DNA of 64,000 bases. Source: Halobacterium rubrum. GTDB lineage: Archaea > Halobacteriota > Halobacteria > Halobacteriales > Halobacteriaceae. The position numbers and the translations under genes are program-made. How positions within the stretch are numbered: the stretch's first letter is position 1; every line of letters begins with the position of its first letter. Below, one piece after another: positions 1 to 64,000 of this stretch. The notes beneath the pieces were generated by a model. That model saw nothing but the letters and a program-made list of their open reading frames with translations. It was not told where the DNA came from and did no database searches. The stretch is taken from positions 930,001 through 994,000 of the forward strand of contig NZ_JAJQQZ010000001.1 in the NCBI RefSeq assembly GCF_021729015.1. The letters run 5' to 3'.

Positions 1-1
1 C

Positions 2-109
2 GGCATCGACGCCGTCGTCCCGCTGGCGCTGGCCCTGCTGGCGGTGGCGCTGTTCGTCGTCGTCGGTGTGCAGTGGCTCGGCCGACTGCCCACCGCAGCT
101 GACCAGTGA
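2..109 (+). CDS. C-terminal end of a membrane protein (partial)
   Basis: Only the last 35 codons and the TGA stop are in the window. They encode a hydrophobic stretch (VVPLALALLAVALFVVVGV) followed by a short polar tail ending in AADQ, which looks like a final transmembrane helix. The rest lies before base 1, so the family cannot be named. The clean stop and haloarchaeal codon use support a real gene end. Confidence 0.6.
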   Translation, partial: GIDAVVPLALALLAVALFVVVGVQWLGRLPTAADQ

Positions 110-642
110 TGGCCCGGTTGCTGACTGCTGCCCGGACAGACTGAACCCTTCTCGATAGGTACGAGACGTGCCGAGCGGCTCGTTTCGCCCGATTTCTCCG
201 TCGCCGCGAGTGCTCCACTTTCTATATCGCAATATATGGTTTATTAGTTTCTCCTCCTCCTCCACACCGTTGCCAAAATATAACTCGAATAGCACTTGCG
301 TTGCGCTCGGCCGTCAAGCACGGCCGCAGCTGGGGTGTCCGGGCGACGTGGGTCTGGGAGCGCCACCGAGTCCTCTCAGTGCGGGTAGTCGCGAGCCGGG
401 CAAACCCCCGGGGGCGAGACAGGGCCGCCCCTGCAGGACCCCCCAATTCGCGCGGGTTCACTGTCGCGACCCTCGAAACACCCGGTCGAGCACTGCGTAA
501 CTGCCTTCGATGGCCGCGCTCACGTCGGCGCGAACCCAGGGGGAGCGGGGTGGAGAACAGGGGTGCAGCCAGACCGCGCGCGCCGCAGTGGTCAGGGCCT
601 CGGGCCGGGGGCGTCCACCGATCCAGAGAGTCGCGCGGGCAG
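110..642. other. Gene-free stretch of 533 bp
   Basis: No convincing coding frame, tRNA or known structured RNA is visible. Bases about 215-295 are unusually AT-rich (atatcgcaatatatgg, then aaatataac), which could be a promoter. From about 300 the DNA is GC-rich again and could be an untranslated transcript or decayed sequence. I found neither the SRP-RNA helix-8 motif nor RNase P RNA core motifs on either strand by eye. Confidence 0.4.
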
Positions 643-810
643 TTACGCGGTCGCCGAGGTGATGTCGCCGCCGATGCGGATGAAGCCGTAGTCGCACTCG
701 GGGCAGGACCACTTCGTCTTCAGGCCGAGGTGGAGACTCGTGGCGGCAGTCCGGTAGAAGTTGCGTTCCTCGCCGCAGTTCGGGCAGTCGTGGTCGAGTT
801 CGGTCGCCAT
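643..810 (-). CDS. Small zinc-ribbon protein (55 aa)
   Basis: A 55-residue protein with two CxxC knuckles, CPNC near residue 9 and CPEC near residue 38, separated by about 29 residues. This is the usual layout of a single zinc beta-ribbon. Such mini zinc-ribbon proteins are common in haloarchaea and are often of unknown function. The ATG at 810 is followed directly by MATELDHDCPNC, and an AT-rich promoter-like stretch (tttatt on the minus strand) lies about 75 bp upstream. It is divergent from the next gene. Zinc binding is inferred from the cysteines; a partner (DNA, RNA or protein) cannot be deduced. Confidence 0.75.
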   Translation of the reverse strand: MATELDHDCPNCGEERNFYRTAATSLHLGLKTKWSCPECDYGFIRIGGDITSATA

Positions 811-978
811 ACGTCGACGTCCCCGAGCCAGCCAATTCAACGTACTGATTTCCGGGAATCGAGGGACGCCGCCCCTCAATAAATCGTATATGACGATATT
901 GAATCGGCTGGTCGCTGCAACCGCTCGCCCACCCGGTGTCTGCAGTAGAACCTTCCCACAGCGCCGCGAACGTCCGGT

Positions 979-1257
979 ATGACGAACGCTGACGCGGTCC
1001 GCGTCTGGCTCGTGGAGCGAACCTACTCGGACGACGAGCAGAACCTCATCATCCTGACGTACGCGACCACGGACGGCGACCAGTACTTCCGGAAGGAGCG
1101 CGCGCTCACGAGCTTCAGCGACACGCGCGAGACGACGGCGGCCGTGGACGCGGCCCCGGAGAACCTCGGGGCGGTCGACGACCCCGAACTGCGGGAGCGC
1201 TACGCTGCCGAGGCACAGCGGATGGCCGACGAGCACGACCCCGACGACGCGATCTGA
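979..1257 (+). CDS. Conserved haloarchaeal hypothetical protein (92 aa)
   Basis: An acidic 92-residue protein with an N-terminal half predicted as beta strands (VRVWLVERTYS, LIILTYATTDG) and a helical C-terminus rich in Ala, Glu and Asp. It has no cysteine pairs, membrane segment or signal peptide. I do not recognise a characterised family. It ends 17 bp before the end of the convergent cbiZ gene. Acidic composition and codon use match its neighbours, which supports a real gene. Confidence 0.7.
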   Translation: MTNADAVRVWLVERTYSDDEQNLIILTYATTDGDQYFRKERALTSFSDTRETTAAVDAAPENLGAVDDPELRERYAAEAQRMADEHDPDDAI

Positions 1258-1274
1258 GGGGCGACGCGGCGTCG

Positions 1275-1988
1275 TCAGGACTGGTCTGCCGGCGAGACCT
1301 CGGTCAGAACGTCGGTCGCGACCCCGTGGCGCGCGTCCGCGACAGAAGGGGGAACGTCGTCGTCCCCGTCGTAGCGGCTGTCGAGGCTCGCGCTGACGGC
1401 GTCACGGACGCAGGCGCGGGCAGCGGCGCCGACGCGAGTGGCGCTGCCGGAGTACGCCGACGGTTCGCCGTCGGGGTCGCAGGCCGCGACGACGGCATCG
1501 CTCGTGGTGCCCGGGAAGCCGGCGGCGTCGAGGAGCGTCGCGGCCTTCGCCTCTGCGGCGACGGCGACGAGGTTCGAGAGCGCGGCGTCGTCGAGGGCGC
1601 GCGTCGTCCCGACCACGACGTTCACGGTGCCCGCCACCGGCTCGGGGTCGGTGGGCAGTGTGCCCCCACTGGGCTCCATCGGGAGCGTCGCCGGGTTCGA
1701 GAGGCCGACGGTCGCCGCGACCGCGACCGGGCCGCAGCGGGCGATTCTGGCGTGTTCCTGTGCGACGCCGGTCAGGAGCAGCGGTGCGTCACTCCCTGGG
1801 TCGAATCCGGCGGCTGTGATGCGGTCTGTGGCCCACGACCCGACGTCGTCGGGGTGCCAGCCCTCCGGGACGGTGACGTTGAACGCGCGGTCTGCGGCCG
1901 CGAACCCGCCGTCCCAGCCAGTCGACAGCCAGCGAGCACCGGGCGCGGCGAGTTCGAGGACGCCGTCCCGGACTGTCGCGTCAAACAT
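1275..1988 (-). CDS. cbiZ: Adenosylcobinamide amidohydrolase CbiZ
   Basis: Removes the aminopropanol side chain of adenosylcobinamide to give adenosylcobyric acid, so that archaea can salvage cobinamide and feed it back through CbiB. The 237-residue protein carries the family block: a hydrophobic strand TVNVVVGT near residue 124, the helix LVAVAAEAKAATLLDAAG, then PGTTSDAVVAA and the SGSATRVGAAARACV segment. It is the last gene of a minus-strand series; its ATG overlaps the end of cobD by 8 bp, indicating coupled translation. Family knowledge: CbiZ is the typical archaeal salvage enzyme and works with CobY and CbiB, both present here. Confidence 0.9.
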   Translation of the reverse strand: MFDATVRDGVLELAAPGARWLSTGWDGGFAAADRAFNVTVPEGWHPDDVGSWATDRITAAGFDPGSDAPLLLTGVAQEHARIARCGPVAVAATVGLSNPATLPMEPSGGTLPTDPEPVAGTVNVVVGTTRALDDAALSNLVAVAAEAKAATLLDAAGFPGTTSDAVVAACDPDGEPSAYSGSATRVGAAARACVRDAVSASLDSRYDGDDDVPPSVADARHGVATDVLTEVSPADQS

Positions 1989-2991
1989 CGTCGAGCACCG
2001 CCAGCAGTCGGTCGTTCTCCTCGGGCGTGCGGACGGCGACCCGGACGTGAGAATCGAGGCCGCGGAACGTCGTCGCGTCCCTGACGACGACCCCCCGCTC
2101 GCGCGTGGCTGCGGTGAGGTCGTCGACGTCCCTGTCGCCGACGTCCAGCAGCAGGAACGGCGCGTCCGAGGGGTGGACGTCGAACTCCCCGGAGAGCTCG
2201 TCGCGGAGCCGCCGTCGTTCGCTGGCGACGCGCTCCCGGGTCTCCGCGACGAACCCGGACTGCTGCATCACGTGCGCGCCGACGGCGGCGGCGGGCGTGC
2301 CGAGGTTCCAGGCGCGGCGGCCGGTCCGGAGGTCGGCCAGCCGGTCGCCGGACGCGACGAGGAAGCCCGCGCGGATGCCGGGCAGCCCGAACAGCTTGGT
2401 GAGCGAGCGTGCGACGACGACGCCGGGTTCGCCGGCCATCGAGGGCGCGTCGGTGAAGCCGAGGAACGCCTCGTCGACGAGCAGTTCGGTGTCGGCGGCC
2501 CGGCACCGTGCGGCGAACGCACGGAGGGCGTCGGTGTCGTACCGGTCGCCGGTGGGGTTGTTGGGGTTGCAGGCGACGACCATCGCGTGGTCGTCTGGGT
2601 CGGCGTCGAGGAGGTCGTCGTGGGCGACGAGCTCGGGGCTCGCGCCCTGCAGTTCGACCTCTCGGGCGTACTCGCCGAAACTCGGCCGGGGGACGAGGAC
2701 GCTGTCGCCCGGTCCGATCCGGGTCTCGATTGCGAGCCGGATGCCCGCCAGTCCGCCGGGCGTCTGCACCACCTCGTCGGGCGTGCAGCCGACGTAGTCG
2801 GCGGCAGCCTCGCGGAACGCGGAGTAGTCGTCGTTCGGGTACCGCGTGGCGTCGCCGAGCGCGTCCTCGTAGACGTCGCGGGTGCCGGGCGGCGTCAGGG
2901 GGTTGACGTTCGCGCTGAAGTCCAGCACCCCGGAGTCGTCGCTGCCGCCGTGCGGGACTCGGCCGGCGTCGCGGACGGCGTCAGGGTCCAT
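1981..2991 (-). CDS. cobD: L-threonine-O-3-phosphate decarboxylase CobD (PLP enzyme)
   Basis: Makes (R)-1-aminopropan-2-yl phosphate, which CbiB attaches to cobyric acid. The 336-residue protein is a fold-type I PLP aminotransferase-like enzyme: DFSANVNPL at the N-terminus (substrate loop typical of histidinol-phosphate aminotransferase and CobD), ACNPNNPTG, LLVDEAFLGF, and SLTKLFGLPGIRAG containing the Schiff-base lysine. The ATG at 2991 is chosen because it begins MDPDAVRDAG just before the conserved domain and overlaps the cobY stop by 11 bp. Context among cobY, cobS and cbiB favours CobD over histidinol-phosphate aminotransferase. Confidence 0.88.
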   Translation of the reverse strand: MDPDAVRDAGRVPHGGSDDSGVLDFSANVNPLTPPGTRDVYEDALGDATRYPNDDYSAFREAAADYVGCTPDEVVQTPGGLAGIRLAIETRIGPGDSVLVPRPSFGEYAREVELQGASPELVAHDDLLDADPDDHAMVVACNPNNPTGDRYDTDALRAFAARCRAADTELLVDEAFLGFTDAPSMAGEPGVVVARSLTKLFGLPGIRAGFLVASGDRLADLRTGRRAWNLGTPAAAVGAHVMQQSGFVAETRERVASERRRLRDELSGEFDVHPSDAPFLLLDVGDRDVDDLTAATRERGVVVRDATTFRGLDSHVRVAVRTPEENDRLLAVLDDV

Positions 2992-3586
2992 TGCCTCCCT
3001 CCACGTCGGCGTCGCCGTTGACTCCTGCGGTGTCGGTCGCGTCCAGCAGCCGCTCGGCGACCGCGGCATCGGCGCGCCGGTTCACGTTCACGGCGAGTCG
3101 CGCGTCGTAGCTCCGGTATACGTCGCTCGCATCGTCGCCGTCGCCGACGACGTTCACGCCAGTGGGTACCCAGGTGTCGTCGCTGTCGACGCTCGCGCCG
3201 AGCAGTTCCTTGAGCGCTCGCGGGACGCACACGCTGGTCGAGCCGTCGGCGGCGGTGAGGAGGTCGTCGACGGCGTCCCCGGCCAGCAGCGGCAGGTCGG
3301 CGGCGACGGAGAGCACCAGCGGCTCGACTGCGTCGAGTGCCACGCCGAGGTCGGCGACGTACCCGTCGCCCGGCGTCTCGACCAGTGGCAGCTCGCCGTC
3401 GAGGTGGGCTCTCGTCTCGGGCGCGTGCGGCGACACGACGGCGTGTGTGGTGTCGACCCGGTCGGCGGCCGCGAGCGCGTCCCGGACCCGGTCGACCATC
3501 GGCCGGCCGGCGACGTCGAACAGCGGCTTCTCGGTGTCGCTGTCGAGCCGGGTGCCGCGGCCGCCACACATCAGGAGAGCGTCCAC
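2981..3586 (-). CDS. cobY: GTP:adenosylcobinamide-phosphate guanylyltransferase CobY
   Basis: Activates adenosylcobinamide phosphate to AdoCbi-GDP, the archaeal replacement of bacterial CobU (without the kinase activity). The 201-residue protein starts VDALLMCGGRGTRL and has EKP soon after, the nucleotidyltransferase signature of the MobA/GlmU-like fold; LSVAADLPLL provides the metal-binding Asp. I chose the GTG at 3586 because it restores the family start (xDALxMxGG); an ATG five codons later is the alternative. The GTG lies inside the end of cobS (16 bp overlap) and the gene end overlaps cobD. Confidence 0.9.
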   Translation of the reverse strand: MDALLMCGGRGTRLDSDTEKPLFDVAGRPMVDRVRDALAAADRVDTTHAVVSPHAPETRAHLDGELPLVETPGDGYVADLGVALDAVEPLVLSVAADLPLLAGDAVDDLLTAADGSTSVCVPRALKELLGASVDSDDTWVPTGVNVVGDGDDASDVYRSYDARLAVNVNRRADAAVAERLLDATDTAGVNGDADVEGGNGP

Positions 3587-4323
3587 GCCACCACCCCCAC
3601 GTGTAGGCCGACGACGCGACCAACCTCGTTGACGGCGCCGAAGACGTCGCCGTTCGTGCCGCCGAGCAGTACGGTGAGCCACCGGAACACGGCGACGCCC
3701 CCCACGACCGCGCCGACGAGCGCACCGGCGGCGGCGGGCGACGGCCACGAGAACACGGCGGCGGGGAGCGCAATCGCGGCGACGCCGGAGAGGTCGGTGT
3801 TCGCCGCGCGCTCGGTGAACTGGGCGCCGAGACCGTCGTGGGGCGTGACGCCGAGGCAGGCGACGGTCGCCATCCCCGCCTTCGTGCCGACTTCGGCCGC
3901 GACCACGACGGCGACCGCCGTCCGCTCGGGGAGGCCGGCGACGCCGAGCGCGCCCAACGCGAGTCCCAGGAGGACGACGCCGACGGCGGCGACGGCGCCG
4001 ACGCCCACAGTCGTGTCCTTGAGGACCTCGCGTCGCTCGCTGCGGTCGCCGTGGACGACGGCGGCGTCGCCGGCGTCCGCGACGCCGTCGAGGTGGTTGA
4101 TGCCCGTGACGGCGAGGACGGCGACGACGTAGGCGGTCGCAATCGTCCCCGGGGGCGCGGCGCCGTCGAAGACGAACGGGACGGCCAGCAGCGCGCCGAC
4201 CACGTAGCCGGCCAGCGGGAACGCCCACGGGGACGCCCGGAACGCCGTCCACGCGTCCTCGCTGTGACCGACCGGGAGGCGGGTGAGGAAGCCGACCGCG
4301 CCGCGCAGCGCCGTCAGGGCCAC
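3571..4323 (-). CDS. cobS: Adenosylcobinamide-GDP ribazoletransferase CobS
   Basis: Joins AdoCbi-GDP to alpha-ribazole (phosphate), the last assembly step of the corrinoid loop, in the membrane. The 250-residue protein is largely hydrophobic, with about seven predicted membrane segments, and carries family marks: GFLTRLPVG at the start, HLDGVADAGDA with acidic metal-binding residues near position 80, and an internal DGLGAQF. The GTG at 4323 lies inside the end of cbiB with a 10 bp overlap. Its own end carries the same 15-nt junction sequence (GGGGTGGTGGCGTGG) as the end of cbiB, which could act as a weak ribosome-binding site for cobY. Confidence 0.9.
   Translation of the reverse strand: MALTALRGAVGFLTRLPVGHSEDAWTAFRASPWAFPLAGYVVGALLAVPFVFDGAAPPGTIATAYVVAVLAVTGINHLDGVADAGDAAVVHGDRSERREVLKDTTVGVGAVAAVGVVLLGLALGALGVAGLPERTAVAVVVAAEVGTKAGMATVACLGVTPHDGLGAQFTERAANTDLSGVAAIALPAAVFSWPSPAAAGALVGAVVGGVAVFRWLTVLLGGTNGDVFGAVNEVGRVVGLHVGVVAWTLS
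3583..3597 (-). repeat. Gene-junction repeat, copy 1 (cobS/cobY)
   Basis: Minus-strand sequence GGGGTGGTGGCGTGG encodes GVVAW at the end of CobS and contains the GTG start of cobY. It is identical to the sequence at 4320-4334. Confidence 0.8.
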
Positions 4324-5264
4324 GCCACCACCCCGCCGTCTCCGGCGACGTACACCGCGAATCCGGCGAGCCCGTACGCCAGCAGGCCCGCCGCGCCCAC
4401 GACCCGGACGCCCCGGTGGCTCTCCGCGACACTCGGGAAGTCTTCCCCGAGGGTGAGGTCGTAGACGCCGGGCTTGGCGAGCCGGCGGCCCAGAACGGCC
4501 GCGAGCGTCGCCATCGGCCAGCCGGAGTTCGGGGACGGCGGCGCGTCGGCGTGCCCGCCGGCCCGCGCGACCGTTCGGGGGTCGCATGCTGCGGCGGCGA
4601 CCAGGAGCGCGGCGAGCCGGGCGGGCAGCCACATCACGGCGTCGTCGAGGCGCGCGCTCGGCGTGCCGACGCGCTTCGAGCGGTAGCCGAGCATCGAGTC
4701 CAGCGTGTTCACGGCCTTCACCCACGCCGCAGCGGCGGCGGCGACGGCCAGCGACCCGGTCGCTGCGGCCCCGGCGGCGAACGCCAGCAGCGGTGCAACG
4801 AGGCCGTCCGCGAGGTTCTCCGCGGCGCTCTCGACGGCGGCGCTCCGGACCTCGGCCGCCGAGAGGCCGCTGGCGTCCCGGCCCACCAGCGACGGCAGGC
4901 GGTCCTTCGCGGCGGCGAGGTCCTCGCCGGTGGCGGCGACGACTGCTCGCGCCTCGTCGAGGAGCATCCGGAGGCTGGTCGTCGCGAACAGCGCGACCCC
5001 CGCGACGGCTGCGCCGGCGAGCCCGCCGATACCGGTCGCTGCCGCCGCGACGAGCCCGCCGACGGCGGCTGCCGCGGCCAGCGGCAGCAGGCCTGCAACG
5101 AGCGTGCCGACGGCGAGCGGATGAGTCCACTCGCGGTCGAAGGGGGCGATGGCGCGCCCGAACCACGCGACCGGGTGGACGCGGGTCGGCGGCTCGGCGA
5201 CGGCGAGCTCCAGTGCGAACGCCACCGCGACCGCGCCGAGGGCCGCCGTCCCGTTAGGATTCAC
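4314..5264 (-). CDS. cbiB: Adenosylcobinamide-phosphate synthase CbiB
   Basis: Membrane enzyme that condenses adenosylcobyric acid with aminopropanol phosphate. The 316-residue protein has the family pattern: RVHPVAWFGRAI near residue 24, AAENLADGLVAPLL near residue 150 and the signature KAVNTLDSMLGYRS, plus SPNSGWPMA in the C-terminal third. Several Ala/Val/Leu-rich segments are membrane helices. The GTG at 5264 gives VNPNGTAALG just ahead of the first membrane segment and forms a GTGA overlap with the HAD gene upstream. Its end overlaps cobS by 10 bp. Confidence 0.92.
   Translation of the reverse strand: MNPNGTAALGAVAVAFALELAVAEPPTRVHPVAWFGRAIAPFDREWTHPLAVGTLVAGLLPLAAAAAVGGLVAAAATGIGGLAGAAVAGVALFATTSLRMLLDEARAVVAATGEDLAAAKDRLPSLVGRDASGLSAAEVRSAAVESAAENLADGLVAPLLAFAAGAAATGSLAVAAAAAAWVKAVNTLDSMLGYRSKRVGTPSARLDDAVMWLPARLAALLVAAAACDPRTVARAGGHADAPPSPNSGWPMATLAAVLGRRLAKPGVYDLTLGEDFPSVAESHRGVRVVGAAGLLAYGLAGFAVYVAGDGGVVAWP
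4320..4334 (-). repeat. Gene-junction repeat, copy 2 (cbiB/cobS)
   Basis: Identical 15-nt minus-strand sequence to 3583-3597, again encoding GVVAW at the end of the upstream gene and containing the GTG start of the downstream gene (cobS). Confidence 0.8.
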
Positions 5265-5881
5265 GGCTCCACCCCGAGTGCCGCCGGAATCTCGCTCAGT
5301 GGTGTCTCGGTCAGGAGGAGTGCTCGGCCGCCGAGGGCTTCGACGCCGCCGTCCGTCTCTGGTTTGTCGCCGACGTGGACGAGACATTCCGGAGCGACGC
5401 CGAGCGCGTCGGCGACGGCGCGGAACGCGCGCTCGTCGGGTTTGCGCCAGCCGCAGTCGACGCTCGCCACGACGACGTCGAAGCGCCCGTCGAGCCCGGC
5501 TCGGGCGAGCGCGCGCTCGACGAGCCCGGACACACTGCAGTTAGAGAGGACAGCGACCGGCCCGCACCGGGCGGCGGCGTCGATGGCTTCGAGCGCGCCC
5601 TCGCGCCGGCTGACCGGCCGGTCGAACGCCGCGAGCGTCGCCGCCTCGACGGCTTCGGCGTCGGCATCGACGCCGCGGGACGCCAGCGCCTCGGCGACGT
5701 GCACCGGGAGCGGGCGTTCGGCGCCCGGTTCGACGTCCGCGTGGGGCTGCCGGTAGGCGGCCTGCCAGTCGTCCGGGACGGCGACGCCCCTGCGTTCGAG
5801 CGCGTCAGCGACGGCGTTCGCGGGGTCGTCGGGGCGCTCGGCGTCGACCAGCGTCCCGAACAGGTCGAACGACGTTGTCAC
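5261..5881 (-). CDS. HAD-superfamily hydrolase in the cobalamin operon
   Basis: A 206-residue HAD protein with motif I FDLFGTLVD (residues 5-13), a helical cap, motif II VLSNCS, motif III lysine in GWRKPD and motif IV VHVGDKPETD. In true phosphatases motif I is DxDGT; here the second Asp is Phe, as in haloacid-dehalogenase-like members with FDxYGT, so phosphatase activity is not assured. The GTG at 5881 gives VTTSFDLF. It is directly coupled (GTGA) to cbiB. An attractive but unproven role is dephosphorylation in the late pathway, since a CobC-type phosphatase is not seen here. The 67 bp separating it from cbiP may hold an internal promoter. Confidence 0.8.
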   Translation of the reverse strand: MTTSFDLFGTLVDAERPDDPANAVADALERRGVAVPDDWQAAYRQPHADVEPGAERPLPVHVAEALASRGVDADAEAVEAATLAAFDRPVSRREGALEAIDAAARCGPVAVLSNCSVSGLVERALARAGLDGRFDVVVASVDCGWRKPDERAFRAVADALGVAPECLVHVGDKPETDGGVEALGGRALLLTETPLSEIPAALGVEP

Positions 5882-5948
5882 TGTAGTTTGCTTACTGCAA
5901 GCAGACTTGAATCGGTCGGTCGACCGGGCGGAATCGGCGCCGGTATCG

Positions 5949-7523
5949 CTACTCGGGGAGGCCGAGCGCGGCGAGGTCGACGTGCTCGCGGACGAGGGCG
6001 GCGGCTGCATCGTACGGCGAGGCGCGGTTCTCTCCGGCCGGGTCCGGCCGGTCGACGCCGGCGTACTCGTAGACCGCGTCCACGAACCCCTCGCGGGCAG
6101 CGTCGTTCTCGAAGAGGCCGTGGAGGTAGGTGCCGAGCACGCGGTCGGTCGCGGCACTCGTCGGCCCGACCGGGTCCGGGAGCCGGGCAGGGACCTCGGT
6201 CCGGCCCACGTGAATCTCGTAGCCGGACACTTGCCCAGTAGCGCCGGCCAGCGGCTCGCAGCCGGTGAGGTTCCGGGTGACCGCTTCGACGCGCTTGTCC
6301 TCGCGGAAGTCCGTCTCCACGGGCAGCAGCCCGAACCCCTCGACGGCGTCCAGTCCGTCGCTCGTGGACTCGACGGCCGCGCTCGTAACTCGCTCGCCGA
6401 GCAGCTGGTAGCCGCCACAGAGCCCGACGACGGGCCCGTCGAACTCTCGGAGTTCGTCGCCGAACCCCGCCGAGCGGAGGTCGCGCAGGTCGTCGACGGT
6501 GTTCTTCGTCCCCGGCAGGACGACGCCGTCGGCGGCCGCGAGCGAGCCGTCGGGCGGGGTGTACGCCACCCGGACGCCCGGGACGCGCTCCAGCGGTTCG
6601 AGGTCTGTGAAGTTCGAGATGCGGGGGAGTCGCGGGACGGCGACCGTGACCGTCCGGTCGGCCGCCACGCCGTCGCCGTCGCCACGGACTGCCGGGTCGC
6701 TGCCGTCGCCGTCCGGCAGCGAGAGGCTGTCCTCTGCCGGCAGCCCGGGGTCGTCGTGGGGGAGCACGCCCAGCACCGGAACGCCGGTCCGTGCCTCGAT
6801 CTCCTCGATGCCGGGGGCCAGCAGGCTCGGGTCGCCGCGGAACTTCGTAATTACGGCGCCGGCGACCCGCTCGCGGACGTCGTCGGGGAGCAGTTCGAGC
6901 GTGCCGTAGAGGCTGGCAAAGGCGCCGCCGCGCTCGATGTCCACCACGACGAGCACGTCCACGCCTTCCGGCTCCGCCGCTCGGGCATCCCGTCGCGCCT
7001 CCGGCGCGACACGGTCCGCGAACCGCGCGGTCTCGAGGTTCGCGAGGTCGCGGTCCCGGAGGTTGATCTCGGCGATGCTACCGGCTCCCTCGGCGACCAC
7101 CACGTCGTGGTCGGTGGCGAGCCGCTCGTGGGCGGCTGCGGCCGTCTCGCGAGCGTCCTGCCAGTGGTCGTCGTAGTAGTCGCCGGCTGCGTAGTGGCCG
7201 ACGGCCTGTCCGTCGAGGACGACCTGACTCTCGGCGTCGCCCCGGGGTTTCAGCAACACGGGGTTGTGGTCGGTCGACGCCGGCGTCCGGGCGGCGCGGG
7301 CCTGCACGTACTGCGAGACGCCGATTTCGCCCCACGCGGCGTCGGCCGGGGTGCCCTCGGCGACGGGGGCTGCGCGGGCGTTGTTGCTCATGTTCTGCGC
7401 CTTGAACGGCGCCACCGACAGCCCGCAGTCGGCGAGGTGCCGGCAGAGCCCTGCCGCCACCGTGCTCTTCCCGACGTGGGAGGCCGTCCCCGCGACCAGG
7501 ATAGTCCGGCAGTCGGACGCCAT
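5949..7523 (-). CDS. cbiP: Cobyric acid synthase CbiP (glutamine-hydrolysing)
   Basis: Amidates side chains b, d, e and g of adenosylcobyrinic acid a,c-diamide using glutamine and ATP. The 524-residue protein has the two family domains: an N-terminal P-loop dethiobiotin-synthetase-like ATPase ([11 protein letters not shown], residues 11-21, then FKAQNMSNN) and a C-terminal triad glutamine amidotransferase with the nucleophile elbow [10 protein letters not shown] and the catalytic His in [10 protein letters not shown]. Length matches the family. The start ATG lies 1 bp after the stop of the adenosyltransferase gene, so the two are co-transcribed. Confidence 0.95.
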
Positions 7524-7524
7524 C

Positions 7525-8229
7525 TCAGAACTCGGTGCCCTTCCGGGCGCCCTGCCCGTCGTCGATGGGGTGGCGGTGCTTCCGGACCTCGGTCACGAGG
7601 TCGGCGCGCCCGGTCACGAACTCGGGTTCCTCGTGGCCACCCGTGAGCACGAGTTCCAGGTCGTCGGGCTTCTCCTCGACGAGCGCGACCACGTCTGCGG
7701 GGTCCACGAGCCCGCGATTCGCGGCGTACAGCACCTCGTCCAGCACGAGCATGTGGACGCCGTCCGCCGGCGGGCCGTCCAGCGGCAGCGGGCCGTCGAC
7801 CTCGCGGGACGCGTCGACAATCTCCCGGGCACGAGCGAGTCCGCCCTTCGCGCGGGCGGCGTGCTCGTCGTCGCTGCTGCCGTCGTGGAAGCCGTGCCAG
7901 CCGTAGTGCCCGGAGTTCTCGTACGAGAGACCCGGAATCTCGGCCATCGCGGCGTACTCGCCCCGCACGTCCTCGACGGTGCTCGTGCCGCCCTTCATGA
8001 ACTGGAGGACGTGCACGCGGTAGCCGTGGCCGGCCGCCCGCATCGCCATCCCGAGCGACGCCGTGGTCTTGCCCTTCCCGTCGCCCCACCAGACCTGCAC
8101 CAGCCCGAACTCGTCGGGCTCGCTCGGGGTGATTCCGTCGGGTCGCATCGGGTGGTCGTCCGCGTCGCCGTCCCCGTCGTTCGGTCCGTCCCGCTCGCCG
8201 TCGGTGGTGGTCGTGTCGTCGGTGGTCAT
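7525..8229 (-). CDS. cobA: Cob(I)yrinic acid a,c-diamide adenosyltransferase (CobA/CobO type)
   Basis: Attaches the 5'-deoxyadenosyl group to the reduced cobalt. The 234-residue protein has an acidic, Thr/Asp-rich extension of about 40 residues followed by the CobA fold: P-loop GDGKGKTT (residues 49-56), [24 protein letters not shown] and [12 protein letters not shown]. The extension is typical of haloarchaeal acidification. The ATG forms an ATGA overlap with the cbiA stop. A second, unrelated PduO-type adenosyltransferase lies at 31,337, so this one probably serves the de novo intermediate. Confidence 0.92.
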
Positions 8230-9527
8230 AGGGAGTCGAGGAAGTGGTCGAAGGCGCCGCTCTCGGCATGGACGTGCGCGTACGTCCCGAGCGTTCGGTG
8301 CTCGACGAGGCCGTCGCGGTCGCCGGTGATGCCGTCGCCGCGTTCGACGTCGAACGCGAACCGGGCGTCGTCGGCGACGTCGGCCTCGGAGTAGTGGAAC
8401 TCGTGGCCGCGCAGGGTCTCGCCCGCGCTCGCCGTGAGCGCGCCGTCCCCGCGCGCCCGGAGTTCGACGTGGTCGAGGGCCTGATAGCGGTCGCACATCC
8501 GCACGTCCGCAGGGAGGACGCCCGCCATCTCGACGGTGTCGCCGTCGGTCGTCGTCAGGCACTCCGCCAGCGCCAGCAGCCCGCCGCACTCGCCGAGGAC
8601 CGGGAGGCCGTCTGCCGCCCGGTCGGCGAGCGTGTCGAGTGCGGGTGCGGCGGACAGGGCGTCGGCGTGCAGTTCCGGGTAGCCGCCGGGCAGGTAGACG
8701 CCGTCGCAGTCGGGGAGGTCGTCGCCGGCCACCGGTGAGAAGGTGGTGACGTCGGCGCGCGCCCGGAGGCGCTCGCGGGTCGCCGGGTACGCGAAGCAGA
8801 ACGCGGCGTCCTCGGCGACGGCGACGCGCTTCCCGGTTTCTGGGCGGGACTCACCGGGCGCCGGTCGTGGCGGTTCCCGCGCCACGTCGACGAGGCGTTC
8901 GGCGTCGACGTGTTCGGCCGCCGCGGCGAGCGCGTCCGGGTCGACGGCGGCCTCCTCGCCCATCTGGAGGCCGAGGTGGCGGTCCGGTATCTCGAGGTCG
9001 TCGCTGGGGGGAATCCGGCCGAGGTACGCGAGGCCGTCGGGGAGCGCGTCCCGGATGCCCGCCTCGTGGCGGCCGCCGTGCGCTCGCTGCGCGAGCACGC
9101 CCACGACGTCGACGTCGTGTCCGGACTGGGCGGCGTACTCGCGGAAGCCCAGCGCCGTCGCCGCGACGCTCTGCATGCCCGCGCTGGCGTCCACGACGAG
9201 CACGACCGGGAGGTCGAGCACGCTCGCGACGCGCGCGGTGCTGGCGACGCTGCCGTCGTACAGTCCCATCATGCCCTCCACGACGCAGACGTCGCCGTCG
9301 CCCCGGTAGTAGTTGCGCCGGGTGCCGTGGTCGCCTTCGAGCCAGGGGTCCAGCGACCGGGACGGTTTCCCGGCGACTGGCTCGTGGTGGCTCGGGTCGA
9401 TGAAGTCCGGGCCCGCCTTCGCCGGCTGGGGGTCGTGGCCGGCGTCTTCGAGAGCGCGCAGGACCGCCAGCGTCGCCACCGTCTTCCCGACGCCGGAGGC
9501 CGTTCCGCCGAGGACGAAGCCCTTCAC
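8226..9527 (-). CDS. cbiA: Cobyrinic acid a,c-diamide synthase CbiA
   Basis: Amidates the a and c acetate side chains of cobyrinate. The 433-residue protein shows a P-loop [10 protein letters not shown] (residues 7-16), [22 protein letters not shown], and a C-terminal glutamine amidotransferase domain with YLPGGYPE, nucleophile Cys in [10 protein letters not shown], and the late His in GHEFHYS. The GTG at 9527 is chosen because it gives [12 protein letters not shown], the family start, and makes a GTGA overlap with the cobT stop. Size is normal for the family. Confidence 0.94.
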
Positions 9528-10549
9528 GCCGGTCCCTCCGGCGCATCGGTCACCCGGTCGTAGACGTCGACGATGGCTGCCCGGACCTCGTCCATCCCGA
9601 GGCCGGCTTCGTCGGCGAGCGCGAGCGCGCCGCCCATCCCGACGCCCTCTTTCGCCTCTCCGGCGAGGTACGCCGCCATCGCCGGGTGGCCTTCGCGCGC
9701 CTCGAAGCCGGGGTCGGTGACGGTGAGGTCGAGTGACTGGTCGGCGGCGAGGCCACGGATGGCCGCCGAGTCGTCGCTGGCGACGAACGACGTGGTCGCC
9801 AGCTCCAGTGGGTCCTCGGCGCCGGCGTGCCTGACGAGCGCGCCGGCCGTCGCGAGCTGCGTGCCGCCACCGAGCGTCACGTCGGTTCCCGCGTCGAGCG
9901 CCCCCGCTGCGAGGCCGGCGACGGCAGCGAGCACGGGGTCGCCCATCTGCCCGACGGCCTCGACCGGCTGGCCGGCGAGGTCGCCGGCCTCGAGGCCGCT
10001 GGCGGCCAGCCCCTCGTCGACGACGGACTCCTTGAGGGAGAGGGGGTTCTCCGGCAGCGAGGAGGAGACGGCGCGGCGCTCGCCGAGCGCGGCGAGCACG
10101 CCCATCGCCGTCGTCGTCCCGCCGGGCACCGTCTCGGCGAGGACCAGCCGGTCGGCGGGCAGCGACCCACCGAGGTTCCGGGCTGCGGCGAAGATGTCGG
10201 CTGCGTCTGGGACCGGCGCCTCGTCCCGGATGTCGCCGCCCGGGGAGGCGTCGACGCCGACAGTCGGTGCGCCGGTCGGTTCGGCGAGGCCGGCGTCGAC
10301 GACCAGCGTCTCGACGCCGAGGCGTTCGCGGACCGCTCGCGTGACGACCGCGGGCGTCGGGCAGCCGGAGGGACTGACGGGGACGACGGGCGAGCGCACG
10401 GTGTGGCCGTACGCGAGCAGTTCGGCGTCGGCGCTGGGGGTGTGCGCCATCAGCGCCGGGTCGGCGCCGGCGGCGCTGATGCCGTCGATGGCCGCCGTCT
10501 GCGTCGACCCCGCCGCGAGCGCGAATAGGGTGTCGGGCGTGCCGGGCAT
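9524..10549 (-). CDS. cobT: Archaeal-type nicotinate mononucleotide:base phosphoribosyltransferase CobT
   Basis: Predicted to activate the lower-ligand base as alpha-ribazole phosphate. The 341-residue protein belongs to the archaeal CobT-like group (UPF0284): a Gly/Ala-rich start, [44 protein letters not shown] and [13 protein letters not shown] are recognisable. It is the first gene of the long minus-strand operon running to cbiZ. A TATA-like element (GAATTAAAG on the minus strand, 10574-10582) lies 25-33 bp before the ATG, consistent with a leaderless transcript. Confidence 0.85.
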
Positions 10550-10573
10550 GCCTGCACAGAGAACACAACCGGA

Positions 10574-10582
10574 CTTTAATTC
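10574..10582 (-). promoter_or_regulatory. TATA element of the cobT operon
   Basis: GAATTAAAG on the minus strand, 25-33 bp before the cobT ATG, matches the haloarchaeal TATA position for a leaderless start. Confidence 0.55.
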
Positions 10583-10670
10583 AGCGGTCGTGTTTTCAGC
10601 TCTGTCTTGGTTGGGGTCGGCCAGCGCAAGCTATTAGGGGGTCTCGCGAGAGCACGTAATCAATTGGAGT

Positions 10671-10687
10671 TGGATTAGTACAATCCA
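10671..10687. promoter_or_regulatory. Palindromic operator candidate before the CbiX-like gene
   Basis: The 17-nt sequence TGGATTAGTACAATCCA has 6-bp inverted arms around AGTAC. It lies 13 bp before the ATG at 10701. On the minus strand it contains TTGTACTA, which fits the pattern TTGTANTA also present at 17030-17037 and 28952-28959 in the other two control regions of the locus. Confidence 0.5.
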
Positions 10688-10700
10688 GCTTTATACTACC

Positions 10701-11477
10701 ATGACACGCGACGCGCTCGTCCTCCTCGGCCGGGACACGCCCCACGCACGCGAAACGCTCGCCACGCACGCCCGGCGGCTCCGCGACCGCGGCGTCGCGG
10801 ACGCCGTCCACGCCTGCCACTACGAACACGAACCGCGGCGCGACCTCCGAGACCCGCTGTCGGCCGTCGACGCCGACCGCGTGTTCGCGGTCCCGATGAC
10901 CGCCGCCCACGCCCGCGAGACGACGGTCGGCGTCCCCGCCGCCCTCGACCGGCTCGCCGCCACCGTCCACTACTGCGAGCCGGTCTGCCGGAGCGGCGCC
11001 GTCACCGACGCGCTCCGCGACCGCGCCGCCGAAGCCGCTCCCGACGGCGCGCCCGCCGCTGTCGGCCTCGTCGCGCTCGGCGCCAGCTCCCGCCCCTACC
11101 ACCGGCAGGTCGCCGAGTACCACGCCGCCCGGCTCCGCGAGCGCGGCGACTACGACGACGTCGCCACCAGCTTCCTCGTCCAGAACCCCGCCGCCGAGTG
11201 TCTGCGGTACAACCTCGACGCCGACGACGCCGTCGCAGTCCCCCTGTTCGTCGCCGGCGGCGACGCCACCGACCGCGACATCCCCGACCGGCTCGAACTG
11301 GACCGCGGCGGGCTCGCCTACGCCGACCCGCTCGGCGCTCACCCACGGCTCATGGACGCCGCGGAAGCACTGGTCGCCGAGAAGCGCGTGCTGGCCGACC
11401 GCGACGGTGCGGCCACGTTCGAGGACTCGCTGACGGCGAACGCGACCGCGTTCGCGGCCGACGGCGAGGGCCCCTAG
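10701..11477 (+). CDS. Divergent CbiX/SirB-like protein
   Basis: A 258-residue protein with two halves of the chelatase fold: residues 1-115 start MTRDALVLLGRDTPHARET and the second half restarts AAVGLVALGASSRPYHRQ, followed by DDAVAVPLFVAGGDATDRDI. Genuine CbiX has GHGS in this first position (seen at 21704-22927); here it reads GRDT and GASS, so a canonical metal-binding His is absent from both halves. It may be a non-catalytic or altered paralogue, or have a different role in the pathway. It is a single gene with its own promoter region, divergent from cobT, and its stop overlaps the convergent cbiE stop by 4 bp. Confidence 0.7.
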   Translation: MTRDALVLLGRDTPHARETLATHARRLRDRGVADAVHACHYEHEPRRDLRDPLSAVDADRVFAVPMTAAHARETTVGVPAALDRLAATVHYCEPVCRSGAVTDALRDRAAEAAPDGAPAAVGLVALGASSRPYHRQVAEYHAARLRERGDYDDVATSFLVQNPAAECLRYNLDADDAVAVPLFVAGGDATDRDIPDRLELDRGGLAYADPLGAHPRLMDAAEALVAEKRVLADRDGAATFEDSLTANATAFAADGEGP

Positions 11478-12235
11478 GCGGGCCGCCGGACCGCCAGCAC
11501 CGACAGGTCCGAGAACGGCGTCTCCTCGCCCGCGTGCTCGGCCAGTTCGCCGAGCGTGCTGCGCGTGATCGACTCCTCGTCGCCGTGTGTCAGGTGTTCC
11601 AGCACGAGCGCCGGCAGGTCGGGGGCCGCGCCCGCCTCGTCGAGGAGGTCTGCGGCGACGTCTCCGGGCATCAGGTCGAACGGCCGCGGCAGGACGAGCA
11701 GGTGGCGGTCGCCGACCGCGGCGCGGAGCCGCGCGAGGTCGTCGGTCAGGTCGCCGCTCTTGTGCAGCGTGACGAACTCGGTGTCCTCCATCGGCGTTCG
11801 CGCCCTGCTCGCGGCCACCTGCAGCGAGGAGACGCCCGGAACCACCCGGACCGGCTGGCTCACCGCCTGCTCGACTTTCCCCAGGAACTGGTAGCCGGAG
11901 TGGTTCGGGTCCCCCATCAGCACCGCCGTCCCGCGCTCGCCGTCGGCGACGCGGTCGGCGAACGCCGACAGCGTCTCGCCCTCGTCGCGGTAGCCACACG
12001 TCAGCAGGTCAGCGTCGGTGAGGTCGGCGACGAACTCGACGACTGTCTCGAAGCCGACGACGACGTCCGCCTCCCGGACGGCGCGCTCGCCCCGGGGCGT
12101 CAGGAACTCCGGGTTCCCGGGGCCGACCCCCACGGCGTGGACGACGTCCTCGGCGTCCCCCCGGGCCGGCTCCGGCCGCCGGGCGGCGAACGACGCCGGG
12201 TCCGGCCCCGAGTCGAGGTCGTAGTCGTCGCTCAC
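11474..12235 (-). CDS. cbiE: Cobalt-precorrin-7 (C5)-methyltransferase CbiE
   Basis: SAM-dependent methylation of C5, paired with CbiT (C15). The 253-residue protein is a tetrapyrrole methylase: after a 30-residue acidic tail comes VVHAVGVGPGNPEFLTPRG (SAM loop), then AVLMGDPNHSGYQFLGKV, VVPGVSSLQVAASR and GDRHLLVLPRPFDLMPGD. The MGDPNHSG loop is typical of CbiE/CobL N-terminal domains. It is not fused to CbiT, which lies 16 kb away at 28331. Its ATG overlaps the cbiC stop by 4 bp, so it is co-translated with cbiC and cobN. Confidence 0.88.
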   Translation of the reverse strand: MSDDYDLDSGPDPASFAARRPEPARGDAEDVVHAVGVGPGNPEFLTPRGERAVREADVVVGFETVVEFVADLTDADLLTCGYRDEGETLSAFADRVADGERGTAVLMGDPNHSGYQFLGKVEQAVSQPVRVVPGVSSLQVAASRARTPMEDTEFVTLHKSGDLTDDLARLRAAVGDRHLLVLPRPFDLMPGDVAADLLDEAGAAPDLPALVLEHLTHGDEESITRSTLGELAEHAGEETPFSDLSVLAVRRPA

Positions 12236-12972
12236 GGCGCCTCCAGCGAGACGTCGCCGTCGCGGGCGTCGCTGGCGACGTGAATCAGTTCGTTCGTCAG
12301 CCCGGCGGCCAGCCCGCTGCCGCCGCGCCGCCCGACGTTCGTGACGGCGGGGACGCCGTGTTCGCCGGCGACCTCGCGGAGCCGCTTCCGGCTCTCCGCC
12401 GCCTTCACGAAGCCGACGGGCGTGGCGACGACGACCGCCGGCCGGGTGCCGTCCTCGATGCAGTCCGCGAGCGCGAGCGCGGCCGTCGGCGCGTTCCCGA
12501 CCACGGCGATTGCACCGTCGTAGACGCCCTGCCTGTCGAGTTCGAGGACGGACGCCGCGGTCCGGGTCATCCCGGTCTCCGCCGCCAGCTCGGCGCCGTT
12601 CCCGATGGCCTTCCGCACCTCGCAGTCGTGGCCGCGCCCGGTGACGCCCTCCTTCACCATCGTGATGTCGGTGACGACTGGCGCCTCGTCGAGGACGGCG
12701 CGAGCGCCGGCCCGGACCGGCTCGGAGTCGTCCTCGCCGGTGAACCGCACGAGGTGCTGGAACTCGGGGTCGCCGGTCGCGTGCACCGACTTCTGGCGCA
12801 CGCGGTCCGCGAGCGTCTCGTCCGGCACCAGCTCGCGCACGCGGTCCATGCTCGTCGCCGCGATGTCCATCGCGTTCTCCGTGGTCGCACCGAGGTCCGC
12901 GTACGCCTCGAAGTCCTGTTCGTCCGCCTCGTCGCCGTCGTCGCCGGTGGTGGGCTGGTTCTCAGTCGTCAT
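12232..12972 (-). CDS. cbiC: Cobalt-precorrin-8 methylmutase CbiC
   Basis: Moves the C11 methyl to C12 to give cobyrinic acid. The 246-residue protein has a 35-residue acidic tail, then the family body: VRQKSVHATGDPEFQHLVRF carrying the catalytic His in VHATGD, DITMVKEGV, IAVVGNAPTAALAL and PAVVVATPVGFVKAAESR. The ATG overlaps the cobN stop by 11 bp. Placement between cobN and cbiE makes a cobN-cbiC-cbiE operon. Confidence 0.94.
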   Translation of the reverse strand: MTTENQPTTGDDGDEADEQDFEAYADLGATTENAMDIAATSMDRVRELVPDETLADRVRQKSVHATGDPEFQHLVRFTGEDDSEPVRAGARAVLDEAPVVTDITMVKEGVTGRGHDCEVRKAIGNGAELAAETGMTRTAASVLELDRQGVYDGAIAVVGNAPTAALALADCIEDGTRPAVVVATPVGFVKAAESRKRLREVAGEHGVPAVTNVGRRGGSGLAAGLTNELIHVASDARDGDVSLEAP

Positions 12973-15900
12973 TCGCGGGTGCCTCCCGTTCGTCGCTGTC
13001 GGTGGTCGATGCTGTGCCGCTGGCTCTGGCCTCCAGATCGCCCTCCACCCGGAGGTGGAGGTCGCGCAGACGCTGTGCGGTCTCGTCGTCCGCCCCCCAG
13101 AGGTCGCGCTCGATGGCCTCCAGAAGGGTGTCCGTGATGGACTCCAGGGCCCACGGGTTCACGTCCCGCAGCCACTCTTGGCGGTCGTCGTCGAACGCGT
13201 ACTTCTGTGCGACGTCCGCCCAGAGCGCGTCAGAGACGACGCCCGTGGTGGCGTCCCAGCCCAGTGTGACGTCGACTGTCGTCGACAGGTCGCCGGCGCC
13301 CTTGTAGCCGTGTTCCTCCATCGAGTCCAGCCACTCGGGGTTGAGGACCCGAGCCCGCATCGCCTTCCGGACTTTCTCCTCGTTCGTGTACACGTCGACG
13401 TTGTCCGGGTCGCTGGAGTCCCCGACGTAGGACGCCGGCTCCGACCCGGATGCCTCGGCGACGGCCGTGATGAAGCCGCCGTGGAACGCGTACCAGTCCG
13501 AGGAGTCGAACTCGTCTTGCTCCATCGTGTCCTCGATCTTGACCGTGGCGTCGACGTTCCCGAGCCGGCGCTCGAAGGCGTCGTGGGCCTCGCTGACGCG
13601 GCCCCGCGACCCCATCGCGTAGCCGCCCCACTGGACGTAGACGTCGGCGAGGTCCGAGCGGTCCTCCCAGTTCCCCTCGTCGACCGCTTTGTTCGTCCCC
13701 GCGCCGTAGCCGCCGGGACGCGTCGTGAACACGCGGTGCTTCGCGGCGTTCTCGGGGTTCTCGACACCCTCCTCGGCGAGTTCGGCGGCGTCTTCCTCGA
13801 CGTGCTTCTTCACGTAGTTCCGGTCGTGGGGTTCGTCGAGGTCGACAACCACGTCCACGGCGTCGTGGACGACGCCGGCGGCCTGCGGGAACGCGTCCCG
13901 GAACAGCCCCGACACGCGCGTCGTCACGTCGATTCTGGGGCGGCCGAGTTCCGCCAGCGGAATCGGCTCCACGTCGTCGACCCGGCCGGCGTCCGTCCAC
14001 ACCGGCCGGACGCCCATGAGGCCGAGCACCTGCGCGATGGTCTCGCCGCGCGTCCGGACCGTCGGGGTCCCCCACGCGACGACGCCGACCTCCTCGGGGT
14101 ACTCGCCTTCGTCTCGCGGGTCGCCATGCTCCCCGCTCGACTGTTCCGCGGCGCTTCGCGCCGCGCTCTCCTCCCGGTGGCGCTTGGCGACGCCGTCGGC
14201 GACCTCCTTCCCCACGTCCCACGCCGTCCTGGCGGGGACTTTGCGGGGGTCCAGCGTGTAGAAGTTCCGGCCCGTCGGCAGGAGGTCGACGCCGCCCCGC
14301 GTGGGCGCACCGCTCCCGCCGGGTTCGACGTACCCGCCGTCCAGCGCGTCCGCCGTCTGCGGAATCTCCGACTCGGCGCCGAACACGCGGGGCGCCGCCT
14401 CCTCGCAGATGAAGGCAAGCACCTCCCGCAGGTCGTCGTGTGCGCCCGATTTCGCGCGGGCGTCCCCGAGCGTGTCTATATCGACCACGAGGAGATTCAT
14501 GTTCACCTCATCGTTCGCCCCGGCGTCGACGTTCGACGCCGGCACGTCGAAGCCCTCGCTGGCGAGGGTCTCGACGAGGTCGACGCTCGTCTCGTACACC
14601 CCGTCGGCGGCCTCGGCGTACGTCATACCGAGGGCCTCGCTGTACTCGCCCGGGGCGTCGAGCATCGTCTCGTAGTCGACGCCGAGCACGCCCGCGACGC
14701 TCTCCCGGAGCGACGGCGCGCCCGGGTTCTCCAGGCGCGTGAGCGCGACCAGATACTCCACCAGCCGGTCGCCCTCGGGTGGCTCGCCCATCGTGTGCAG
14801 GCCGAGCCGAATCTGGGTCGTCTTCACGTCCGTCACGTACTCGTGGACGCGCTCGACCAGCTCCTCGATGGCGACATCGTCACCGTCTACGTCGCCCTCC
14901 GCGAGCGACGTGCCGGCTTCGTCGGGGCCACGGACCTCGGCTTTCTCGTCGATGCTACCCGCGATGCCGAGTTCGACCGCGAGGTCGAGGTCGTCGACCT
15001 GCTCGCGGATGCGGGCTTCGAGGTGGTCCTCGGCGTCGGCGCCGGCGCCGGTGCCGGCCTCCCGGTAGCGCGACGCCAGCTCCTCGAGTTCGGCGAGCTC
15101 GTCGTACGTGCCGGCGTTGCTCATGACGGGCGTGAGGTAGTCCACGACGGCGGCGTACGACCGGCGCTTGGCCTGCGTGCCCTCGCCGGGGTTGTTGACG
15201 ATGTAGGGGTAGACGTTCGGCAGGTCGCCCAGCAGCGCGTCCGGCGCGCTCCCGGCGTCGAGGCCGACGGTCTTCCCCGGCAGCCACTCGAGGCTGCCGT
15301 GCGTGCCGAGGTGGACGACGGCGTCCGCGTCGAAGTCCTCGCGCAGCCACGCGTAGAACGCGTAGTAGTCGTGGGGCGGCTGGAGGTCGCTGTCGTGGTA
15401 GACCTTCTCGGGGTCCATGCCGAAGCCGCGGGGCGGCTGGACGGTCACGAGCACGTTCCCGTACTCGACGCCCGGAATCGCGAACGGCCGCTCGGGCGGG
15501 TCGCCCCACTCCTCGACGACGTTCTCGCGGAAGTCGGGGTCGGCGTCGGCCCACCAGTCCGCGTACTCGTCGGTCGACACCACGTCGACGCTGTGCTCGC
15601 GGACGCCGTCAGACGAGTCTGACGAGCCCACGCTCGCTTCGCTCGCGTGGACGTCCTCGGGCGCGACCCAGCGGTCGTCCAGCGTGAGCTGGCTCGTCAG
15701 TTGCTCGATGAGTGCCTGGCCCTCGGGCGGGGTCTGGCCACCCAGATTGTACCCCCTGGCGTCCAGTTCGTCCAGCAGATTCACCGTGCTCTCGGGCGTG
15801 TCGAGGCCGAAGGCGGTGCCGATGCCGTCGTCGCTGGGCGGGTAGTTGTGGAGGACGACGGCGATCTGCTTCTCGTCGTTGTCGAGGTGGCGCAGGCGCG

Positions 15901-17011
15901 CCCAGTTCACCGCGAGGCTGGCGGCGTGCTCGACGCGGTCCGCGATGGGGAAGTGCTGTTTCGGCGCGGTGCCGATGCCGGCGTCGTCGTCGGTGCGTTC
16001 CTTGCCGGAGATGGGGTGTGTGACGACGTTGCCGTCGAACTCCGGGAGCGCCACGGACAGCGCGAGCTCGAAGCCCATCACGCCGGTGTCCGCCGAGTCG
16101 TACCGGGAGCGCGAGCGCATCGTCGTGACCGTCTGGAGGACGGGCACGCCGAGGCGGTCGAGGAAGACGTCCTCTGCGGAGTCGCCCTCGTCGGACGCCG
16201 ACCGCCCGCGCTCGTCCATCGACAGCGAGAACATGAACGACGAGAGCACGGCGTCGACGACCGGCTCGCCGTCGGCGGTTCCACCGCCTCCGCCTCGAGG
16301 CGTCTCGGACGCCTCGCCGTCTTCGATGAGCCACTGGTCCGTCACCCACTCGGCGTCTTCCTGCTCGTCGCTGTCGGTCGCCGGGTTGCAGAAAATCGGG
16401 AGCGCGTTCGCGCCCTGGTCCTCCAGCGCGCGGACGACGCTGTCGACGTAGCGGGTGTTCTCGTGCGTCCAGTGGGACTCGTAGAACCAGACCGCCACCG
16501 TCGGGGCGTCGGGGTCGAAGGTCGCCCGGAGTTCGTCGTACTCGACGCCGGGGTGGTCGGGGTGGTAGACGCCCTCGGTCGGGAGCGCGACCGGGTCGTC
16601 GTACGCGAATTCGCTGGCGGAGTACCGGTCGCCGAGGAACCGCAGGCAGTTGGCGACGTTCGCCGTCCCGCCCCGGTCGAGGTACTCGCAGACGGCCTCG
16701 CGGTCCTCGGCCGCGACGGTGGTGTCCTCGACGGCGTAGGCGTCGCCGGTGGACTTCACGACGAGCGGGACGCCGGCGTCGGCGAGGCGGTCGGTCGCCC
16801 GGTCGTAGCCGGGCATGCTGTCCTCGGCGCCGTGCAGCCAGAACACGGCGGCGTCGGCCTCGGTGGCGGCGTCGAGGAACGCCTCGACGTCGGTGTCGTC
16901 GTCGAGGTCGCTCTCGGAGCGCGCGACGAGGTCGACGTCGACGCGCTCGGCGGCCGCCTGGACGGCACCGAGTTCGTTCTCGGTCGCGGTGTAGAGTGCA
17001 AGTACAGTCAC
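12962..17011 (-). CDS. cobN: Cobaltochelatase large subunit CobN
   Basis: Large subunit of the ATP-dependent cobalt chelatase, related to magnesium chelatase ChlH/BchH. The 1,349-residue protein has the family core: VAVWFYESHW, VVTHPISGKER, AVVLHNYPPSDDGIGTAFGLD, VLVTVQPPRG, VVHLGTHGSLEWLPGK, and a C-terminal VYVQWGGYAMGSRGR and SDWYAFHGGFITAV. It would act with the ChlI/ChlD fusion encoded divergently. The GTG at 17011 yields VTVLALYTATEN and has GGAGGT about 12 nt upstream. Three short GC-rich hairpins (14147-14165, 15628-15650, 16296-16316) fall in low-complexity acidic or Ser-rich inserts. No frameshift is seen. Confidence 0.95.
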   Translation of the reverse strand: MTVLALYTATENELGAVQAAAERVDVDLVARSESDLDDDTDVEAFLDAATEADAAVFWLHGAEDSMPGYDRATDRLADAGVPLVVKSTGDAYAVEDTTVAAEDREAVCEYLDRGGTANVANCLRFLGDRYSASEFAYDDPVALPTEGVYHPDHPGVEYDELRATFDPDAPTVAVWFYESHWTHENTRYVDSVVRALEDQGANALPIFCNPATDSDEQEDAEWVTDQWLIEDGEASETPRGGGGGTADGEPVVDAVLSSFMFSLSMDERGRSASDEGDSAEDVFLDRLGVPVLQTVTTMRSRSRYDSADTGVMGFELALSVALPEFDGNVVTHPISGKERTDDDAGIGTAPKQHFPIADRVEHAASLAVNWARLRHLDNDEKQIAVVLHNYPPSDDGIGTAFGLDTPESTVNLLDELDARGYNLGGQTPPEGQALIEQLTSQLTLDDRWVAPEDVHASEASVGSSDSSDGVREHSVDVVSTDEYADWWADADPDFRENVVEEWGDPPERPFAIPGVEYGNVLVTVQPPRGFGMDPEKVYHDSDLQPPHDYYAFYAWLREDFDADAVVHLGTHGSLEWLPGKTVGLDAGSAPDALLGDLPNVYPYIVNNPGEGTQAKRRSYAAVVDYLTPVMSNAGTYDELAELEELASRYREAGTGAGADAEDHLEARIREQVDDLDLAVELGIAGSIDEKAEVRGPDEAGTSLAEGDVDGDDVAIEELVERVHEYVTDVKTTQIRLGLHTMGEPPEGDRLVEYLVALTRLENPGAPSLRESVAGVLGVDYETMLDAPGEYSEALGMTYAEAADGVYETSVDLVETLASEGFDVPASNVDAGANDEVNMNLLVVDIDTLGDARAKSGAHDDLREVLAFICEEAAPRVFGAESEIPQTADALDGGYVEPGGSGAPTRGGVDLLPTGRNFYTLDPRKVPARTAWDVGKEVADGVAKRHREESAARSAAEQSSGEHGDPRDEGEYPEEVGVVAWGTPTVRTRGETIAQVLGLMGVRPVWTDAGRVDDVEPIPLAELGRPRIDVTTRVSGLFRDAFPQAAGVVHDAVDVVVDLDEPHDRNYVKKHVEEDAAELAEEGVENPENAAKHRVFTTRPGGYGAGTNKAVDEGNWEDRSDLADVYVQWGGYAMGSRGRVSEAHDAFERRLGNVDATVKIEDTMEQDEFDSSDWYAFHGGFITAVAEASGSEPASYVGDSSDPDNVDVYTNEEKVRKAMRARVLNPEWLDSMEEHGYKGAGDLSTTVDVTLGWDATTGVVSDALWADVAQKYAFDDDRQEWLRDVNPWALESITDTLLEAIERDLWGADDETAQRLRDLHLRVEGDLEARASGTASTTDSDEREAPANDD
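14147..14165. repeat. Hairpin inside cobN, copy A
   Basis: 8-bp inverted arms CGCGGCGC/GCGCCGCG around TTC, within a Ala/Ser/Glu-rich insert of CobN. Confidence 0.6.
15628..15650. repeat. Hairpin-like insert inside cobN, copy B
   Basis: Outer arms CCACG/CGTGG enclose CTCGCTTCGCTCG, a short sequence of the same type as the one downstream of the tRNA at 32330-32342. It encodes part of a Ser/Ala/Asp-rich insert. Confidence 0.5.
16296..16316. repeat. Hairpin inside cobN, copy C
   Basis: 9-bp inverted arms CGAGGCGTC/GACGCCTCG around a 3-nt loop, next to a Gly run in CobN. Confidence 0.6.
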
Positions 17012-17029
17012 AACGCTGTTAAACCTCCA

Positions 17030-17043
17030 TTGTAGTACTACAA
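17030..17043. promoter_or_regulatory. Perfect 14-bp palindrome between cobN and chlID
   Basis: TTGTAGTACTACAA is a perfect palindrome in the 34-bp space between the divergent cobN and chelatase fusion gene, ending 2 bp before the ATG at 17046. It could control both transcripts at once. Its half, TTGTAGTA, fits the TTGTANTA pattern seen in the other two control regions of the locus. Confidence 0.65.
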
Positions 17044-17045
17044 CT

Positions 17046-19238
17046 ATGGTTGATTTGGGACGCAGCAAAAAGCTGTCGCCCGACCGGCGCGCCGACGTGC
17101 CGTTCCCGGCCGTCGTCGGGCAGCAGAACCTGAAGGCGGCACTGCTCGCCGTCGGCGCTAACGACGCCCTCGACGGCCTGCTCGTCGCCGGCGAGAAGGG
17201 CACCGCGAAGTCCACGACCGCCCGCGCGCTCGCCGACCTCCTCCCGGACCAGCGCGCCGTCGCCGACTGCCCCTACGGTTGCCCGCCCGAGAACCCAAAA
17301 CGGCAGTGTCGGGACTGCCGGGACCGGGACGACCCACCGGTCGAGACCCGCTCCGTCCCGTTCGTCACGCTACCACTCGGTGCCTCCCGCGACCGCGTCG
17401 TCGGGTCTCTCTCTGTCACCGACGCGCTCGCCGGCGACGCCGAGTTCAACCCTGGTTTACTCGCCGCCGCCAACCGAGGGTTCCTCTACGTCGACGAGGT
17501 GAACCTCCTCGACGACCACCTCGTCGACGTCCTCCTGGACGCCGCCGCCGCCGGCGTCAACCGCGTCGAGCGCGACGGCGTCAGCGTCACCCACCCAGCC
17601 GAGTTCACCCTCGTCGGCACCATGAACCCCGAGGAGGGCGACCTCCGGCCACAGTTCCGCGACCGGTTCGCGCTCCGCGTCGCCGTCGAGGGCAGCGACG
17701 ACCTGGCCGACCGCGTGGCGATTCTCGACCGCGCGCTCGCTGGCTTCGACGGCGACTACGTCGAGGAGACCGCCGCCGTCCGGGACCGCCTGCTCGGCGC
17801 CCGCGACCTGCTGTCGGACGTCGACCTGCCGGACTCGCTGGCCCGGGAAATCGCCGAACTCTGCCGGGATGCCGGCGTCGACGGACACCGCGCCGATGTC
17901 GCCACCGCTCGGGCCGCTCGGACCCTCGCGGCGCTCGACGGACGGCCCACCGTCACCGAGGGCGACGTCCAGCGCGCCGCCGGGTTCGCGCTCCCCCACC
18001 GGCTGCAGTCCCGCCCGTTCGAGGACGCCCCCGACCCGGAGGACGTCGTGGACGACCACTTCGACGACCGCGACGCCCAGCAGCCCGACGAGGGCAGCGA
18101 TGACGGTGGGCAGTCCGAATCCGACGCGCCCGACGAGGACGAAGCGGCCGACTCCGGTGACGAGTCCGGAGAGCCGGACGCCGACTCCGGCCCGGACACC
18201 GACGAGGAGTCGACGGCAGACCCCGAGTCCGGCCAGCGTGGCGACCAGTCCGGCGACAGTGAGGCCCCCGGACAGACGGGGCGGGGAGGCAGCGATGGCG
18301 GTGACGGAGACGGAGACAGGGACGGAGACGATGACGAACCGGCCGACAGCGACACAGAATCGGGTGAGAGCGACGGGAACGCCGGCGACGACGAGAACGA
18401 GGACGAGGACGAAGCCACGCCGCTGGTCCCCGGGCAGTCCCGCGGCGAGGCCGTCGAACCGGGCGTCGGCGAGGCCCCCGACACCGGCTCCCCGGACGCC
18501 GAGCGCGCCACTGGCGGAACGGGACGCGCGACCGCCGACCCGAGCACCGACGCTCGCGGGGCTCGCGTGCGGACCGAGCGCGCGTCACCCACCGACGACG
18601 TGGACGCCGCCGCCTCGGTCCGGGCGGCCGCCGCCCGGGGCAGCGACAGCGTCGCGTCCCGGGACCTCCGGCAGTCAGTCCGCTCGGGGTCGGCGTCCGC
18701 GCTGGTCGTGTTCGCGGTGGACGCCAGCGCGTCGATGCGCGGGCCGATGCGCGCCGCCAAGGGCGTCGCGCTCGACCTGCTCCGGGACGCCTACGAGCGC
18801 CGCGACGAGGTCGCCGTCGTCGCGTTCGCGGGCGACGACGCCGACGTGGTGTTGCCCCCGACCGACAGCGTCACCCTCGCCGCCCGCCACCTGAAGTCGC
18901 TGCCGACCGGCGACCGGACGCCGCTCCCGGCGGGCCTCCGGACCGCCGACGAGGTGCTGGGGCGCGCGGACCCCGACGCCGCCGTCGTCGTTGTCGTCAC
19001 CGACGGCCGGGCGAACGCCGGCACCGACGCGCCGACCAGCGACACCCGGGCGGCCGCGAGCGCGCTCGCCGACCGGGACGCGGACGTGCTCGTCGTCGAC
19101 GCCGGCGACGACGGCGACCGCGGCAGCCTCGTCGACGACGTGGTTCGCGCCTCGCAGGGCGAGCGCGTGCCGCTGTCCGCGCTGACGCCGGAGCGAATCG
19201 ACGGCGCGGTCCGGGGCGCGACCGGGGGTGAGGCCTGA
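17046..19238 (+). CDS. chlID: Fused ChlI/ChlD-type cobaltochelatase ATPase subunit
   Basis: AAA+ motor for the CobN chelatase. The 730-residue protein has an N-terminal AAA+ domain (Walker A GEKGTAKST, residues 49-57; Walker B FLYVDEVNLL near 146; GTMNPEEGDLRPQFRDRF sensor region), an acidic low-complexity linker of about 150 residues, and a C-terminal von Willebrand A domain with MIDAS FAVDASASM (Asp559). It therefore combines ChlI and ChlD in one chain, replacing bacterial CobS and CobT chelatase subunits. Cys75, Cys79, Cys88 and Cys91 lie between the Walker motifs and could bind a metal. It overlaps the transporter gene by 1 bp. Confidence 0.92.
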   Translation: MVDLGRSKKLSPDRRADVPFPAVVGQQNLKAALLAVGANDALDGLLVAGEKGTAKSTTARALADLLPDQRAVADCPYGCPPENPKRQCRDCRDRDDPPVETRSVPFVTLPLGASRDRVVGSLSVTDALAGDAEFNPGLLAAANRGFLYVDEVNLLDDHLVDVLLDAAAAGVNRVERDGVSVTHPAEFTLVGTMNPEEGDLRPQFRDRFALRVAVEGSDDLADRVAILDRALAGFDGDYVEETAAVRDRLLGARDLLSDVDLPDSLAREIAELCRDAGVDGHRADVATARAARTLAALDGRPTVTEGDVQRAAGFALPHRLQSRPFEDAPDPEDVVDDHFDDRDAQQPDEGSDDGGQSESDAPDEDEAADSGDESGEPDADSGPDTDEESTADPESGQRGDQSGDSEAPGQTGRGGSDGGDGDGDRDGDDDEPADSDTESGESDGNAGDDENEDEDEATPLVPGQSRGEAVEPGVGEAPDTGSPDAERATGGTGRATADPSTDARGARVRTERASPTDDVDAAASVRAAAARGSDSVASRDLRQSVRSGSASALVVFAVDASASMRGPMRAAKGVALDLLRDAYERRDEVAVVAFAGDDADVVLPPTDSVTLAARHLKSLPTGDRTPLPAGLRTADEVLGRADPDAAVVVVVTDGRANAGTDAPTSDTRAAASALADRDADVLVVDAGDDGDRGSLVDDVVRASQGERVPLSALTPERIDGAVRGATGGEA

Positions 19239-19963
19239 TGGTCGACGCTCTCGGCAGCGCCACCGGCATCGGCATCCTCGGAGCGGCGGCCGTGCTCGGC
19301 GTCACGCACGCCCTCGAACCCGACCACGCAGCCGGCATCTCCGCGCTGACGAGCGAGACTGACCGCTGGACGCACGCCGCGTTCGTCGGCGGCAGCTTCG
19401 CCGTCGGCCACGTCGCCGTCGTCGTCGCCTGGGTCGCCGTCCTCGGGCTGCTGGGCGCCGCCGCCAGCAGCGTCCCCGGCGCAGTCGACGAGCTGGGCAC
19501 GCTGGTCGCCGGCGGCATCCTCCTCGTCGTCGCAGCCGTGCTCGCGGCGACCGGTGCTCACCGCCTCCGAGCTGGTGGCGACGACGAGCAGGACGCGGAC
19601 GGCGAGCGCGGGATTGCGGGTCGCCTGCTGGCGCGAGCGCAGGCGCACCTCCACAGCCACGAGCACGAGACGCGTGCGGACTACCTCCGGACGGGCGTCG
19701 TCGGGTCGCTGTTCGCGCTGTCGCCGCCCGTCAGCATGCTCGCGCTCGTCTCGGCAGTACTCCCGTCTGCGGGGCTGTCGACGACCGCAGCCAGTGTCGG
19801 CGTCTACGCCGTCGCCATCACCGCGACGATGAGCCTCGTCGGCACCGGCCTCGGCAGCGCGTTCGCGGCGGCGCGGCGGCGCAGTCGACGCACGCACGCC
19901 GCCCTGGAACTGTGCGCGAGTGGAGCCGTGTTCGCGTTCGCCGTGCAGATACTGGTCGTCTGA
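19238..19963 (+). CDS. Nickel/cobalt transporter (NicO/HoxN-like)
   Basis: A 241-residue integral membrane protein with about six hydrophobic segments. The first helix carries HALEPDH (residues 24-30), the H-x4-DH metal-selection motif of NiCoT-type permeases. A cytoplasmic loop contains a His-rich stretch, AHLHSHEHETR, that may capture metal. Starting in the TGATG junction with the chelatase ATPase, it is almost certainly co-translated with it, which favours cobalt as the substrate and couples uptake to insertion. Nickel transport cannot be excluded. Confidence 0.8.
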   Translation: MVDALGSATGIGILGAAAVLGVTHALEPDHAAGISALTSETDRWTHAAFVGGSFAVGHVAVVVAWVAVLGLLGAAASSVPGAVDELGTLVAGGILLVVAAVLAATGAHRLRAGGDDEQDADGERGIAGRLLARAQAHLHSHEHETRADYLRTGVVGSLFALSPPVSMLALVSAVLPSAGLSTTAASVGVYAVAITATMSLVGTGLGSAFAAARRRSRRTHAALELCASGAVFAFAVQILVV

Positions 19964-20035
19964 GGGCGCTGTCGATTGCTTCTCCGTTCGCAGAATAGCG
20001 GTCCGGACCGATTCACAGTCCGTTCCGACTTGGCG

Positions 20036-21358
20036 TCAGTCGAACAGCCGGAGCCGATACGCTCCCAGCGGCCCGTCGTCGCTGTTGTCGTGGTACGTCA
20101 CCGGCTCCTCGACGACGGCGACACGGCTTCCGCAGTCGCTTCGACCGCCGCCTTCCCGGGCACTGCACTCGTCGCCGAGCGCCGCGGCGGTGACGACGCC
20201 GGGCACGCTCCGGGCGACCGTCGGCCCACCGGCCACGTCGTACCGACGGACGCCGTGCCGGTCCGGGTCCCGGTCGCGGAAGTGCTGGGCGACGGGCACG
20301 GCGACGCAGTCGTCGCGGGCAGCAATCTCGTGCGCGAACCCGCCGACGGCGTCGACGAACGCCGTGTCCCCGCTGGCGGTCACGCCGACCGCGGTGTGTT
20401 CGTTCGGGTGCCGCAGTTCGGTCTCGCGGTCGTCGCCCTCGGGGTAGGTGTTCCCGACGACGAAGACGGCACCCTCGGCCGTCGCGTGGACGTGATTCGG
20501 GTAGGCGTAGACGGTCTCCTGCGCTGGCTCTCCTGTGGCGTCTCCGCCGCCGCCGCCGCCGTGTTCGACCGGCCGACCGAGGTCGACGGCCCACCGGACG
20601 CCGTCGCCGTCGAGGCAGTACCCCCGGTAGTCGGCGTGGCTCGCGGCGACCACGCCGCCGGGCGCGAGCGCCACGTCGCCGACGCGCCGGTCGCCGTCGC
20701 CCGGCGGGTCCCAGCGCCGCCGCCCCCGGCCCGTCTCCGGGTCGAGCACGACGAGGCCGGCGTCCCAGTCGCCGGGGCAGCGGTTGTAGGCGACGGCGAG
20801 ACGGTCGCCGCCGTCGACGGCGAGGCTGATGGGGGAAGCGTCGGCCTCGTGTCGCCACGCGACACTCCCGTCCGGGCCGACGGCGTACACGACGCTCCGG
20901 AAGCACCGGCCGCCGTCGGGCCCGCGCTCGTAGCGGCGCGCGGCGACGAACGCGCTCTCGCCGTCGGCGTCGGGCACGGCGATGTCGACGACGAACGGCA
21001 GGTAGAAGCGGGTGTGTTTCTGCGGGACGCCGACGTCGTCGGCGGTCCGGTACCGCCACCGGACGGCCCCGGTGTCGCGGTCGTGCAGTCGAATCTCGCC
21101 GGCCGCACCGCGCTCGCCGGCCAGCACGCCGCCGGCGAACGGCGCCAGCGCGACGACGCTCCCCCGGTCGCTGTCGCCCTCGTTCCGCCAGCGCTCGTCG
21201 AGCGACGCGTCGAAGGCCGCGACGGTGCCGTCCGCGAGCCCCGCCACGACCGCGTCGCCGTCCAGACAGACGCCGGACCGGCGGCCGAGCTGCCGGGAGC
21301 CGTTCGGCTGAACCTCGCCCAGGTCCGCGACGGCGCTACTCGTCGGCGGGGAAGGCAT
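20036..21358 (-). CDS. PQQ/WD40-like beta-propeller protein at the end of a cobalamin operon
   Basis: A 440-residue protein made of repeating beta-rich blades: GDAVVAGLADGTVAAFDASLDERW, VALAPFAGGVLAGERG, LVVLDPETGRGRRRWD and GVVAASHADYRGYCLDG resemble PQQ-repeat (BamB-like) blades. There is no signal peptide or membrane segment, so it is probably cytoplasmic. It starts 23 bp inside the end of the upstream 123-residue gene, so it is the last gene of the cbiT operon. A function in corrinoid synthesis is suggested only by this position; scaffolding or metal-storage roles are possible. No enzyme motif is visible. Confidence 0.7.
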   Translation of the reverse strand: MPSPPTSSAVADLGEVQPNGSRQLGRRSGVCLDGDAVVAGLADGTVAAFDASLDERWRNEGDSDRGSVVALAPFAGGVLAGERGAAGEIRLHDRDTGAVRWRYRTADDVGVPQKHTRFYLPFVVDIAVPDADGESAFVAARRYERGPDGGRCFRSVVYAVGPDGSVAWRHEADASPISLAVDGGDRLAVAYNRCPGDWDAGLVVLDPETGRGRRRWDPPGDGDRRVGDVALAPGGVVAASHADYRGYCLDGDGVRWAVDLGRPVEHGGGGGGDATGEPAQETVYAYPNHVHATAEGAVFVVGNTYPEGDDRETELRHPNEHTAVGVTASGDTAFVDAVGGFAHEIAARDDCVAVPVAQHFRDRDPDRHGVRRYDVAGGPTVARSVPGVVTAAALGDECSAREGGGRSDCGSRVAVVEEPVTYHDNSDDGPLGAYRLRLFD

Positions 21359-21707
21359 CGTGGAGAGAGTGGTGGGTCTCGCCGAGGTCGTCGAAAAACG
21401 AGTCGCCGTGGTCGGCGAGCCGAGCCAGCGACCGCTCGGCGTCCCGGACGGCGACGAGGCGCCCCCGGAGGTAGTCGTACTCGGCGTCGCTCTCGTCGGC
21501 GGCGGCGACCTCCTCCTCGAGGTCCACGAGCGCGGCGTCGAGGTGGCGCTGCAGGTCGGACAGCGAGTCCGCTTCCGCCAGCCCCTCGATGGGGCCGTCC
21601 AGTGCGCCTTCCAGTTCCTTCTCGGCGTGCTCGCGGGCGCTCCGGTCGCTGGTGCCGAGAACGTTCATCAGGCCGAGTCGCAGCGCTTCGAGTTCGTGGC
21701 AGGTCAT
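21336..21707 (-). CDS. Small helical protein of the cobalamin operon (DUF3209-like)
   Basis: A 123-residue acidic, largely alpha-helical protein: MTCHELEALRLGLMNVLGTSD at the start, then long helices rich in Leu, Glu and Arg and a C-terminus HHSLHDAFPADE. The N-terminal Cys-His pair and C-terminal His residues could bind metal. It resembles the haloarchaeal family I know as DUF3209, which co-occurs with cobalamin genes; that name is from memory. It sits in ATGA overlap with cbiX. No enzymatic motif is visible; it might be a small partner of the chelatase or of the missing steps. Confidence 0.7.
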   Translation of the reverse strand: MTCHELEALRLGLMNVLGTSDRSAREHAEKELEGALDGPIEGLAEADSLSDLQRHLDAALVDLEEEVAAADESDAEYDYLRGRLVAVRDAERSLARLADHGDSFFDDLGETHHSLHDAFPADE

Positions 21708-22927
21708 AGTAGCTGTGAGTCGAGGTCGGGCACGATGCGGTCCCGGTCGGCGTGGGACGAGACGATGCGGTCGGCGTCCTCGGGGTCGACGCGCTGGTAC
21801 CAGACGCCGTCGGGGTAGACGGCGACGTTCGGGCCGTCGCCGCACTCGCCGAGACACGAGGTGCGCGTCACGCGCACGCTGGCACCGTCGGCGTCCCGGG
21901 CTTCCTGTCGGAGGCGTTCGAGGACGGCCGGCGCGCCGTCGGCGGCGCACGTCTGGTTCGTGCAGACGGCGACGTGCTGGTCGGGGGTGTCGTGGACGTG
22001 TGGGTCGTCGGCGACGTCCTCGCGGTTCTCGTGGGCCTCCTGGTGGTTCAGGGCGCGCAGCATCGCCTTCGCGCCGCCGACGTCCTCCTCGTAGCCGTCC
22101 AGTTCCACCTTGTACTTGCAGGTGTCACAGGACATCTCGACGCTGCCCGTCCGCGCCTCCTGCCAGCGGTCCGCGAGCACGTCCAGCAGCCGCGAGTCCG
22201 TGCCCAGCGGGTCGCCGCAGGCGGCGTCGACGTACGGGTAGTCCGCGTCGAACTCGTCAGTGCCGTCCCGGATGCGGCCCGTGAGCACGCCGTCGCCGAG
22301 CATGTACGGCACGACCACCACGGCGTCCGGCCGGTGTTTGGCGACGTCGTGCAGCGTGTCGTCGAGCGTCGGTTCCGTCACGCCGATGAACGTCGCGTCG
22401 ACCCGCGAGAACTCGCGGCCCTCGTACAGCAGGCGGGCGAGCTTGTGGACGTCGGCGTTGGCGTCTGGGTCGCTGGAGCCGCGCGCACACAGGACGACCG
22501 CCACGTCGTCTTCCTCGCGGTCGACGCCGAGGTCGGCCTCGACGGCTGCCGCGCGGTCGTCCAGCAGGTCCACGATGGCGGGGTGGACGCCGAGGTGCGA
22601 GCCGTTCCGGAAGTCGACCTCCGGGTGCTGGCTGCGGGCGCGCTGGAGCGCGGCCGGCACGTCGTTTTTGACGTGGCTGGCGGCGAACAGCGACAGGTGG
22701 ACGACCGAGATGCTGGCGACGGCCGGCGCGAGCGCGTCGATGGCGTCCGGAATCGTCGGCTCTGCGAGTTCGAGGAAGCCGGCGTCGACGGGCACGCCGA
22801 GCCGGCCCTCGAGGTCGGCGGCGAGCGTCCGCACCTGTTCGTTGGACTCCTCGCGGCGGGAGCCGTGGCCGACGAGCAACACCGCCTCGTCGTTCAGACT
22901 CCCGGTCGGGCTGTCGGTGCGGCTCAC
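21704..22927 (-). CDS. cbiX: Sirohydrochlorin cobaltochelatase CbiX with C-terminal 2Fe-2S ferredoxin domain
   Basis: Inserts cobalt into sirohydrochlorin, the entry step of the cobalt-early route. The 407-residue protein has two chelatase half-domains: AVLLVGHGSRREE (His21) and a second starting VVLCARGSSDPDAN. Then comes MSCDTC (about residues 264-269), an MxCxxC motif known from long CbiX proteins with an Fe-S centre, a His-rich linker, and a thioredoxin-like 2Fe-2S domain (VCTNQTC, then TSCLGECGDGPNVAVYPDG). The GTG at 22927 gives VSRTDSPTGS and forms a GTGA overlap with the gene upstream. Fusion with the ferredoxin domain suggests a redox role beyond cobalt insertion. Confidence 0.9.
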   Translation of the reverse strand: MSRTDSPTGSLNDEAVLLVGHGSRREESNEQVRTLAADLEGRLGVPVDAGFLELAEPTIPDAIDALAPAVASISVVHLSLFAASHVKNDVPAALQRARSQHPEVDFRNGSHLGVHPAIVDLLDDRAAAVEADLGVDREEDDVAVVLCARGSSDPDANADVHKLARLLYEGREFSRVDATFIGVTEPTLDDTLHDVAKHRPDAVVVVPYMLGDGVLTGRIRDGTDEFDADYPYVDAACGDPLGTDSRLLDVLADRWQEARTGSVEMSCDTCKYKVELDGYEEDVGGAKAMLRALNHQEAHENREDVADDPHVHDTPDQHVAVCTNQTCAADGAPAVLERLRQEARDADGASVRVTRTSCLGECGDGPNVAVYPDGVWYQRVDPEDADRIVSSHADRDRIVPDLDSQLL

Positions 22928-23625
22928 GGCTCCCCGACCTCCAGTGTGGCGTCGACGCCATCGGCCTGTTCGAGGCTCCGCCGGAGCTTCCGGCGGCGCG
23001 ACGGCGCGAACAGCCCCGACTCGTCGCTGCCCTCGTAGAGCCACGCGCCGAGTGCCGGCACGGCCTCGTCCTCGACGCTGAAGTAGTACCCCGAGGACGC
23101 GTCCGCCAGGTCGCCGCAGGGCGCGGCCCGCGGCACGTCGTCGAGCAGCGACTGGACCGTCTCCAGCAGCGCCCGGTCCTCGTGGACGAACGAGAGGCCG
23201 ACGGTGCCCGACGACGACTTGAAGCAGACGGTGCCGCAGGCCTCGACGAGCCCGCGGAGCAGCTGGCGCTCGTGGCCGTCGAACGCGTCCAGCCGGTAGC
23301 CGCCCGCGTCCCCGTCGATGGGGAGGCCGAACGCGGCCGCCGCGCGCTCGGCCAGAGAGCCGAACACCTGGACGGTGTACTCGTCCTCGCGGCGCGTGAT
23401 CGAGGTGTCGTGGGCGTACTCCCGCTCCCTGACGCGGTGGTCGGTCTGGGCGCCGCCCGCGACGGCCGCCAGCCGCTCGGCCGCCGCCTCGTCGGTCGTC
23501 TCCACGCGCACGCAGGACTCCGTGAGGTCGCCCGAGCCGGCGACGTACCCCCAGAAGTACGCGGTCTCTGGGTGCGCGGCGAGCGCGGACTCCGGCACGT
23601 CGACCCGCTGGCTGTCGGTACTCAC
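22924..23625 (-). CDS. LAGLIDADG-fold protein without catalytic acids, in the cobalamin operon
   Basis: A 233-residue protein with two internal repeats like LAGLIDADG homing endonucleases: FWGYVAGSG (residues 24-32) followed by VRVETTDEAAAERLAAV, and LRGLVEACG (residues 123-131) followed by VGLSFVHEDRALLETVQSLL. At the positions of the catalytic Asp, the motifs have Ser31 and Cys130, so nuclease activity is unlikely. It is locked into the operon by GTGA overlaps on both sides (ferredoxin before, cbiX after), so it is not a mobile intruder. A role in corrinoid synthesis is inferred from position; cysteines 130, 134 and 170 might take part in catalysis or metal binding. Confidence 0.75.
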   Translation of the reverse strand: MSTDSQRVDVPESALAAHPETAYFWGYVAGSGDLTESCVRVETTDEAAAERLAAVAGGAQTDHRVREREYAHDTSITRREDEYTVQVFGSLAERAAAAFGLPIDGDAGGYRLDAFDGHERQLLRGLVEACGTVCFKSSSGTVGLSFVHEDRALLETVQSLLDDVPRAAPCGDLADASSGYYFSVEDEAVPALGAWLYEGSDESGLFAPSRRRKLRRSLEQADGVDATLEVGEP

Positions 23626-23897
23626 GGCTCGCCCTCCACGCGCTCGACGGTGATGGCGTCGAACGGACACGCCTCGGCGGCGGCCTCGGCGTCGTCGACG
23701 CGCTCGTCGGCGAACTCGCCGACGACGGCCGTATCCGTCTCTCGAATCGTGCCGTCGTCGCTCTCTGCCGGCGGCGCCGGGTCTGCGTCCGGGTCCAGCG
23801 TGGCGATGCCGTCGTCGTCCTCCACAAACCGGGGGTCCCGGGTCAGGCACGCGAACACGCCGTCGCAGGCGTCGCGGTCGATGGTCACCCGGTACAT
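23622..23897 (-). CDS. Single-cluster ferredoxin (3Fe-4S/4Fe-4S type)
   Basis: A 91-residue acidic ferredoxin. The N-terminal Cys pattern RDACDGVFAC followed much later by EACPFDAI gives three cysteines (C-x5-C ... C-P), as in 3Fe-4S or single-4Fe-4S ferredoxins. A haloarchaeal acidic insertion of about 50 residues separates them. It starts at a TGATG junction with cbiH and overlaps the LAGLIDADG-fold gene by 4 bp. It probably supplies electrons to a reduction step of the pathway, such as ring contraction or a CbiJ replacement; the exact partner is not shown by the sequence. Confidence 0.85.
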   Translation of the reverse strand: MYRVTIDRDACDGVFACLTRDPRFVEDDDGIATLDPDADPAPPAESDDGTIRETDTAVVGEFADERVDDAEAAAEACPFDAITVERVEGEP

Positions 23898-24889
23898 CAG
23901 TAGTCGTACTTCGTCTCGTAGCCACGCGGCGTGACCATCCGGTCGTCGAAGACGTACGTCTCGTCGTTGCCGACGACGATTGTGGTGGTCATGTCCACGA
24001 GGTCGGTCTCGCCGTACGATTCGAGCTCGCCGAGGGTCGTGATCTCGACTTCCTCGTCCTCGCGGCCGGCGCCGTGGACGATGCCGACCGGCGTGTCCTC
24101 GTCGCGGTGGTCGAGCAGAATCTCGCAGGCCGTCTCGAAGTTCTCGCGGCGCTTCCGGCTCCAGGGGTTGTAGATGGCGATGGTGAACCCCTCGCCGGCG
24201 ACGGCGTGCAGCCGGGACTCGATTTCGTCCATCGGTGTCAGGTGGTCGGACAGCGAGACGCTCACGGAGTCGTTGACGAGCGGTGCGCCCAGCCGCGCGC
24301 CGCAGGACTGCGCCGCCGGGACGCCGGGCACGACCTCGAAGTCGAGCATCGACGCCATCGCGCCCTTCGACTCGGTGATCTCCAGCGCCAGCCCCGCCAG
24401 CGCGTAGACGTTTGGGTCGCCGCTGCCGACGATGGCGACGTGGTTGCCGGCGAGCGCGCGGTCGATGGCCTCCTCGGTGCGGGAGACCTCGCCGCACATC
24501 GGCGTGTCGTAGATGTCCTCGGCGTCGTCGGTGATGTCGTCCGGGATGAGGTCGATGTACGTCGTGTACCCGACGATGTGCTCGGCGTCGGCGAGCGCCG
24601 CCTTCGCGCGGTCGGTCATCCCCTCCGGCTGGCCGGGGCCGAGCCCGACCGCCACGAGCGTCCCGGGGTCGGCGTCGAAGTCGTCGACGGTCGCGCCGAC
24701 TTCCTCTGCCTCTTCGTTCGCCTCGCTCTCGGTGTCACTCGACGCGCCGCAGGCCGAGGTCGACGAGTCGGTGCTGCTCGACGACCCGCCGCACGCCGAC
24801 TCGCTGCTCGTCTCGTCGGTCGCGGACGCGCCGCACTTGCCGGTCGATTCCTCCGTCTCGGTCGTGGTTGTGGTGTCGTCAGTGCTCAT
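23897..24889 (-). CDS. cbiH: Cobalt-factor III/precorrin-3B C17-methyltransferase CbiH (copy 1)
   Basis: SAM-dependent C17 methylase that drives ring contraction. The 330-residue protein has a 70-residue Cys/Ser/Thr/Glu-rich N-terminal tail with three similar segments (KCGAS, ACGGS, ACGAS) and then the methylase body: LVAVGLGPGQPEGMTDRAK, HVAIVGSGDPNVYALAGLA, VVPGVPAAQSCGARLGAPL, SLSDHLTPMDEIESRL and AIYNPWSRKRREN. The adjacent gene at 24889 is a second CbiH-like protein, so they may split C17 methylation and ring contraction. The Cys-rich tail is unusual and may bind a metal or Fe-S cluster. Confidence 0.88.
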   Translation of the reverse strand: MSTDDTTTTTETEESTGKCGASATDETSSESACGGSSSSTDSSTSACGASSDTESEANEEAEEVGATVDDFDADPGTLVAVGLGPGQPEGMTDRAKAALADAEHIVGYTTYIDLIPDDITDDAEDIYDTPMCGEVSRTEEAIDRALAGNHVAIVGSGDPNVYALAGLALEITESKGAMASMLDFEVVPGVPAAQSCGARLGAPLVNDSVSVSLSDHLTPMDEIESRLHAVAGEGFTIAIYNPWSRKRRENFETACEILLDHRDEDTPVGIVHGAGREDEEVEITTLGELESYGETDLVDMTTTIVVGNDETYVFDDRMVTPRGYETKYDY

Positions 24890-25755
24890 CAGAAGTCCTC
24901 GACGTCACGCCCGCCGCGCGGGGTGACGAGGTGTTCGCGATGGTCGTTCTCCCATACCGCCGTCTCGTGGTTCCCGACGAGAATCGAGGTGCCCATGCCG
25001 CCGACCTTCTCGCTGTGGTCGGCGACCTCGCCGAGCGTCGTCACGGTGTGCGTCTCGCCCTCCGTGTTCCGGCCGGCGTCGCCGCGGCCGGCGTCGTTCA
25101 CGATGGCGACAGGCACGTCGTCGGCGCGCTCCTCGCGGAGCACGTCGACGGCGCGCTCGTAGTCCCGCCAGCAGTTGTAGAGGACGACGACGAACCCGCT
25201 GATTGCGGCGGCCCGGAGCTTCTCCTCGATTTCCTCCCACCCCCGCCACTTGTCGGACAGTGAGATGGTGCAGAAGTCGTTCGAGAGTGGCGCGCCGAGG
25301 TTCGCCGCGCCGCCGAGCGCCGCCGTGACGCCGGGGACGATCTCGATGGGGACGTCGTAGGCCTCGTCCTCCTCGGCCATCAGGTAGACCAGATCGGACT
25401 TCCCGTAGACGTTCGGGTCGCCGCCGGAGACGTGCGCCACGTCCTCGCCGTCCCGCACGCGCTCGAAGGCCTCCCGGGCGAGTTCGACCTGTCGCCCCAT
25501 CGTCGACCGGACGACCTCCTGGTCGGGGCGCTCGCCAGCGTCCTCCGGCGGCAGCGTGCCGTCCCGCCGCAGGAACTCCTGGTAGAGGTTCGACGCGACG
25601 ACGCAGTCCGCCGTCCGGACGACGTCCTTCGCGCGCTGGGTCATCCCGCCCGGCAGGCCCGGGCCAATGCCGACGACGTACAGCGTGCCGTAGTCGCTGG
25701 TGTCGGCGGTGGAAGCGGCGTCGCTGTCGCCACCACTGCCTACCTCGCTGCTCAT
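24889..25755 (-). CDS. cbiH: CbiH-like precorrin-3B C17-methyltransferase (copy 2)
   Basis: A 288-residue tetrapyrrole methylase of the CbiH/CobJ group: YVVGIGPGLPGGMTQRAKDV, VAHVSGGDPNVYGKSDLVYL, IVPGVTAALGGAANLGAPLS, DFCTISLSDKWRGWEEIEEKL and VVLYNCWRDYERAV. It shares the domain pattern of the next gene (copy 1) but lacks its Cys-rich tail, and substitutes CW for the PW in the YNPWS region. It joins cbiG by ATGA and cbiH copy 1 by TGATG. Paralogous duplication followed by specialisation is the simplest reading. Confidence 0.85.
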   Translation of the reverse strand: MSSEVGSGGDSDAASTADTSDYGTLYVVGIGPGLPGGMTQRAKDVVRTADCVVASNLYQEFLRRDGTLPPEDAGERPDQEVVRSTMGRQVELAREAFERVRDGEDVAHVSGGDPNVYGKSDLVYLMAEEDEAYDVPIEIVPGVTAALGGAANLGAPLSNDFCTISLSDKWRGWEEIEEKLRAAAISGFVVVLYNCWRDYERAVDVLREERADDVPVAIVNDAGRGDAGRNTEGETHTVTTLGEVADHSEKVGGMGTSILVGNHETAVWENDHREHLVTPRGGRDVEDF

Positions 25756-26723
25756 TGTCCCACCGCCACAGTGACAGCCTCGTCGTAGCGTTCCTTCTCG
25801 ACGAGCAGTTCGTTGTCGCGGCCGCCAGCGATGGCCGACGCTTCGGCGATGCCGGGCCAGCCGATGAGCTCCTTCGAGCGCGACGGCGTCGGGCCCTCGT
25901 GGTCCTCGAGGGTCTCCTTCTCGAAGGAGACGACGCCGAGGCCGAGCTCTTCGGCAGCCGCCAGCAGGCCGTCCTCGTCTTCCTTCCGAGTGCCGGTCGC
26001 AACGAACTCCACGTCGTCGAGGTCGCAGTCCGTGCCGTCGAGGCTGGCTTCCCACGCGTCGAGGAACTGCTGTTTCTTCGCGCCGGAGACGCTGCCCGTG
26101 CCGAGGACGACGCCGTCGTCGCCGTTGCGTTTGAGGACGGTGACGTCGTCGCCGACGAGCACGGCCTGCGGGCCGTCCAGTCGAGCGACCGGCCCCAGAT
26201 TCTCGTCGAGGACGGCGAGGTTCGTGGCGACCGTGGAGTCACCGTTCACGACGTGGGCGTCGAGGGCCTTCGCGCGCTCCTCGACGCCCTGCTTGCCGGC
26301 GGCCTCTGACGCCGTCGTCATCGCCGGGACGGCACCCATCGACGCGAGGTCGTCGGCGACCTGGTTGGCGCCGTGGTGGCCGCCCGTCAGCGGAATCGCC
26401 CACGTGAGTGCCTCGTCGACGACGACGACGGCGGGGTCGTCCCACTTGTCGTCGAGCAGCCCGGCGGTCTTCCGCATCGCGATGCCCGAGGCCATCAGGC
26501 CGACGAAGCAGTCGTACTCGCCCCAGTGCTCGGCGAACACGTCGCCGTGGTACTCCAGAATCTCGATGGACTCGTACCGGTCGCCGATGCCGTCGACGAT
26601 GTCCTCAGCCGTGTCCAGCTTGCGCTCGAATGCCACGACGGCGATGTCCTCCGCGACTTCGCCGTCGGAGTCCGGCGTCGAACAGTGCCCCCCGGAGTCG
26701 TCGGAGTCGTTGTCCGTACTCAT
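25752..26723 (-). CDS. cbiG: Cobalt-precorrin-5A hydrolase CbiG
   Basis: Opens the delta-lactone of cobalt-precorrin-5A and releases acetaldehyde in the anaerobic route. The 323-residue protein has the three family parts: N-terminal region with ECF-like VGLMASGIAMRKTAGLLDDKW, central VVVVDEALTWAIPLTGGHHGANQVADDLA, and C-terminal domain DVEFVATGTRKEDEDGLLAAA with LGLGVVSFEKETL. It is a strong marker for the anaerobic-type pathway in a genome that also has CobN. The N-terminus carries a His-Cys segment (GGHCS). It begins 2 bp after cbiF. Confidence 0.9.
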   Translation of the reverse strand: MSTDNDSDDSGGHCSTPDSDGEVAEDIAVVAFERKLDTAEDIVDGIGDRYESIEILEYHGDVFAEHWGEYDCFVGLMASGIAMRKTAGLLDDKWDDPAVVVVDEALTWAIPLTGGHHGANQVADDLASMGAVPAMTTASEAAGKQGVEERAKALDAHVVNGDSTVATNLAVLDENLGPVARLDGPQAVLVGDDVTVLKRNGDDGVVLGTGSVSGAKKQQFLDAWEASLDGTDCDLDDVEFVATGTRKEDEDGLLAAAEELGLGVVSFEKETLEDHEGPTPSRSKELIGWPGIAEASAIAGGRDNELLVEKERYDEAVTVAVGQ

Positions 26724-26725
26724 GG

Positions 26726-27610
26726 TCAGTCGTCGGCCTCGCTCTCGCCGCGGTTCGCCCAGTCGCCGTAGAGGTACGAGCGGTCGTAGTTCGCGCCCGC
26801 GCCCGCCTCGCCGATCACGACCAGTGCCGAGGCGCGGTAGCCCGCCGCCTCGACTCGCTCGCCGATGGTCTCGATGGTGCCCTCGATGACGTCCTCGTCC
26901 GGCCACGAGGCGTGGTAGACGACTGTGACGGGGGTGTCCGGGTCGTGGCCGTCCTCGAGCAGGCGCTCCATCACGTCGGGGATGGCGTGCGTGCCGAGGT
27001 AGATACAGGTCGTCACGTCGCCCATCTCGACGAACTCCGAGACGTGGTCGTCCTCGGCGTCGAGGGTGTTCCCCTGCGGGCGCGTGAACGCGACGTGGTT
27101 CGCGGTGCCGTTCAGCGTCAACTGCGTCCTGAGCGTCGCGGCCGCCGCGAACGCCGACGTGACGCCCGGGACGATGTAGGTCGGGACGCCCTCCTGTTCG
27201 AGGGCGTCCATCTGCTCCAGGGCGGCGCCGTAGATTGCGGGGTCGCCGCTGTGCAGGCGCACGACCGTCCGGCCGTCCTCGTGGGCGTCCCGCATCAGCG
27301 GAATCAGCTCTTCGAGGTCCTTGCCGACCGAGGAGACGGTCTCGGCGTCCGCGCAGTACTCCTCGAGGAGTTCGCTGTTCACGAGGGACCCGGCGTGCAC
27401 GACGAGGTCCGCGTCCGCGACGAGGTCTCTGCCCGTGACCGTCAGCAGGCCGGGGTCGCCCGGGCCGGCGCCGACGAACGGGATACCGTCCTGCACGTCG
27501 CCGGCGGTGTGTTCGTAGACGCGCTGGTCGCGGCCGCGCTGGCGCTGCTCGCTCGCGGCGTCGATGGCGTCCTGCGGAGCCTGGGTCTCGTGTTCGGCGT
27601 CGTCAGTCAC
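26726..27610 (-). CDS. cbiF: Cobalt-precorrin-4 C11-methyltransferase CbiF
   Basis: Methylates C11. From GTG 27610 the protein has 294 residues: a 40-residue acidic tail, IPFVGAGPGDPGLLTVTGRD (SAM loop), VVHAGSLVNSELLEEY, VVRLHSGDPAIYGAALEQ, IVPGVTSAFAAAATLRTQL and CIYLGTHAIPDVMERL, all matching CbiF/CobM. The GTG (VTDDAEHETQ) is favoured because it overlaps cbiL by only 8 bp; an ATG at 27640 would overlap by 38 bp. The SAM-binding GxGxGD and the HSGDPAIYG loop are intact. Confidence 0.92.
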   Translation of the reverse strand: MTDDAEHETQAPQDAIDAASEQRQRGRDQRVYEHTAGDVQDGIPFVGAGPGDPGLLTVTGRDLVADADLVVHAGSLVNSELLEEYCADAETVSSVGKDLEELIPLMRDAHEDGRTVVRLHSGDPAIYGAALEQMDALEQEGVPTYIVPGVTSAFAAAATLRTQLTLNGTANHVAFTRPQGNTLDAEDDHVSEFVEMGDVTTCIYLGTHAIPDVMERLLEDGHDPDTPVTVVYHASWPDEDVIEGTIETIGERVEAAGYRASALVVIGEAGAGANYDRSYLYGDWANRGESEADD

Positions 27611-28334
27611 CGCTGACCACCCCGTCCTCGGCGCCGTCACCGGACCGGTCCACGTCGTCGAACGCCGTCGGCCGGTCCTTCTGGAGGGACTGGCGTTCGG
27701 CGTAGGCGAGCGTGTAGTAGTCGCGCTCCGCGATCTCTCCGGGGTCGCTGGTGACCGTCGTGTCGCCCTGCTCCATGAACAGCCGGCGGCCGTACGTCAC
27801 GTCGTAGCCGGCGTCCACGAGCCCCTCGTGGGTCGCGGGCGCGTCGGTCACTTTGAACAGGACCATGCGGTCTGGGCCAGTCGGGGACGCGCCCTGCGAG
27901 GCTTCCCGGAGCGCGAGCCCCGCGCCGGCGTCGACCTCCACGCCGAGCGCGGTGGTGAACGCGCTGACGGCGCTGACCCCGGGGACCGTCTCCACGTCGA
28001 CGTCCGGGTGGAAGGCGTCGAGCGTGCGGCGGAGGTGGCCGAACGTCGAGTAGACGTTCGGGTCGCCGAGCGTCGCGAACGCCACGTCGCCGTCGCGAGC
28101 ACGCGGCGCGACCTCACTGGCGGCGTCGCGCCACGCCTCGCGGAGCTCCTCGGGGTCCCGGGTCATCGGGAAGTCGAGGTCGCCGACGCGGGACTCCGGG
28201 ACGTGGTCGGTGACGACCGACTTCGAGAGCCGGCCGGGCGAGTACACCACGTCGGCGTCTTCGAGGACGCGCTTCCCCCGGACGGTGACGAGGTCGGCGT
28301 CGCCGGGGCCGAGCCCGACGCCGTAGACGGTCAT
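27603..28334 (-). CDS. cbiL: Cobalt-factor II C20-methyltransferase CbiL
   Basis: Methylates C20 right after cobalt insertion. The 243-residue protein opens MTVYGVGLGPGDADLVTVRG and has VVYSPGRLSKS, VAFATLGDPNVYSTFGHL, VETVPGVSAVSAFTTALG and MVLFKVTDAP, the CbiL/CobI pattern. There is no N-terminal extension. It forms an ATGA overlap with cbiT upstream, and its stop is overlapped by the GTG of cbiF. It lies near the head of the longest operon of the locus. Confidence 0.92.
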   Translation of the reverse strand: MTVYGVGLGPGDADLVTVRGKRVLEDADVVYSPGRLSKSVVTDHVPESRVGDLDFPMTRDPEELREAWRDAASEVAPRARDGDVAFATLGDPNVYSTFGHLRRTLDAFHPDVDVETVPGVSAVSAFTTALGVEVDAGAGLALREASQGASPTGPDRMVLFKVTDAPATHEGLVDAGYDVTYGRRLFMEQGDTTVTSDPGEIAERDYYTLAYAERQSLQKDRPTAFDDVDRSGDGAEDGVVSGD

Positions 28335-28912
28335 TGCTGCCCCTCCGCCTCGCCGGCGGCTTCCCCGTCTCCGGTGGCGCTGCCGACGAACGTGTAGACG
28401 GGGTTCTCGGCGTCGAAGGCGGTGGCGCCGGCGAGGTCGTAGCCGCGGCTCACCTGGAACTGCGAGACCTCGTCGAGCAGGTCGCGGTCGCGGAAGGCGC
28501 GGGCGGCCTCCCCGGCGACTTCCAGCCGTGAGACGTTCATGACGACGCGGCCGACGCCCGTCTCGACGGCGTGGTCGAGGACGGACTCGTAGTTCCGGCT
28601 GCCGCCGAGGAACAGGATGTCGGCGTCACTGGGGAGGCCGTCTGGGGCTTCGGCGTGGCGCAGGTCGACGGCGTCCGAGAGGCCGTTCGCGGCGAGGTTC
28701 TTCCGGGTAGTCTCCAGCCTGTCGGCGTCGCGCTCGAGGGCGGTGACCCGGCCGGCGTCGCGTGCGGCCTGTATGGTCACCGCGCCCGTGCAGGACCCGA
28801 CCTCGACGAAGTGGTCGTCGGGGCCCAGCGCGAGCTTCGACCAGAGGACGGCCCGGACTTCGGGCTTCGTCGGTCCGGCCCGGGCGTCGTGTGGGAGTCG
28901 TGTCTGTGCCAT
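28331..28912 (-). CDS. cbiT: Cobalt-precorrin-6B C15-methyltransferase (decarboxylating) CbiT
   Basis: Methylates C15 and decarboxylates the C12 acetate. The 193-residue protein is a class I SAM methyltransferase: LPHDARAGPTKPEVRAVLWSKL, DHFVEVGSCTGAVTIQAA (SAM loop with GSCTG), VTALERDADRLETTRKNL and LFLGGSRNYESVL. It is the first gene of the eleven-gene minus-strand operon, and is separate from CbiE. The ATG at 28912 is used because it begins MAQTRLPHD at the family start. The promoter region upstream is shared with the divergent regulator gene. Confidence 0.92.
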   Translation of the reverse strand: MAQTRLPHDARAGPTKPEVRAVLWSKLALGPDDHFVEVGSCTGAVTIQAARDAGRVTALERDADRLETTRKNLAANGLSDAVDLRHAEAPDGLPSDADILFLGGSRNYESVLDHAVETGVGRVVMNVSRLEVAGEAARAFRDRDLLDEVSQFQVSRGYDLAGATAFDAENPVYTFVGSATGDGEAAGEAEGQQ

Positions 28913-28936
28913 CGCCGGACACAACGACAGTAGCGC

Positions 28937-28959
28937 CCAAAACAATTTTGGTTGTATTA
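28937..28959. promoter_or_regulatory. Operator-like palindrome before cbiT
   Basis: CCAAAACAATTTTGG (28937-28951) has 6-bp inverted arms and is followed directly by TTGTATTA (28952-28959), which fits the TTGTANTA pattern of the two other control regions. It starts 25 bp before cbiT and lies 104 bp before the regulator gene. Confidence 0.5.
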
Positions 28960-29062
28960 GGGAAAGTGTATTTTCGTAACTGGCCACGAGACGCGCCACA
29001 GCGCCGCCGACGCGGGAAGTTACACAAAAATACTTGAATTGGGGGCGCCTCCGTTTGGGTTG

Positions 29063-29875
29063 ATGGCCGACTCACTGCCCGACGGGGAACTGGGGGTCCT
29101 CCGTAGCAAGCGGAACGCCACCCGCTACCAGATCCTCGTGGAGATCGCCGAGCGCCAGCCAGCCGTCAGCCAGCAGGAGATCGCCGACGAGATCGGCGTC
29201 ACCGCGCAGGCTGTCAGCGACTACCTCGGCGACCTCGTCGAGGAAGGCCACGCCCGCAAACACGGCCGCGGCCGCTACGAGGTCACCAAGGAGGGCGTCG
29301 ACTGGCTGATCTCTCAGACCGACGACCTCCGGTCGTTCGTCGAGTACGTCTCCGAGAACGTCCTCGAGGAGGTCGACGTCGACACCGCCGTCGCCGCCGC
29401 CGACATCGAGGAGGGACAGCGCGTCTCCCTCTCGATGCGGGACGGCGTGATGCGCGCGACCCCCGGCGACGCCGGCAGCGCGACCGCCGTCGCGGTCACC
29501 GACGCCGAAGCGGGCCAGGACGTCGGCGCCGCCGAGTTCGAGGGGATGCTCGACTACGACCCCGGCGAAGTCACCGTGCTGTCCACCCCTGCCGTCCAGG
29601 ACGGCGGCAGCGCCGCGCTCCCCGACGGCGCAGTCGCCGACCGCCTCGACGAGCACGACATCGTCGCCGCCGCCGGCGTCGAAGCGCTCGTCGCGGTCAG
29701 GGACGCCGGCACCGAGCCGGACGTCCGGTTCGGCACCGCCGCCGCCGTCCCCGCGGCCGCGAGCCGCGGTCTCTCCGTTCTACTCGTCGCGACCGCCGAC
29801 CGGCTGTCCGAGCACACCGACCCGTTGCGCGAGCGTAACCTCGGCTACGAGGTCGTCGAACCCGGGCTGGACTGA
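29063..29875 (+). CDS. Winged-helix regulator divergent from the cobalamin operon
   Basis: A 270-residue protein. Residues about 10-85 form a MarR/ArsR-like winged helix (RYQILVEIAERQPAVSQQEI, then DEIGVTAQAVSDYLGDLVEEG with the recognition helix and a Gly-rich wing HGRGRYEVT). The remaining 180 residues are an alpha/beta domain with repeated Gly/Ala strands (MRDGVMRATPGDAG, EVTVLSTPAVQDGG, VAAAGVEALVAVRDAG, LSVLLVATADRL), probably ligand-sensing. The ATG at 29063 begins MADSLPDGELG just before the domain. Its position makes it the prime candidate to control the cbi operons in response to cobalt or corrinoid; this is inference. Confidence 0.8.
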   Translation: MADSLPDGELGVLRSKRNATRYQILVEIAERQPAVSQQEIADEIGVTAQAVSDYLGDLVEEGHARKHGRGRYEVTKEGVDWLISQTDDLRSFVEYVSENVLEEVDVDTAVAAADIEEGQRVSLSMRDGVMRATPGDAGSATAVAVTDAEAGQDVGAAEFEGMLDYDPGEVTVLSTPAVQDGGSAALPDGAVADRLDEHDIVAAAGVEALVAVRDAGTEPDVRFGTAAAVPAAASRGLSVLLVATADRLSEHTDPLRERNLGYEVVEPGLD

Positions 29876-29994
29876 GGGCCGGTCGCCGCTCGTTCGCAGC
29901 CTGATAGCCAGGGTGTCGACAGACGTTTGTACGACGCGACAGAAATTTTTGGTATGGTATCACTCGGCACGATTCGGGCACGGCCGCCCCGGGG

Positions 29995-30714
29995 GTGACC
30001 CGCGTGTTCGCCGCGAACGCCGAGACCACGGCCCCACACGACCTCGTCGCGGCCGCCCAGCGCCTCCGCCACGCCGTCCACCACGACGGCGGCGCCCCAC
30101 AGCTGTTCGACTCGCTGACCGACCTCGATGGCGACGTGCTCGCGGCGCTACAGGACGACCAGGACGCAGCCGCCGCCTTCTGGCTGAACGTCCACGGCGC
30201 GCTGGTCGAGCGCGGCCGGAACGGCGGCGTCGAAGCCTGCCAGGTCGCCGGCGTCGACCTCACCGCCGACGACGTGAAACACGACCTCCTGCGCGCGGAC
30301 CGCTGGAAGTACGGCTTCGGCTACCTCCCCGACCCCTTCCCGGGGCGGTTCGCGCGCCGCCACCGGCTCCGGGACCTCGACGAACGCGTGCACTTCGCGA
30401 CACTCGCGGCCCGCCACGTCCCCGGGATGGCGGTGACGTTCACGGCGGCGAACGTCGACGACGAACTCCGGACGCTCACGCGCCGGTACCTCCAGGGGAG
30501 TGCCGACTACGACCCCGAATCGGGGGTCGTGCGAGTGCCCCGGGTGTGTCTCTGGTACCGGGGTGACTTCGGCGGGAGCGCCGGGGTGCGGTCGCTGCTC
30601 GTAACCCACGACGTCCTCCCCGCGGACGCGACACCGCGGCTCCGCTACGTCGCGTCGCCGTCCGGCGACGACTCGGCCGCCCCCGCAGAGCGAGCGCGCG
30701 GCGACACTCAGTAG
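29995..30714 (+). CDS. DUF547-family protein
   Basis: A 239-residue protein with the DUF547 pattern: AAFWLNVHGALVERG near residue 60, VHFATLAARHVPGMAVTFTAANVDDEL in the middle and VRVPRVCLWYRGDFGG near residue 180. DUF547 proteins occur widely and their biochemistry is not known. No signal peptide is seen, so it is probably cytoplasmic. The GTG at 29995 starts VTRVFAANAETT; the region upstream contains AAATTTTTGG about 50 bp before it. Its stop overlaps that of the convergent tRNA-binding gene by 7 bp. Confidence 0.75.
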   Translation: MTRVFAANAETTAPHDLVAAAQRLRHAVHHDGGAPQLFDSLTDLDGDVLAALQDDQDAAAAFWLNVHGALVERGRNGGVEACQVAGVDLTADDVKHDLLRADRWKYGFGYLPDPFPGRFARRHRLRDLDERVHFATLAARHVPGMAVTFTAANVDDELRTLTRRYLQGSADYDPESGVVRVPRVCLWYRGDFGGSAGVRSLLVTHDVLPADATPRLRYVASPSGDDSAAPAERARGDTQ

Positions 30715-31022
30715 AGTTCGCCGCCCAGCGGCACGTCCTCGTCGGGCCCGACGAGCACGGGATTGCCGTCCTCGTCCGGTACGCCGACCGTGAGCACTTC
30801 CGACTCGTAGCCCGCGATGTTCACGGTCCCGAGGTCCGTGGCACACAGGACCTGCCGGCCGACGAGCTCCTCGGGGTTGTAGTTGTAGCCGGTCTGGGCG
30901 GCTGACTGGACCGTCTCGTCGTCCCCGAGGTCGACCTCGAGCTTCGCGAGCTCGGGCTTGCGTGCCTCCGGGAACGCCTCGGCGGCGACGACTTCGCCGA
31001 CCGCGAACGTCGTGTCGAACAT
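30708..31022 (-). CDS. tRNA-binding (EMAPII/CsaA-like) domain protein
   Basis: A 104-residue stand-alone OB-fold: MFDTTFAVGEVVAAEAFPEARKPELAKLEVDLG, then QVLCATDLGTVNIAGYESEVLTVGVPDEDGNPVLV. This is the layout of the EMAPII/CsaA tRNA-binding domain (VGxVxxxExxPxAxKLxxLxVDxG). Such mini-proteins are thought to bind tRNA or act as chaperones. The ATG at 31022 is chosen because it begins the domain; a GTG five codons upstream is possible. Confidence 0.82.
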   Translation of the reverse strand: MFDTTFAVGEVVAAEAFPEARKPELAKLEVDLGDDETVQSAAQTGYNYNPEELVGRQVLCATDLGTVNIAGYESEVLTVGVPDEDGNPVLVGPDEDVPLGGELY

Positions 31023-31100
31023 GGTGCCCGGACGCACGGAAGGCGGTCACATGAACGTGTGGGGACCAACACCTTTGGGCGCGCCACCCCAACCACGGGT

Positions 31101-31340
31101 ATGGCGCTGACCCTGTACGCTCTCGACGGCTGCCCGTACTGCGAGAAGGTCTCCGACGCCCTCGACGACCACGGCATCGACTACGAGACGGAGTGGGTCG
31201 AGGCGATGCACTCCGAGCGCAACGACGTGAAGCGAGTGAGCGGCCAGCGCGGCGTGCCCGTGCTCGTGGACGACGAGCGCGGTGTGACGATGGCCGAGAG
31301 CGAGAACATCCTCGACTACGTGGAGGTGACGCTGGCGTGA
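31101..31340 (+). CDS. Glutaredoxin-like protein
   Basis: A 79-residue glutaredoxin: LTLYALDGCPYCEKVSDALD with the redox motif CPYC (residues 10-13), then RGVPVLVDDE containing the cis-Pro of the thioredoxin fold, and ESENILDYVEVTL at the end. It overlaps the PduO adenosyltransferase gene by 4 bp (GTGA), so the two are co-translated. This is suggestive of a thiol-based reduction or protection linked to cob(I)alamin chemistry, although a general thiol role is possible. Haloarchaea use gamma-glutamylcysteine rather than glutathione. Confidence 0.87.
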   Translation: MALTLYALDGCPYCEKVSDALDDHGIDYETEWVEAMHSERNDVKRVSGQRGVPVLVDDERGVTMAESENILDYVEVTLA

Positions 31341-31876
31341 AGATCTACACCAAGCGCGGGGACGACGGCGACACCGACCTCCGGAACATGGAGCGCGTCT
31401 CGAAGACGAGCCCCCGCATCGAGGCGTACGGCACTGTCGACGAACTGAACGCGGCCGTCGGCGCAATCCGGCCGACTGACGTCGACGAACTCGACGACTA
31501 CCTCCGGGAGGTCCAGAACCACCTCCACGTCGTGCAGGCGGACTTCGCGAACCCGGAGCCCGACGAGGGCGACCCGCAGGTCACCGGCGAGCACGTCGAG
31601 CAGGTCGAGGACTGGATCGACGCCTGCGAGGAACAACTGGAGCCACTGGAGTCGTTCATCCTGCCGGGGGGTAGCGACGCGGGCGCGGCGCTCCACCAGG
31701 CGCGGGCGGTCTGCCGGCGGGCGGAGCGCCGCGCGGTAGCGCTCCAGAACCACGAGGGCGACGACGTGAACGAGACGGCCGTCGCCTACCTGAACCGGCT
31801 GTCGGACGCCCTGTTCGTGTTCGCGCGGCTGGCGAATCAGGCGGCGGGTGTCCGCGAGGAGTCGCCGTCGTACTGA
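31337..31876 (+). CDS. pduO: PduO-type ATP:cob(I)alamin adenosyltransferase
   Basis: Makes adenosylcobalamin from cob(I)alamin and ATP. The 179-residue protein begins VKIYTKRGDDGDTDL (ATP-binding loop), then EAYGTVDELNAAVGAIR, FILPGGSDAGAALHQARAVCRRAERR (with the active-site helix) and NRLSDALFVFARLAN: all PduO marks. The GTG at 31337 overlaps the glutaredoxin stop. It is unrelated to the CobA-type enzyme in the main cluster, so it probably services imported or spent cobalamin for mutases. Confidence 0.93.
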   Translation: MKIYTKRGDDGDTDLRNMERVSKTSPRIEAYGTVDELNAAVGAIRPTDVDELDDYLREVQNHLHVVQADFANPEPDEGDPQVTGEHVEQVEDWIDACEEQLEPLESFILPGGSDAGAALHQARAVCRRAERRAVALQNHEGDDVNETAVAYLNRLSDALFVFARLANQAAGVREESPSY

Positions 31877-32159
31877 CGGCGACGGGCGCGGACGAGGACA
31901 GATGTGATGCCGACGTCCCTCCTCAGGGACGGCGAAGTGCCGACGGTCTCTCTGGCTGGGACAGACGCGGGCGGGCTGTCGGCGACGCCCGCCACACAGA
32001 GTTTAGGTTTGCCTAAAGGAACTAAAAACCTGCGGTGGGCGACAGGAACTGCCACTGTGTTGTGTGCTACCACGAAACAGTATCGGTGACTGCTGCCCGC
32101 CCCGCCCCTGTCGGGGAACGCAAGCCTTAATGCCGGCCTCCGGGTACGATTTGGTGTCC
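31877..32159. other. Intergenic stretch with an orphan DtxR-like box
   Basis: No gene is visible on either strand between pduO and the tRNA. It contains the palindrome at 32002-32017 and an inverted pair CGCCCCTG/CAGGGGCG-like GC segment (cccctgtcgggg) near 32104. A small transcript is possible. Confidence 0.4.
32002..32017. promoter_or_regulatory. DtxR/IdeR-like operator palindrome
   Basis: TTTAGGTTTGCCTAAA has 6-bp inverted arms TTTAGG/CCTAAA around TTTG and fits the TTAGGTTAGCCTAA consensus of metal-dependent DtxR-family repressors (SirR/Idr in haloarchaea). No gene starts within 140 bp downstream on the plus strand other than tRNA-Val, so the regulated target is unclear. Confidence 0.6.
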
Positions 32160-32234
32160 GGGTCGGTGGTCTAGTCCGGTTATGACGGCTCCTTCACACG
32201 GAGCAGGTCGGCGGTTCAACTCCGCCCCGACCCA
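32160..32234 (+). tRNA. tRNA-Val (anticodon CAC)
   Basis: Cloverleaf fits: acceptor GGGTCGG pairs with CCGACCC, anticodon stem GCTCC/GGAGC around loop TTCACAC (anticodon CAC, codon GUG), T arm GGCGG-TTCAACT-CCGCC, discriminator A at 32234. No intron and no encoded CCA. GUG is a heavily used Val codon in this GC-rich genome. The 3' end is duplicated downstream. Confidence 0.95.
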
Positions 32235-32241
32235 CTTCTAC
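32213..32241 (+). repeat. att-like direct repeat, copy 1 (tRNA-Val 3' end)
   Basis: 29 bp from the T loop through the tRNA end into flanking DNA. Matches 32348-32376 at 27 of 29 positions, as at integrase attachment sites in tRNA genes. Confidence 0.7.
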
Positions 32242-32304
32242 TGAACCCACACCGACGAGCACCGCGTAGCGTGTGCGAGTCGTGTGGTGGTGGTGCGTGG
32301 TGTC

Positions 32305-32317
32305 GCGGAGTTGAACC
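32305..32317 (-). repeat. Inverted copy of the tRNA T-arm sequence
   Basis: GCGGAGTTGAACC on the plus strand is the exact reverse complement of GGTTCAACTCCGC at 32348-32360. The two can form a 13-bp stem enclosing an inner hairpin GAAGAC...GTCTTC. Confidence 0.7.
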
Positions 32318-32347
32318 CTGGAAGACGAGCGCAGCGAGTCTTCGTCC

Positions 32348-32376
32348 GGTTCAACTCCGCCCCGTCCTACTTCTAC
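32348..32376 (+). repeat. att-like direct repeat, copy 2
   Basis: Second copy of the tRNA-Val 3'-end sequence, 135 bp from copy 1, with 2 mismatches. Consistent with a scar from an integrated element that was later lost. Confidence 0.7.
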
Positions 32377-32477
32377 CGAAGCAACGACGGCGAGATCACC
32401 GGGGCCAGCTGAACTTCCCTCCCAGCACGAGCCCCGCGACTACCCCCTGTAAGGTCGGAACCCGAGACCGACGCCGG

Positions 32478-33017
32478 CTACTCGCTGCCGGCTTCCCGGG
32501 CTTCCAGGCGACCGCCGCAGCCGCCACACCGGTAGTCGCCCGGATTCTTCACGAGCTTCGACTCCCGGTAGCGCGCCAGCTCGCTGCCGCAGTCCCGGCA
32601 GACCACCCAGTAGTTCGGGTCGGCGAACAGCTCGCAGGTGACCGGCGTCTGGAGCCGGCGCGCCCACGCCTCGAAGCGGTCGCCGTGGCTGGAGTCGCCG
32701 TACTCGTTCAGGAGGTGGGCGTGGATCAGCTCGTGGCGGACGGTCTCGGCGGCCGCGCCCCAGCCGCGGTTCTCGAACAGCGCCCACGCGATGGAGACGC
32801 GCTCGGGGTCGCCGTCGCGGTAGTGGACGGCGCCCGCCCGGCGTCGCGCGCGCTTGCTTACCTCCCAGTCGAGCGTGTCGACGTCGACGGAGAGTCCGTA
32901 GTTCCGGACGACCTCGCGGGCGTACACTCGGGCGACGGCGAGAAACTCCCCGGGCGTGGTCGCGGCTGCGTCGATGGCGTAGAACTCGGTGTCCAGTCCC
33001 GGGTCGTCGGCCGTCAT
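32478..33017 (-). CDS. SprT-like zinc metalloprotease domain protein
   Basis: A 179-residue protein: helical N-terminus, then VRHELIHAHLLNEYG with the HExxH metalloprotease motif (HELIH), SSHGDRFEAWARRL supplying the third His, and a C-terminal zinc ribbon (VVCRDCGSELARY ... YRCGGCGGRL). This is the SprT/Spartan arrangement; Spartan-type proteins act on DNA-protein crosslinks, so a DNA-repair role is plausible but not shown. The ATG at 33017 begins MTADDPGLDTEFYAID. It lies just beyond the att-like scar. Confidence 0.85.
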   Translation of the reverse strand: MTADDPGLDTEFYAIDAAATTPGEFLAVARVYAREVVRNYGLSVDVDTLDWEVSKRARRRAGAVHYRDGDPERVSIAWALFENRGWGAAAETVRHELIHAHLLNEYGDSSHGDRFEAWARRLQTPVTCELFADPNYWVVCRDCGSELARYRESKLVKNPGDYRCGGCGGRLEAREAGSE

Positions 33018-33204
33018 CGCGTCGAGTGTGGGTGTGCTGTCACGGTGTGGCTCCCGGCAGTCGGTCGACTGTCGCCGCTGCCTGCCCGGAGGGACAGCGC
33101 CAGCAAAAAAGCTCGGCCCGCCGGTCGACCGTCGACGTACCAGCTCTGTTACGGAAGCTGCGTTCAGCGAGCGTATCAGTGCCTCTCGAACGGAGTGTGA
33201 CGTG

Positions 33205-33524
33205 ATGCCTGGACTGGACTCGCTGCGAGTGGGCGTGGTCACCGGCCCCCGGACCTCACGGCGGGCGCACGGGAACTGGTCGCCGAGTTCGAGCGGCGCG
33301 GCGTGACCGCCGGCCCCGCAGTCTGGACCGACGACGACGAGAGCCGGGCGGATCTCGACGTCATCCTCCTGCGGTCGTGCTGGGACTACCACGAACCAAT
33401 CGACGACTCCCGGGACGGCCAGTTCGTGTTGATGGAGCTCGAGCTCGCCGAGCCGTACCTCTGGCTCGGCCAGGCCGACGGCGCAGTCGAGGGGCTCGCG
33501 GACGCCGTCGAGGCAGCCCGCTGA
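33205..33524 (+). pseudogene. Broken ATP-grasp gene (frameshift and internal deletion)
   Basis: The start MPGLDSLRVGVVTGP is in one frame, and from about 33250 the continuation (DLTAGARELVAEFERRGVTAGPAVW, here split by a shift) is in another, followed by DVILLRSCWDYHE, the N-terminal pattern of haloarchaeal RimK-like ATP-grasp proteins. It then jumps directly to QFVLMELELAEPYLWLGQADG, the usual C-terminus. About 106 codons remain against nearly 300 expected; the central ATP-binding domain is missing. Near the tRNA att scar, this supports local decay. Confidence 0.75.
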
Positions 33525-33793
33525 GACTGGCGGCTGCGGAACTCCGGCGTTCAGCACGACCAGACCGGATTCGAGACTGGCCTGAGCACCATCGAGTCCC
33601 TGATATTCTCTAGGGATGTTGGGATTTCCTCCCACGCCTCTAGTAGATACACAGGAGTTTACGATTTTCAGGACAAGAGCTAAACAGTAGCTTGTTTTGC
33701 TGTTCTACTGGAATGGACAATACGAACGTAGCGAAAAATTCGGTAATCGTGTCTGATTGTACTTCACGGATGCTCGGCGGGGGTGGTGCCTGA
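33525..33793. other. AT-rich intergenic region before amt
   Basis: No gene is visible. It contains an inverted repeat with arms CAGTAG/CTACTG near 33686-33711 and an AT-rich stretch (aaaaattcggtaat) about 55 bp before amt. This could be the nitrogen-responsive promoter region of amt-glnK; the operator protein is unknown. Confidence 0.4.
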
Positions 33794-35110
33794 ATGGCCG
33801 TCCCCGCCGGCGTCGCGGACGGCATCAACACGGTTTGGGCGCTCGTCGTGGCGTTCCTCATCTTCTTCATGCAGCCCGGGTTCGCGCTCCTCGAGAGCGG
33901 CCAGGTCCGCGCGAAGAACGTCGGGAACGTCCTGATGAAGAACGTCACCGACTGGACGGCCGGCGTGCTCGCGTACTTCCTGCTGGGGTACGGGCTGTCG
34001 TCGGTCGTCGGCGCCGTCACCGCCGGGCGCCCCCTCGACGCGCCGTTCGCGTACTTCGGCGCGCCCGGGCAGTGGGTGACGTGGCTCGTCGGCGCCGTGT
34101 TCGCGATGACCGCCGCCACCATCGTCTCGGGCGCCGTCGCCGAGCGCACGAACTTCACGGCGTACGCGTTCGTCGCGGTGGTCATGACGGCCGTCGTCTA
34201 CCCCGTCACGACCGGGCTCACGTGGGCCGGCGGCCTGCTCTCCCTGGAGGGGTACGTCGGGCAGGCGCTGGGCGTCGGCTACCTCGACTTCGCGGGCGCC
34301 ACCGTCGTCCACATGCTCGGCGGCATCGCCGGCCTCGTCGGTGCCTACTTCGTCGGTCCCCGCGAGGGGCGCTTCGACGCCAGCGGCGACAGCCACCCGA
34401 TTCCGGGCCACTCGATGCTGCTTGCCGTCCTCGGCACGCTCATCCTCGCGTTCGGGTGGTACGGGTTCAACGTCGGCACGTCGGCCATCTACGGGCCCGA
34501 CGACGCGCTGCTGTCCGCCCAGCTCGGCCGGGTCGCACTGAACACGACGCTCGGCATGGGGGCGGGCGCCGTCGCGGCGATGGCGGTGTCGGCGTCTCGG
34601 CAGGACAAGCCGGACCCGCTGTGGACCGCCAACGGCCTGCTCGCCGGGCTCGTCGCCGTCACGGGCGCCGTCCCGCACGTCACCTGGGTGGGCGGCATCG
34701 TGCTGGGCGCGCTCGGCGGCGCGCTCGTCCTCCCGACGTACCGCTTCGTCGTCGACTCGCTGCGCGTCGACGACGTCTGTGGCGTGTTCGCCGTCCACGG
34801 GATGGCGGGCGCGGTCGGCACGCTGTTGATTCCGTTCTTCGCCGTCAGCGGCTTCTCCGCCACGCAACTGCTGATGCAGGTGGTCGGCGTCGGCGTCGTC
34901 GCCGCGTGGGCGACCCTCGGCAGCGCCGGGACGTTCCTGCTCGCCGACGCCCTCTTCGGTCTCCGGGTCTCCCCCGAGGAGGAGGAAGCCGGCCTCGACG
35001 CCAGCGAGCACGGCGTCGCCGCCTACCCCGAGTTCACCGGCGGCGGCAGCCCGGACAGCCAGCCCGTGAGCGCCGACGGCGGCCACCCCGGGGGTGAGAC
35101 CGATGACTGA
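33794..35110 (+). CDS. amt: Ammonium transporter Amt
   Basis: Imports ammonium across the membrane. The 438-residue protein has about 11 membrane helices and the Amt signatures [38 protein letters not shown] (first pore His) and [17 protein letters not shown] (second pore His). The tail is acidic, as usual for haloarchaea. The ATG follows a GGGGGTGG stretch by about 6 bp, and its end overlaps glnK by 8 bp, so PII protein and channel are made together. A length near 440 is normal. Confidence 0.95.
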
Positions 35111-35459
35111 CTCCGACGACATCGAGATGGTCGTCGCGTACGTCCGCCCGGACAAGCTCTCGGACGTGAAACAGGCCATCGCGAACGTCGGCGCGCCCTC
35201 GCTGACCGTGACGAAAGTCTCGGGCCGCGGCAGCCAGCCGGTGAAGACCGAGCAGTGGCGCGGCGAGGAGTACACCGTCGATCTCCACGAGAAGGCGAAA
35301 GTCGAGTGCGTCGTCGCCGACGTCGACGCCGAGACCGTCGTCGACGCCATCGGCGACGCCGCCCACACCGGCGAGAAGGGCGACGGCAAAGTGTTCGTGC
35401 TCCCGGTCACGTCGGCGGTCCAGATCCGGACCGGCGCCACCGGAACAGACGCCGTCTAG
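35103..35459 (+). CDS. glnK: PII nitrogen regulatory protein GlnK
   Basis: Senses 2-oxoglutarate and ATP/ADP and closes Amt. The 118-residue protein has the PII body: [20 protein letters not shown], a T-loop after [22 protein letters not shown], then [23 protein letters not shown] and [19 protein letters not shown] at the C-terminus. ATG 35103 ([10 protein letters not shown]) overlaps the amt stop; a GTG 9 bp upstream is the alternative. Pairing with amt is the standard archaeal arrangement. Confidence 0.95.
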
Positions 35460-35541
35460 CAGACCGACCAGTCGTCGCCACCCGCTGTCGCAATTGCGGC
35501 CCTCTTCCTCCACCGCCCGCACTCGGCGCGTCAGCCGGCAG

Positions 35542-35745
35542 TCAGGCGTCGTTCATCCGGCGAGACCGGCTTGCCTCGCAGCGCTGGCAGGTCGCGACCC
35601 GGTAGGGCTCCCGGGAGAACTCGGCGTTCGCGGCGCTCTCGTCGTCTGTCTCCGCGCGCAGTTCGATGCTGACGTCGTGGGGGGTGTCCCGGCCGCAGGC
35701 CTGACAGTGCTCCTGCCGGGTCGTCCCCATCGGTTTGGTCGCCAT
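35542..35745 (-). CDS. Small zinc-ribbon protein (67 aa)
   Basis: A 67-residue protein with CQAC near residue 13 and CQRC near residue 56, suited to one zinc ribbon with a long middle strand pair. The C-terminus is basic (SRSRRMN), unlike most proteins here, which may point to nucleic acid contact. ATG 35745 begins MATKPMGTTRQEHCQAC. Upstream lies an AT-rich promoter region with direct repeats of CCGAATTAA. Confidence 0.7.
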   Translation of the reverse strand: MATKPMGTTRQEHCQACGRDTPHDVSIELRAETDDESAANAEFSREPYRVATCQRCEASRSRRMNDA

Positions 35746-35935
35746 CGTGACTCGGCCAACGACCGGGAGGGGGATAAGCCGGGACGACGCTGACACCGGG
35801 TTCGGCCCGAATTAAGCCGAATTAACCCGGGATAATCCACGGATGGCGGCGGGGGCGGTGTCGAACCGGGGTCGCGGCCGGCTCCCGGGTGCTGTGGCTG
35901 GTCGGCGCGACGAGCGGGGAGAGAGAAGGGCCGGG
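35746..35935. promoter_or_regulatory. Intergenic region with CCGAATTAA direct repeats
   Basis: CCGAATTAA occurs twice near 35811-35829 inside a larger inverted repeat with arms CCGGGTT/AACCCGG. It probably holds the promoter of the small zinc-ribbon gene and the end of the suc transcript. Confidence 0.4.
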
Positions 35936-36805
35936 TTACAGCAGGTCTTCGATGTTGTCGGCGACCTCCTCGGGGGTGTCGCCGACGGGGACGCCCGCGT
36001 CGTTCAGGGCGTTGATCTTGGACTCGGCGGTGCCGGTGCCGCTACCGGAGACGATGGCGCCCGCGTGACCCATGCGCTTGCCCGGCGGCGCGGTGCGGCC
36101 GGCGATGAAGCCGGCGACCGGCGTGTCCATGTGCTGGGCGATGTACTGGGCGGCCTCCTCCTCGTCCTCGCCGCCGATCTCGCCGCACATCACGACGGCC
36201 TCGGTGTCGGGGTCGTTCTCGAACAGCTCGAGGGCGTCGATGAAGTCGGTGCCGATGATGGGGTCGCCGCCGATGCCGATGGCGGTCGTCTGCCCGATGC
36301 CGCGCGAGGTGAGGGAGTCCACGACCTGGTACGTGAGCGTGCCAGAGCGGGAGACGAGCCCGACGTTGCCGGACTCGAAGATGTTGCCCGGCAGGATGCC
36401 GAGCTTCGCCTCACCCGGCGTGATGATGCCGGGGCAGTTCGGGCCGATGAGGCGGGTGTCGACCTCGGAGAGGCGCTTGTACACCTTCGCCATGTCCTGG
36501 GTCGGGATGCCCTCGGTGATGGCGACCACGAGGTCGAGGTTCGTGTCCAGGGCCTCGAAGACCGCGTCGGCGGCGAACGCCGGCGGCACGAACACCACGG
36601 AGGCGTCCGCGTCTTCGGCCTCGACGGCCTGGTCGACGGTGTCGTAGACCGGGACGCCGGCGACCTCCTGGCCGCCCTTCCCGGGCACTGCGCCCGCGAC
36701 GACGTTCGTCCCGTACTCGATCATCTGTTCGGCGTGGAACTTGCCTTCGCCGCCCGTGATGCCCTGCACCACGACGCGGGTGTCGTCGTCGACTAGAATG
36801 CTCAT
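35936..36805 (-). CDS. sucD: Succinyl-CoA synthetase alpha subunit SucD
   Basis: Carries the CoA-binding domain and the phospho-His loop of the TCA-cycle enzyme. The 289-residue protein has [22 protein letters not shown]-like [31 protein letters not shown], the segment [13 protein letters not shown], and [19 protein letters not shown] containing the phosphorylated His. It overlaps sucC by 4 bp (ATGA), the usual sucC-sucD order. Confidence 0.96.
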
Positions 36806-37947
36806 TGGTCTCCCTCCTCGGCGTACTCGACGGCGCGCTGCACGGCGCCCTCGAGCGTCTCTTCGACGGTCACGAGCTCGTCGTTGAGGATCTCGCGGCC
36901 CTCGGCGGCGTTGGTGCCGGCGAGCCGCACGACGACGGGCTTCGGGATCTCGTCGAACTGTTCGAGCGCGGCGTTGATGCCCTTCGCGACCTCGTCGCCC
37001 CGGGTGATGCCCCCGAAGATGTTGAAGACGACGCTGTCGACGTTCTCGTCGCTGAACACCATGTCCAGGGCGTTCGTGACGCGTTCGGCTTTCGCGCCGC
37101 CGCCGATGTCCAGGAAGTTCGCGGGGCTGCCGCCGTAGTAGTCCACGAGGTCCAGCGTGGTCATCACGAGTCCGGCGCCGTTGCCGATGATGCCCGTGTT
37201 GCCGTCGAGGCGCACGTAGTCGAAGCCGTACTCGTTGGCCTTGGCTTCGAGGTCGTCCTCGGCGGCCTCCTCCTCCATCTCGGCGAGCTCGGGCTGGCGG
37301 AACAGCGCGTCCTCGTCGATGTTCATCACGGCGTCTGCCGCGATGACCTCGTCGTCGGCGGTGACCATCAGCGGGTTCACCTCGACGTCGCTGCCGTCGC
37401 GGGCCTCGTAGAGGTCGTACAGCGTCGTCAGGATGGACGCGACGTCACCGGCGACTTCGCGGGGGATGCCGGCCTCGTAGACGGCCTTCCGGGCCTGATA
37501 GGGGTGCAGGCCGAACGAGGGGTCGACGTGTTCGCGCACGATTGCGTCGGGGTCCTCCTCGGCGACCTCCTCGATGTTGACGCCGCCGCGCTCCGAGACC
37601 ATGACGACGGGCTTGCCCTCGCCGCGGTCCATCGTCACGCCGACGTACAGTTCGTTCGTGAAGTCGACGGCCTCCTCGACGAGGACCTTCTCGACCGTGT
37701 AGCCCTTGAGGTCCATGCCGAGAATCGACTCGGCGGCCTCGCGGGCTTCGTCGGCGTCCTCGACCAGTTTGATGCCGCCGGCCTTCCCGCGGCCACCGAC
37801 GTGTACCTGGGCCTTCACCGCGACGGGGTAGCCGAGGCCCTCTGCGGCCTCGACGACCTCGTCGACGGACGAGGCGAGCTCCGACCCCGGGGTCGGGATT
37901 CCCGCCTCGGCGAAGACCTGCTTCGCCTGGTACTCGTGAAGCTTCAT
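36802..37947 (-). CDS. sucC: Succinyl-CoA synthetase beta subunit SucC
   Basis: Binds nucleotide through an ATP-grasp domain and links succinate activation to ADP or GDP phosphorylation. The 381-residue protein opens [20 protein letters not shown], has [38 protein letters not shown] and [17 protein letters not shown] then [23 protein letters not shown]-like element (TTTATG on the minus strand, 37974-37979) lies 27-32 bp before the ATG, in keeping with a leaderless transcript. Confidence 0.96.
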
Positions 37948-38001
37948 GCACTCTCAAGGGCGACCCGGGCGCGCATAAAGCCCATCGGTCTGCGACTGCG
38001 G

Positions 38002-38637
38002 CTACGCGTGCCGGTATCGCCAGTACGAGTAGCCGACGGTGGCAGCGGCAGCGAGCACGGCCGGGGCGACCGCGAGGGCGAGCGCGTAACTGGGGACGAG
38101 CACGCCGGCTGCGGCGACCGGCCCGCCGGCGACGAGGACGCGGCCGACGAGGCGGTTGGTGTCGGCCCAGACCCCCTCGTCTTCGAGGGTCCAGGGCGTG
38201 CGGGCGCCGACGAACCAGTTCTGGTCGGTTCGCGCCGTCACCACGCCGGCGACGACGTAGACGCCGCCGAGGGCGGGGGCGAGCGCCTGCATCGGGGCGA
38301 CGTCGACGCCGAGGTTCACGACGAGCACGAACCCGTGCGCGTAGACGACGAATCCGACGGTGGCGAGCGCGAGGGCGTCGTAAGCGTCACGGAAGTCGTC
38401 GTAGTCGTTGCGCGGGTCGAGGCGGGGGAGCACGTGGAAGAAGCCGACGGTGAGCGCGGCCACCGCCGGGGTGAGCGACAGGCCGAGCCACGTCGGCATC
38501 GTGCCGTCCACGTCGCCGGCGGCGTTCCAGTGCGTCGCCATCCTGGCTGGCAGTTCTGGCGCCGCGAGCGCGCTGGCGAGCACGGCGACGGCGACCAGCA
38601 TCCCGCCGCGGTACAGGAGCCGTCGGTCGTCGGTCAC
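38002..38637 (-). CDS. SdpI/DUF1648-family membrane protein
   Basis: A 211-residue membrane protein with about six helices. The N-terminal part has MATHWNAAGDVDGTMPTWLG (DUF1648 pattern) and the C-terminal part has NWFVGARTPWTLEDEGVWADTNRLVGR, matching the SdpI/YhfL immunity-protein family. In Bacillus SdpI protects against a toxic peptide and senses it; the archaeal role is unknown. No toxin-like gene is next to it. Confidence 0.82.
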   Translation of the reverse strand: MTDDRRLLYRGGMLVAVAVLASALAAPELPARMATHWNAAGDVDGTMPTWLGLSLTPAVAALTVGFFHVLPRLDPRNDYDDFRDAYDALALATVGFVVYAHGFVLVVNLGVDVAPMQALAPALGGVYVVAGVVTARTDQNWFVGARTPWTLEDEGVWADTNRLVGRVLVAGGPVAAAGVLVPSYALALAVAPAVLAAAATVGYSYWRYRHA

Positions 38638-38735
38638 GGACGGTACTGGGCGCGCCTGCAGTATAAAAGCAGCCAGCAGCGCGCTACTGTTGGGTCGCGG
38701 ATACGTTTACGGTGGTCGCGTTCCACGGTACCGAT

Positions 38736-39440
38736 ATGCACGCCGAGTTCGATTTCGAGGGCGACGTGGTGCTGGTGACTGGTGCGTCGGGCGCGCTGGG
38801 GAGCGCGGTCTGCCGGGCGTTCGACGACGCCGGCGCGACGGTCTGCGGGACCGACGTGGTGGAACCGGGCGAGGACACGGAACTGGACCGCGGCGAGGTG
38901 TCGTTCTACCGGGGCGACCTCACGGACGAGGCACAGGCCGAACAGGTCGTCTCCGGGGCTGTGGACGCCCACGGTGGCCTCGACGCGCTCTGCAACGTCG
39001 CCGGGATGTGGCAGGGCGGCGACCCCATCGACGAGACCGACGTCGGGGACTTCGAGACGGTCTTCGACGTGAACCTGAAGACGATGTTCCTCGCGAGCAA
39101 GCACGCCCTCCCCCACCTCCGGGAGAGCGGCGGGAACATCGTCTCCGTGTCGGCGCGCGCCTCACTCGAAGGCGGCGAGGGCGACGGCCCCTACCGGGCG
39201 GCGAAAGCCGGCGTCCGCCTGCTTACGGAGACCATCGCCGAGGAGAACCGTGGAGCGGTGCGCGCGAACGCCGTCATGCCCTCGGTCATCGACACGCCGG
39301 CGAACCGCGAGATGCTGCCCGACGCCGACCACGACTCGTGGGTCGACCCCGCCGACATCGCCCGCGTCGTGCTCTCACTGAGTTCTGACGCCACGCCACC
39401 CACCAGTGGCGGCTCGGTCCCCGTCTACGGTGAAGCCTGA
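38736..39440 (+). CDS. Short-chain dehydrogenase/reductase
   Basis: A 234-residue NAD(P)-dependent oxidoreductase of the classical SDR type: VVLVTGASGALGSAVCRAFDDAG (TGxxxGxG), LDALCNVAGMW (NNAG-like), IVSVSARAS with the catalytic Ser and PYRAAKAG with Tyr-x3-Lys, then NAVMPSVIDTP. Substrate unknown. TATA-like GTTTAC at 38705-38710 lies 26-31 bp before the ATG at 38736, supporting a leaderless start there over an in-frame GTG 24 bp upstream. Confidence 0.9.
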   Translation: MHAEFDFEGDVVLVTGASGALGSAVCRAFDDAGATVCGTDVVEPGEDTELDRGEVSFYRGDLTDEAQAEQVVSGAVDAHGGLDALCNVAGMWQGGDPIDETDVGDFETVFDVNLKTMFLASKHALPHLRESGGNIVSVSARASLEGGEGDGPYRAAKAGVRLLTETIAEENRGAVRANAVMPSVIDTPANREMLPDADHDSWVDPADIARVVLSLSSDATPPTSGGSVPVYGEA

Positions 39441-39631
39441 CCGTCACTCACACCCGCCGATTCGACTTGCGGTTCGCCGGCGAACGCCCCGTTCCAGTGG
39501 ACGTACGTGGTGAATATGGGTATCTAGCCGCACCGAACTGGACGCTCGAAAACCATGCCTCCTGTTGGCGTGCTGTACTCTACCAATTCGAACGGCTTTT
39601 CAGGCAGGCACAGAGAACGGCGTGGTACAAC

Positions 39632-40975
39632 ATGGCAGAACGTGAAACGTGGACGACGAGAGTTGGCTTCATCTTCGCCGCCGTCGGGTCGGCGGTCGGC
39701 CTCGGGAACATCTGGTCGTTCCCGTTCCAGACCGGACAGAACGGCGGTGCAGCGTTCCTCCTGGTCTACCTCGCAGTCGTGTTCGTCATCGGCTTCCCGG
39801 CGATGCTCATGGAGTTTGTCATCGGCCGGCGCAGCAAACAGAACCCAATCTCGGCGTTCCGCGAGCTCGGCTTCGAGAACTGGTCGTTCGCGGGGACGCT
39901 CGGCGTCCTCGGCTCCGCCGTCACGCTGGCGTTCTACAGCGTCATCGGCGGCTGGGTTCTGAGCTACATCGTCGGCAGCGCCACCGGCACCTACTTCGGT
40001 AACGTCGCCGGCTTCTTCGGCACCGTCTCCGCCGGCCCGCTGGCCGTCGGTACGCACGCCCTCTTCATGGGGCTGACCGTCGCAATCGTCGCGTTCGGCA
40101 TCCAGGGCGGCATCGAGCGCGCCACCAAGGTGATGGTGCCCGCTATCCTCGTCCTGCTGCTCGGCCTCGCCGCCTGGGGGTTCACCCTCGAGGGCGCGAC
40201 GGCCGGCTACGAGTACTACCTCTCCCCCGACTTCGGCTACCTCGCCGACAACCTAACCTCCATCGTGCCGTCCGCCGTCGGGCAGGCGTTCTTCACGCTG
40301 TCACTCGGGTTCAGCGTCATGATCGCGTACGCCTCCTACCTCGGGAGCGACGACAGCCTCCCGGCTGACGGCTCCGCCATCGTCGTCATCAACACGCTCG
40401 TCGCGCTGCTCGCCGGGTTCGTCGTCTTCCCGGTCCTGCTGTCCATCGGCGTCGAACCGGGCTCCGGCGGCGTCGGCACTGCGTTCGTCAGCCTCGCCGG
40501 CGCGTTCGCCCAGATTCCCGGCGGCGAGCTGCTCGGTGTCGGCTTCTTCATCGTCCTGCTGCTGGCGGCGCTGTCCAGCGCGATTAGCCTCCTCGAGACG
40601 CCGGTGTCGTACGTCGTCGACAACTACGACTACGACCGGAAGGTCGTCGCCACGGTGCTCGGCGGCACCATCTTCGCGGCCGGCATCCCGACCGCGCTGT
40701 CGACTGCCACGCTTGGCTGGTACAACGACATCGTGTTCAACCTCCTGCTGCCGCTGGTCGTGTTGCTGTTCGCGCTGTTCGTCGGCTGGGTCGCCTTCGA
40801 CGAGTCCGTCGACGAACTCGCGCAGGGCAGTTCGCTCGGCACCGGGTTCACGGCGCTCTGGCTGTGGTGGGTGCGTCTGGTCATCCCGGCCGCCATCGGT
40901 CTCACGCTCGTCCTCGGCGTGCAGGACCTCGCGCTGAAGGCACAGCTCATCGAGTCCGCCGTCGTCCTCGGCTAG
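39632..40975 (+). CDS. Sodium-dependent transporter, SNF/NSS family (1)
   Basis: A 447-residue secondary transporter with about 11 membrane helices. The N-terminal helix has GFIFAAVGSAVGLGNIWSFPF and FLLVYLAVVFVIGFPAMLMEF, the sodium/neurotransmitter-symporter signature, and later GQAFFTLSLGFSVMIAYASYL and SSAISLLETPVSYVVD. Substrate (amino acid or amine) cannot be deduced. The ATG at 39632 (MAERETWTTRVG) is used because that is the family start. The 190 bp upstream are gene-free. It is followed by a paralogue. Confidence 0.92.
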   Translation: MAERETWTTRVGFIFAAVGSAVGLGNIWSFPFQTGQNGGAAFLLVYLAVVFVIGFPAMLMEFVIGRRSKQNPISAFRELGFENWSFAGTLGVLGSAVTLAFYSVIGGWVLSYIVGSATGTYFGNVAGFFGTVSAGPLAVGTHALFMGLTVAIVAFGIQGGIERATKVMVPAILVLLLGLAAWGFTLEGATAGYEYYLSPDFGYLADNLTSIVPSAVGQAFFTLSLGFSVMIAYASYLGSDDSLPADGSAIVVINTLVALLAGFVVFPVLLSIGVEPGSGGVGTAFVSLAGAFAQIPGGELLGVGFFIVLLLAALSSAISLLETPVSYVVDNYDYDRKVVATVLGGTIFAAGIPTALSTATLGWYNDIVFNLLLPLVVLLFALFVGWVAFDESVDELAQGSSLGTGFTALWLWWVRLVIPAAIGLTLVLGVQDLALKAQLIESAVVLG

Positions 40976-41114
40976 GGATCGTCGGCGAGACCGCGATTCG
41001 GCCACAGAATCGAAATTCCATAACGGTTTTTCACGCGGCTTGCGCCGTGTTCTCGGGGAGTTGACGGTTCGTTGGTCGTAACCCTAAAATGGGGGGGTTT
41101 GCTACAGAGTTGCA

Positions 41115-42548
41115 ATGACACGTGAGTCCTGGCAGACGCGGCTCGGGTTCATTCTGGCCGCGGTGGGGTCGGCGGTGGGACTGGGGAACCTCTGGCGGTT
41201 CCCGTGGATGACCAGCGAGAACGGCGGCGCGGCGTTCCTCCTCGTGTACCTCGGGGTCGTACTGGTCGTCGGCGTCCCCGGTCTGCTGGCGGAGTTCGTC
41301 ATCGGCCGACGCTCCCGACGGAACCCCGTCGGCGCACTCTCCGCACTCTCGGACTCGAAGGGCTGGACCGTCTTCGGCCACGTCTTCGTCGTCACCGCTG
41401 TCGTCCTGCTGTCGTTCTACAGCGTCGTCGGTGGCTGGATCTTCCGGTACCTCGGCGCCAGTTTCACCGGCGCGTACTTCGCGAACCCCGGTCAGTACTT
41501 CGGGGCCGTGAACTACGGCGTCGAAGCCCTCGGATTCCACCTGCTGTTCCTCGGCGTCACGGCGCTCATCGTGCTCCGCGGCGTCAAACGCGGCATCGAA
41601 CGCGCGACGAAAGTGATGATGCCCGCCATCGTCGTCCTGCTGGTCGGGCTCGCCGCCTGGGGCGTCACACTCGACGGCGCCGCGGCCGGACTCTCGTTCT
41701 ACCTCTCCCCCGACTTCGGGGCGCTAGAAACGAACTTCCTCGACATCCTCCCGGCCGCCGCCGGCCAGGCGCTGTTCACGCTCTCGCTGGGCGCCGGCAC
41801 GATGGTCACGTACGCCTCCTACCTCGGGGAGGACCGCTCGCTGGCCGCCGACGGCACCGCCATCGCCGTCCTCAACACGTTCGTCGGCGTGCTCGCGGGC
41901 GTCGTCGTCTTTCCCATCCTGTTCGCGCTCGTCGGCGACGCCGGCGGCGGCGGCCCCGGCGCGCTGTTCGTCGGCCTCGCGAGCGCGTTCGCCTCGTTGC
42001 CCTACGGGCAGGTCGTCGGCGTCGTGTTCTTCGGCGTCGTCGCACTCGCCGCGCTGTCCTCCTCGATATCGATGCTGGAGATTCCGGTCTCCTTCCTCGT
42101 CGACGAGTACGGCGTCTCCCGACCCGCCGCGACCACCGGACTGGTGGCGCTGTTCGCCGTCACGGGCTCGGTGTGCGCGCTCTACCCGAGCGTGTTCGGC
42201 TTCGTCGCCAGCACGCTCGTCGACCTCCTGCTGACCGGCGGGCTCGTCGGCTTCCTGCTGTTCGCCGGCTGGGTGCTCGGCCGGGACGCCGTCGAGGAGT
42301 ACGAACTCGGCGCCGGCGAGTTCGCGACGTCGCTGTCGACGGCGTGGCTGTACGCCGCGGGCGTATTCATCCCGGTGTTCCTCATCTTCACGTTCGTCTC
42401 CGGGCTCGCCGCCGCGCTCGGCGTCTCGGTCGCGTCGGTCGAACTGCTCGGCGTCACACTCGGACAGACCCGGCTGTTCGTGGCCGTGAGCGTCCTCGTC
42501 GCGGTCGCGTCGTTCCTCGGGCTGCGGCGGGCCGAGTCGGTCGTCTGA
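41115..42548 (+). CDS. Sodium-dependent transporter, SNF/NSS family (2)
   Basis: A 477-residue paralogue of the preceding gene: RLGFILAAVGSAVGLGNLWRFPWM, FLLVYLGVVLVVGVPGLLAEF, GQALFTLSLGAGTMVTYASYL and SSSISMLEIPVSFLVDEYG. About 12 helices are predicted. The 139 bp between the two copies contain a promoter-like stretch (cctaaaatggg), so they are probably separate units. Tandem copies suggest different substrates or regulation. Confidence 0.92.
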   Translation: MTRESWQTRLGFILAAVGSAVGLGNLWRFPWMTSENGGAAFLLVYLGVVLVVGVPGLLAEFVIGRRSRRNPVGALSALSDSKGWTVFGHVFVVTAVVLLSFYSVVGGWIFRYLGASFTGAYFANPGQYFGAVNYGVEALGFHLLFLGVTALIVLRGVKRGIERATKVMMPAIVVLLVGLAAWGVTLDGAAAGLSFYLSPDFGALETNFLDILPAAAGQALFTLSLGAGTMVTYASYLGEDRSLAADGTAIAVLNTFVGVLAGVVVFPILFALVGDAGGGGPGALFVGLASAFASLPYGQVVGVVFFGVVALAALSSSISMLEIPVSFLVDEYGVSRPAATTGLVALFAVTGSVCALYPSVFGFVASTLVDLLLTGGLVGFLLFAGWVLGRDAVEEYELGAGEFATSLSTAWLYAAGVFIPVFLIFTFVSGLAAALGVSVASVELLGVTLGQTRLFVAVSVLVAVASFLGLRRAESVV

Positions 42549-42647
42549 CCGGCCCGCCGCCGTCGCTCGCCGTTGGCGCCTCGACCCCGCTTGGCGTCCC
42601 CGTCTCGGAATCCTTTTGCCGCCGGTCGCGGAAACCCCGATAATCAG

Positions 42648-44198
42648 ATGACGATGGAAGAGCGCATCGAGGAACTGCGCGAGAAGACCGAGCGCGCACT
42701 CCTCGGCGGGGGGGAGGCCCGCATCGAGTCCCAGCACGAGAAGGGGAAGATGACGGCCCGCGAGCGAATCGACTACTTCCTCGACGACGGGACGTTCAAC
42801 GAACTGGACCAGCTGCGCACGCACCGGTCGACGAACTTCGACATGGACGAGAAGCAGCTGCCGGGCGACGGCGTCGTCACGGGCTACGGCGACGTCAACG
42901 GCCGCACGACGTTCGTGTTCGCCCACGACTTCACCGTCTTCGGCGGGAGCCTCGGCGAGGTGTTCGCCGAGAAGGTGACGAAGGTGATGGACCGCGCGAT
43001 GGAGGTCGGCGCGCCCGTCGTCGGCCTGAACGACTCCGCCGGCGCCCGCATCCAGGAGGGCGTCGACGCCCTCGGCGGGTACGCGGAAATCTTCACCCGC
43101 AACGAGAAAGCCAGCGGCGTCGTCCCCCAGATTTCGGCCATCATGGGGCCGTGTGCGGGCGGTGCCGTCTACTCGCCGGCCATCACGGACTTCGTGTTCA
43201 TGGTGAAAGACACCAGTCACATGTTCATCACCGGGCCGGACGTCATCGAGACGGTGACCGGCGAGGAGGTCGGGTTCGAGGAGCTCGGCGGCGCGACCAC
43301 GCACTCCTCGGAGTCCGGCGTCGCGCACTTCGCCTGCGACAGCGAGGAGGAGGCCCTCGACAACATCAGGCGTCTGCTCTCCTACCTCCCGCAGAACAAC
43401 GTCGAGGACCCGCCGCGGGTCGAGCCCTACGACGACCCCGAGCGCCGCGACGAGGCGCTGGAGTCCATCGTCCCCGACCAGCCGCGCAAGCCCTACGACA
43501 TGACGAACGTCATCGGGAGTGTCGTGGACGAACAGTCCTTTTTCGAGGTGCAGGCGAACTACGCGAAGAACATCGTCGTCGGGTTCGCCCGGCTGGACGG
43601 GCGCTCGGTCGGCATCGTCGCGAACCAGCCCCGCGTGAACGCCGGCACCCTCGACATCGACGCCTCCGAGAAGGCCAGCCGGTTCGTGCGGTTCTGTGAC
43701 TCGTTCAACGTCCCCATCCTGACGTTCGTGGACGTGCCCGGGTTCCTGCCGGGGACCGACCAGGAGCACGGCGGCATCATCCGGCACGGCGCGAAGCTCC
43801 TGTACGCCTTCAGCGAGGCCAGCGTGCCCCTGATGACGGTCATCACCCGGAAGGCCTACGGCGGCGCCTACGACGTCATGGCGAGCAAGCACATCGGCGC
43901 AGACGTGAACTACGCGTGGCCGACCGCCGAAATCGCGGTGATGGGGCCGAAAGGCGCGGTGAATGTCCTCTACAGCGACGAGCTCGAGGCGGCCGACGAC
44001 ACCGAGGCGCGCCGCCAGGAACTCATCGACGAGTACCGCGAGGAGTTCGCGAACCCCTACACGGCGGCGGACCGAGGCTACGTCGACGCCGTCATCGAGC
44101 CGACCGAGACCCGGCCGCGGCTCGTCGACGACCTCGAGATGCTGGCCAGCAAGCGCGAGGAGACGCCGGACAAGAAACACGGCAACATCCCGCTGTGA
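42648..44198 (+). CDS. pccB: Propionyl/acetyl-CoA carboxylase carboxyltransferase subunit PccB
   Basis: Transfers the carboxyl group from biotin to propionyl-CoA or acetyl-CoA. The 516-residue protein has the crotonase-like double domain: [94 protein letters not shown], and [12 protein letters not shown], then [16 protein letters not shown]. Length is typical. In haloarchaea the enzyme serves propionate and methylmalonyl-CoA routes, which end at a B12-dependent mutase. It overlaps pccX by 1 bp (TGATG). Confidence 0.94.
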
Positions 44199-44461
44199 TG
44201 GCTGTCGACATGGACCTGACAATCCCAGACGACGCCAGCGACGAGGAGGCGGCCGCCATCGCTGCGGCCGTCCAGAGCCACGTCTCTGCGCTCGCGGCCG
44301 CGGCCGAAGCGGCCAGCGAGGACGACGACACCGACGACTGGACGGACCGGAAGTGGGCGTTCGCGGGGCGCGTGGAGTCGCTCGGCGGCCGGTCGGTGCG
44401 CGTGCCCGACGGCGCGCCGACGGACGCGTGGAGCGCAGCCGGGCGCCGCGAGCGGTTCTGA
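44198..44461 (+). CDS. pccX: Small third subunit of propionyl-CoA carboxylase (PccX-like)
   Basis: An 87-residue acidic protein: [30 protein letters not shown] then [36 protein letters not shown]. The pattern (EEAAAIxAAVxxHL ... WxxxxWxxAGRxxxL) is that of acyl-CoA carboxylase epsilon-type subunits and of the PccX protein of haloarchaea. It probably stabilises the PccA-PccB complex. It directly follows pccB with a 1-bp overlap. Confidence 0.85.
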
Positions 44462-44577
44462 GCGGGTCGGCCGAGTACGTCTGCTGGTGCCCGTGGTGGG
44501 TTCGCTCTGACTGCGCACGGCGAGCGCGCCGGCTCGAGACCGACAGTTCCGGTGAGTGAACCGACCGCGTCGAGCCG

Positions 44578-45909
44578 CTACCGTGCCTCGAAACGCAGTT
44601 CCGGGTCGGTCGCCGGCTGCGTGGTCGACCCGACGTCGACGCCGACGTCGTCGCAGTCGTGGGACACGGTGGTGCGTCGGGCGATTGTCGCGAGCGCCAG
44701 CTGCAGCTCCATCCGCGCGAACCGCATCCCGATGCAGTGCCGGGGCCCACCGCCGAACGGGAAGTACGCGTAGTCGGGGCGGTCGCCGGGGGGGTCGTCG
44801 ACGTCGGTCCACCGCTCGGGGTCGAACGTCATCGGCTCGTCCCACCACCGCGGGTCGGTGTGGACGTGGAACTGCGGCAGCACGACGAAGGTGTCCGCCG
44901 GAATCCGGTACCCGCCGACGACGACCGGCTCGCGCGTCTCCCGGAAGATTGCGGACGCCGGCGGGTACCGGCGGAGGACCTCCCGAATCACCTGCTCGGT
45001 GTAGGAGAGCGCCGGGAGGTCGCCGAGCGTCGCGTGCCCGCCGTCGAGGACTGCGTCGACCTCGGACTGCAGCCGGGCCGCGACCTCGGGCTTCCGACCG
45101 AGTTCGTACAGCGCCCACGTCAGGGCAGTCGCGCTCGTCTCGTGGCCGGCGAACAGGAACGTCACGAGCTGGCTCCGGAGTTCGTCCTCGGTGCGGCCCC
45201 CAGCCCCGCCGCTGTCCTGCGCGACCAGCACCGACAGGAGGTCCTCACCGGTCCCGTCGGCGTCCGCGAGGAGAGTGTCGACGACGCCGTTCAGTCGGTC
45301 GACACCGCGTCGGTACCGGCAGTTCGACGGCGTCGGCAGCCACTCGGGGAGGTCGACGGCGACGGGGTTCTCGCTGGTCCGTTCCCGGATAGCGTTCGCG
45401 CCTGCTCGCACCGCAGCCCGGTGTTCGTCCGTCTCCGCACCGAGCAGAGTCTTCCCGAGGACGCGCAGCGTGTACCGCGACGTGGCCTCGGTCGCCTGCA
45501 CGCCGCCGGCGTCGGCGGCCCACTCGTCGGCGGCCGCCGCGGCGTACGTCGCCATCGTCTCGGCGTAGGTCTCGATTCGCTCCCGGTAGAACAGCGGCTG
45601 TAGCTGGCCTCGCTGGCGCTGCCAGCGGTCGCCGTCGGTCAACAGGAGCCCGTCTGCGAGCACGTCCACACCGGGGCCGTCTGGCTTCCGGAACGCCGCC
45701 GGCTCCTCGACGAGCACGCGGCGGATACCGTTCGGGTGGAGGACGCCAGCCATGTCGTATGTCCCCATCGAGAACCGAACGACGTCGCCGTGGCTGGCGA
45801 CGTCCTCGTAGAACGCGTACGGGTCGCGGCCGAAGGCGACTGCACTCCCAAGAACGGGGACCCCGTCGCGTTTCGGCGCCAGTGGAGCGTCTGTCGTCGC
45901 TTCGCTCAT
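44578..45909 (-). CDS. Cytochrome P450
   Basis: A 443-residue soluble P450 with the full set of marks: VTFLFAGHETSATALTWAL (oxygen-binding I helix), EVLRRYP (ExxR), FDPERWTD and the haem loop FPFGGGPRHCIGMRFARME with Cys392 as ligand. The substrate is unknown; haloarchaeal P450s of this class are often near carotenoid or isoprenoid genes, but none is seen here. It is divergent from a Bat-type regulator with 81 bp between starts, so the pair may be functionally linked. Confidence 0.93.
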   Translation of the reverse strand: MSEATTDAPLAPKRDGVPVLGSAVAFGRDPYAFYEDVASHGDVVRFSMGTYDMAGVLHPNGIRRVLVEEPAAFRKPDGPGVDVLADGLLLTDGDRWQRQRGQLQPLFYRERIETYAETMATYAAAAADEWAADAGGVQATEATSRYTLRVLGKTLLGAETDEHRAAVRAGANAIRERTSENPVAVDLPEWLPTPSNCRYRRGVDRLNGVVDTLLADADGTGEDLLSVLVAQDSGGAGGRTEDELRSQLVTFLFAGHETSATALTWALYELGRKPEVAARLQSEVDAVLDGGHATLGDLPALSYTEQVIREVLRRYPPASAIFRETREPVVVGGYRIPADTFVVLPQFHVHTDPRWWDEPMTFDPERWTDVDDPPGDRPDYAYFPFGGGPRHCIGMRFARMELQLALATIARRTTVSHDCDDVGVDVGSTTQPATDPELRFEAR

Positions 45910-45962
45910 ACTCGCTTTTCGGAGGCCAGCGGGATTCGACTTCCCACGGCCACACTAGACGA

Positions 45963-45968
45963 TTTAAG
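45963..45968 (+). promoter_or_regulatory. TATA element of the Bat-type regulator
   Basis: TTTAAG lies 23-28 bp before the GTG at 45991, supporting that start and a leaderless transcript. Confidence 0.6.
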
Positions 45969-45990
45969 TGACGCGGCCGAACGAGCGGCC

Positions 45991-46647
45991 GTGAAACACC
46001 TCCGTGTGAGACTCGGGTTCCCGCCGGCCACCAGACACCCGATGCACCAGTTCCTCGTCGAGCACCCGGAGATGCACCGCGAGGAGCTGTGGTCGTGGAA
46101 CTTCACGGGGGAGGCACCAGTGGTGCTGTTCCGGGTCGAGGGCCTCCGAGAGCCGTACCGAAAGCGCATCGCGGCCGTCGACGACATCGAGGAGTTCGAA
46201 CTCACGACCGGCGGCGACGGCTGGTTCTACTCGTTCGTGCGCGCGACGCCGACAGACGACGAGTGGGAGTGCCTGCTCGCGTTCGCGTACGCGTCGCTGC
46301 TCGTCGTTCCGCCGGTCGTCTACTCAGACGAGGGCGACGCGGTGTTCGACGTGGTCGGCGACCCCGACGACCTCCGCGGCCTCCTCGCGCAGTTGCCGGG
46401 CGACGTGGACACGACCGTCGAGCGCGTCGGGGAGTACGACCGGCGCCGCGGGCCGTCAGTCCCGATGACCGACCGCCAGCGCGATGTCGTGGCGGTGGCG
46501 GTCGATCTCGGGTACTACGAGGTTCCCCGGACGGCGACGCTCGACGACGTGGCGGCCGAGGTCGGCGTGGCGTCGTCGACGGTCTCCGACCACCTGCGGA
46601 AGGCGGAGTCGGCGGTGATGGCGTCGCTCCGTGGTGTCACCCGGTGA
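45991..46647 (+). CDS. Bat-type (HTH-10) transcriptional regulator
   Basis: A 218-residue regulator. Residues 1-150 form the haloarchaeal bacterioopsin-activator-like domain (VKHLRVRLGFPP, ELWSWNFTGEAPVVLFRVEG); the C-terminus has MTDRQRDVVAVAVDLGYYEVPRTATLDDVAAEVGVASSTVSDHLRKAE, an HTH-10 domain. GTG at 45991 is supported by the upstream TTTAAG. As the gene is divergent from the P450 gene, that gene is a likely target. Confidence 0.88.
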   Translation: MKHLRVRLGFPPATRHPMHQFLVEHPEMHREELWSWNFTGEAPVVLFRVEGLREPYRKRIAAVDDIEEFELTTGGDGWFYSFVRATPTDDEWECLLAFAYASLLVVPPVVYSDEGDAVFDVVGDPDDLRGLLAQLPGDVDTTVERVGEYDRRRGPSVPMTDRQRDVVAVAVDLGYYEVPRTATLDDVAAEVGVASSTVSDHLRKAESAVMASLRGVTR

Positions 46648-46786
46648 CCACCCGGTCGCCGGTTCCGAGGCGAGTCTCGCACCACACCGGTTCGAGCGCG
46701 TGCGCACGACCGGGCTGAACCGGCGGGGAACCGACGACCCAGAACCGAAGCTATGAGTAGGGCGTCCCCAGAACGAACGTCCAAGA

Positions 46787-48625
46787 ATGTTCGAGAAGGT
46801 GCTCGTCGCGAACCGCGGCGAAATCGCGGTGCGAGTGATGCGGGCCTGTGACGACATCGGTGTGGACACAGTCGCCGTGTACAGCGACGCGGACAAGCAC
46901 GCCGGCCACGTCCGGTACGCAGACGAGGCGTACAACGTCGGCCCGGCGCGCGCCGCCGACTCCTACCTCGACCACGAGGGCATCATCGACGCCGCCAGAC
47001 AGGCCGGCGCCGACGCCATCCACCCGGGCTACGGCTTCCTCGCGGAGAACGCCGAGTTCGCCGGGAAGGTCGAGGAGACCGAGGGCGTGACGTGGGTCGG
47101 CCCGTCGGCCGACTCGATGCGCCAGCTCGGCGAGAAGACCCAGGCCCGGAAGACGATGCGGGACGCGGACGTCCCGATTGTCCCGGGCACCACCGACCCC
47201 GTGGAGTCCGTCGAGGACGTCCACGAGTTCGGCGAGGAACACGGCTACCCCATCGCCATCAAGGCGGAGGGCGGCGGCGGCGGCCGCGGGATGAAGATCG
47301 TGCGGAGCGAGGACGAGGCCGCCGAACAGCTCGAGTCCGCCGAGCGCGAGGGCGAGGCGTACTTCGACAACGCGAACGTCTACCTGGAGCGCTACCTCGA
47401 GAACCCCCGCCACATCGAGGTCCAGATTCTCGCAGACCACCACGGGAACGTCCGCCACCTCGGCGAGCGCGACTGCTCGCTGCAGCGCCGCCACCAGAAG
47501 GTCATCGAGGAGGGGCCCAGCCCCGCGCTCACGGACGAGCTCCGCGAGGAGATCGGCCGAGCGGCCCGCCGCGGCGCCGACTCCGCGGGCTACTACAACG
47601 CCGGCACCTTCGAGTTCCTCGTCGAGGAGGACCCCGAACGGGAGCCCGGCGAGCTCCTCGGCCCGGAGACGAACTTCTACTTCCTCGAGGTCAACACCCG
47701 CATCCAGGTCGAGCACACCGTCACCGAGGAGCTGACGGGCGTCGACATCGTGAAGTGGCAGCTGAAGGTAGCGTCCGACGAGGAACTCACGTTCGAGCAG
47801 GACGACGTGGAACTGGAGGGGCACGCCGTCGAGTACCGCATCAACGCGGAGAACGCCGCCAACGACTTCGCGCCCGCCACGGGGGGCAAACTGGAGACCT
47901 ACGACCCGCCGGGCGGTATCGGCGTCCGTGTCGACGACGGACTCCGGCAGGGCGACGACCTCGTCACCGACTACGACTCGATGGTCGCGAAGCTCATCGT
48001 GCACGGCAGCGACCGCGAGGAGTGTCTCGCGCGGTCCCGGCGCGCGCTCGCCGAGTACGACATCGAGGGCATCCCGACCATCGTGCCGTTCCACCGGCTG
48101 ATGCTGGAGGACGAGGCGTTCGTCGGTGGCACGCACACGACGAAGTACCTCGACGAGGACCTCGACGAGGAGCGCGTCGCCGAGGCCCAAGAGCAGTGGG
48201 GCACGGAGACCGAGTCCGAGGACAGCAGTGACGATGACGTCGTCGAGCGCGACTTCACCGTCGAGGTCAACGGCAAGCGCTTCGAGGTCAACCTCGAGGA
48301 GCGCGGCGCCGCACAGCTCGCGACGACCGCCGCCGCCGAGAACGGTGGCGGCGAGCGGCCGGAGCCCGCGGGCGGGAGCGACGACGGCGGCGAGACCGTC
48401 GTGGAGGGCGACGGCGAGACGGTCGAGGCCGAGATGCAGGGCACGATTCTGGACGTGAACGTCGCCGAGGGCGACGAGGTCGAACCCGGCGACGTGCTGG
48501 TCGTCCTCGAGGCGATGAAGATGGAGAACGACGTGGTCGCCTCCCACGGCGGCACCGTCACACAGGTCGCCGTCGCGGAGGACGACAGCGTCGACATGGG
48601 CGACGTGCTGGTGGTCATCGACTGA
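46787..48625 (+). CDS. pccA: Propionyl/acetyl-CoA carboxylase biotin carboxylase and carrier subunit PccA
   Basis: Carboxylates its own biotin using ATP and bicarbonate. The 612-residue protein has an N-terminal biotin carboxylase ([35 protein letters not shown] glycine loop, [46 protein letters not shown]), an acidic linker and a C-terminal biotinyl domain with EAMKMEN (biotin on the middle Lys). It is separated from pccB-pccX by the P450-regulator pair. Biotinylation is probably done by the ligase at 51260. Confidence 0.95.
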
Positions 48626-48842
48626 CGGCGGCCGAATCTTTATCCGACGGGCCGGCCCTGCTTCTGACAGCCGACGAGGCGTGCCGGTCGACCGGCGTTG
48701 GTATCCGCGCCGAACGCCTCTCCCGCAGCCCGGAGCCGAACACCATGGTACTCGAGGACAACGCCGCTGCTGCCGGTGACTGCCCCGACTCGCGCGCGGA
48801 GCGGGCGGTCTGCCGAGCGCCGGCACGGAGGAGGGGGGCGCC
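48626..48842. other. Short gap before the CHAT gene, with a tiny possible ORF
   Basis: A TATA-like ATCTTTATC lies near 48640. A 33-codon frame (ATG 48745 to TGA 48846, starting MVLEDNAAAAGDC) ends in a GTGA overlap with the CHAT start and has a GGAGGAGGGG stretch before it. It may be a leader peptide or chance; its basic, Arg-rich end is unlike local proteins. Confidence 0.3.
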
Positions 48843-50936
48843 GTGAGGCCGACGTTCTCACCCATCGAGCGACCGCCCGGCCTGCAGGTTCAGGACCCCA
48901 TCGAGAACGCGCAGTTCGAGCTGTACACGGACTCGGTCGTGGACCCTGTACGGGCGAGCGACGACGCCGCTGACGACCGGTTCGCGCTCCCCGTCGACAG
49001 CGCGGTGCGCTTCGAGGCAGAGTCGATCGAACTCCCGATGCTGCTGAACGTCTCGGTGTGGACGCAGGACGGGACGTACGTCGGGCAGTCAGCCAACCAG
49101 GAGGTCGACAGCTACCCACGGCGAGCGTACGCGCTGGACCTCCACGTCGGCCCGATGAAACTTCAGGTGGCCGCCGACGCCCCACTCCAGATACGGCGGG
49201 CGGAGAACACCACGTTCCTCGAGTTCGAGGCGCCGACGCCGGTGTTGCTGGGCGCTCGTTCGCTCCACGAGTCACCGGCGGGCACCATCACCATCGGCGA
49301 CGACGTGACCGACGGGATGCGCGCCGTCTCCCTGTTCGGGTCGGCGCTGAAGACGACGAGCCCGGAGCGCTCGTTCCCGACGCTGCGCGGCCACCCGCCG
49401 CTCGTCGAACGCGGCGACGGCTTCGACGCCCCCGACCACCTCGTCGCGGCCGACACGGACGTCGCCATCGAGATTCACCGGGACTGGGGCGACCTCTACC
49501 AGGTGAGCGCGCTCGCCTACTACCTCGGCGCCGAGGTGCGCCCCGGCCCGGAGCGCGCGCTCGTCCTCGACGGCGACCGCCACGTGCTCGGGACCGACCG
49601 GTCGTTCGGCGACGAGGTCCGGGCGCTGCTGGAGCACGTCTTCCTGCTTGACTGCGTCGTCCGCACGGAGGGGTTGTACCCCGTCGACCTCCACGAGCGC
49701 GCGGTCCTCGAACCGGACCTCGACGTCGACCTCGCGGCCGCCTACGAGGCGTCGCTGGCCGAGCGGCTCGAAACCTACCTCGACGTCCCCTACGAGGTGA
49801 CCGAGCCACACGTCCCGAAGTGGAAGCTCACCGCCGACATCGCTCCCGAGGCGAAACGCATCGAGTCGCTGCCGTTCGTCGTGAACGACCTCGCGCGCAT
49901 CCGCATCCACGACCCCGACGCCGAACCGCCGGACGTCGAGGAGGAGCCGGAGGCCGTGACGTCGTTCCTCCGGGGGGGCCAGCGTAGCGTCCACCGGAGC
50001 CAGTCCGAGGTCGACTTCGACACGACGGGCGTCGTGAAGCCGCCGTCGACCGACGCCATCGAGCACGTCTGGCTCGCCGACGGCTTCCCGCTGGGCGCCA
50101 GCAAGGGCGCCGCGGAGTACTACCGGCGGCGCTTCGAGTACGAGACGCCCGACCGGGACGCCATCCGCATCGACATCGTCTGCAACGACCCCGAGATGAC
50201 CGAGGAGGAGGTCGTCGAGGAGTTCTACGGCGCCCGGGACTTCTTCGAGTTCGACATCGAGGTCCACTACGGCCTCTCGACCGACGAACTGGGCGACCTC
50301 CTCCGGACGGAGGTCGACTTCCTGCACTACATCGGCCACGTCGAGGAGGGCGGGTTCCTCTGCGAGGACGGCCTCTTCGACGCCCGGCGGCTGGAGTCGA
50401 CGGGCGTCCGCGCGTTCCTCCTGAACGCCTGCCGGTCGTACATCCAGGGGCAGGCGCTCGTCGACCGCGGCAGCCGCGGCGGCATCGTCACGCTCACCGA
50501 CATCAGCAACGACCCCGCGGTCCGAATCGGCCGAGCGCTCGCGAGACTCCTCAACAACGGCTTCTCGTTGCTCTCGGGGCTGTCGGTCGCTCGGAACGTA
50601 ACGATATTCGGGAATCAGTACATCACGATTGGGGACGGAAGTGTCCAACTGGTTCAGAGCAACCGGGGTACGCTGACTTCAGCGAAGCTTGGGGGGGCGT
50701 CGACAGGGTACGATATTACCATGCAGGCCTACCCAACGAACTCGAAATCAATCGGTACACTATTTAGCCCGCACCTGACGAGCCAAACAACATACTATCT
50801 GAACTCGGGGGAGATCGGTCCGTTTACCGTTGAGGAGACAGAGCTGATAGAATTTCTCGACAAAACGTTCATCCCGATACTCCAGGAGAACCGTCTTTCT
50901 TGGAGTGACGAAGTTCGGCGAGAATTACTCGATTAA
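48843..50936 (+). CDS. CHAT/caspase-like domain protein
   Basis: A 697-residue protein. Residues 1-380 are an all-beta and mixed region of unknown fold starting FSPIERPPGLQVQDPIENAQF. Residues about 430-600 resemble a CHAT/caspase-like peptidase: FLHYIGHVEEGGFL with His499, and VRAFLLNACRSYIQG with Cys530, forming the probable His-Cys dyad, then GIVTLTDISNDPAVRIGRAL. The last 110 codons (from about 50590) are clearly less GC-rich than the rest, and the C-terminus is Thr/Ser/Asn-rich, as if exchanged. It faces a small membrane peptide gene. Function unknown; similar cores occur in bacterial defence proteases. Confidence 0.75.
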   Translation: MRPTFSPIERPPGLQVQDPIENAQFELYTDSVVDPVRASDDAADDRFALPVDSAVRFEAESIELPMLLNVSVWTQDGTYVGQSANQEVDSYPRRAYALDLHVGPMKLQVAADAPLQIRRAENTTFLEFEAPTPVLLGARSLHESPAGTITIGDDVTDGMRAVSLFGSALKTTSPERSFPTLRGHPPLVERGDGFDAPDHLVAADTDVAIEIHRDWGDLYQVSALAYYLGAEVRPGPERALVLDGDRHVLGTDRSFGDEVRALLEHVFLLDCVVRTEGLYPVDLHERAVLEPDLDVDLAAAYEASLAERLETYLDVPYEVTEPHVPKWKLTADIAPEAKRIESLPFVVNDLARIRIHDPDAEPPDVEEEPEAVTSFLRGGQRSVHRSQSEVDFDTTGVVKPPSTDAIEHVWLADGFPLGASKGAAEYYRRRFEYETPDRDAIRIDIVCNDPEMTEEEVVEEFYGARDFFEFDIEVHYGLSTDELGDLLRTEVDFLHYIGHVEEGGFLCEDGLFDARRLESTGVRAFLLNACRSYIQGQALVDRGSRGGIVTLTDISNDPAVRIGRALARLLNNGFSLLSGLSVARNVTIFGNQYITIGDGSVQLVQSNRGTLTSAKLGGASTGYDITMQAYPTNSKSIGTLFSPHLTSQTTYYLNSGEIGPFTVEETELIEFLDKTFIPILQENRLSWSDEVRRELLD

Positions 50937-51064
50937 GGGCCCGCAATGCTGGTCCCGCTCGCTGCCGCTCCGCCAGCACTCGACAGGAGCACCATCATCG
51001 TGAACAGCACGCCGATCATTCGCGGGTGGTCCGACAGGAACTGACTGAACTTGTTGTCTGCCAT
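50933..51064 (-). CDS. Small membrane peptide facing the CHAT gene (43 aa)
   Basis: A 43-residue peptide: MADNKFSQFLSDHPRMIGVL, then FTMMVLLSSAGGAAASGTS and IAGP. It has a polar N-terminus, one hydrophobic helix and a Gly/Ala-rich tail. It closely resembles a group of tiny haloarchaeal proteins that I recall occur in many copies, often beside CHAT genes. The TAA overlaps the CHAT stop by 4 bp, and an AT-rich promoter region precedes the ATG. It is too short for standard gene finders. Confidence 0.7.
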   Translation of the reverse strand: MADNKFSQFLSDHPRMIGVLFTMMVLLSSAGGAAASGTSIAGP

Positions 51065-51228
51065 CGTCACCCGTACCTGCACCGGGTAATATATTCAATC
51101 TATCTGAAAATAACGAATATAAATAAAGCGGAAATTTATCGGATATATGGTTCTGGGCTGGGAGACACCGCGCTTCAGAGATACTGTGTCGGCGTCCCGG
51201 AAAAGAGCTTCCGGCCGAAAATCCGGGA

Positions 51229-51233
51229 TTTAA
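51229..51233 (+). promoter_or_regulatory. TATA element of birA
   Basis: TTTAA lies 27-31 bp before the ATG at 51260. The 195-bp region between 51065 and 51259 is otherwise AT-rich and gene-free and holds an inverted repeat CCGGAA/TTCCGG near 51197-51214. Confidence 0.55.
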
Positions 51234-51259
51234 CACGACTCGCCGGGTATCGAGCGGTG

Positions 51260-52228
51260 ATGAACGACACGCGACGGGCCGTCCTCGACGCGCTCGCGGA
51301 GGGGCCAGTGACGGGGCCGGCGCTCGCCGACCGCCTCGACGTGTCCCGGGCCGCGGTCTGGAAGCACGTCGAAGCGCTCCGGGACGCTGGCTTCGACGTG
51401 GACAGCGTCGACGACGGCTACGTGCTCGCGGGGGTCCCCGACTACGGCGGCCCGGCCGTCGAGCTCGGGCTGGACGCACCGTTCGGCGTGGAGTACCACG
51501 ACGCCGTCCCGAGCACGAACGACCGGGCGCGCGAGCTGGCCGCCGACGGCGCCCGCGACGTGGTCGTGCTCGCGGACCGCCAGACCGGCGGCCGGGGTCG
51601 TCGCGGCCGCGAGTGGTCGTCGCCGTCGGGCGGCGTCTGGGCGAGTCTCGTCTTGCGACCGGATCTGCCGCCGGCGCGCGTCCCGCTGCTCACGCTCGCG
51701 GCGGCCGTCGCCGTCACGGACGCCGCCCGGGAGGCGGGCGTCGACGCCGCCATCAAGTGGCCGAACGACGTGGTCGTGCCGGACGAGGACAGCGAGCGCG
51801 GCGGCCGGAAGCTCGCCGGCGTCCTCACGGAGATGGAGGGCGAGGCGAGCCAGGTCTCGTGGGTGGTCGTCGGCACGGGCGTGAACGTGAACGTCGACCC
51901 CGGTGACCTCGAGGGGGACGCGACGAGCATCCGCGCCGAGGCGGGGAACGTGTCGCGGCGGGTGTTCGTCCAGCGCGTCCTCGAGCGCTTCGACGAGCTC
52001 CGGGCCGACACCGACGGGGTGCTGGACGCGTGGCGCGAGCGGGCGGCGACCATCGGGCAGCGCGTGCGCGTCGACCTCGGCGAGGAGACGGTCGAGGGCG
52101 AGGCCGTCGACGTGACCGAGCACGGGGCGCTCGTCGTCGACACCGGCGACAGCGACGGGAGCGACGACGACGGGAGCAGCGAGCGGGTCGTCCACTCGGG
52201 CGACTGCCAGCACCTGCGGCCGGCCTGA
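51260..52228 (+). CDS. birA: Biotin-protein ligase BirA with N-terminal HTH
   Basis: Attaches biotin to the PccA carrier domain. The 322-residue protein has an N-terminal winged helix (RRAVLDALAEGPVTGPALAD, VSRAAVWKHVEAL), the catalytic core PSTNDRARELA, ADRQTGGRGRRGREWSS (residues 106-121; GRGRRGREW loop at 111-119), AIKWPNDVVV, KLAGVLTEMEGE and VVGTGVNVNV, and a C-terminal SH3-like part. As in bacterial BirA, the helix-turn-helix suggests a repressor role as well. Its place 2.6 kb from pccA fits the partnership. It ends 6 bp before the convergent dehydrogenase stop. Confidence 0.92.
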   Translation: MNDTRRAVLDALAEGPVTGPALADRLDVSRAAVWKHVEALRDAGFDVDSVDDGYVLAGVPDYGGPAVELGLDAPFGVEYHDAVPSTNDRARELAADGARDVVVLADRQTGGRGRRGREWSSPSGGVWASLVLRPDLPPARVPLLTLAAAVAVTDAAREAGVDAAIKWPNDVVVPDEDSERGGRKLAGVLTEMEGEASQVSWVVVGTGVNVNVDPGDLEGDATSIRAEAGNVSRRVFVQRVLERFDELRADTDGVLDAWRERAATIGQRVRVDLGEETVEGEAVDVTEHGALVVDTGDSDGSDDDGSSERVVHSGDCQHLRPA

Positions 52229-52234
52229 CGCCGT

Positions 52235-53989
52235 CTAGTCGAGGCGCTCGGGGTCGAGAGAGGCGTAGTGCGCGATACTCTCGAAGTGGTCGAGTGCGAG
52301 TGCATCGCCCGGGTCGGGGCGGCCGTCGCCGAACGCGTCCTCGACGAACAGCCGGGCGACGGCGGCCTCCCGGGCGTCTCCAGCCTCGTCGAGGCGGTCG
52401 TGGGCGAGCGCGAGCAGACTGCTGGCCGCGACGACGTCGTAGGCGTAGTCCGCCAGCGCCTTCGCCTCGTGCTGGGCGCGGGCCCTGTCGGCGCCAGCCA
52501 GCGCGACCATCGCCTCTCGGAGGCCATCTCGTTCCTCGCGGATTCGCCGATTGAGGCTGCCGACCACGTCGCTCGTGGTCTCGGCGGCGTGGTCGAGGTT
52601 CTCGTCGACGCGCGCCAGCAGCGCCTCGGCGGCGCCCTCGCGGTCGAGCGCGCGCAGGAGGTCGAGGGCGAGGACGTTCGACGGCCCCTCCCAGATGGGG
52701 AGGACCTGTGCGTCCCGGAGGAGGCGCTCGGTGACGTAGTCGGCCACGTAGCCGTCGCCGCCACGGATCTCCATCGCGTACGAGGTGGCGTCGACGGCCA
52801 GCCGGCCGGTCCGGTACTTCGCAATCGGGACCAGGCCTCGCATCAGGGAGTGCGCGTCGTCGTCGCCGTCTTCGGCGGCTTCGAGCGCGTGGGCGGCTTC
52901 GAGTGTGACGGCGACCATGCCCTCGTAGCGGGCGGTCCACTCGGCGAGGTCCCGCCGCATCAGCGGGTGGTCGTCGAGCGTGCGGCCGAACGCTTCCCGG
53001 TCGGCGGCGTGGACTTTCGCCTCGAGGAGCGCGCGGCCGGTGACGCCGACCGCGCCGGCGGCGTTCGCGACGCGCTCGAAGTTCAGCATCGTGGTCATCT
53101 GCCGGAAGCCGTTCTCGGGGTCGCCGACGAGGTAACCGGTCGCGTCCGTCAGTTCGACTTCGCCCGTGGGCACCGTCTCCGTGCCGAGTTTGTCTTTCAG
53201 CCGGCGGTACGTCTGGTCGTTCAGCGAGCCGTCCGGCAGCGTGTGGGGGACGAGGAACAGGGAGAGCCCGTCGGTCCCCTCGGGTGCGTCCTCGCGGCGT
53301 GCGAGCACGAGTGTCCCCTCGGCGTCGACGTTCGAGCAGAACCACTTCTCGCCCGTGAGCCGGTAGGTGCCGTCGTCGGCTTCGACGGCCGTTGTCTCGT
53401 TCGTGCCGACGTCGCTGCCGCCCTGCTTCTCCGTGAGGAACATCGCGCCCTCGATTGCGTCGTCGTGGTCGCGGGCGACCAGCCGGTCGAAGTACTCGCC
53501 CAGCACGTCGGGCTGGGGACTGTGTTCGGCGTAGTTGTCGAGCACCAGGGCGGCGCCGGCGGTCATCGAGACGGGGCACGCAAACCCGATGTCCGTGTAC
53601 GCCAGAAGCGCCTGCGCGGTCAGCGAGTACGCCAGCCCCGGCGGCTCCTCGCGGTCAGCTGGGGCGGTGAAGGCGTCCGCGACGACGCCGAACTCGTACG
53701 TGAGGCGGTCGTTCTCGTGCTGTGACGGGTGGTACGTGACGTCGTTCGCGCGCTCGCCGCGGCGGTCGTACGTCTCCAGTGTCGGCGGGTTCGCGTTCGC
53801 CACGTCGGCGTTGTCGGCGACCGTGGTGCCGACGATGTCGCCCCACTCGGAGAGCCGGTCGTCGACCCAGTCCCAGTCGTCGTCGCCGCCGTCGTGGAGT
53901 CTGTGGGCGTGCCGGCGGAGCGTCGGGTCCCAGCGCCAGTAGTTGCAGCCCCGGCCCTCGTCGAGGCCGGCGTAGTCCAGACTGTCCAT
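52235..53989 (-). CDS. Acyl-CoA dehydrogenase (AidB-like)
   Basis: FAD enzyme oxidising acyl-CoA. The 584-residue protein is longer than typical dehydrogenases and resembles the AidB branch: DYAGLDEGRGCNYWRWDPTL, GAMFLTEKQGGSDVGTNET (FAD loop), YRLTGEKWFCSNVDAEGTLVL, LNFERVANAAGAVGVTGRALL, YAMEIRGGDGYVADYVTERLLRDAQVLPIWEGPSNV. All binding motifs are intact. In Escherichia coli AidB is linked to alkylation stress; in archaea a fatty-acid or branched-chain substrate is equally possible. Confidence 0.9.
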   Translation of the reverse strand: MDSLDYAGLDEGRGCNYWRWDPTLRRHAHRLHDGGDDDWDWVDDRLSEWGDIVGTTVADNADVANANPPTLETYDRRGERANDVTYHPSQHENDRLTYEFGVVADAFTAPADREEPPGLAYSLTAQALLAYTDIGFACPVSMTAGAALVLDNYAEHSPQPDVLGEYFDRLVARDHDDAIEGAMFLTEKQGGSDVGTNETTAVEADDGTYRLTGEKWFCSNVDAEGTLVLARREDAPEGTDGLSLFLVPHTLPDGSLNDQTYRRLKDKLGTETVPTGEVELTDATGYLVGDPENGFRQMTTMLNFERVANAAGAVGVTGRALLEAKVHAADREAFGRTLDDHPLMRRDLAEWTARYEGMVAVTLEAAHALEAAEDGDDDAHSLMRGLVPIAKYRTGRLAVDATSYAMEIRGGDGYVADYVTERLLRDAQVLPIWEGPSNVLALDLLRALDREGAAEALLARVDENLDHAAETTSDVVGSLNRRIREERDGLREAMVALAGADRARAQHEAKALADYAYDVVAASSLLALAHDRLDEAGDAREAAVARLFVEDAFGDGRPDPGDALALDHFESIAHYASLDPERLD

Positions 53990-54029
53990 GTGGGACGTTG
54001 CCGCGCCACTGGGCTTGAAGGTTCGCCCG

Positions 54030-54482
54030 TTACGTCTCGCCGTCGTCGTCGACCCGGACGGTGAGCACGGGCACCGACGACGACCGAACCACCTTCTCGG
54101 CGACGCTCCCGAGCAACAGCCGGTCGATGCCGCCGCGGCCGTGCGTCCCCATCACGACGAGGTCACAGTCGGCGTCCTCGGCGTACCGGACGATCTCGCG
54201 TGCGGGGTTGCCGTCCGCGAGCTCGCGCTCGGCGTCGACGCCGTGCTCGTCGGCGATGGCGGCGACTTCGTCGAGCGCGGTCGAGCCCTCCTCGTTCAGC
54301 ATCGCGGAGACGTTCTCCCACGACGAGTCCATCGGGAGCCCCGCGAAGCTCGCGGAGTTCACGACGTAGAGGGCGTGTATCGTCGCGTCGTGCTCGGCGG
54401 CCAGGTCGGCGGCGTGCTCGACCGCCTCTCTGGTCGCCTCGGACCCGTCCGTCGGCACGAGGATTCGCTCGTATCGTCCCAT
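54030..54482 (-). CDS. Universal stress protein (UspA family)
   Basis: A 150-residue Usp domain with the ATP-binding pattern: YERILVPTDGSEATREAVEH at the N-terminus, DCDLVVMGTHGRGGIDRLLLGSVAEKVVRSSSVPVLTVR (Gx2Gx9G-S/T) at the C-terminus. The nucleotide-binding type is predicted. It is one of many in haloarchaeal genomes; the trigger cannot be read from sequence. It stands alone between two unrelated genes on the same strand. Confidence 0.92.
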   Translation of the reverse strand: MGRYERILVPTDGSEATREAVEHAADLAAEHDATIHALYVVNSASFAGLPMDSSWENVSAMLNEEGSTALDEVAAIADEHGVDAERELADGNPAREIVRYAEDADCDLVVMGTHGRGGIDRLLLGSVAEKVVRSSSVPVLTVRVDDDGET

Positions 54483-54516
54483 CGCCCGGTACTTCTCCCG
54501 GTGGTGTGTTAAGTGT

Positions 54517-55533
54517 TCAGGGCGAGACGACGCGCTTCACGTCGGCCGCACCGGCGCGCCGGACGACCGCCCGGACGGCGTCCCGGTAGCCGGCGAGATT
54601 GTCGGAGTCGCCGTCGAGGACGAACAGGCGGGCCTCGCGGCCGGCTTCGATGGTGCCGTAGTTCGCGTCGAGGAGCTCGGCGCCCGCCGTCGTCGCCATC
54701 CGCAGCACGTCGACGGCGCCGACGTCACAGCACTTCGCGGTGTACGCCATCTCCCGGAACATCGACGGCGAGTTCAGGAAGACGTTGTCCGTCCCCAGCG
54801 CGACGGTCGTGCGGTCGACGAGGTCGCTGACGGGCGGGAGCCCCACGCCGGTCACGAGGTTCGAGCGCGGGCAGACGGCGACGGGTATCTCGCTGTCCTC
54901 GACGCGGTCGAGGTGGAGTGATTCGGCGTGCACCATGTGCACGAGCAGGTCCGGGTCCAGGTCGAGCGCGGGGTTGATGTCGCTGGCGTCGACCTCCCCG
55001 GCGTGGATGGCGAACGGCTTCCCGGCCTCCCGGGCGGCCGTCCGCTGGCTGCCGAACTCGCCGTCGCCGGCGCCGCTCGCTCCGTAGCCGTCCGCCACGT
55101 CGAGCACGTCGGGGTCCCCGCGCCCGAAGACCACCGACTCCACGTCGACGCCCTCCCCGGCCTCCCGGATGGCGCGCACACCCTCTACCCCGCCCTCCCG
55201 GAACTCGAGGTGGGTGGTCGTCCCGGTGTCGGCCATGTACGACAGCGACCGCCGCATCGCCGCCACGAGGTCCGCGCGGTCGGCCTCCCGCAGCAGCCGG
55301 TGTTTCAGGCCGTCCGGCGGCGCCACCAGTTCCTCCAGCGAGAGCCCGCGACCGGCCTCCTTCGCGATGGAGTCGCCGGTGTGGGTGTGCGCGTTCACGA
55401 ACGCCGGGACCACGATGTCGTCGCTGTCGACGCGCTCCTCGTCCAGCCGCAGGATTTCGCCGTCCTCGACGACCAGCGTCCCCTGCACGGGCTCGAAGTC
55501 GTCGCCCCAGAGGACAGTTCCGGAGAGTTCCAT
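54517..55533 (-). CDS. Amidohydrolase of the TrzN/cytosine-deaminase type
   Basis: A 338-residue metal-dependent hydrolase with all usual motifs: VVPAFVNAHTHTGDSIAKEAGRG (HxH on strand 1), KPFAIHAGE, LLVHMVHAESL (third His), VAVCPRSN and VALGTDNVFLNSP (metal Asp), with a second beta-sandwich domain from both termini. Substrate unknown: related enzymes deaminate S-adenosylhomocysteine, guanine or cytosine derivatives. The gene is preceded at its start by AT-poor DNA without a clear TATA. Confidence 0.88.
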   Translation of the reverse strand: MELSGTVLWGDDFEPVQGTLVVEDGEILRLDEERVDSDDIVVPAFVNAHTHTGDSIAKEAGRGLSLEELVAPPDGLKHRLLREADRADLVAAMRRSLSYMADTGTTTHLEFREGGVEGVRAIREAGEGVDVESVVFGRGDPDVLDVADGYGASGAGDGEFGSQRTAAREAGKPFAIHAGEVDASDINPALDLDPDLLVHMVHAESLHLDRVEDSEIPVAVCPRSNLVTGVGLPPVSDLVDRTTVALGTDNVFLNSPSMFREMAYTAKCCDVGAVDVLRMATTAGAELLDANYGTIEAGREARLFVLDGDSDNLAGYRDAVRAVVRRAGAADVKRVVSP

Positions 55534-55596
55534 GGGTCTCCCTTCCGCCGGAGGGGACGTAAGGGTACTCGAAGCGCCTCGCGGGCGCCGGGTCGG

Positions 55597-56823
55597 TCAC
55601 TCGAAGTCCTGGAGGCTCGCGTACCGGCCGGGGGAACTCACTTCGCTGACGAGCGCGCCCTCCGTCTCCAGACCGAGCACGCGCTCGGCGGCCTGCCCGA
55701 CGGCTTCGACGTGTTCGGCGGGTGCGTAGACGCCGAGGCGCCACTGTTCGCGCTGGGCGACCCGGAGCGCGTTGACGAGCGTCGACTGCTCGTGGAGCCG
55801 CCGCACCTCGCCGTTCACGAGCACGCCCGTCGACGACTCGCGCATCGACGGCTCGCCCTGCACGTCGACGACCACGGTCCCCTCGGGGACGCCGGCGTCG
55901 GCGGCGACGTCGCGCTCGAACTGCCGCACCGTCTGGTGGTCGGCGCCGACGACGGCCTCGTCGACGTCGCCGAGCTCCGCCCAGACGGCGCGCTTGTAGA
56001 GGTCCCGGCGCGAGAGCCGGGCGGCGAGGTCGCTGGTCGCGTCGTGGCGGCGGAGCGCCGCCACGAGGTCGTGGTCGTCCATCCGCCGGAGTTCGCTCGC
56101 CGTCACGTCCGTCTCCTCGAGGAGGCGTTCGGTCGCCCGCCGAAGCATCGACTTCGAGATGCGGGCGACGTGGTGGCTGTACACGGTCGGGTTCATGAGG
56201 GCGCGCGCCAGCAGCAGGCTCTCGGCGGTCTGGACGTTCCCCTCGTCGAGCACGAGGTCGCCGTCGATGAACGTCAGCTCGCGCACGAGCCGGCCGGTGT
56301 CGATGGTGCCGTAGGGGACGCCGGTGTGGTGGGCGTCCCGCACGAGGTAGTCCATCCGGTCGACGTCCAGTTCGCCCGCGACGAGCTGTGCGAGCTCGCC
56401 GTCGCCGGCGACGAGGTCGGCGATGTCCCCGGGGTCGATGCCGTGGTCCGCGAGGACGGACGCGACCCGGTCGGACGCCAGCAGTTCGTCGACGTCGTCG
56501 TGGCGTTTCCCGGTCCGGCGCTCGATCACGCCTTCGACGTTGTGGCTGAACGGGGAGTGCCCGATGTCGTGGAGGATGGCGGCGGCGCGCACCCGCTCGG
56601 CGCGCCGGCCGGCGATGCCGAGGTGGTCGAGCGCGCGGTCCGCGAGGTGGTAGACGCCCAGCGAGTGCTCGAATCGCGTGTGGTTCGCCGACGGGTAGAC
56701 GAGGTGGACCGTCCCGAGTTGTTTGACGTTCCGCAGCCGCTGGACGGGCGGCGTGTCCAGGAGGGCCGCGGCGACGCCCTCGACCTCGATGTGGTCGTGG
56801 ACGCTGTCCTTGATGGTGGTCAT
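55597..56823 (-). CDS. HD-domain phosphohydrolase (dGTPase/SAMHD1-like)
   Basis: A 408-residue protein with an N-terminal HD domain: DSVHDHIEVEGVAAALLDTPPVQRLRNVKQLG, VYPSANHTRFEHSLGVYHLAD (first His), RVRAAAILHDIGHSPFSHNVEGV (HD pair) and VAGELDVDRMDYLVRDAHHTGVPYG with the later Asp. This is the dGTPase/SAMHD1 pattern, so a dNTP triphosphohydrolase is plausible. A TATA element (TTTTATA on the minus strand, 56849-56855) lies 26-32 bp before the ATG. Confidence 0.9.
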   Translation of the reverse strand: MTTIKDSVHDHIEVEGVAAALLDTPPVQRLRNVKQLGTVHLVYPSANHTRFEHSLGVYHLADRALDHLGIAGRRAERVRAAAILHDIGHSPFSHNVEGVIERRTGKRHDDVDELLASDRVASVLADHGIDPGDIADLVAGDGELAQLVAGELDVDRMDYLVRDAHHTGVPYGTIDTGRLVRELTFIDGDLVLDEGNVQTAESLLLARALMNPTVYSHHVARISKSMLRRATERLLEETDVTASELRRMDDHDLVAALRRHDATSDLAARLSRRDLYKRAVWAELGDVDEAVVGADHQTVRQFERDVAADAGVPEGTVVVDVQGEPSMRESSTGVLVNGEVRRLHEQSTLVNALRVAQREQWRLGVYAPAEHVEAVGQAAERVLGLETEGALVSEVSSPGRYASLQDFE

Positions 56824-56848
56824 TGCCCCCGAGTTGGGCGGTCTCCGG

Positions 56849-56855
56849 TATAAAA
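56849..56855 (-). promoter_or_regulatory. TATA element of the HD-domain gene
   Basis: TTTTATA on the minus strand, 26-32 bp upstream of the ATG at 56823. Confidence 0.6.
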
Positions 56856-56921
56856 TCGTGCAAGCGACACTGGGAGCAGTGACCCGGGGAACTATGCCGG
56901 CCCGCGCCGACAGCGCGGGAC

Positions 56922-57728
56922 GTGTCCCGCACTCCGTTCGCCCTCCTCGCAGTCGTCGGGCTGGTCGCCGTCGCCGGCTGTGGCGCCGTCCTCCCCGGTG
57001 GCGACCTCGGCCCCGGTGGCGACGAAACCGACCTCGAGCCCGCCGACTCGCCGTACACGACGCCGCTGGAGAACAGCGACCTGCTCGCGGACCACGAGGC
57101 CGCACTCCGGGCGGCCGGGACGTTCACCGTCGTCCGGAACACGACCGTGACCGACAGCGGCGCCGACGGCGGTTTCGAGTCCCTGACGACTGCCCGCGTG
57201 AGCCTCGCGGACGGTCGCGTCTACGAGACACAGCGCCCGCCGCCGGTCGCCCAGTACTACCGGTACGGCGACGGAACCACGTTCACGCGCTACCGCACGG
57301 GCGATTCGTACCAGTACTCCCGGTCTGCGAACGATTCGGACGTCCGGTCAGCGGCCGAGTGGGGCCGCGAGCCCGTCGCACAGTTCCTCCCGCTGGCGTC
57401 GCTCGAACACCGTGGCGCGACCGAGCGCGCAGACGGGCTCGTTCACGTCTACCGCACCACCGACCCGGCGGACGTGGACGTCGACGCACTGACGGGGGAG
57501 GCCTCCGCCGAGGCGACCCTGTCGGCGGTGAACGTCACGATTCGTGTCCACGAGTCGGGCGCCGTCACCGCTCTCCGTCTCTCGTACACCGTGGAGAACG
57601 GCGACCGCGAACGCACGGTCGAGACGTCGGTGACGTACACTGCCGTCGGCGAGACTGACGGGTCGCCCCCCGCGTGGGTCGACGAAGCCAGAGACAGATT
57701 CGGCGACGGCGACGACGACGCAGGGTGA
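56922..57728 (+). CDS. Secreted lipoprotein (1)
   Basis: A 268-residue lipoprotein: hydrophobic signal LLAVVGLVAVAGCGAVLPGG with the lipobox VAGC, an acidic Gly-rich linker and a beta-rich body (FTVVRNTTVTD, RVYETQRPPPVAQYYRYGDG, ATLSAVNVTIRVHESGAVTALRL). No catalytic motif is seen. Its nearest relative here is the next gene, with which it shares the order of strands, so the two are tandem paralogues of a haloarchaeal family of unknown function. It starts at GTG 56922. Confidence 0.82.
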   Translation: MSRTPFALLAVVGLVAVAGCGAVLPGGDLGPGGDETDLEPADSPYTTPLENSDLLADHEAALRAAGTFTVVRNTTVTDSGADGGFESLTTARVSLADGRVYETQRPPPVAQYYRYGDGTTFTRYRTGDSYQYSRSANDSDVRSAAEWGREPVAQFLPLASLEHRGATERADGLVHVYRTTDPADVDVDALTGEASAEATLSAVNVTIRVHESGAVTALRLSYTVENGDRERTVETSVTYTAVGETDGSPPAWVDEARDRFGDGDDDAG

Positions 57729-57773
57729 CGACCGGTCCGGAGGGGTTTTCCACGCCACTCCCGAACCTCGGGT

Positions 57774-58544
57774 ATGCGACGCCAACTCGCCGCCCTGCTG
57801 GTCGTAGCGCTCGTCGCGGTCGCCGGCTGCGCCGGCGGCAGCGGCCCCGCCACGGACGGCACAGACACTGTGGACGGAGCGGAGCCGGTCTACGAGACGC
57901 CACTCGACGCCGAGTCGGTCGCTGACGCCCACGTCGACGCCCTCACCGACGCGGGCACGTACACCATCGAGTCCGACGCGACCCAGGAGTCACCGGGCCA
58001 GAACCGGACCGTCGAGACCAGCGGACTGGTCCGCGGCGACATCTCGTCGGGCGCCGTGTTCTCGCGGACGGAGAGCGCCCAGCGCACCGTCGAACTGTAC
58101 AGTGACGGCGACGGCACCGCCTACCAGCAGTTCGCCGCCGGCGACCAGACCCAGTACCAGAACGTCTCCGGGCAGGCCGGCAACGCCACGCAGTACGCCC
58201 GCGACACCGTGACGTCGTTCGTCGGGCTGTTCGACTTCACCTACGCCGGCACCGAGGACGTCGACGGCGAGACGGTCCACGTCTACGAGGCGGACGGCGC
58301 CGACGCGCTGAACACGTCGTCGCCGGCGTTCGCGCAGCTGAACGAGTCGAACGTCGACGAGGCGTCGGCGACGATGCACGTCGGCGAGGACGGCGTCGTT
58401 CGGATGGCGGGTTACGACATCACCGTCACGGTCCAGGACCGCACGCAGTCCGTCGAGACCACGCAGCGGTTCACCGAAGTCGGGTCGACGGAGGTCGCCG
58501 AGCCGGACTGGCTGAGCGAGGCGCAGTCCAACAGCTCCGAGTAG
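57774..58544 (+). CDS. Secreted lipoprotein (2), paralogue
   Basis: A 256-residue lipoprotein with signal LAALLVVALVAVAGCAGGSG (lipobox VAGC), then YETPLDAESVADAHVDALTDAGTYTIESDAT, RTVELYSDGDGTAYQQFAAGDQ and MHVGEDGVVRMAGYDITVTVQD. It parallels the previous protein segment by segment (DAESVADAHVDAL against NSDLLADHEAAL). The 45-bp gap holds no clear promoter, so both may be co-transcribed. Confidence 0.82.
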   Translation: MRRQLAALLVVALVAVAGCAGGSGPATDGTDTVDGAEPVYETPLDAESVADAHVDALTDAGTYTIESDATQESPGQNRTVETSGLVRGDISSGAVFSRTESAQRTVELYSDGDGTAYQQFAAGDQTQYQNVSGQAGNATQYARDTVTSFVGLFDFTYAGTEDVDGETVHVYEADGADALNTSSPAFAQLNESNVDEASATMHVGEDGVVRMAGYDITVTVQDRTQSVETTQRFTEVGSTEVAEPDWLSEAQSNSSE

Positions 58545-58613
58545 CCGACAGCGACTCTTCTGCGTCCTCCCGGGGTCGGAAGCGTTTACCCGCCGGCACC
58601 CACACAGACGGGT

Positions 58614-59630
58614 ATGACGACGTTCCTCGCCGGGGGGACGGGCACGCCGAAGCTCCTCGCCGGCGCCCGCGAGGTCTTCGACCCGGCCGAGACGACGGTC
58701 GTCGGGAACACCGGCGACGACGTCGAACTCGGCGGGCTGCTCGTCTGCCCCGACGTCGACACCGTGCTCTTCGAGGGCGGTGGCGTGCTGGACCGCGAGA
58801 CGTGGTGGGGCATCGAGGGCGACGCGTCGACGACCCACGACTACCTCGGCGACCTCGCGACCGAGGCCGGCATCGACCCCGAACGCCCCCGCTATCTGCC
58901 CGACGACCTGCAGACTGCGGGCCGCGACATCGCTCGCTGGCGGCGGTTCTCGGGCGCCAGCGAGTTCATGTTCATCGGCGACCGCGACCGCGCCGTCCAC
59001 ACGCTGCGCACGAGCCTGCTGGACGAGGGGTACTCGCTGACCGAGGTGACGCGCCGGCTCGCCGATGCCTTCGGCCTCGACGCCGACGTCGTTCCGATGA
59101 GCGACGACCCCGTGGCGAGCATCGTCCACACGCCCGACGACGAACTGCACTTCCAGGCGTTCTGGGTGGCCGAGAACGGCGACCCCGCAGTCGAGGACGT
59201 GGAGTTCCGGGGTGCCGAAAGCGCGAGCGCAGCAGCCCCGGCAGTCGAGGCGATCCGGGACGGCCCGGTCGTCGTCGGGCCGTCGAACCCCGTGACGAGC
59301 CTCGGCCCGATGCTCGCCCTCGACGGCCTCCGGGACGCGCTCGACGACGCCGTCGTCGTCGCCGTCTCGCCGTTCGTCGAGGACGAGGTGTTCTCCGGGC
59401 CCGCCGCGAAGCTGCTGGCGGCCGTCGGCCACGAGCCGTCGACGGCGGGCGTCGCCGACGTCTACGACTTCGCGGACGCCTTCGTCCTCGACAGCGCGGA
59501 CGGCACCGAACTGGACCGGCCGGTCGTCCGGACGGACACCAGTCTCGACACCGAGGCGGACGCCGAGCGGGTCGCTCGTGCCTGCCGGGACGCTCTCGAC
59601 CGGGTGGACGAGCCCGGGGAGGTGGCCTGA
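58614..59630 (+). CDS. cofD: 2-phospho-L-lactate transferase CofD (coenzyme F420)
   Basis: Joins the phospholactyl-guanosine intermediate to Fo, giving F420-0. The 338-residue protein begins [20 protein letters not shown] (family start), and has [65 protein letters not shown] and [21 protein letters not shown]. Size is as expected. It is followed 1 bp later by the Dus-like gene, so it heads a four-gene cluster. Confidence 0.94.
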
Positions 59631-59631
59631 C

Positions 59632-60363
59632 GTGTTCGCACCCCGGCTCGCGATCGCCAGCCTCAGCGGCGAGGCCGACGCCGAGTGGGCGAAAGCGTCG
59701 GTCCAGCACGCCGGCGGCGCGTTCCTCGGCGGCATCGCCGTCGACGAGCCGACCCGGGAGGCGGCCCGGGCGATGGTCGACCGGGACCGCGAGGAGTTCC
59801 TCCCCGCGGACCCGGTCGCGTGGGTCGACGACCAGCTCGCCGAACTCGACGACGAGTTCCTCCGGCCGGCCGTGAACGTCCGGTCGGCGAGCCTCGACCC
59901 GCTGCGCGAGGTCGCCGGCGTCTGCGCCGACCACGACGCAGTCCTCGAAGTGAATGCCCACTGCCGTCAGGATGAGATGTGTGCGGCCGGCGCCGGGGAG
60001 TCGCTGCTGCACGACACCGACCGGCTCCGAGCGCAGGTCAGGGCCGCCAGCGACACTGGTGCGCCCGTCTCCGTGAAGGTCCGGGCGGAGGTCGACGGCG
60101 TCCACCTCCAGGTGCTCGCGCAGGCCATCGAGCGTGCGGGTGCCGACGCGGTCCACGTCGACGCGATGGACTCGCGGCGGGTCGTCCGGGACGTCGCCGA
60201 CGCCACCGACCTGTTCGTCGTCGCGAACAACGGTGTCCGGACCCGCGAGGACGTCTTCGAGTACTTCTCGTACGGCGCCGACGCCGTCAGCGTGGGGCGG
60301 CCGAGCCGGGACCCCGAGCGCGTCCGGGCGGCCTACGCCGCCGTGAAGGAGTGGTTCCTGTGA
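59632..60363 (+). CDS. Dus-like FMN TIM-barrel protein
   Basis: A 243-residue protein resembling tRNA-dihydrouridine synthases: RLAIASLSGEADAEWAK, VLEVNAHCRQDEMCAAGAG (NxxC region), PVSVKVRAEVDGVHLQVL, VVANNGVRTREDVFEYFSYGADAVSVGRPS (FMN phosphate binding). It lacks the C-terminal helical domain of tRNA-modifying Dus, so tRNA may not be the substrate. GTG 59632 follows the cofD stop by 1 bp; the end overlaps the next gene (GTGA). Function in an F420- or pterin-like pathway is possible but not shown. Confidence 0.8.
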   Translation: MFAPRLAIASLSGEADAEWAKASVQHAGGAFLGGIAVDEPTREAARAMVDRDREEFLPADPVAWVDDQLAELDDEFLRPAVNVRSASLDPLREVAGVCADHDAVLEVNAHCRQDEMCAAGAGESLLHDTDRLRAQVRAASDTGAPVSVKVRAEVDGVHLQVLAQAIERAGADAVHVDAMDSRRVVRDVADATDLFVVANNGVRTREDVFEYFSYGADAVSVGRPSRDPERVRAAYAAVKEWFL

Positions 60364-61247
60364 GAACGCCGAGCGAGCGCGCCGAGCTCGCCCTGCTGCT
60401 GGAGGTGGCGGGCGCCCCGAAACCGGGGAACGTCGACCGCGACCGCGACCTCGCCGACCTCCGCTTCGAGCAGTTCCTCGCGGGCGCGGTCGGCGCCCGG
60501 AACGGCCTCGAGCGCGCCGCAGACGCGGCCGAACCGCTCGGCGACGCCTTCGAGACCGCCGTGGTGGGGATGGCGGAGGCGGCTGGCACGAACACGCAGT
60601 TCGGCTGCCTGCTGCTGTTGACGCCGCTGGTCCGGACTGCTGCGACCGGCGACCTCACCCGGGAGCGCGCAGCCGAGGTGGCCGAGTCCACGACGGTCGC
60701 GGACGCGGCCGGGTTCTACCGGGCGTTCGAGCACACCGAGGTGGCGGTCGGCGAGCCCCCAGACGACGCCACTCGGCTTGACGTGCGACGCGGTGCGAAC
60801 GCCGTCCCGGTGCTCCGCGAGCGCGGGCTGACGCTGTACGACGTGATGGACCTGGGCGCGGACGGCGACGCGAACGCCCGCGAGTGGACCACCGGCTTCC
60901 CCCGGGTGTTCGACGCCGCGGAACGCATCGAGGCGGCCGACGGCCCGCTCACCGACCGCGCCGCCGACGCCTTCCTTCGCTTGCTGGCCGAGGCGCCGGA
61001 CACGCTGGTCGTCACCGAACACGGCGAGGCGGTCGCCGAGGACGTCCGCCAGCGCGCCGAAGGCCTCGTGGACGCCGAGGAGAGCGCGGTCCGCGCGTTC
61101 GCCGACGACCTCGTGGAGCGCGGCGTGAACCCGGGGACGACGGCGGACCTGACGGCGGCGGCGCTGTACGTCGCGCTCGAATCCGGCGTGTCGGTCGCCG
61201 GGGTGACGACTGACGGCGAGGGCAGCGGTGGAGGTGACGGCCCGTGA
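60360..61247 (+). CDS. CitG/MdcB-like (triphosphoribosyl-dephospho-CoA synthase) protein
   Basis: A 295-residue mostly helical protein of the CitG superfamily: LLLEVAGAPKPGNVDRDRDLADLRFEQFLAGA (family start with KPGNVD), GTNTQFGCLLLLTPLVRTAA, LYDVMDLGADGDANAREWTTGFPRVFDAAERI. Bacterial CitG makes the prosthetic group of citrate or malonate lyases, but no such lyase is nearby. Archaeal and methylotroph relatives cluster with methanopterin-type genes, suggesting a different reaction. GTG start in GTGA overlap. Confidence 0.82.
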   Translation: MRTPSERAELALLLEVAGAPKPGNVDRDRDLADLRFEQFLAGAVGARNGLERAADAAEPLGDAFETAVVGMAEAAGTNTQFGCLLLLTPLVRTAATGDLTRERAAEVAESTTVADAAGFYRAFEHTEVAVGEPPDDATRLDVRRGANAVPVLRERGLTLYDVMDLGADGDANAREWTTGFPRVFDAAERIEAADGPLTDRAADAFLRLLAEAPDTLVVTEHGEAVAEDVRQRAEGLVDAEESAVRAFADDLVERGVNPGTTADLTAAALYVALESGVSVAGVTTDGEGSGGGDGP

Positions 61248-61831
61248 CCGACTGGCCGGTCGGCCTCGCTGGCGTGACCGAGACGGTCGTCGCGACCCTC
61301 GGACCGAACGACCGCTGGAACCACGCCGCGCTCGGGCTGCACGCGCCCGACGCCGAGGGCGAACCGGCGACCGCGACGACGTGGGGGAACACCCGGACGC
61401 GCCGGAACTTCCACCGGCAGGGCGGTGGCTACGTCCAGTTCGTCGACGACCCCGTCGCGTTCGCGGACGCCGCGCTCTCGATACGGGAGACCGACGACCC
61501 GGTGCTGGACGACGCGGCGACGACGGCGTGGGCGCGCGTCGACGCAGAACAGACCGGCAGCGGCGACGACGAGGGCACGCCAGTCGAACACTGGAAACTG
61601 TCGCCGGTCGAGACCGCGGTGGTCCGGGAAGCCCCGTTCCGCGTGAATCGGGGGTTCTACGCCGTCGTGGAGGCGACCGTCGCGGCGTCCCGGCTGGACG
61701 TCGACGCCTACGACACCGAGACGCTCCGGGAGCGACTGCGGTACTTCGAAGACGTCGTCGAAGCTGCTGGCGGCCCCCGGGAGGAGACGGCGATGGCGCG
61801 CGTCCGCGAGCACACCAACGGCGACTGGTAG
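61244..61831 (+). CDS. DUF447-family protein
   Basis: A 195-residue protein with the DUF447 pattern: TETVVATLGPNDRWNHAALGLH, ATTWGNTRTRRNFHRQGGGYVQFVDDPVAFADAAL and VNRGFYAVVEATVAASRLDV. The fold is a flavin-reductase-like split barrel, and FMN binding is likely. It overlaps the CitG-like gene by 4 bp. The same family is found near methanopterin-related genes in methanogens and methylotrophs; haloarchaea use folates instead, so the substrate here is open. Confidence 0.83.
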   Translation: MTDWPVGLAGVTETVVATLGPNDRWNHAALGLHAPDAEGEPATATTWGNTRTRRNFHRQGGGYVQFVDDPVAFADAALSIRETDDPVLDDAATTAWARVDAEQTGSGDDEGTPVEHWKLSPVETAVVREAPFRVNRGFYAVVEATVAASRLDVDAYDTETLRERLRYFEDVVEAAGGPREETAMARVREHTNGDW

Positions 61832-61929
61832 CTCGGGCGGTGGGCGGGGAGCACTGCCAACTCCGGTGCGATTCCTTCGATGTCACCAGAACCGGTGGGT
61901 ACATTCGGCGTCGCTCTCTGGTGCCGTCG

Positions 61930-62127
61930 ATGGCTGTTTCGAAGTGGTTCCTGCTGTACAAGCTAGCGGAGGTCGGTGGGGTCGCGACCGCAGTCGCCCT
62001 CTTCATGCTCAGCGCCGGCGGAATCCCCACTCTGGACGTCGTGGCGTGGTCGCTGGGTCTCGGGCTGCTCGTCGTCGCAGTGGACGAGCTGACCGGCGGC
62101 GTCACCCCCAGCGCCCCCGACGACTGA
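61930..62127 (+). CDS. Small membrane protein (65 aa)
   Basis: A 65-residue protein with two hydrophobic segments: LAEVGGVATAVALFMLSAG and VVAWSLGLGLLVVAVDEL, separated by a short turn. Acidic end PSAPDD. No family is recognised. ATG 61930 (MAVSKWFLLYKLAEVG) is used; GTG 61921 is possible. The region upstream (61832-61929) holds no other gene. Confidence 0.65.
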   Translation: MAVSKWFLLYKLAEVGGVATAVALFMLSAGGIPTLDVVAWSLGLGLLVVAVDELTGGVTPSAPDD

Positions 62128-62167
62128 CCGGAGAAAGCATTTACGCGGACCGTCGAAACGCCAGTGT

Positions 62168-63031
62168 ATGCGACGACGCGCCCTCCTCGCCGCCGGTGGC
62201 TCTGCCCTCGGCGCCGCCTTCGCAGGCTGTCTCGCTGGTTCGGACGACGGCAATGCGACGACCACCGGGACGACTAGTCGTACCGGGCCCGCGGAGTCCC
62301 AGGAGACGACCGACGACACGCCGACGACGACCCAGTTCGACGTCGACCTCGAAGTGGCAATGGAACGACACCAGCCGAACGTCGTCCTGACGGCCGTCGA
62401 CTCGGTGGGTCTCCGACCGGAGGGCTACCAGTATCTGTTCTACCACGTGAACGTGACTCGCGGCGTCCCACCAGAGCGCATCGACTTCGGGTTCCGGTAC
62501 GGCGGCCGCGTGTACGCGCCGGGCGTCGACACGGCGGGGACGCTGCGGCGCGAGGAGCAACGCGACGACCGGTACACCGCCGGGCGCGGTGAGGGCTGGC
62601 TGGTGTTCGAGCTACCGGCGGACCGGGCTGCCACACACGCGGCGCTCGCGCTCGGCGGTGAAGAGTGGCCAGTCGACGAGACCACCCGCCGGCGGCTATC
62701 AGAACCGGAGCCGCCGCTGACCGTCGACTGGGGGCTGACCGAGGACCAGCCAGAGAACGCCGCACGGCTGACGTTCACCGTGACGAACGAGGGCGACGTC
62801 GACACCCGGTTCGTCGCCGCCCTGAACGGCATCCTCGTCGTCGGCGCGCACAGCCCGGTCGCCGGCTTCAACCGCGAGATTCCCGCCGGCGAGACTGTGT
62901 CGTGGACGTACATCCACGACGGCGGCGACCCGTACGTCGCCAGCACCGAGTCGGAGTCGGACAGCCACTACAATCTGGAGTGGTCGCAGGGCGAGGACGA
63001 TCTGTACGTGGCGCACGCCAGCGGGGAGTAG
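62168..63031 (+). CDS. Tat-exported lipoprotein
   Basis: A 287-residue protein with a twin-arginine-like signal, MRRRALLAAGGSALGAAFAG, followed by the lipobox AGC. Haloarchaea export many lipoproteins through Tat in this way. A Thr-rich, likely glycosylated linker of about 30 residues follows, then two beta-sandwich-like halves (YLFYHVNVTRGVPPERIDFGF and RLTFTVTNEGDVDTRFVAALNG). No catalytic motif is seen. A short AT-rich stretch (agaaagcatttacg) precedes it by about 25 bp. Confidence 0.85.
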   Translation: MRRRALLAAGGSALGAAFAGCLAGSDDGNATTTGTTSRTGPAESQETTDDTPTTTQFDVDLEVAMERHQPNVVLTAVDSVGLRPEGYQYLFYHVNVTRGVPPERIDFGFRYGGRVYAPGVDTAGTLRREEQRDDRYTAGRGEGWLVFELPADRAATHAALALGGEEWPVDETTRRRLSEPEPPLTVDWGLTEDQPENAARLTFTVTNEGDVDTRFVAALNGILVVGAHSPVAGFNREIPAGETVSWTYIHDGGDPYVASTESESDSHYNLEWSQGEDDLYVAHASGE

Positions 63032-63101
63032 GCGACTCGCTGGGGCGGGTCAGCCGTCCGATGTCGGGACGTTCAAATCGCCGCAGCCAGTACCCGGGTG
63101 C

Positions 63102-64000
63102 ATGACCGACGAGGACACGCGCGAGAACGTCCTGCCCGGCTCCGACGAGGAGCTGGACACGCCGGACGTCCGCGGCTACGACTTCAGCGGCGACTTCGAC
63201 TTCTTCGAGTTGCTCGATTCGTACGCGACCACGGGCTTCCAGGCGACGCACCTCGCCGAGGCCGTCGACATCACGAGGGAGATGCGCGAGGAGGACGCCA
63301 CCATCTACCTCACGCTGACCTCGAACATCGTCTCCTCGGGGCTGCGGGAGGTCGTCGCACACCTCGTGCGGGAGAACTACGTCGACGTCATCATCACCAC
63401 CTCGGGCTCCCTGACCGAGGACGTCATCAAGACCGCGAAGCCGTTCAAGATGGGCGAGTGGGACGCCGACGAGGCCGCGCTCCGCGAGGAGGGCATCAAC
63501 CGCCTCGGCAACATCTTCGTCCCCTCGGACCGCTACGTCTGGCTCGAAGAGTACCTCTACGACTTCTTCGACGACTTCTTCGCCGAGGAGCAGGTCCGCA
63601 CACCGACCGAGTTCGCGAAGGAACTGGGGGAGACCCTCGACGACGAGAACTCCATCCTGAAGAACGCCGCCGACAACGACGTCCCCGTCTACTGTCCCGC
63701 CCTGACGGACGCCGAGATCGGGAACTTCCTCTACTACTACCGGCAGGGCAGCGGCCCCGACGTCGGCATCGAGGTCCTCGAGGACTACGACTCCCTCATC
63801 GAGGACGGCCTGCTGTCGGACACGACCGGCCTCATCTGCGTGGGCGCCGGCGTCCCGAAACACCACGCCATCATGACGAACCTCTTCCGCGGCGGCGCCG
63901 ACTACGCCGTCTACATCTCCACGGGCATGGAGGGCGACGGCTCGCTCTCGGGTGCGCCGCCGGAGGAAGCCGTCTCCTGGGGGAAGATCAAAGACGAGGA
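63102..64000 (+). CDS. dys: Deoxyhypusine synthase (C-terminus outside window)
   Basis: Transfers the aminobutyl group of spermidine or agmatine-derived substrate to aIF5A. The visible 299 residues include DTPDVRGYDFSGDFDFFELL, ATHLAEAVDITREM, YLTLTSNIVSSGLREVVAHL, VDVIITTSGSLTEDVIK, then TGLICVGAGVPKHHAIMTNL with the catalytic Lys and YAVYISTGMEGDGSLSGAPPEEAVSWGKI. The reading frame is open to base 64000. A TTCAAAT element at 63072-63078 lies 24-30 bp before ATG 63102. Confidence 0.93.
   Translation, partial: MTDEDTRENVLPGSDEELDTPDVRGYDFSGDFDFFELLDSYATTGFQATHLAEAVDITREMREEDATIYLTLTSNIVSSGLREVVAHLVRENYVDVIITTSGSLTEDVIKTAKPFKMGEWDADEAALREEGINRLGNIFVPSDRYVWLEEYLYDFFDDFFAEEQVRTPTEFAKELGETLDDENSILKNAADNDVPVYCPALTDAEIGNFLYYYRQGSGPDVGIEVLEDYDSLIEDGLLSDTTGLICVGAGVPKHHAIMTNLFRGGADYAVYISTGMEGDGSLSGAPPEEAVSWGKIKDE

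Follow-up and report, generated by a model that had tools for sequence, protein, structure and literature searches.

A predicted LAGLIDADG-fold protein is a fixed member of the haloarchaeal B12 operon and a possible accessory to the cobaltochelatase CbiX

A gene for a protein with a predicted LAGLIDADG fold is a fixed member of the haloarchaeal B12 operon and is tied to de novo B12 synthesis. We analyzed this gene in the window, a stretch of 64,000 nucleotides from Halobacterium rubrum, and in related loci of other haloarchaea. We infer that its product is a domesticated LAGLIDADG protein that acts as an accessory in cobalt or Fe-S handling around CbiX, a reading to which we give a probability of about 0.4.

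Operon setting, predicted fold and catalytic positions

Read from its first gene, the minus-strand operon of the window consists of cbiT, cbiL, cbiF, cbiG, cbiH1, cbiH2, ferredoxin, LAGLIDADG gene, cbiX, DUF3209 gene and beta-propeller gene (Table 1), with chlID and cobN close by. As the first-pass annotation had noted, the LAGLIDADG reading frame overlaps its neighbors on both sides. The overlaps are 4-nt GTGA sequences, one with the cbiX start (22924-22927) and one with the ferredoxin stop (23622-23625). The C terminus of the window CbiX is a thioredoxin-like [2Fe-2S] ferredoxin domain (PF01257 at residues 315 to 390). A helix-turn-helix (HTH) regulator gene is divergent to cbiT, both in the window and in Haladaptatus. 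The gene order around the LAGLIDADG gene is conserved across the compared loci, and cbiX stays its neighbor in loci in which the ferredoxin gene is not adjacent (L069 and L098). Long ORFs in L032, L040 and L052 gave the appearance of ferredoxin-LAGLIDADG fusions; those of L032 and L052 are pairs of genes in different frames.

Table 1. Features of the B12 operon in the window
Feature	Coordinates	Strand	Basis or remark
cbiT, first operon gene	28331..28999	-	
cbiL	27603..28334	-	
cbiF	26726..27640	-	
cbiG	25752..26723	-	
cbiH1, CbiH paralog	24889..25755	-	Locus comparison; PMC8305020
cbiH2, cysteine-containing low-complexity N-terminal tail (CGAS/CGGS repeats)	23897..24889	-	
Fer4_15 single-cluster ferredoxin, 3 Cys, overlaps LAGLIDADG gene start	23622..23897	-	PF13459, E 2.9e-15
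LAGLIDADG gene of the B12 operon (GTG start); product of 233 aa with predicted LAGLIDADG fold	22924..23625	-	ORF, fold; gene order compared with PMC8305020
Motif 1, FWGYVAGSG, residues 24-32	23530..23556	-	LAGLIDADG-like
Motif 2, LRGLVEACG, residues 123-131	23233..23259	-	LAGLIDADG-like
Cys134 codon	23224..23226	-	On strand right after motif 2 (predicted fold)
CbiX cobaltochelatase (CbiXL type), CxxC motif	21704..22927	-	PF01903
DUF3209 protein, 123 aa	21336..21707	-	Pfam match and distribution
PQQ/BamB-like beta-propeller protein, operon end	20036..21358	-	PF13360, below cut-off

Between cbiX1 (B0054) and cbiH2 (B0057) of Haloferax volcanii, Pfeiffer and Dyall-Smith 2021 (PMC8305020) place two genes with no assigned function, HVO_B0055 and HVO_B0056. 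By gene order, the LAGLIDADG gene is very probably the equivalent of HVO_B0055, and the window ferredoxin fits HVO_B0056 by position. The paper lists HVO_B0055 just as "function unassigned", and the text available to us has no mention of LAGLIDADG. At NCBI, orthologs of the gene are annotated as "cobalamin biosynthesis protein".

Two further observations concern the surroundings of these operons. Beside the cob genes, positions 19238-19963 of the window encode an integral membrane protein that resembles, by eye, Ni/Co transporters of the HupE/NicO type; it is present only in a few close relatives. On a Haloarcula rara plasmid (L007, L010), one stretch of the B12 operon occurs twice on a single record, as a duplication or an assembly artifact.

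The two internal LAGLIDADG-like repeats and the fold proposed in the first-pass annotation were borne out by structure prediction and structural search. An AlphaFold2 model computed from 63 aligned orthologs (pLDDT 89.9, pTM 0.85) has two LAGLIDADG repeats, each predicted as helix-strand-strand-helix-strand-strand-helix. All 45 Foldseek matches to the PDB at E<=0.001 were LAGLIDADG proteins (best E 5e-7), among them bI3 maturase, PI-SceI, PI-PfuI, I-DmoI, I-SceI and WhiA. At the sequence level, Pfam LAGLIDADG_3 (PF14528) falls on the second half of the window protein with an E value of 7e-4, which just misses the Pfam cut-off, and the same family matches 35 of the 63 orthologs (best E 3.6e-5). 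The family profile also matches (E 0.001) a LAGLIDADG intein, recognized by reading the ORF, that interrupts the RNA polymerase A'' gene of G021 (L108 1985-4594), the haloarchaeon that is the most divergent host of the LAGLIDADG gene. In an hhalign comparison, in which the intein side was a single sequence, both motifs were aligned over 161 columns (28% identity, E 2.8e-7, probability 93%). The family profile gave chance matches only when it was run with HMMER against PDB sequences, and an NCBIfam search returned no family. No HTH family matched; the model ends with a helix (residues 208 to 227) and a disordered tail. On this evidence, the protein is assigned to the LAGLIDADG fold by structural modeling. 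Because the fold matches, PF14528 and the intein similarity agree, descent from a homing endonuclease is likely.

We compared the catalytic positions in 81 sequences. The first-pass annotation had reported Ser31 and Cys130 in place of the two catalytic acids. Loss of the second acid holds family-wide: position 130 (codon 23236-23238) is Cys in 80 of the 81 sequences and Ala in one. However, Ser31 (codon 23533-23535) is atypical, since 60 of the 81 sequences have Asp at this position. Ser or Ala is found in the window's own clade, and Gly, Asn or Glu occur elsewhere when the residue is not Asp. No ortholog among the 81 has both acids together. The earlier view that a nuclease is unlikely stands, and the protein is probably non-cutting. 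A check on conservation had also been suggested for Cys134 and Cys170. Cys134 is invariant (81/81), but position 170 is mostly Thr or Tyr. The consensus of motif 2 is RGLxExCG, with Arg124, Gly125, Glu128 and Gly131 invariant in the aligned set. By analogy with I-CreI, Cys134 presumably faces the saddle, as the active site does. Conserved Arg, Lys or His residues occupy positions 64, 68, 72, 78, 111, 136, 210, 211 and 213. Among sequences of the Halobacterium group, dN/dS is 0.24 to 0.44, indicating purifying selection.

Distribution and operons without the gene

We surveyed 242 haloarchaeal genomes, 127 with CbiG and 115 without. The LAGLIDADG gene was found in 123 of the 127 CbiG genomes and in none of the other 115, so that all carriers also have CbiG; the exceptions with CbiG only are G001, G007, G051 and G128. 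This association is stronger than the operon membership that had been claimed from the overlapping genes of the window. DUF3209 was found in 124 of the 242 genomes, namely the 123 carriers and G051. A phylum-wide search of 393 genomes found the LAGLIDADG gene in haloarchaea only.

These data bear on the idea that the protein is a homing endonuclease, either active or degenerated only recently, and sits in the operon by chance. The fold itself and the Asp31 of most sequences would agree with such an origin. However, the second acid is replaced in every sequence examined, and the gene keeps one operon slot across many genera under purifying selection. None was found in the viral contigs searched, and no copy occurs in CbiG-less genomes. 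Orthologs with intact DG residues outside cobalamin loci were looked for, and none was found. A passing endonuclease is thus a very improbable explanation.

Three of the four exceptions, G001, G007 and G128, keep cbiT-L-F-G-H1-H2-X, chlID and cobN, with neither the ferredoxin nor the LAGLIDADG gene between cbiH2 and cbiX, and they also lack DUF3209. Their CbiX proteins have the CxxC motif and a long His-rich tail that replaces the [2Fe-2S] domain. The N-terminal tail of their CbiH2 is without cysteines; among the window and L001-L100, this tail has two to four cysteines in all operons that carry the LAGLIDADG gene and have a readable cbiH2, and also in G051. The fourth exception, G051, keeps the ferredoxin, DUF3209 and the usual CbiX. 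Between the ferredoxin and the regular CbiX, in the slot of the LAGLIDADG gene, it has an additional CbiX whose His-rich tail is shorter (L093 12202-13143). Because its operon sits among gene-bearing ones on the tree, G051 most likely lost the LAGLIDADG gene. In some lineages, the operon therefore does without the gene.

The heme-copper oxidase (COX1) is missing in just four of the 242 genomes: G001, G007, G128 and G092, the last of which has no CbiG. A 2x2 table of COX1 against the LAGLIDADG gene (3, 0; 1, 123) gives a hand-calculated P value of about 1e-5. However, the operons of G001, G007 and G128 form one clade (support 0.998 in a midpoint-rooted FastTree tree), so the correlation may reflect a single evolutionary event. 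The root of the tree decides between a gain of the set in the aerobes and a loss in the others.

Across the window, L032, L091, L092 and L094, the C terminus of CbiX is either the thioredoxin-like [2Fe-2S] domain or a His-rich extension. In the loci examined, the His-rich tail coincides with the absence of DUF3209. The L032 locus keeps the LAGLIDADG gene and the ferredoxin, has a His-rich CbiX tail, and has no DUF3209 match. Therefore, the LAGLIDADG protein and the His-rich tail are not strictly interchangeable.

Candidate roles in B12 synthesis

The first-pass annotation had suggested that the protein fills the CbiD or CbiJ step. The gap is real in our sample: CbiD (PF01888) was found in none of the 242 haloarchaeal genomes, CbiJ in none above the cut-off, and the near-universal presence of the LAGLIDADG gene in CbiG genomes would suit a replacement. 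PMC8305020 likewise names four unassigned cluster genes as candidates for the missing steps. However, the four CbiG genomes without the gene have the same CbiD and CbiJ gaps, and G051 does so while still having the ferredoxin and DUF3209. Because these four keep the operon and cbiC, the LAGLIDADG gene is not a general CbiD or CbiJ substitute. The window protein has no PF01888 match and no cofactor motif of a methyltransferase or reductase, and the LAGLIDADG fold has no known enzyme of such type. CbiH1, which occurs in all complete operons viewed, is a better methyltransferase candidate, in accordance with the Figure 1 legend of PMC8305020. We therefore consider it improbable that the protein works in the pathway as an enzyme in place of CbiD or CbiJ. 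Since the LAGLIDADG gene, the ferredoxin and DUF3209 are all dispensable in some lineages, the gap must have another filler, for which CbiH1 and an unknown reductase are the leading candidates.

A second alternative is that the protein regulates the cob operon by binding DNA, in the manner of WhiA, and perhaps senses cobalt or redox state with the Fe-S ferredoxin. The best fold matches include WhiA structures, the saddle of the LAGLIDADG fold binds DNA in nucleases, and the conserved Arg, Lys and His residues could serve the same purpose. WhiA (DUF199, Gram-positive; PDB 3hyi, 8dy7 and 8dy9) is likewise a domesticated, non-mobile LAGLIDADG fold in a chromosomal housekeeping gene. In Streptomyces it partners the [4Fe-4S] protein WhiB, much as the LAGLIDADG gene stands beside a ferredoxin gene. 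However, WhiA is a transcription factor whose DNA-binding part is a C-terminal HTH, and the window protein has no HTH and is encoded within a biosynthetic operon whose genes are tightly packed, with overlaps of 4 nt. The locus already has another gene for an HTH regulator, divergent to cbiT. The pI of 4.5 matches that of the enzyme neighbors; this argument is weak, because the adjacent haloarchaeal regulator is equally acidic. On balance, a WhiA-like regulator is unlikely.

The third alternative is a redox or Fe-S relay, or a scaffold, between the ferredoxin and CbiX or CbiH2. Here Cys130 and Cys134 would form a disulfide or ligate a cluster, and no cobalt would be bound. The neighbors fit this proposal: a single-cluster ferredoxin, the [2Fe-2S] tail of CbiX and the Cys-containing tail of CbiH2, all three of which are jointly absent from the three COX1-less genomes that have the operon. 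Against it, the LAGLIDADG gene stays at cbiX where the ferredoxin is not adjacent, and one copy is found away from the operon, beside metal transporters. We rate such a relay as unlikely, too.

That copy belongs to G021. It encodes 198 aa, keeps both cysteines, and is flanked on its own strand by two genes for metal-efflux transporters of the cation diffusion facilitator (CDF) family. The distance is 24 bp to the CDF gene before it and 403 bp to the one after it. No other sampled copy of the LAGLIDADG gene lies outside the cob operon, so this is a single case. The matches of the flanking transporters spread over several metal classes and do not single out cobalt. The G021 setting points to metals.

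We therefore return to the reading of an accessory around CbiX. Four arguments favor a metal or cofactor role at this step. The ends of the motifs already form a divalent-metal site in the LAGLIDADG fold; thiols there would shift the preference from Mg(II) to Co(II) or Fe-S; the cobaltochelatase is the closest and most stable neighbor; and His-rich CbiX tails occur where the LAGLIDADG gene is absent. Such tails have been proposed to act in metal storage, or in cobalt storage and delivery (PMC7689651).

In this model, a homing endonuclease or intein nuclease domain would have been domesticated once, and its divalent-metal site would have been rebuilt with the thiols of Cys130 and Cys134. The ligand in the saddle would be Co(II) or, with lower probability, an Fe-S cluster or a corrinoid, and the protein would serve the cobalt-insertion step of CbiX. 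We infer putative Co(II) binding from the gene context and the two cysteines. The protein would assist the cobalt-early pathway as an accessory rather than as a core enzyme, because the G001, G007 and G128 operons exist without it. It would probably act together with DUF3209, the adjacent single-cluster ferredoxin and the [2Fe-2S] domain at the end of CbiX. Together, these proteins may form a set that adapts an oxygen-sensitive pathway to aerobic cells; evolutionarily, this link with aerobic life is weak. In its boldest form, the proposal is that the change from Asp to Cys turned a nuclease metal site into a Co(II) (or Fe-S) site, which would give the first LAGLIDADG-fold metallochaperone or cofactor handler, for B12 synthesis in air. 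We regard this form as doubtful.

Known relatives, and DUF3209 beyond archaea

Homing endonucleases, inteins and maturases (I-DmoI, PI-SceI and bI3 maturase; PF14528) have the two-repeat fold and the motif helices in common with the predicted structure of the window protein. Unlike homing endonucleases and inteins, the window protein has Cys for the second acid and vertical operon membership, and its gene has neither an intein splicing part nor an intron. Non-mobile uses of the LAGLIDADG fold known so far concern nucleic acids, as in WhiA, maturases and HO. Among the papers available to us, our literature search found none that pairs LAGLIDADG with cobalamin biosynthesis. Fixation of such a protein in a small-molecule pathway would thus be a new kind of recruitment.

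A further parallel is the C-terminal extension of CbiXL in Bacillus megaterium, a His-rich and Fe-S feature that is accessory and not needed for chelation (PMC7689651). That extension is a CbiX tail of unrelated fold, whereas the LAGLIDADG protein is a separate protein.

DUF3209 is wider than archaea, because it is present in a Leptospira B12 operon and in Thermus. In Leptospira interrogans (L106 8811-10372), CbiX and DUF3209 are adjacent in a B12 operon that has a true CbiD, and the Thermus match came from our control panel. Leptospira and Thermus are aerobes. Outside archaea too, DUF3209 looks like an accessory to the cobalt-early pathway.
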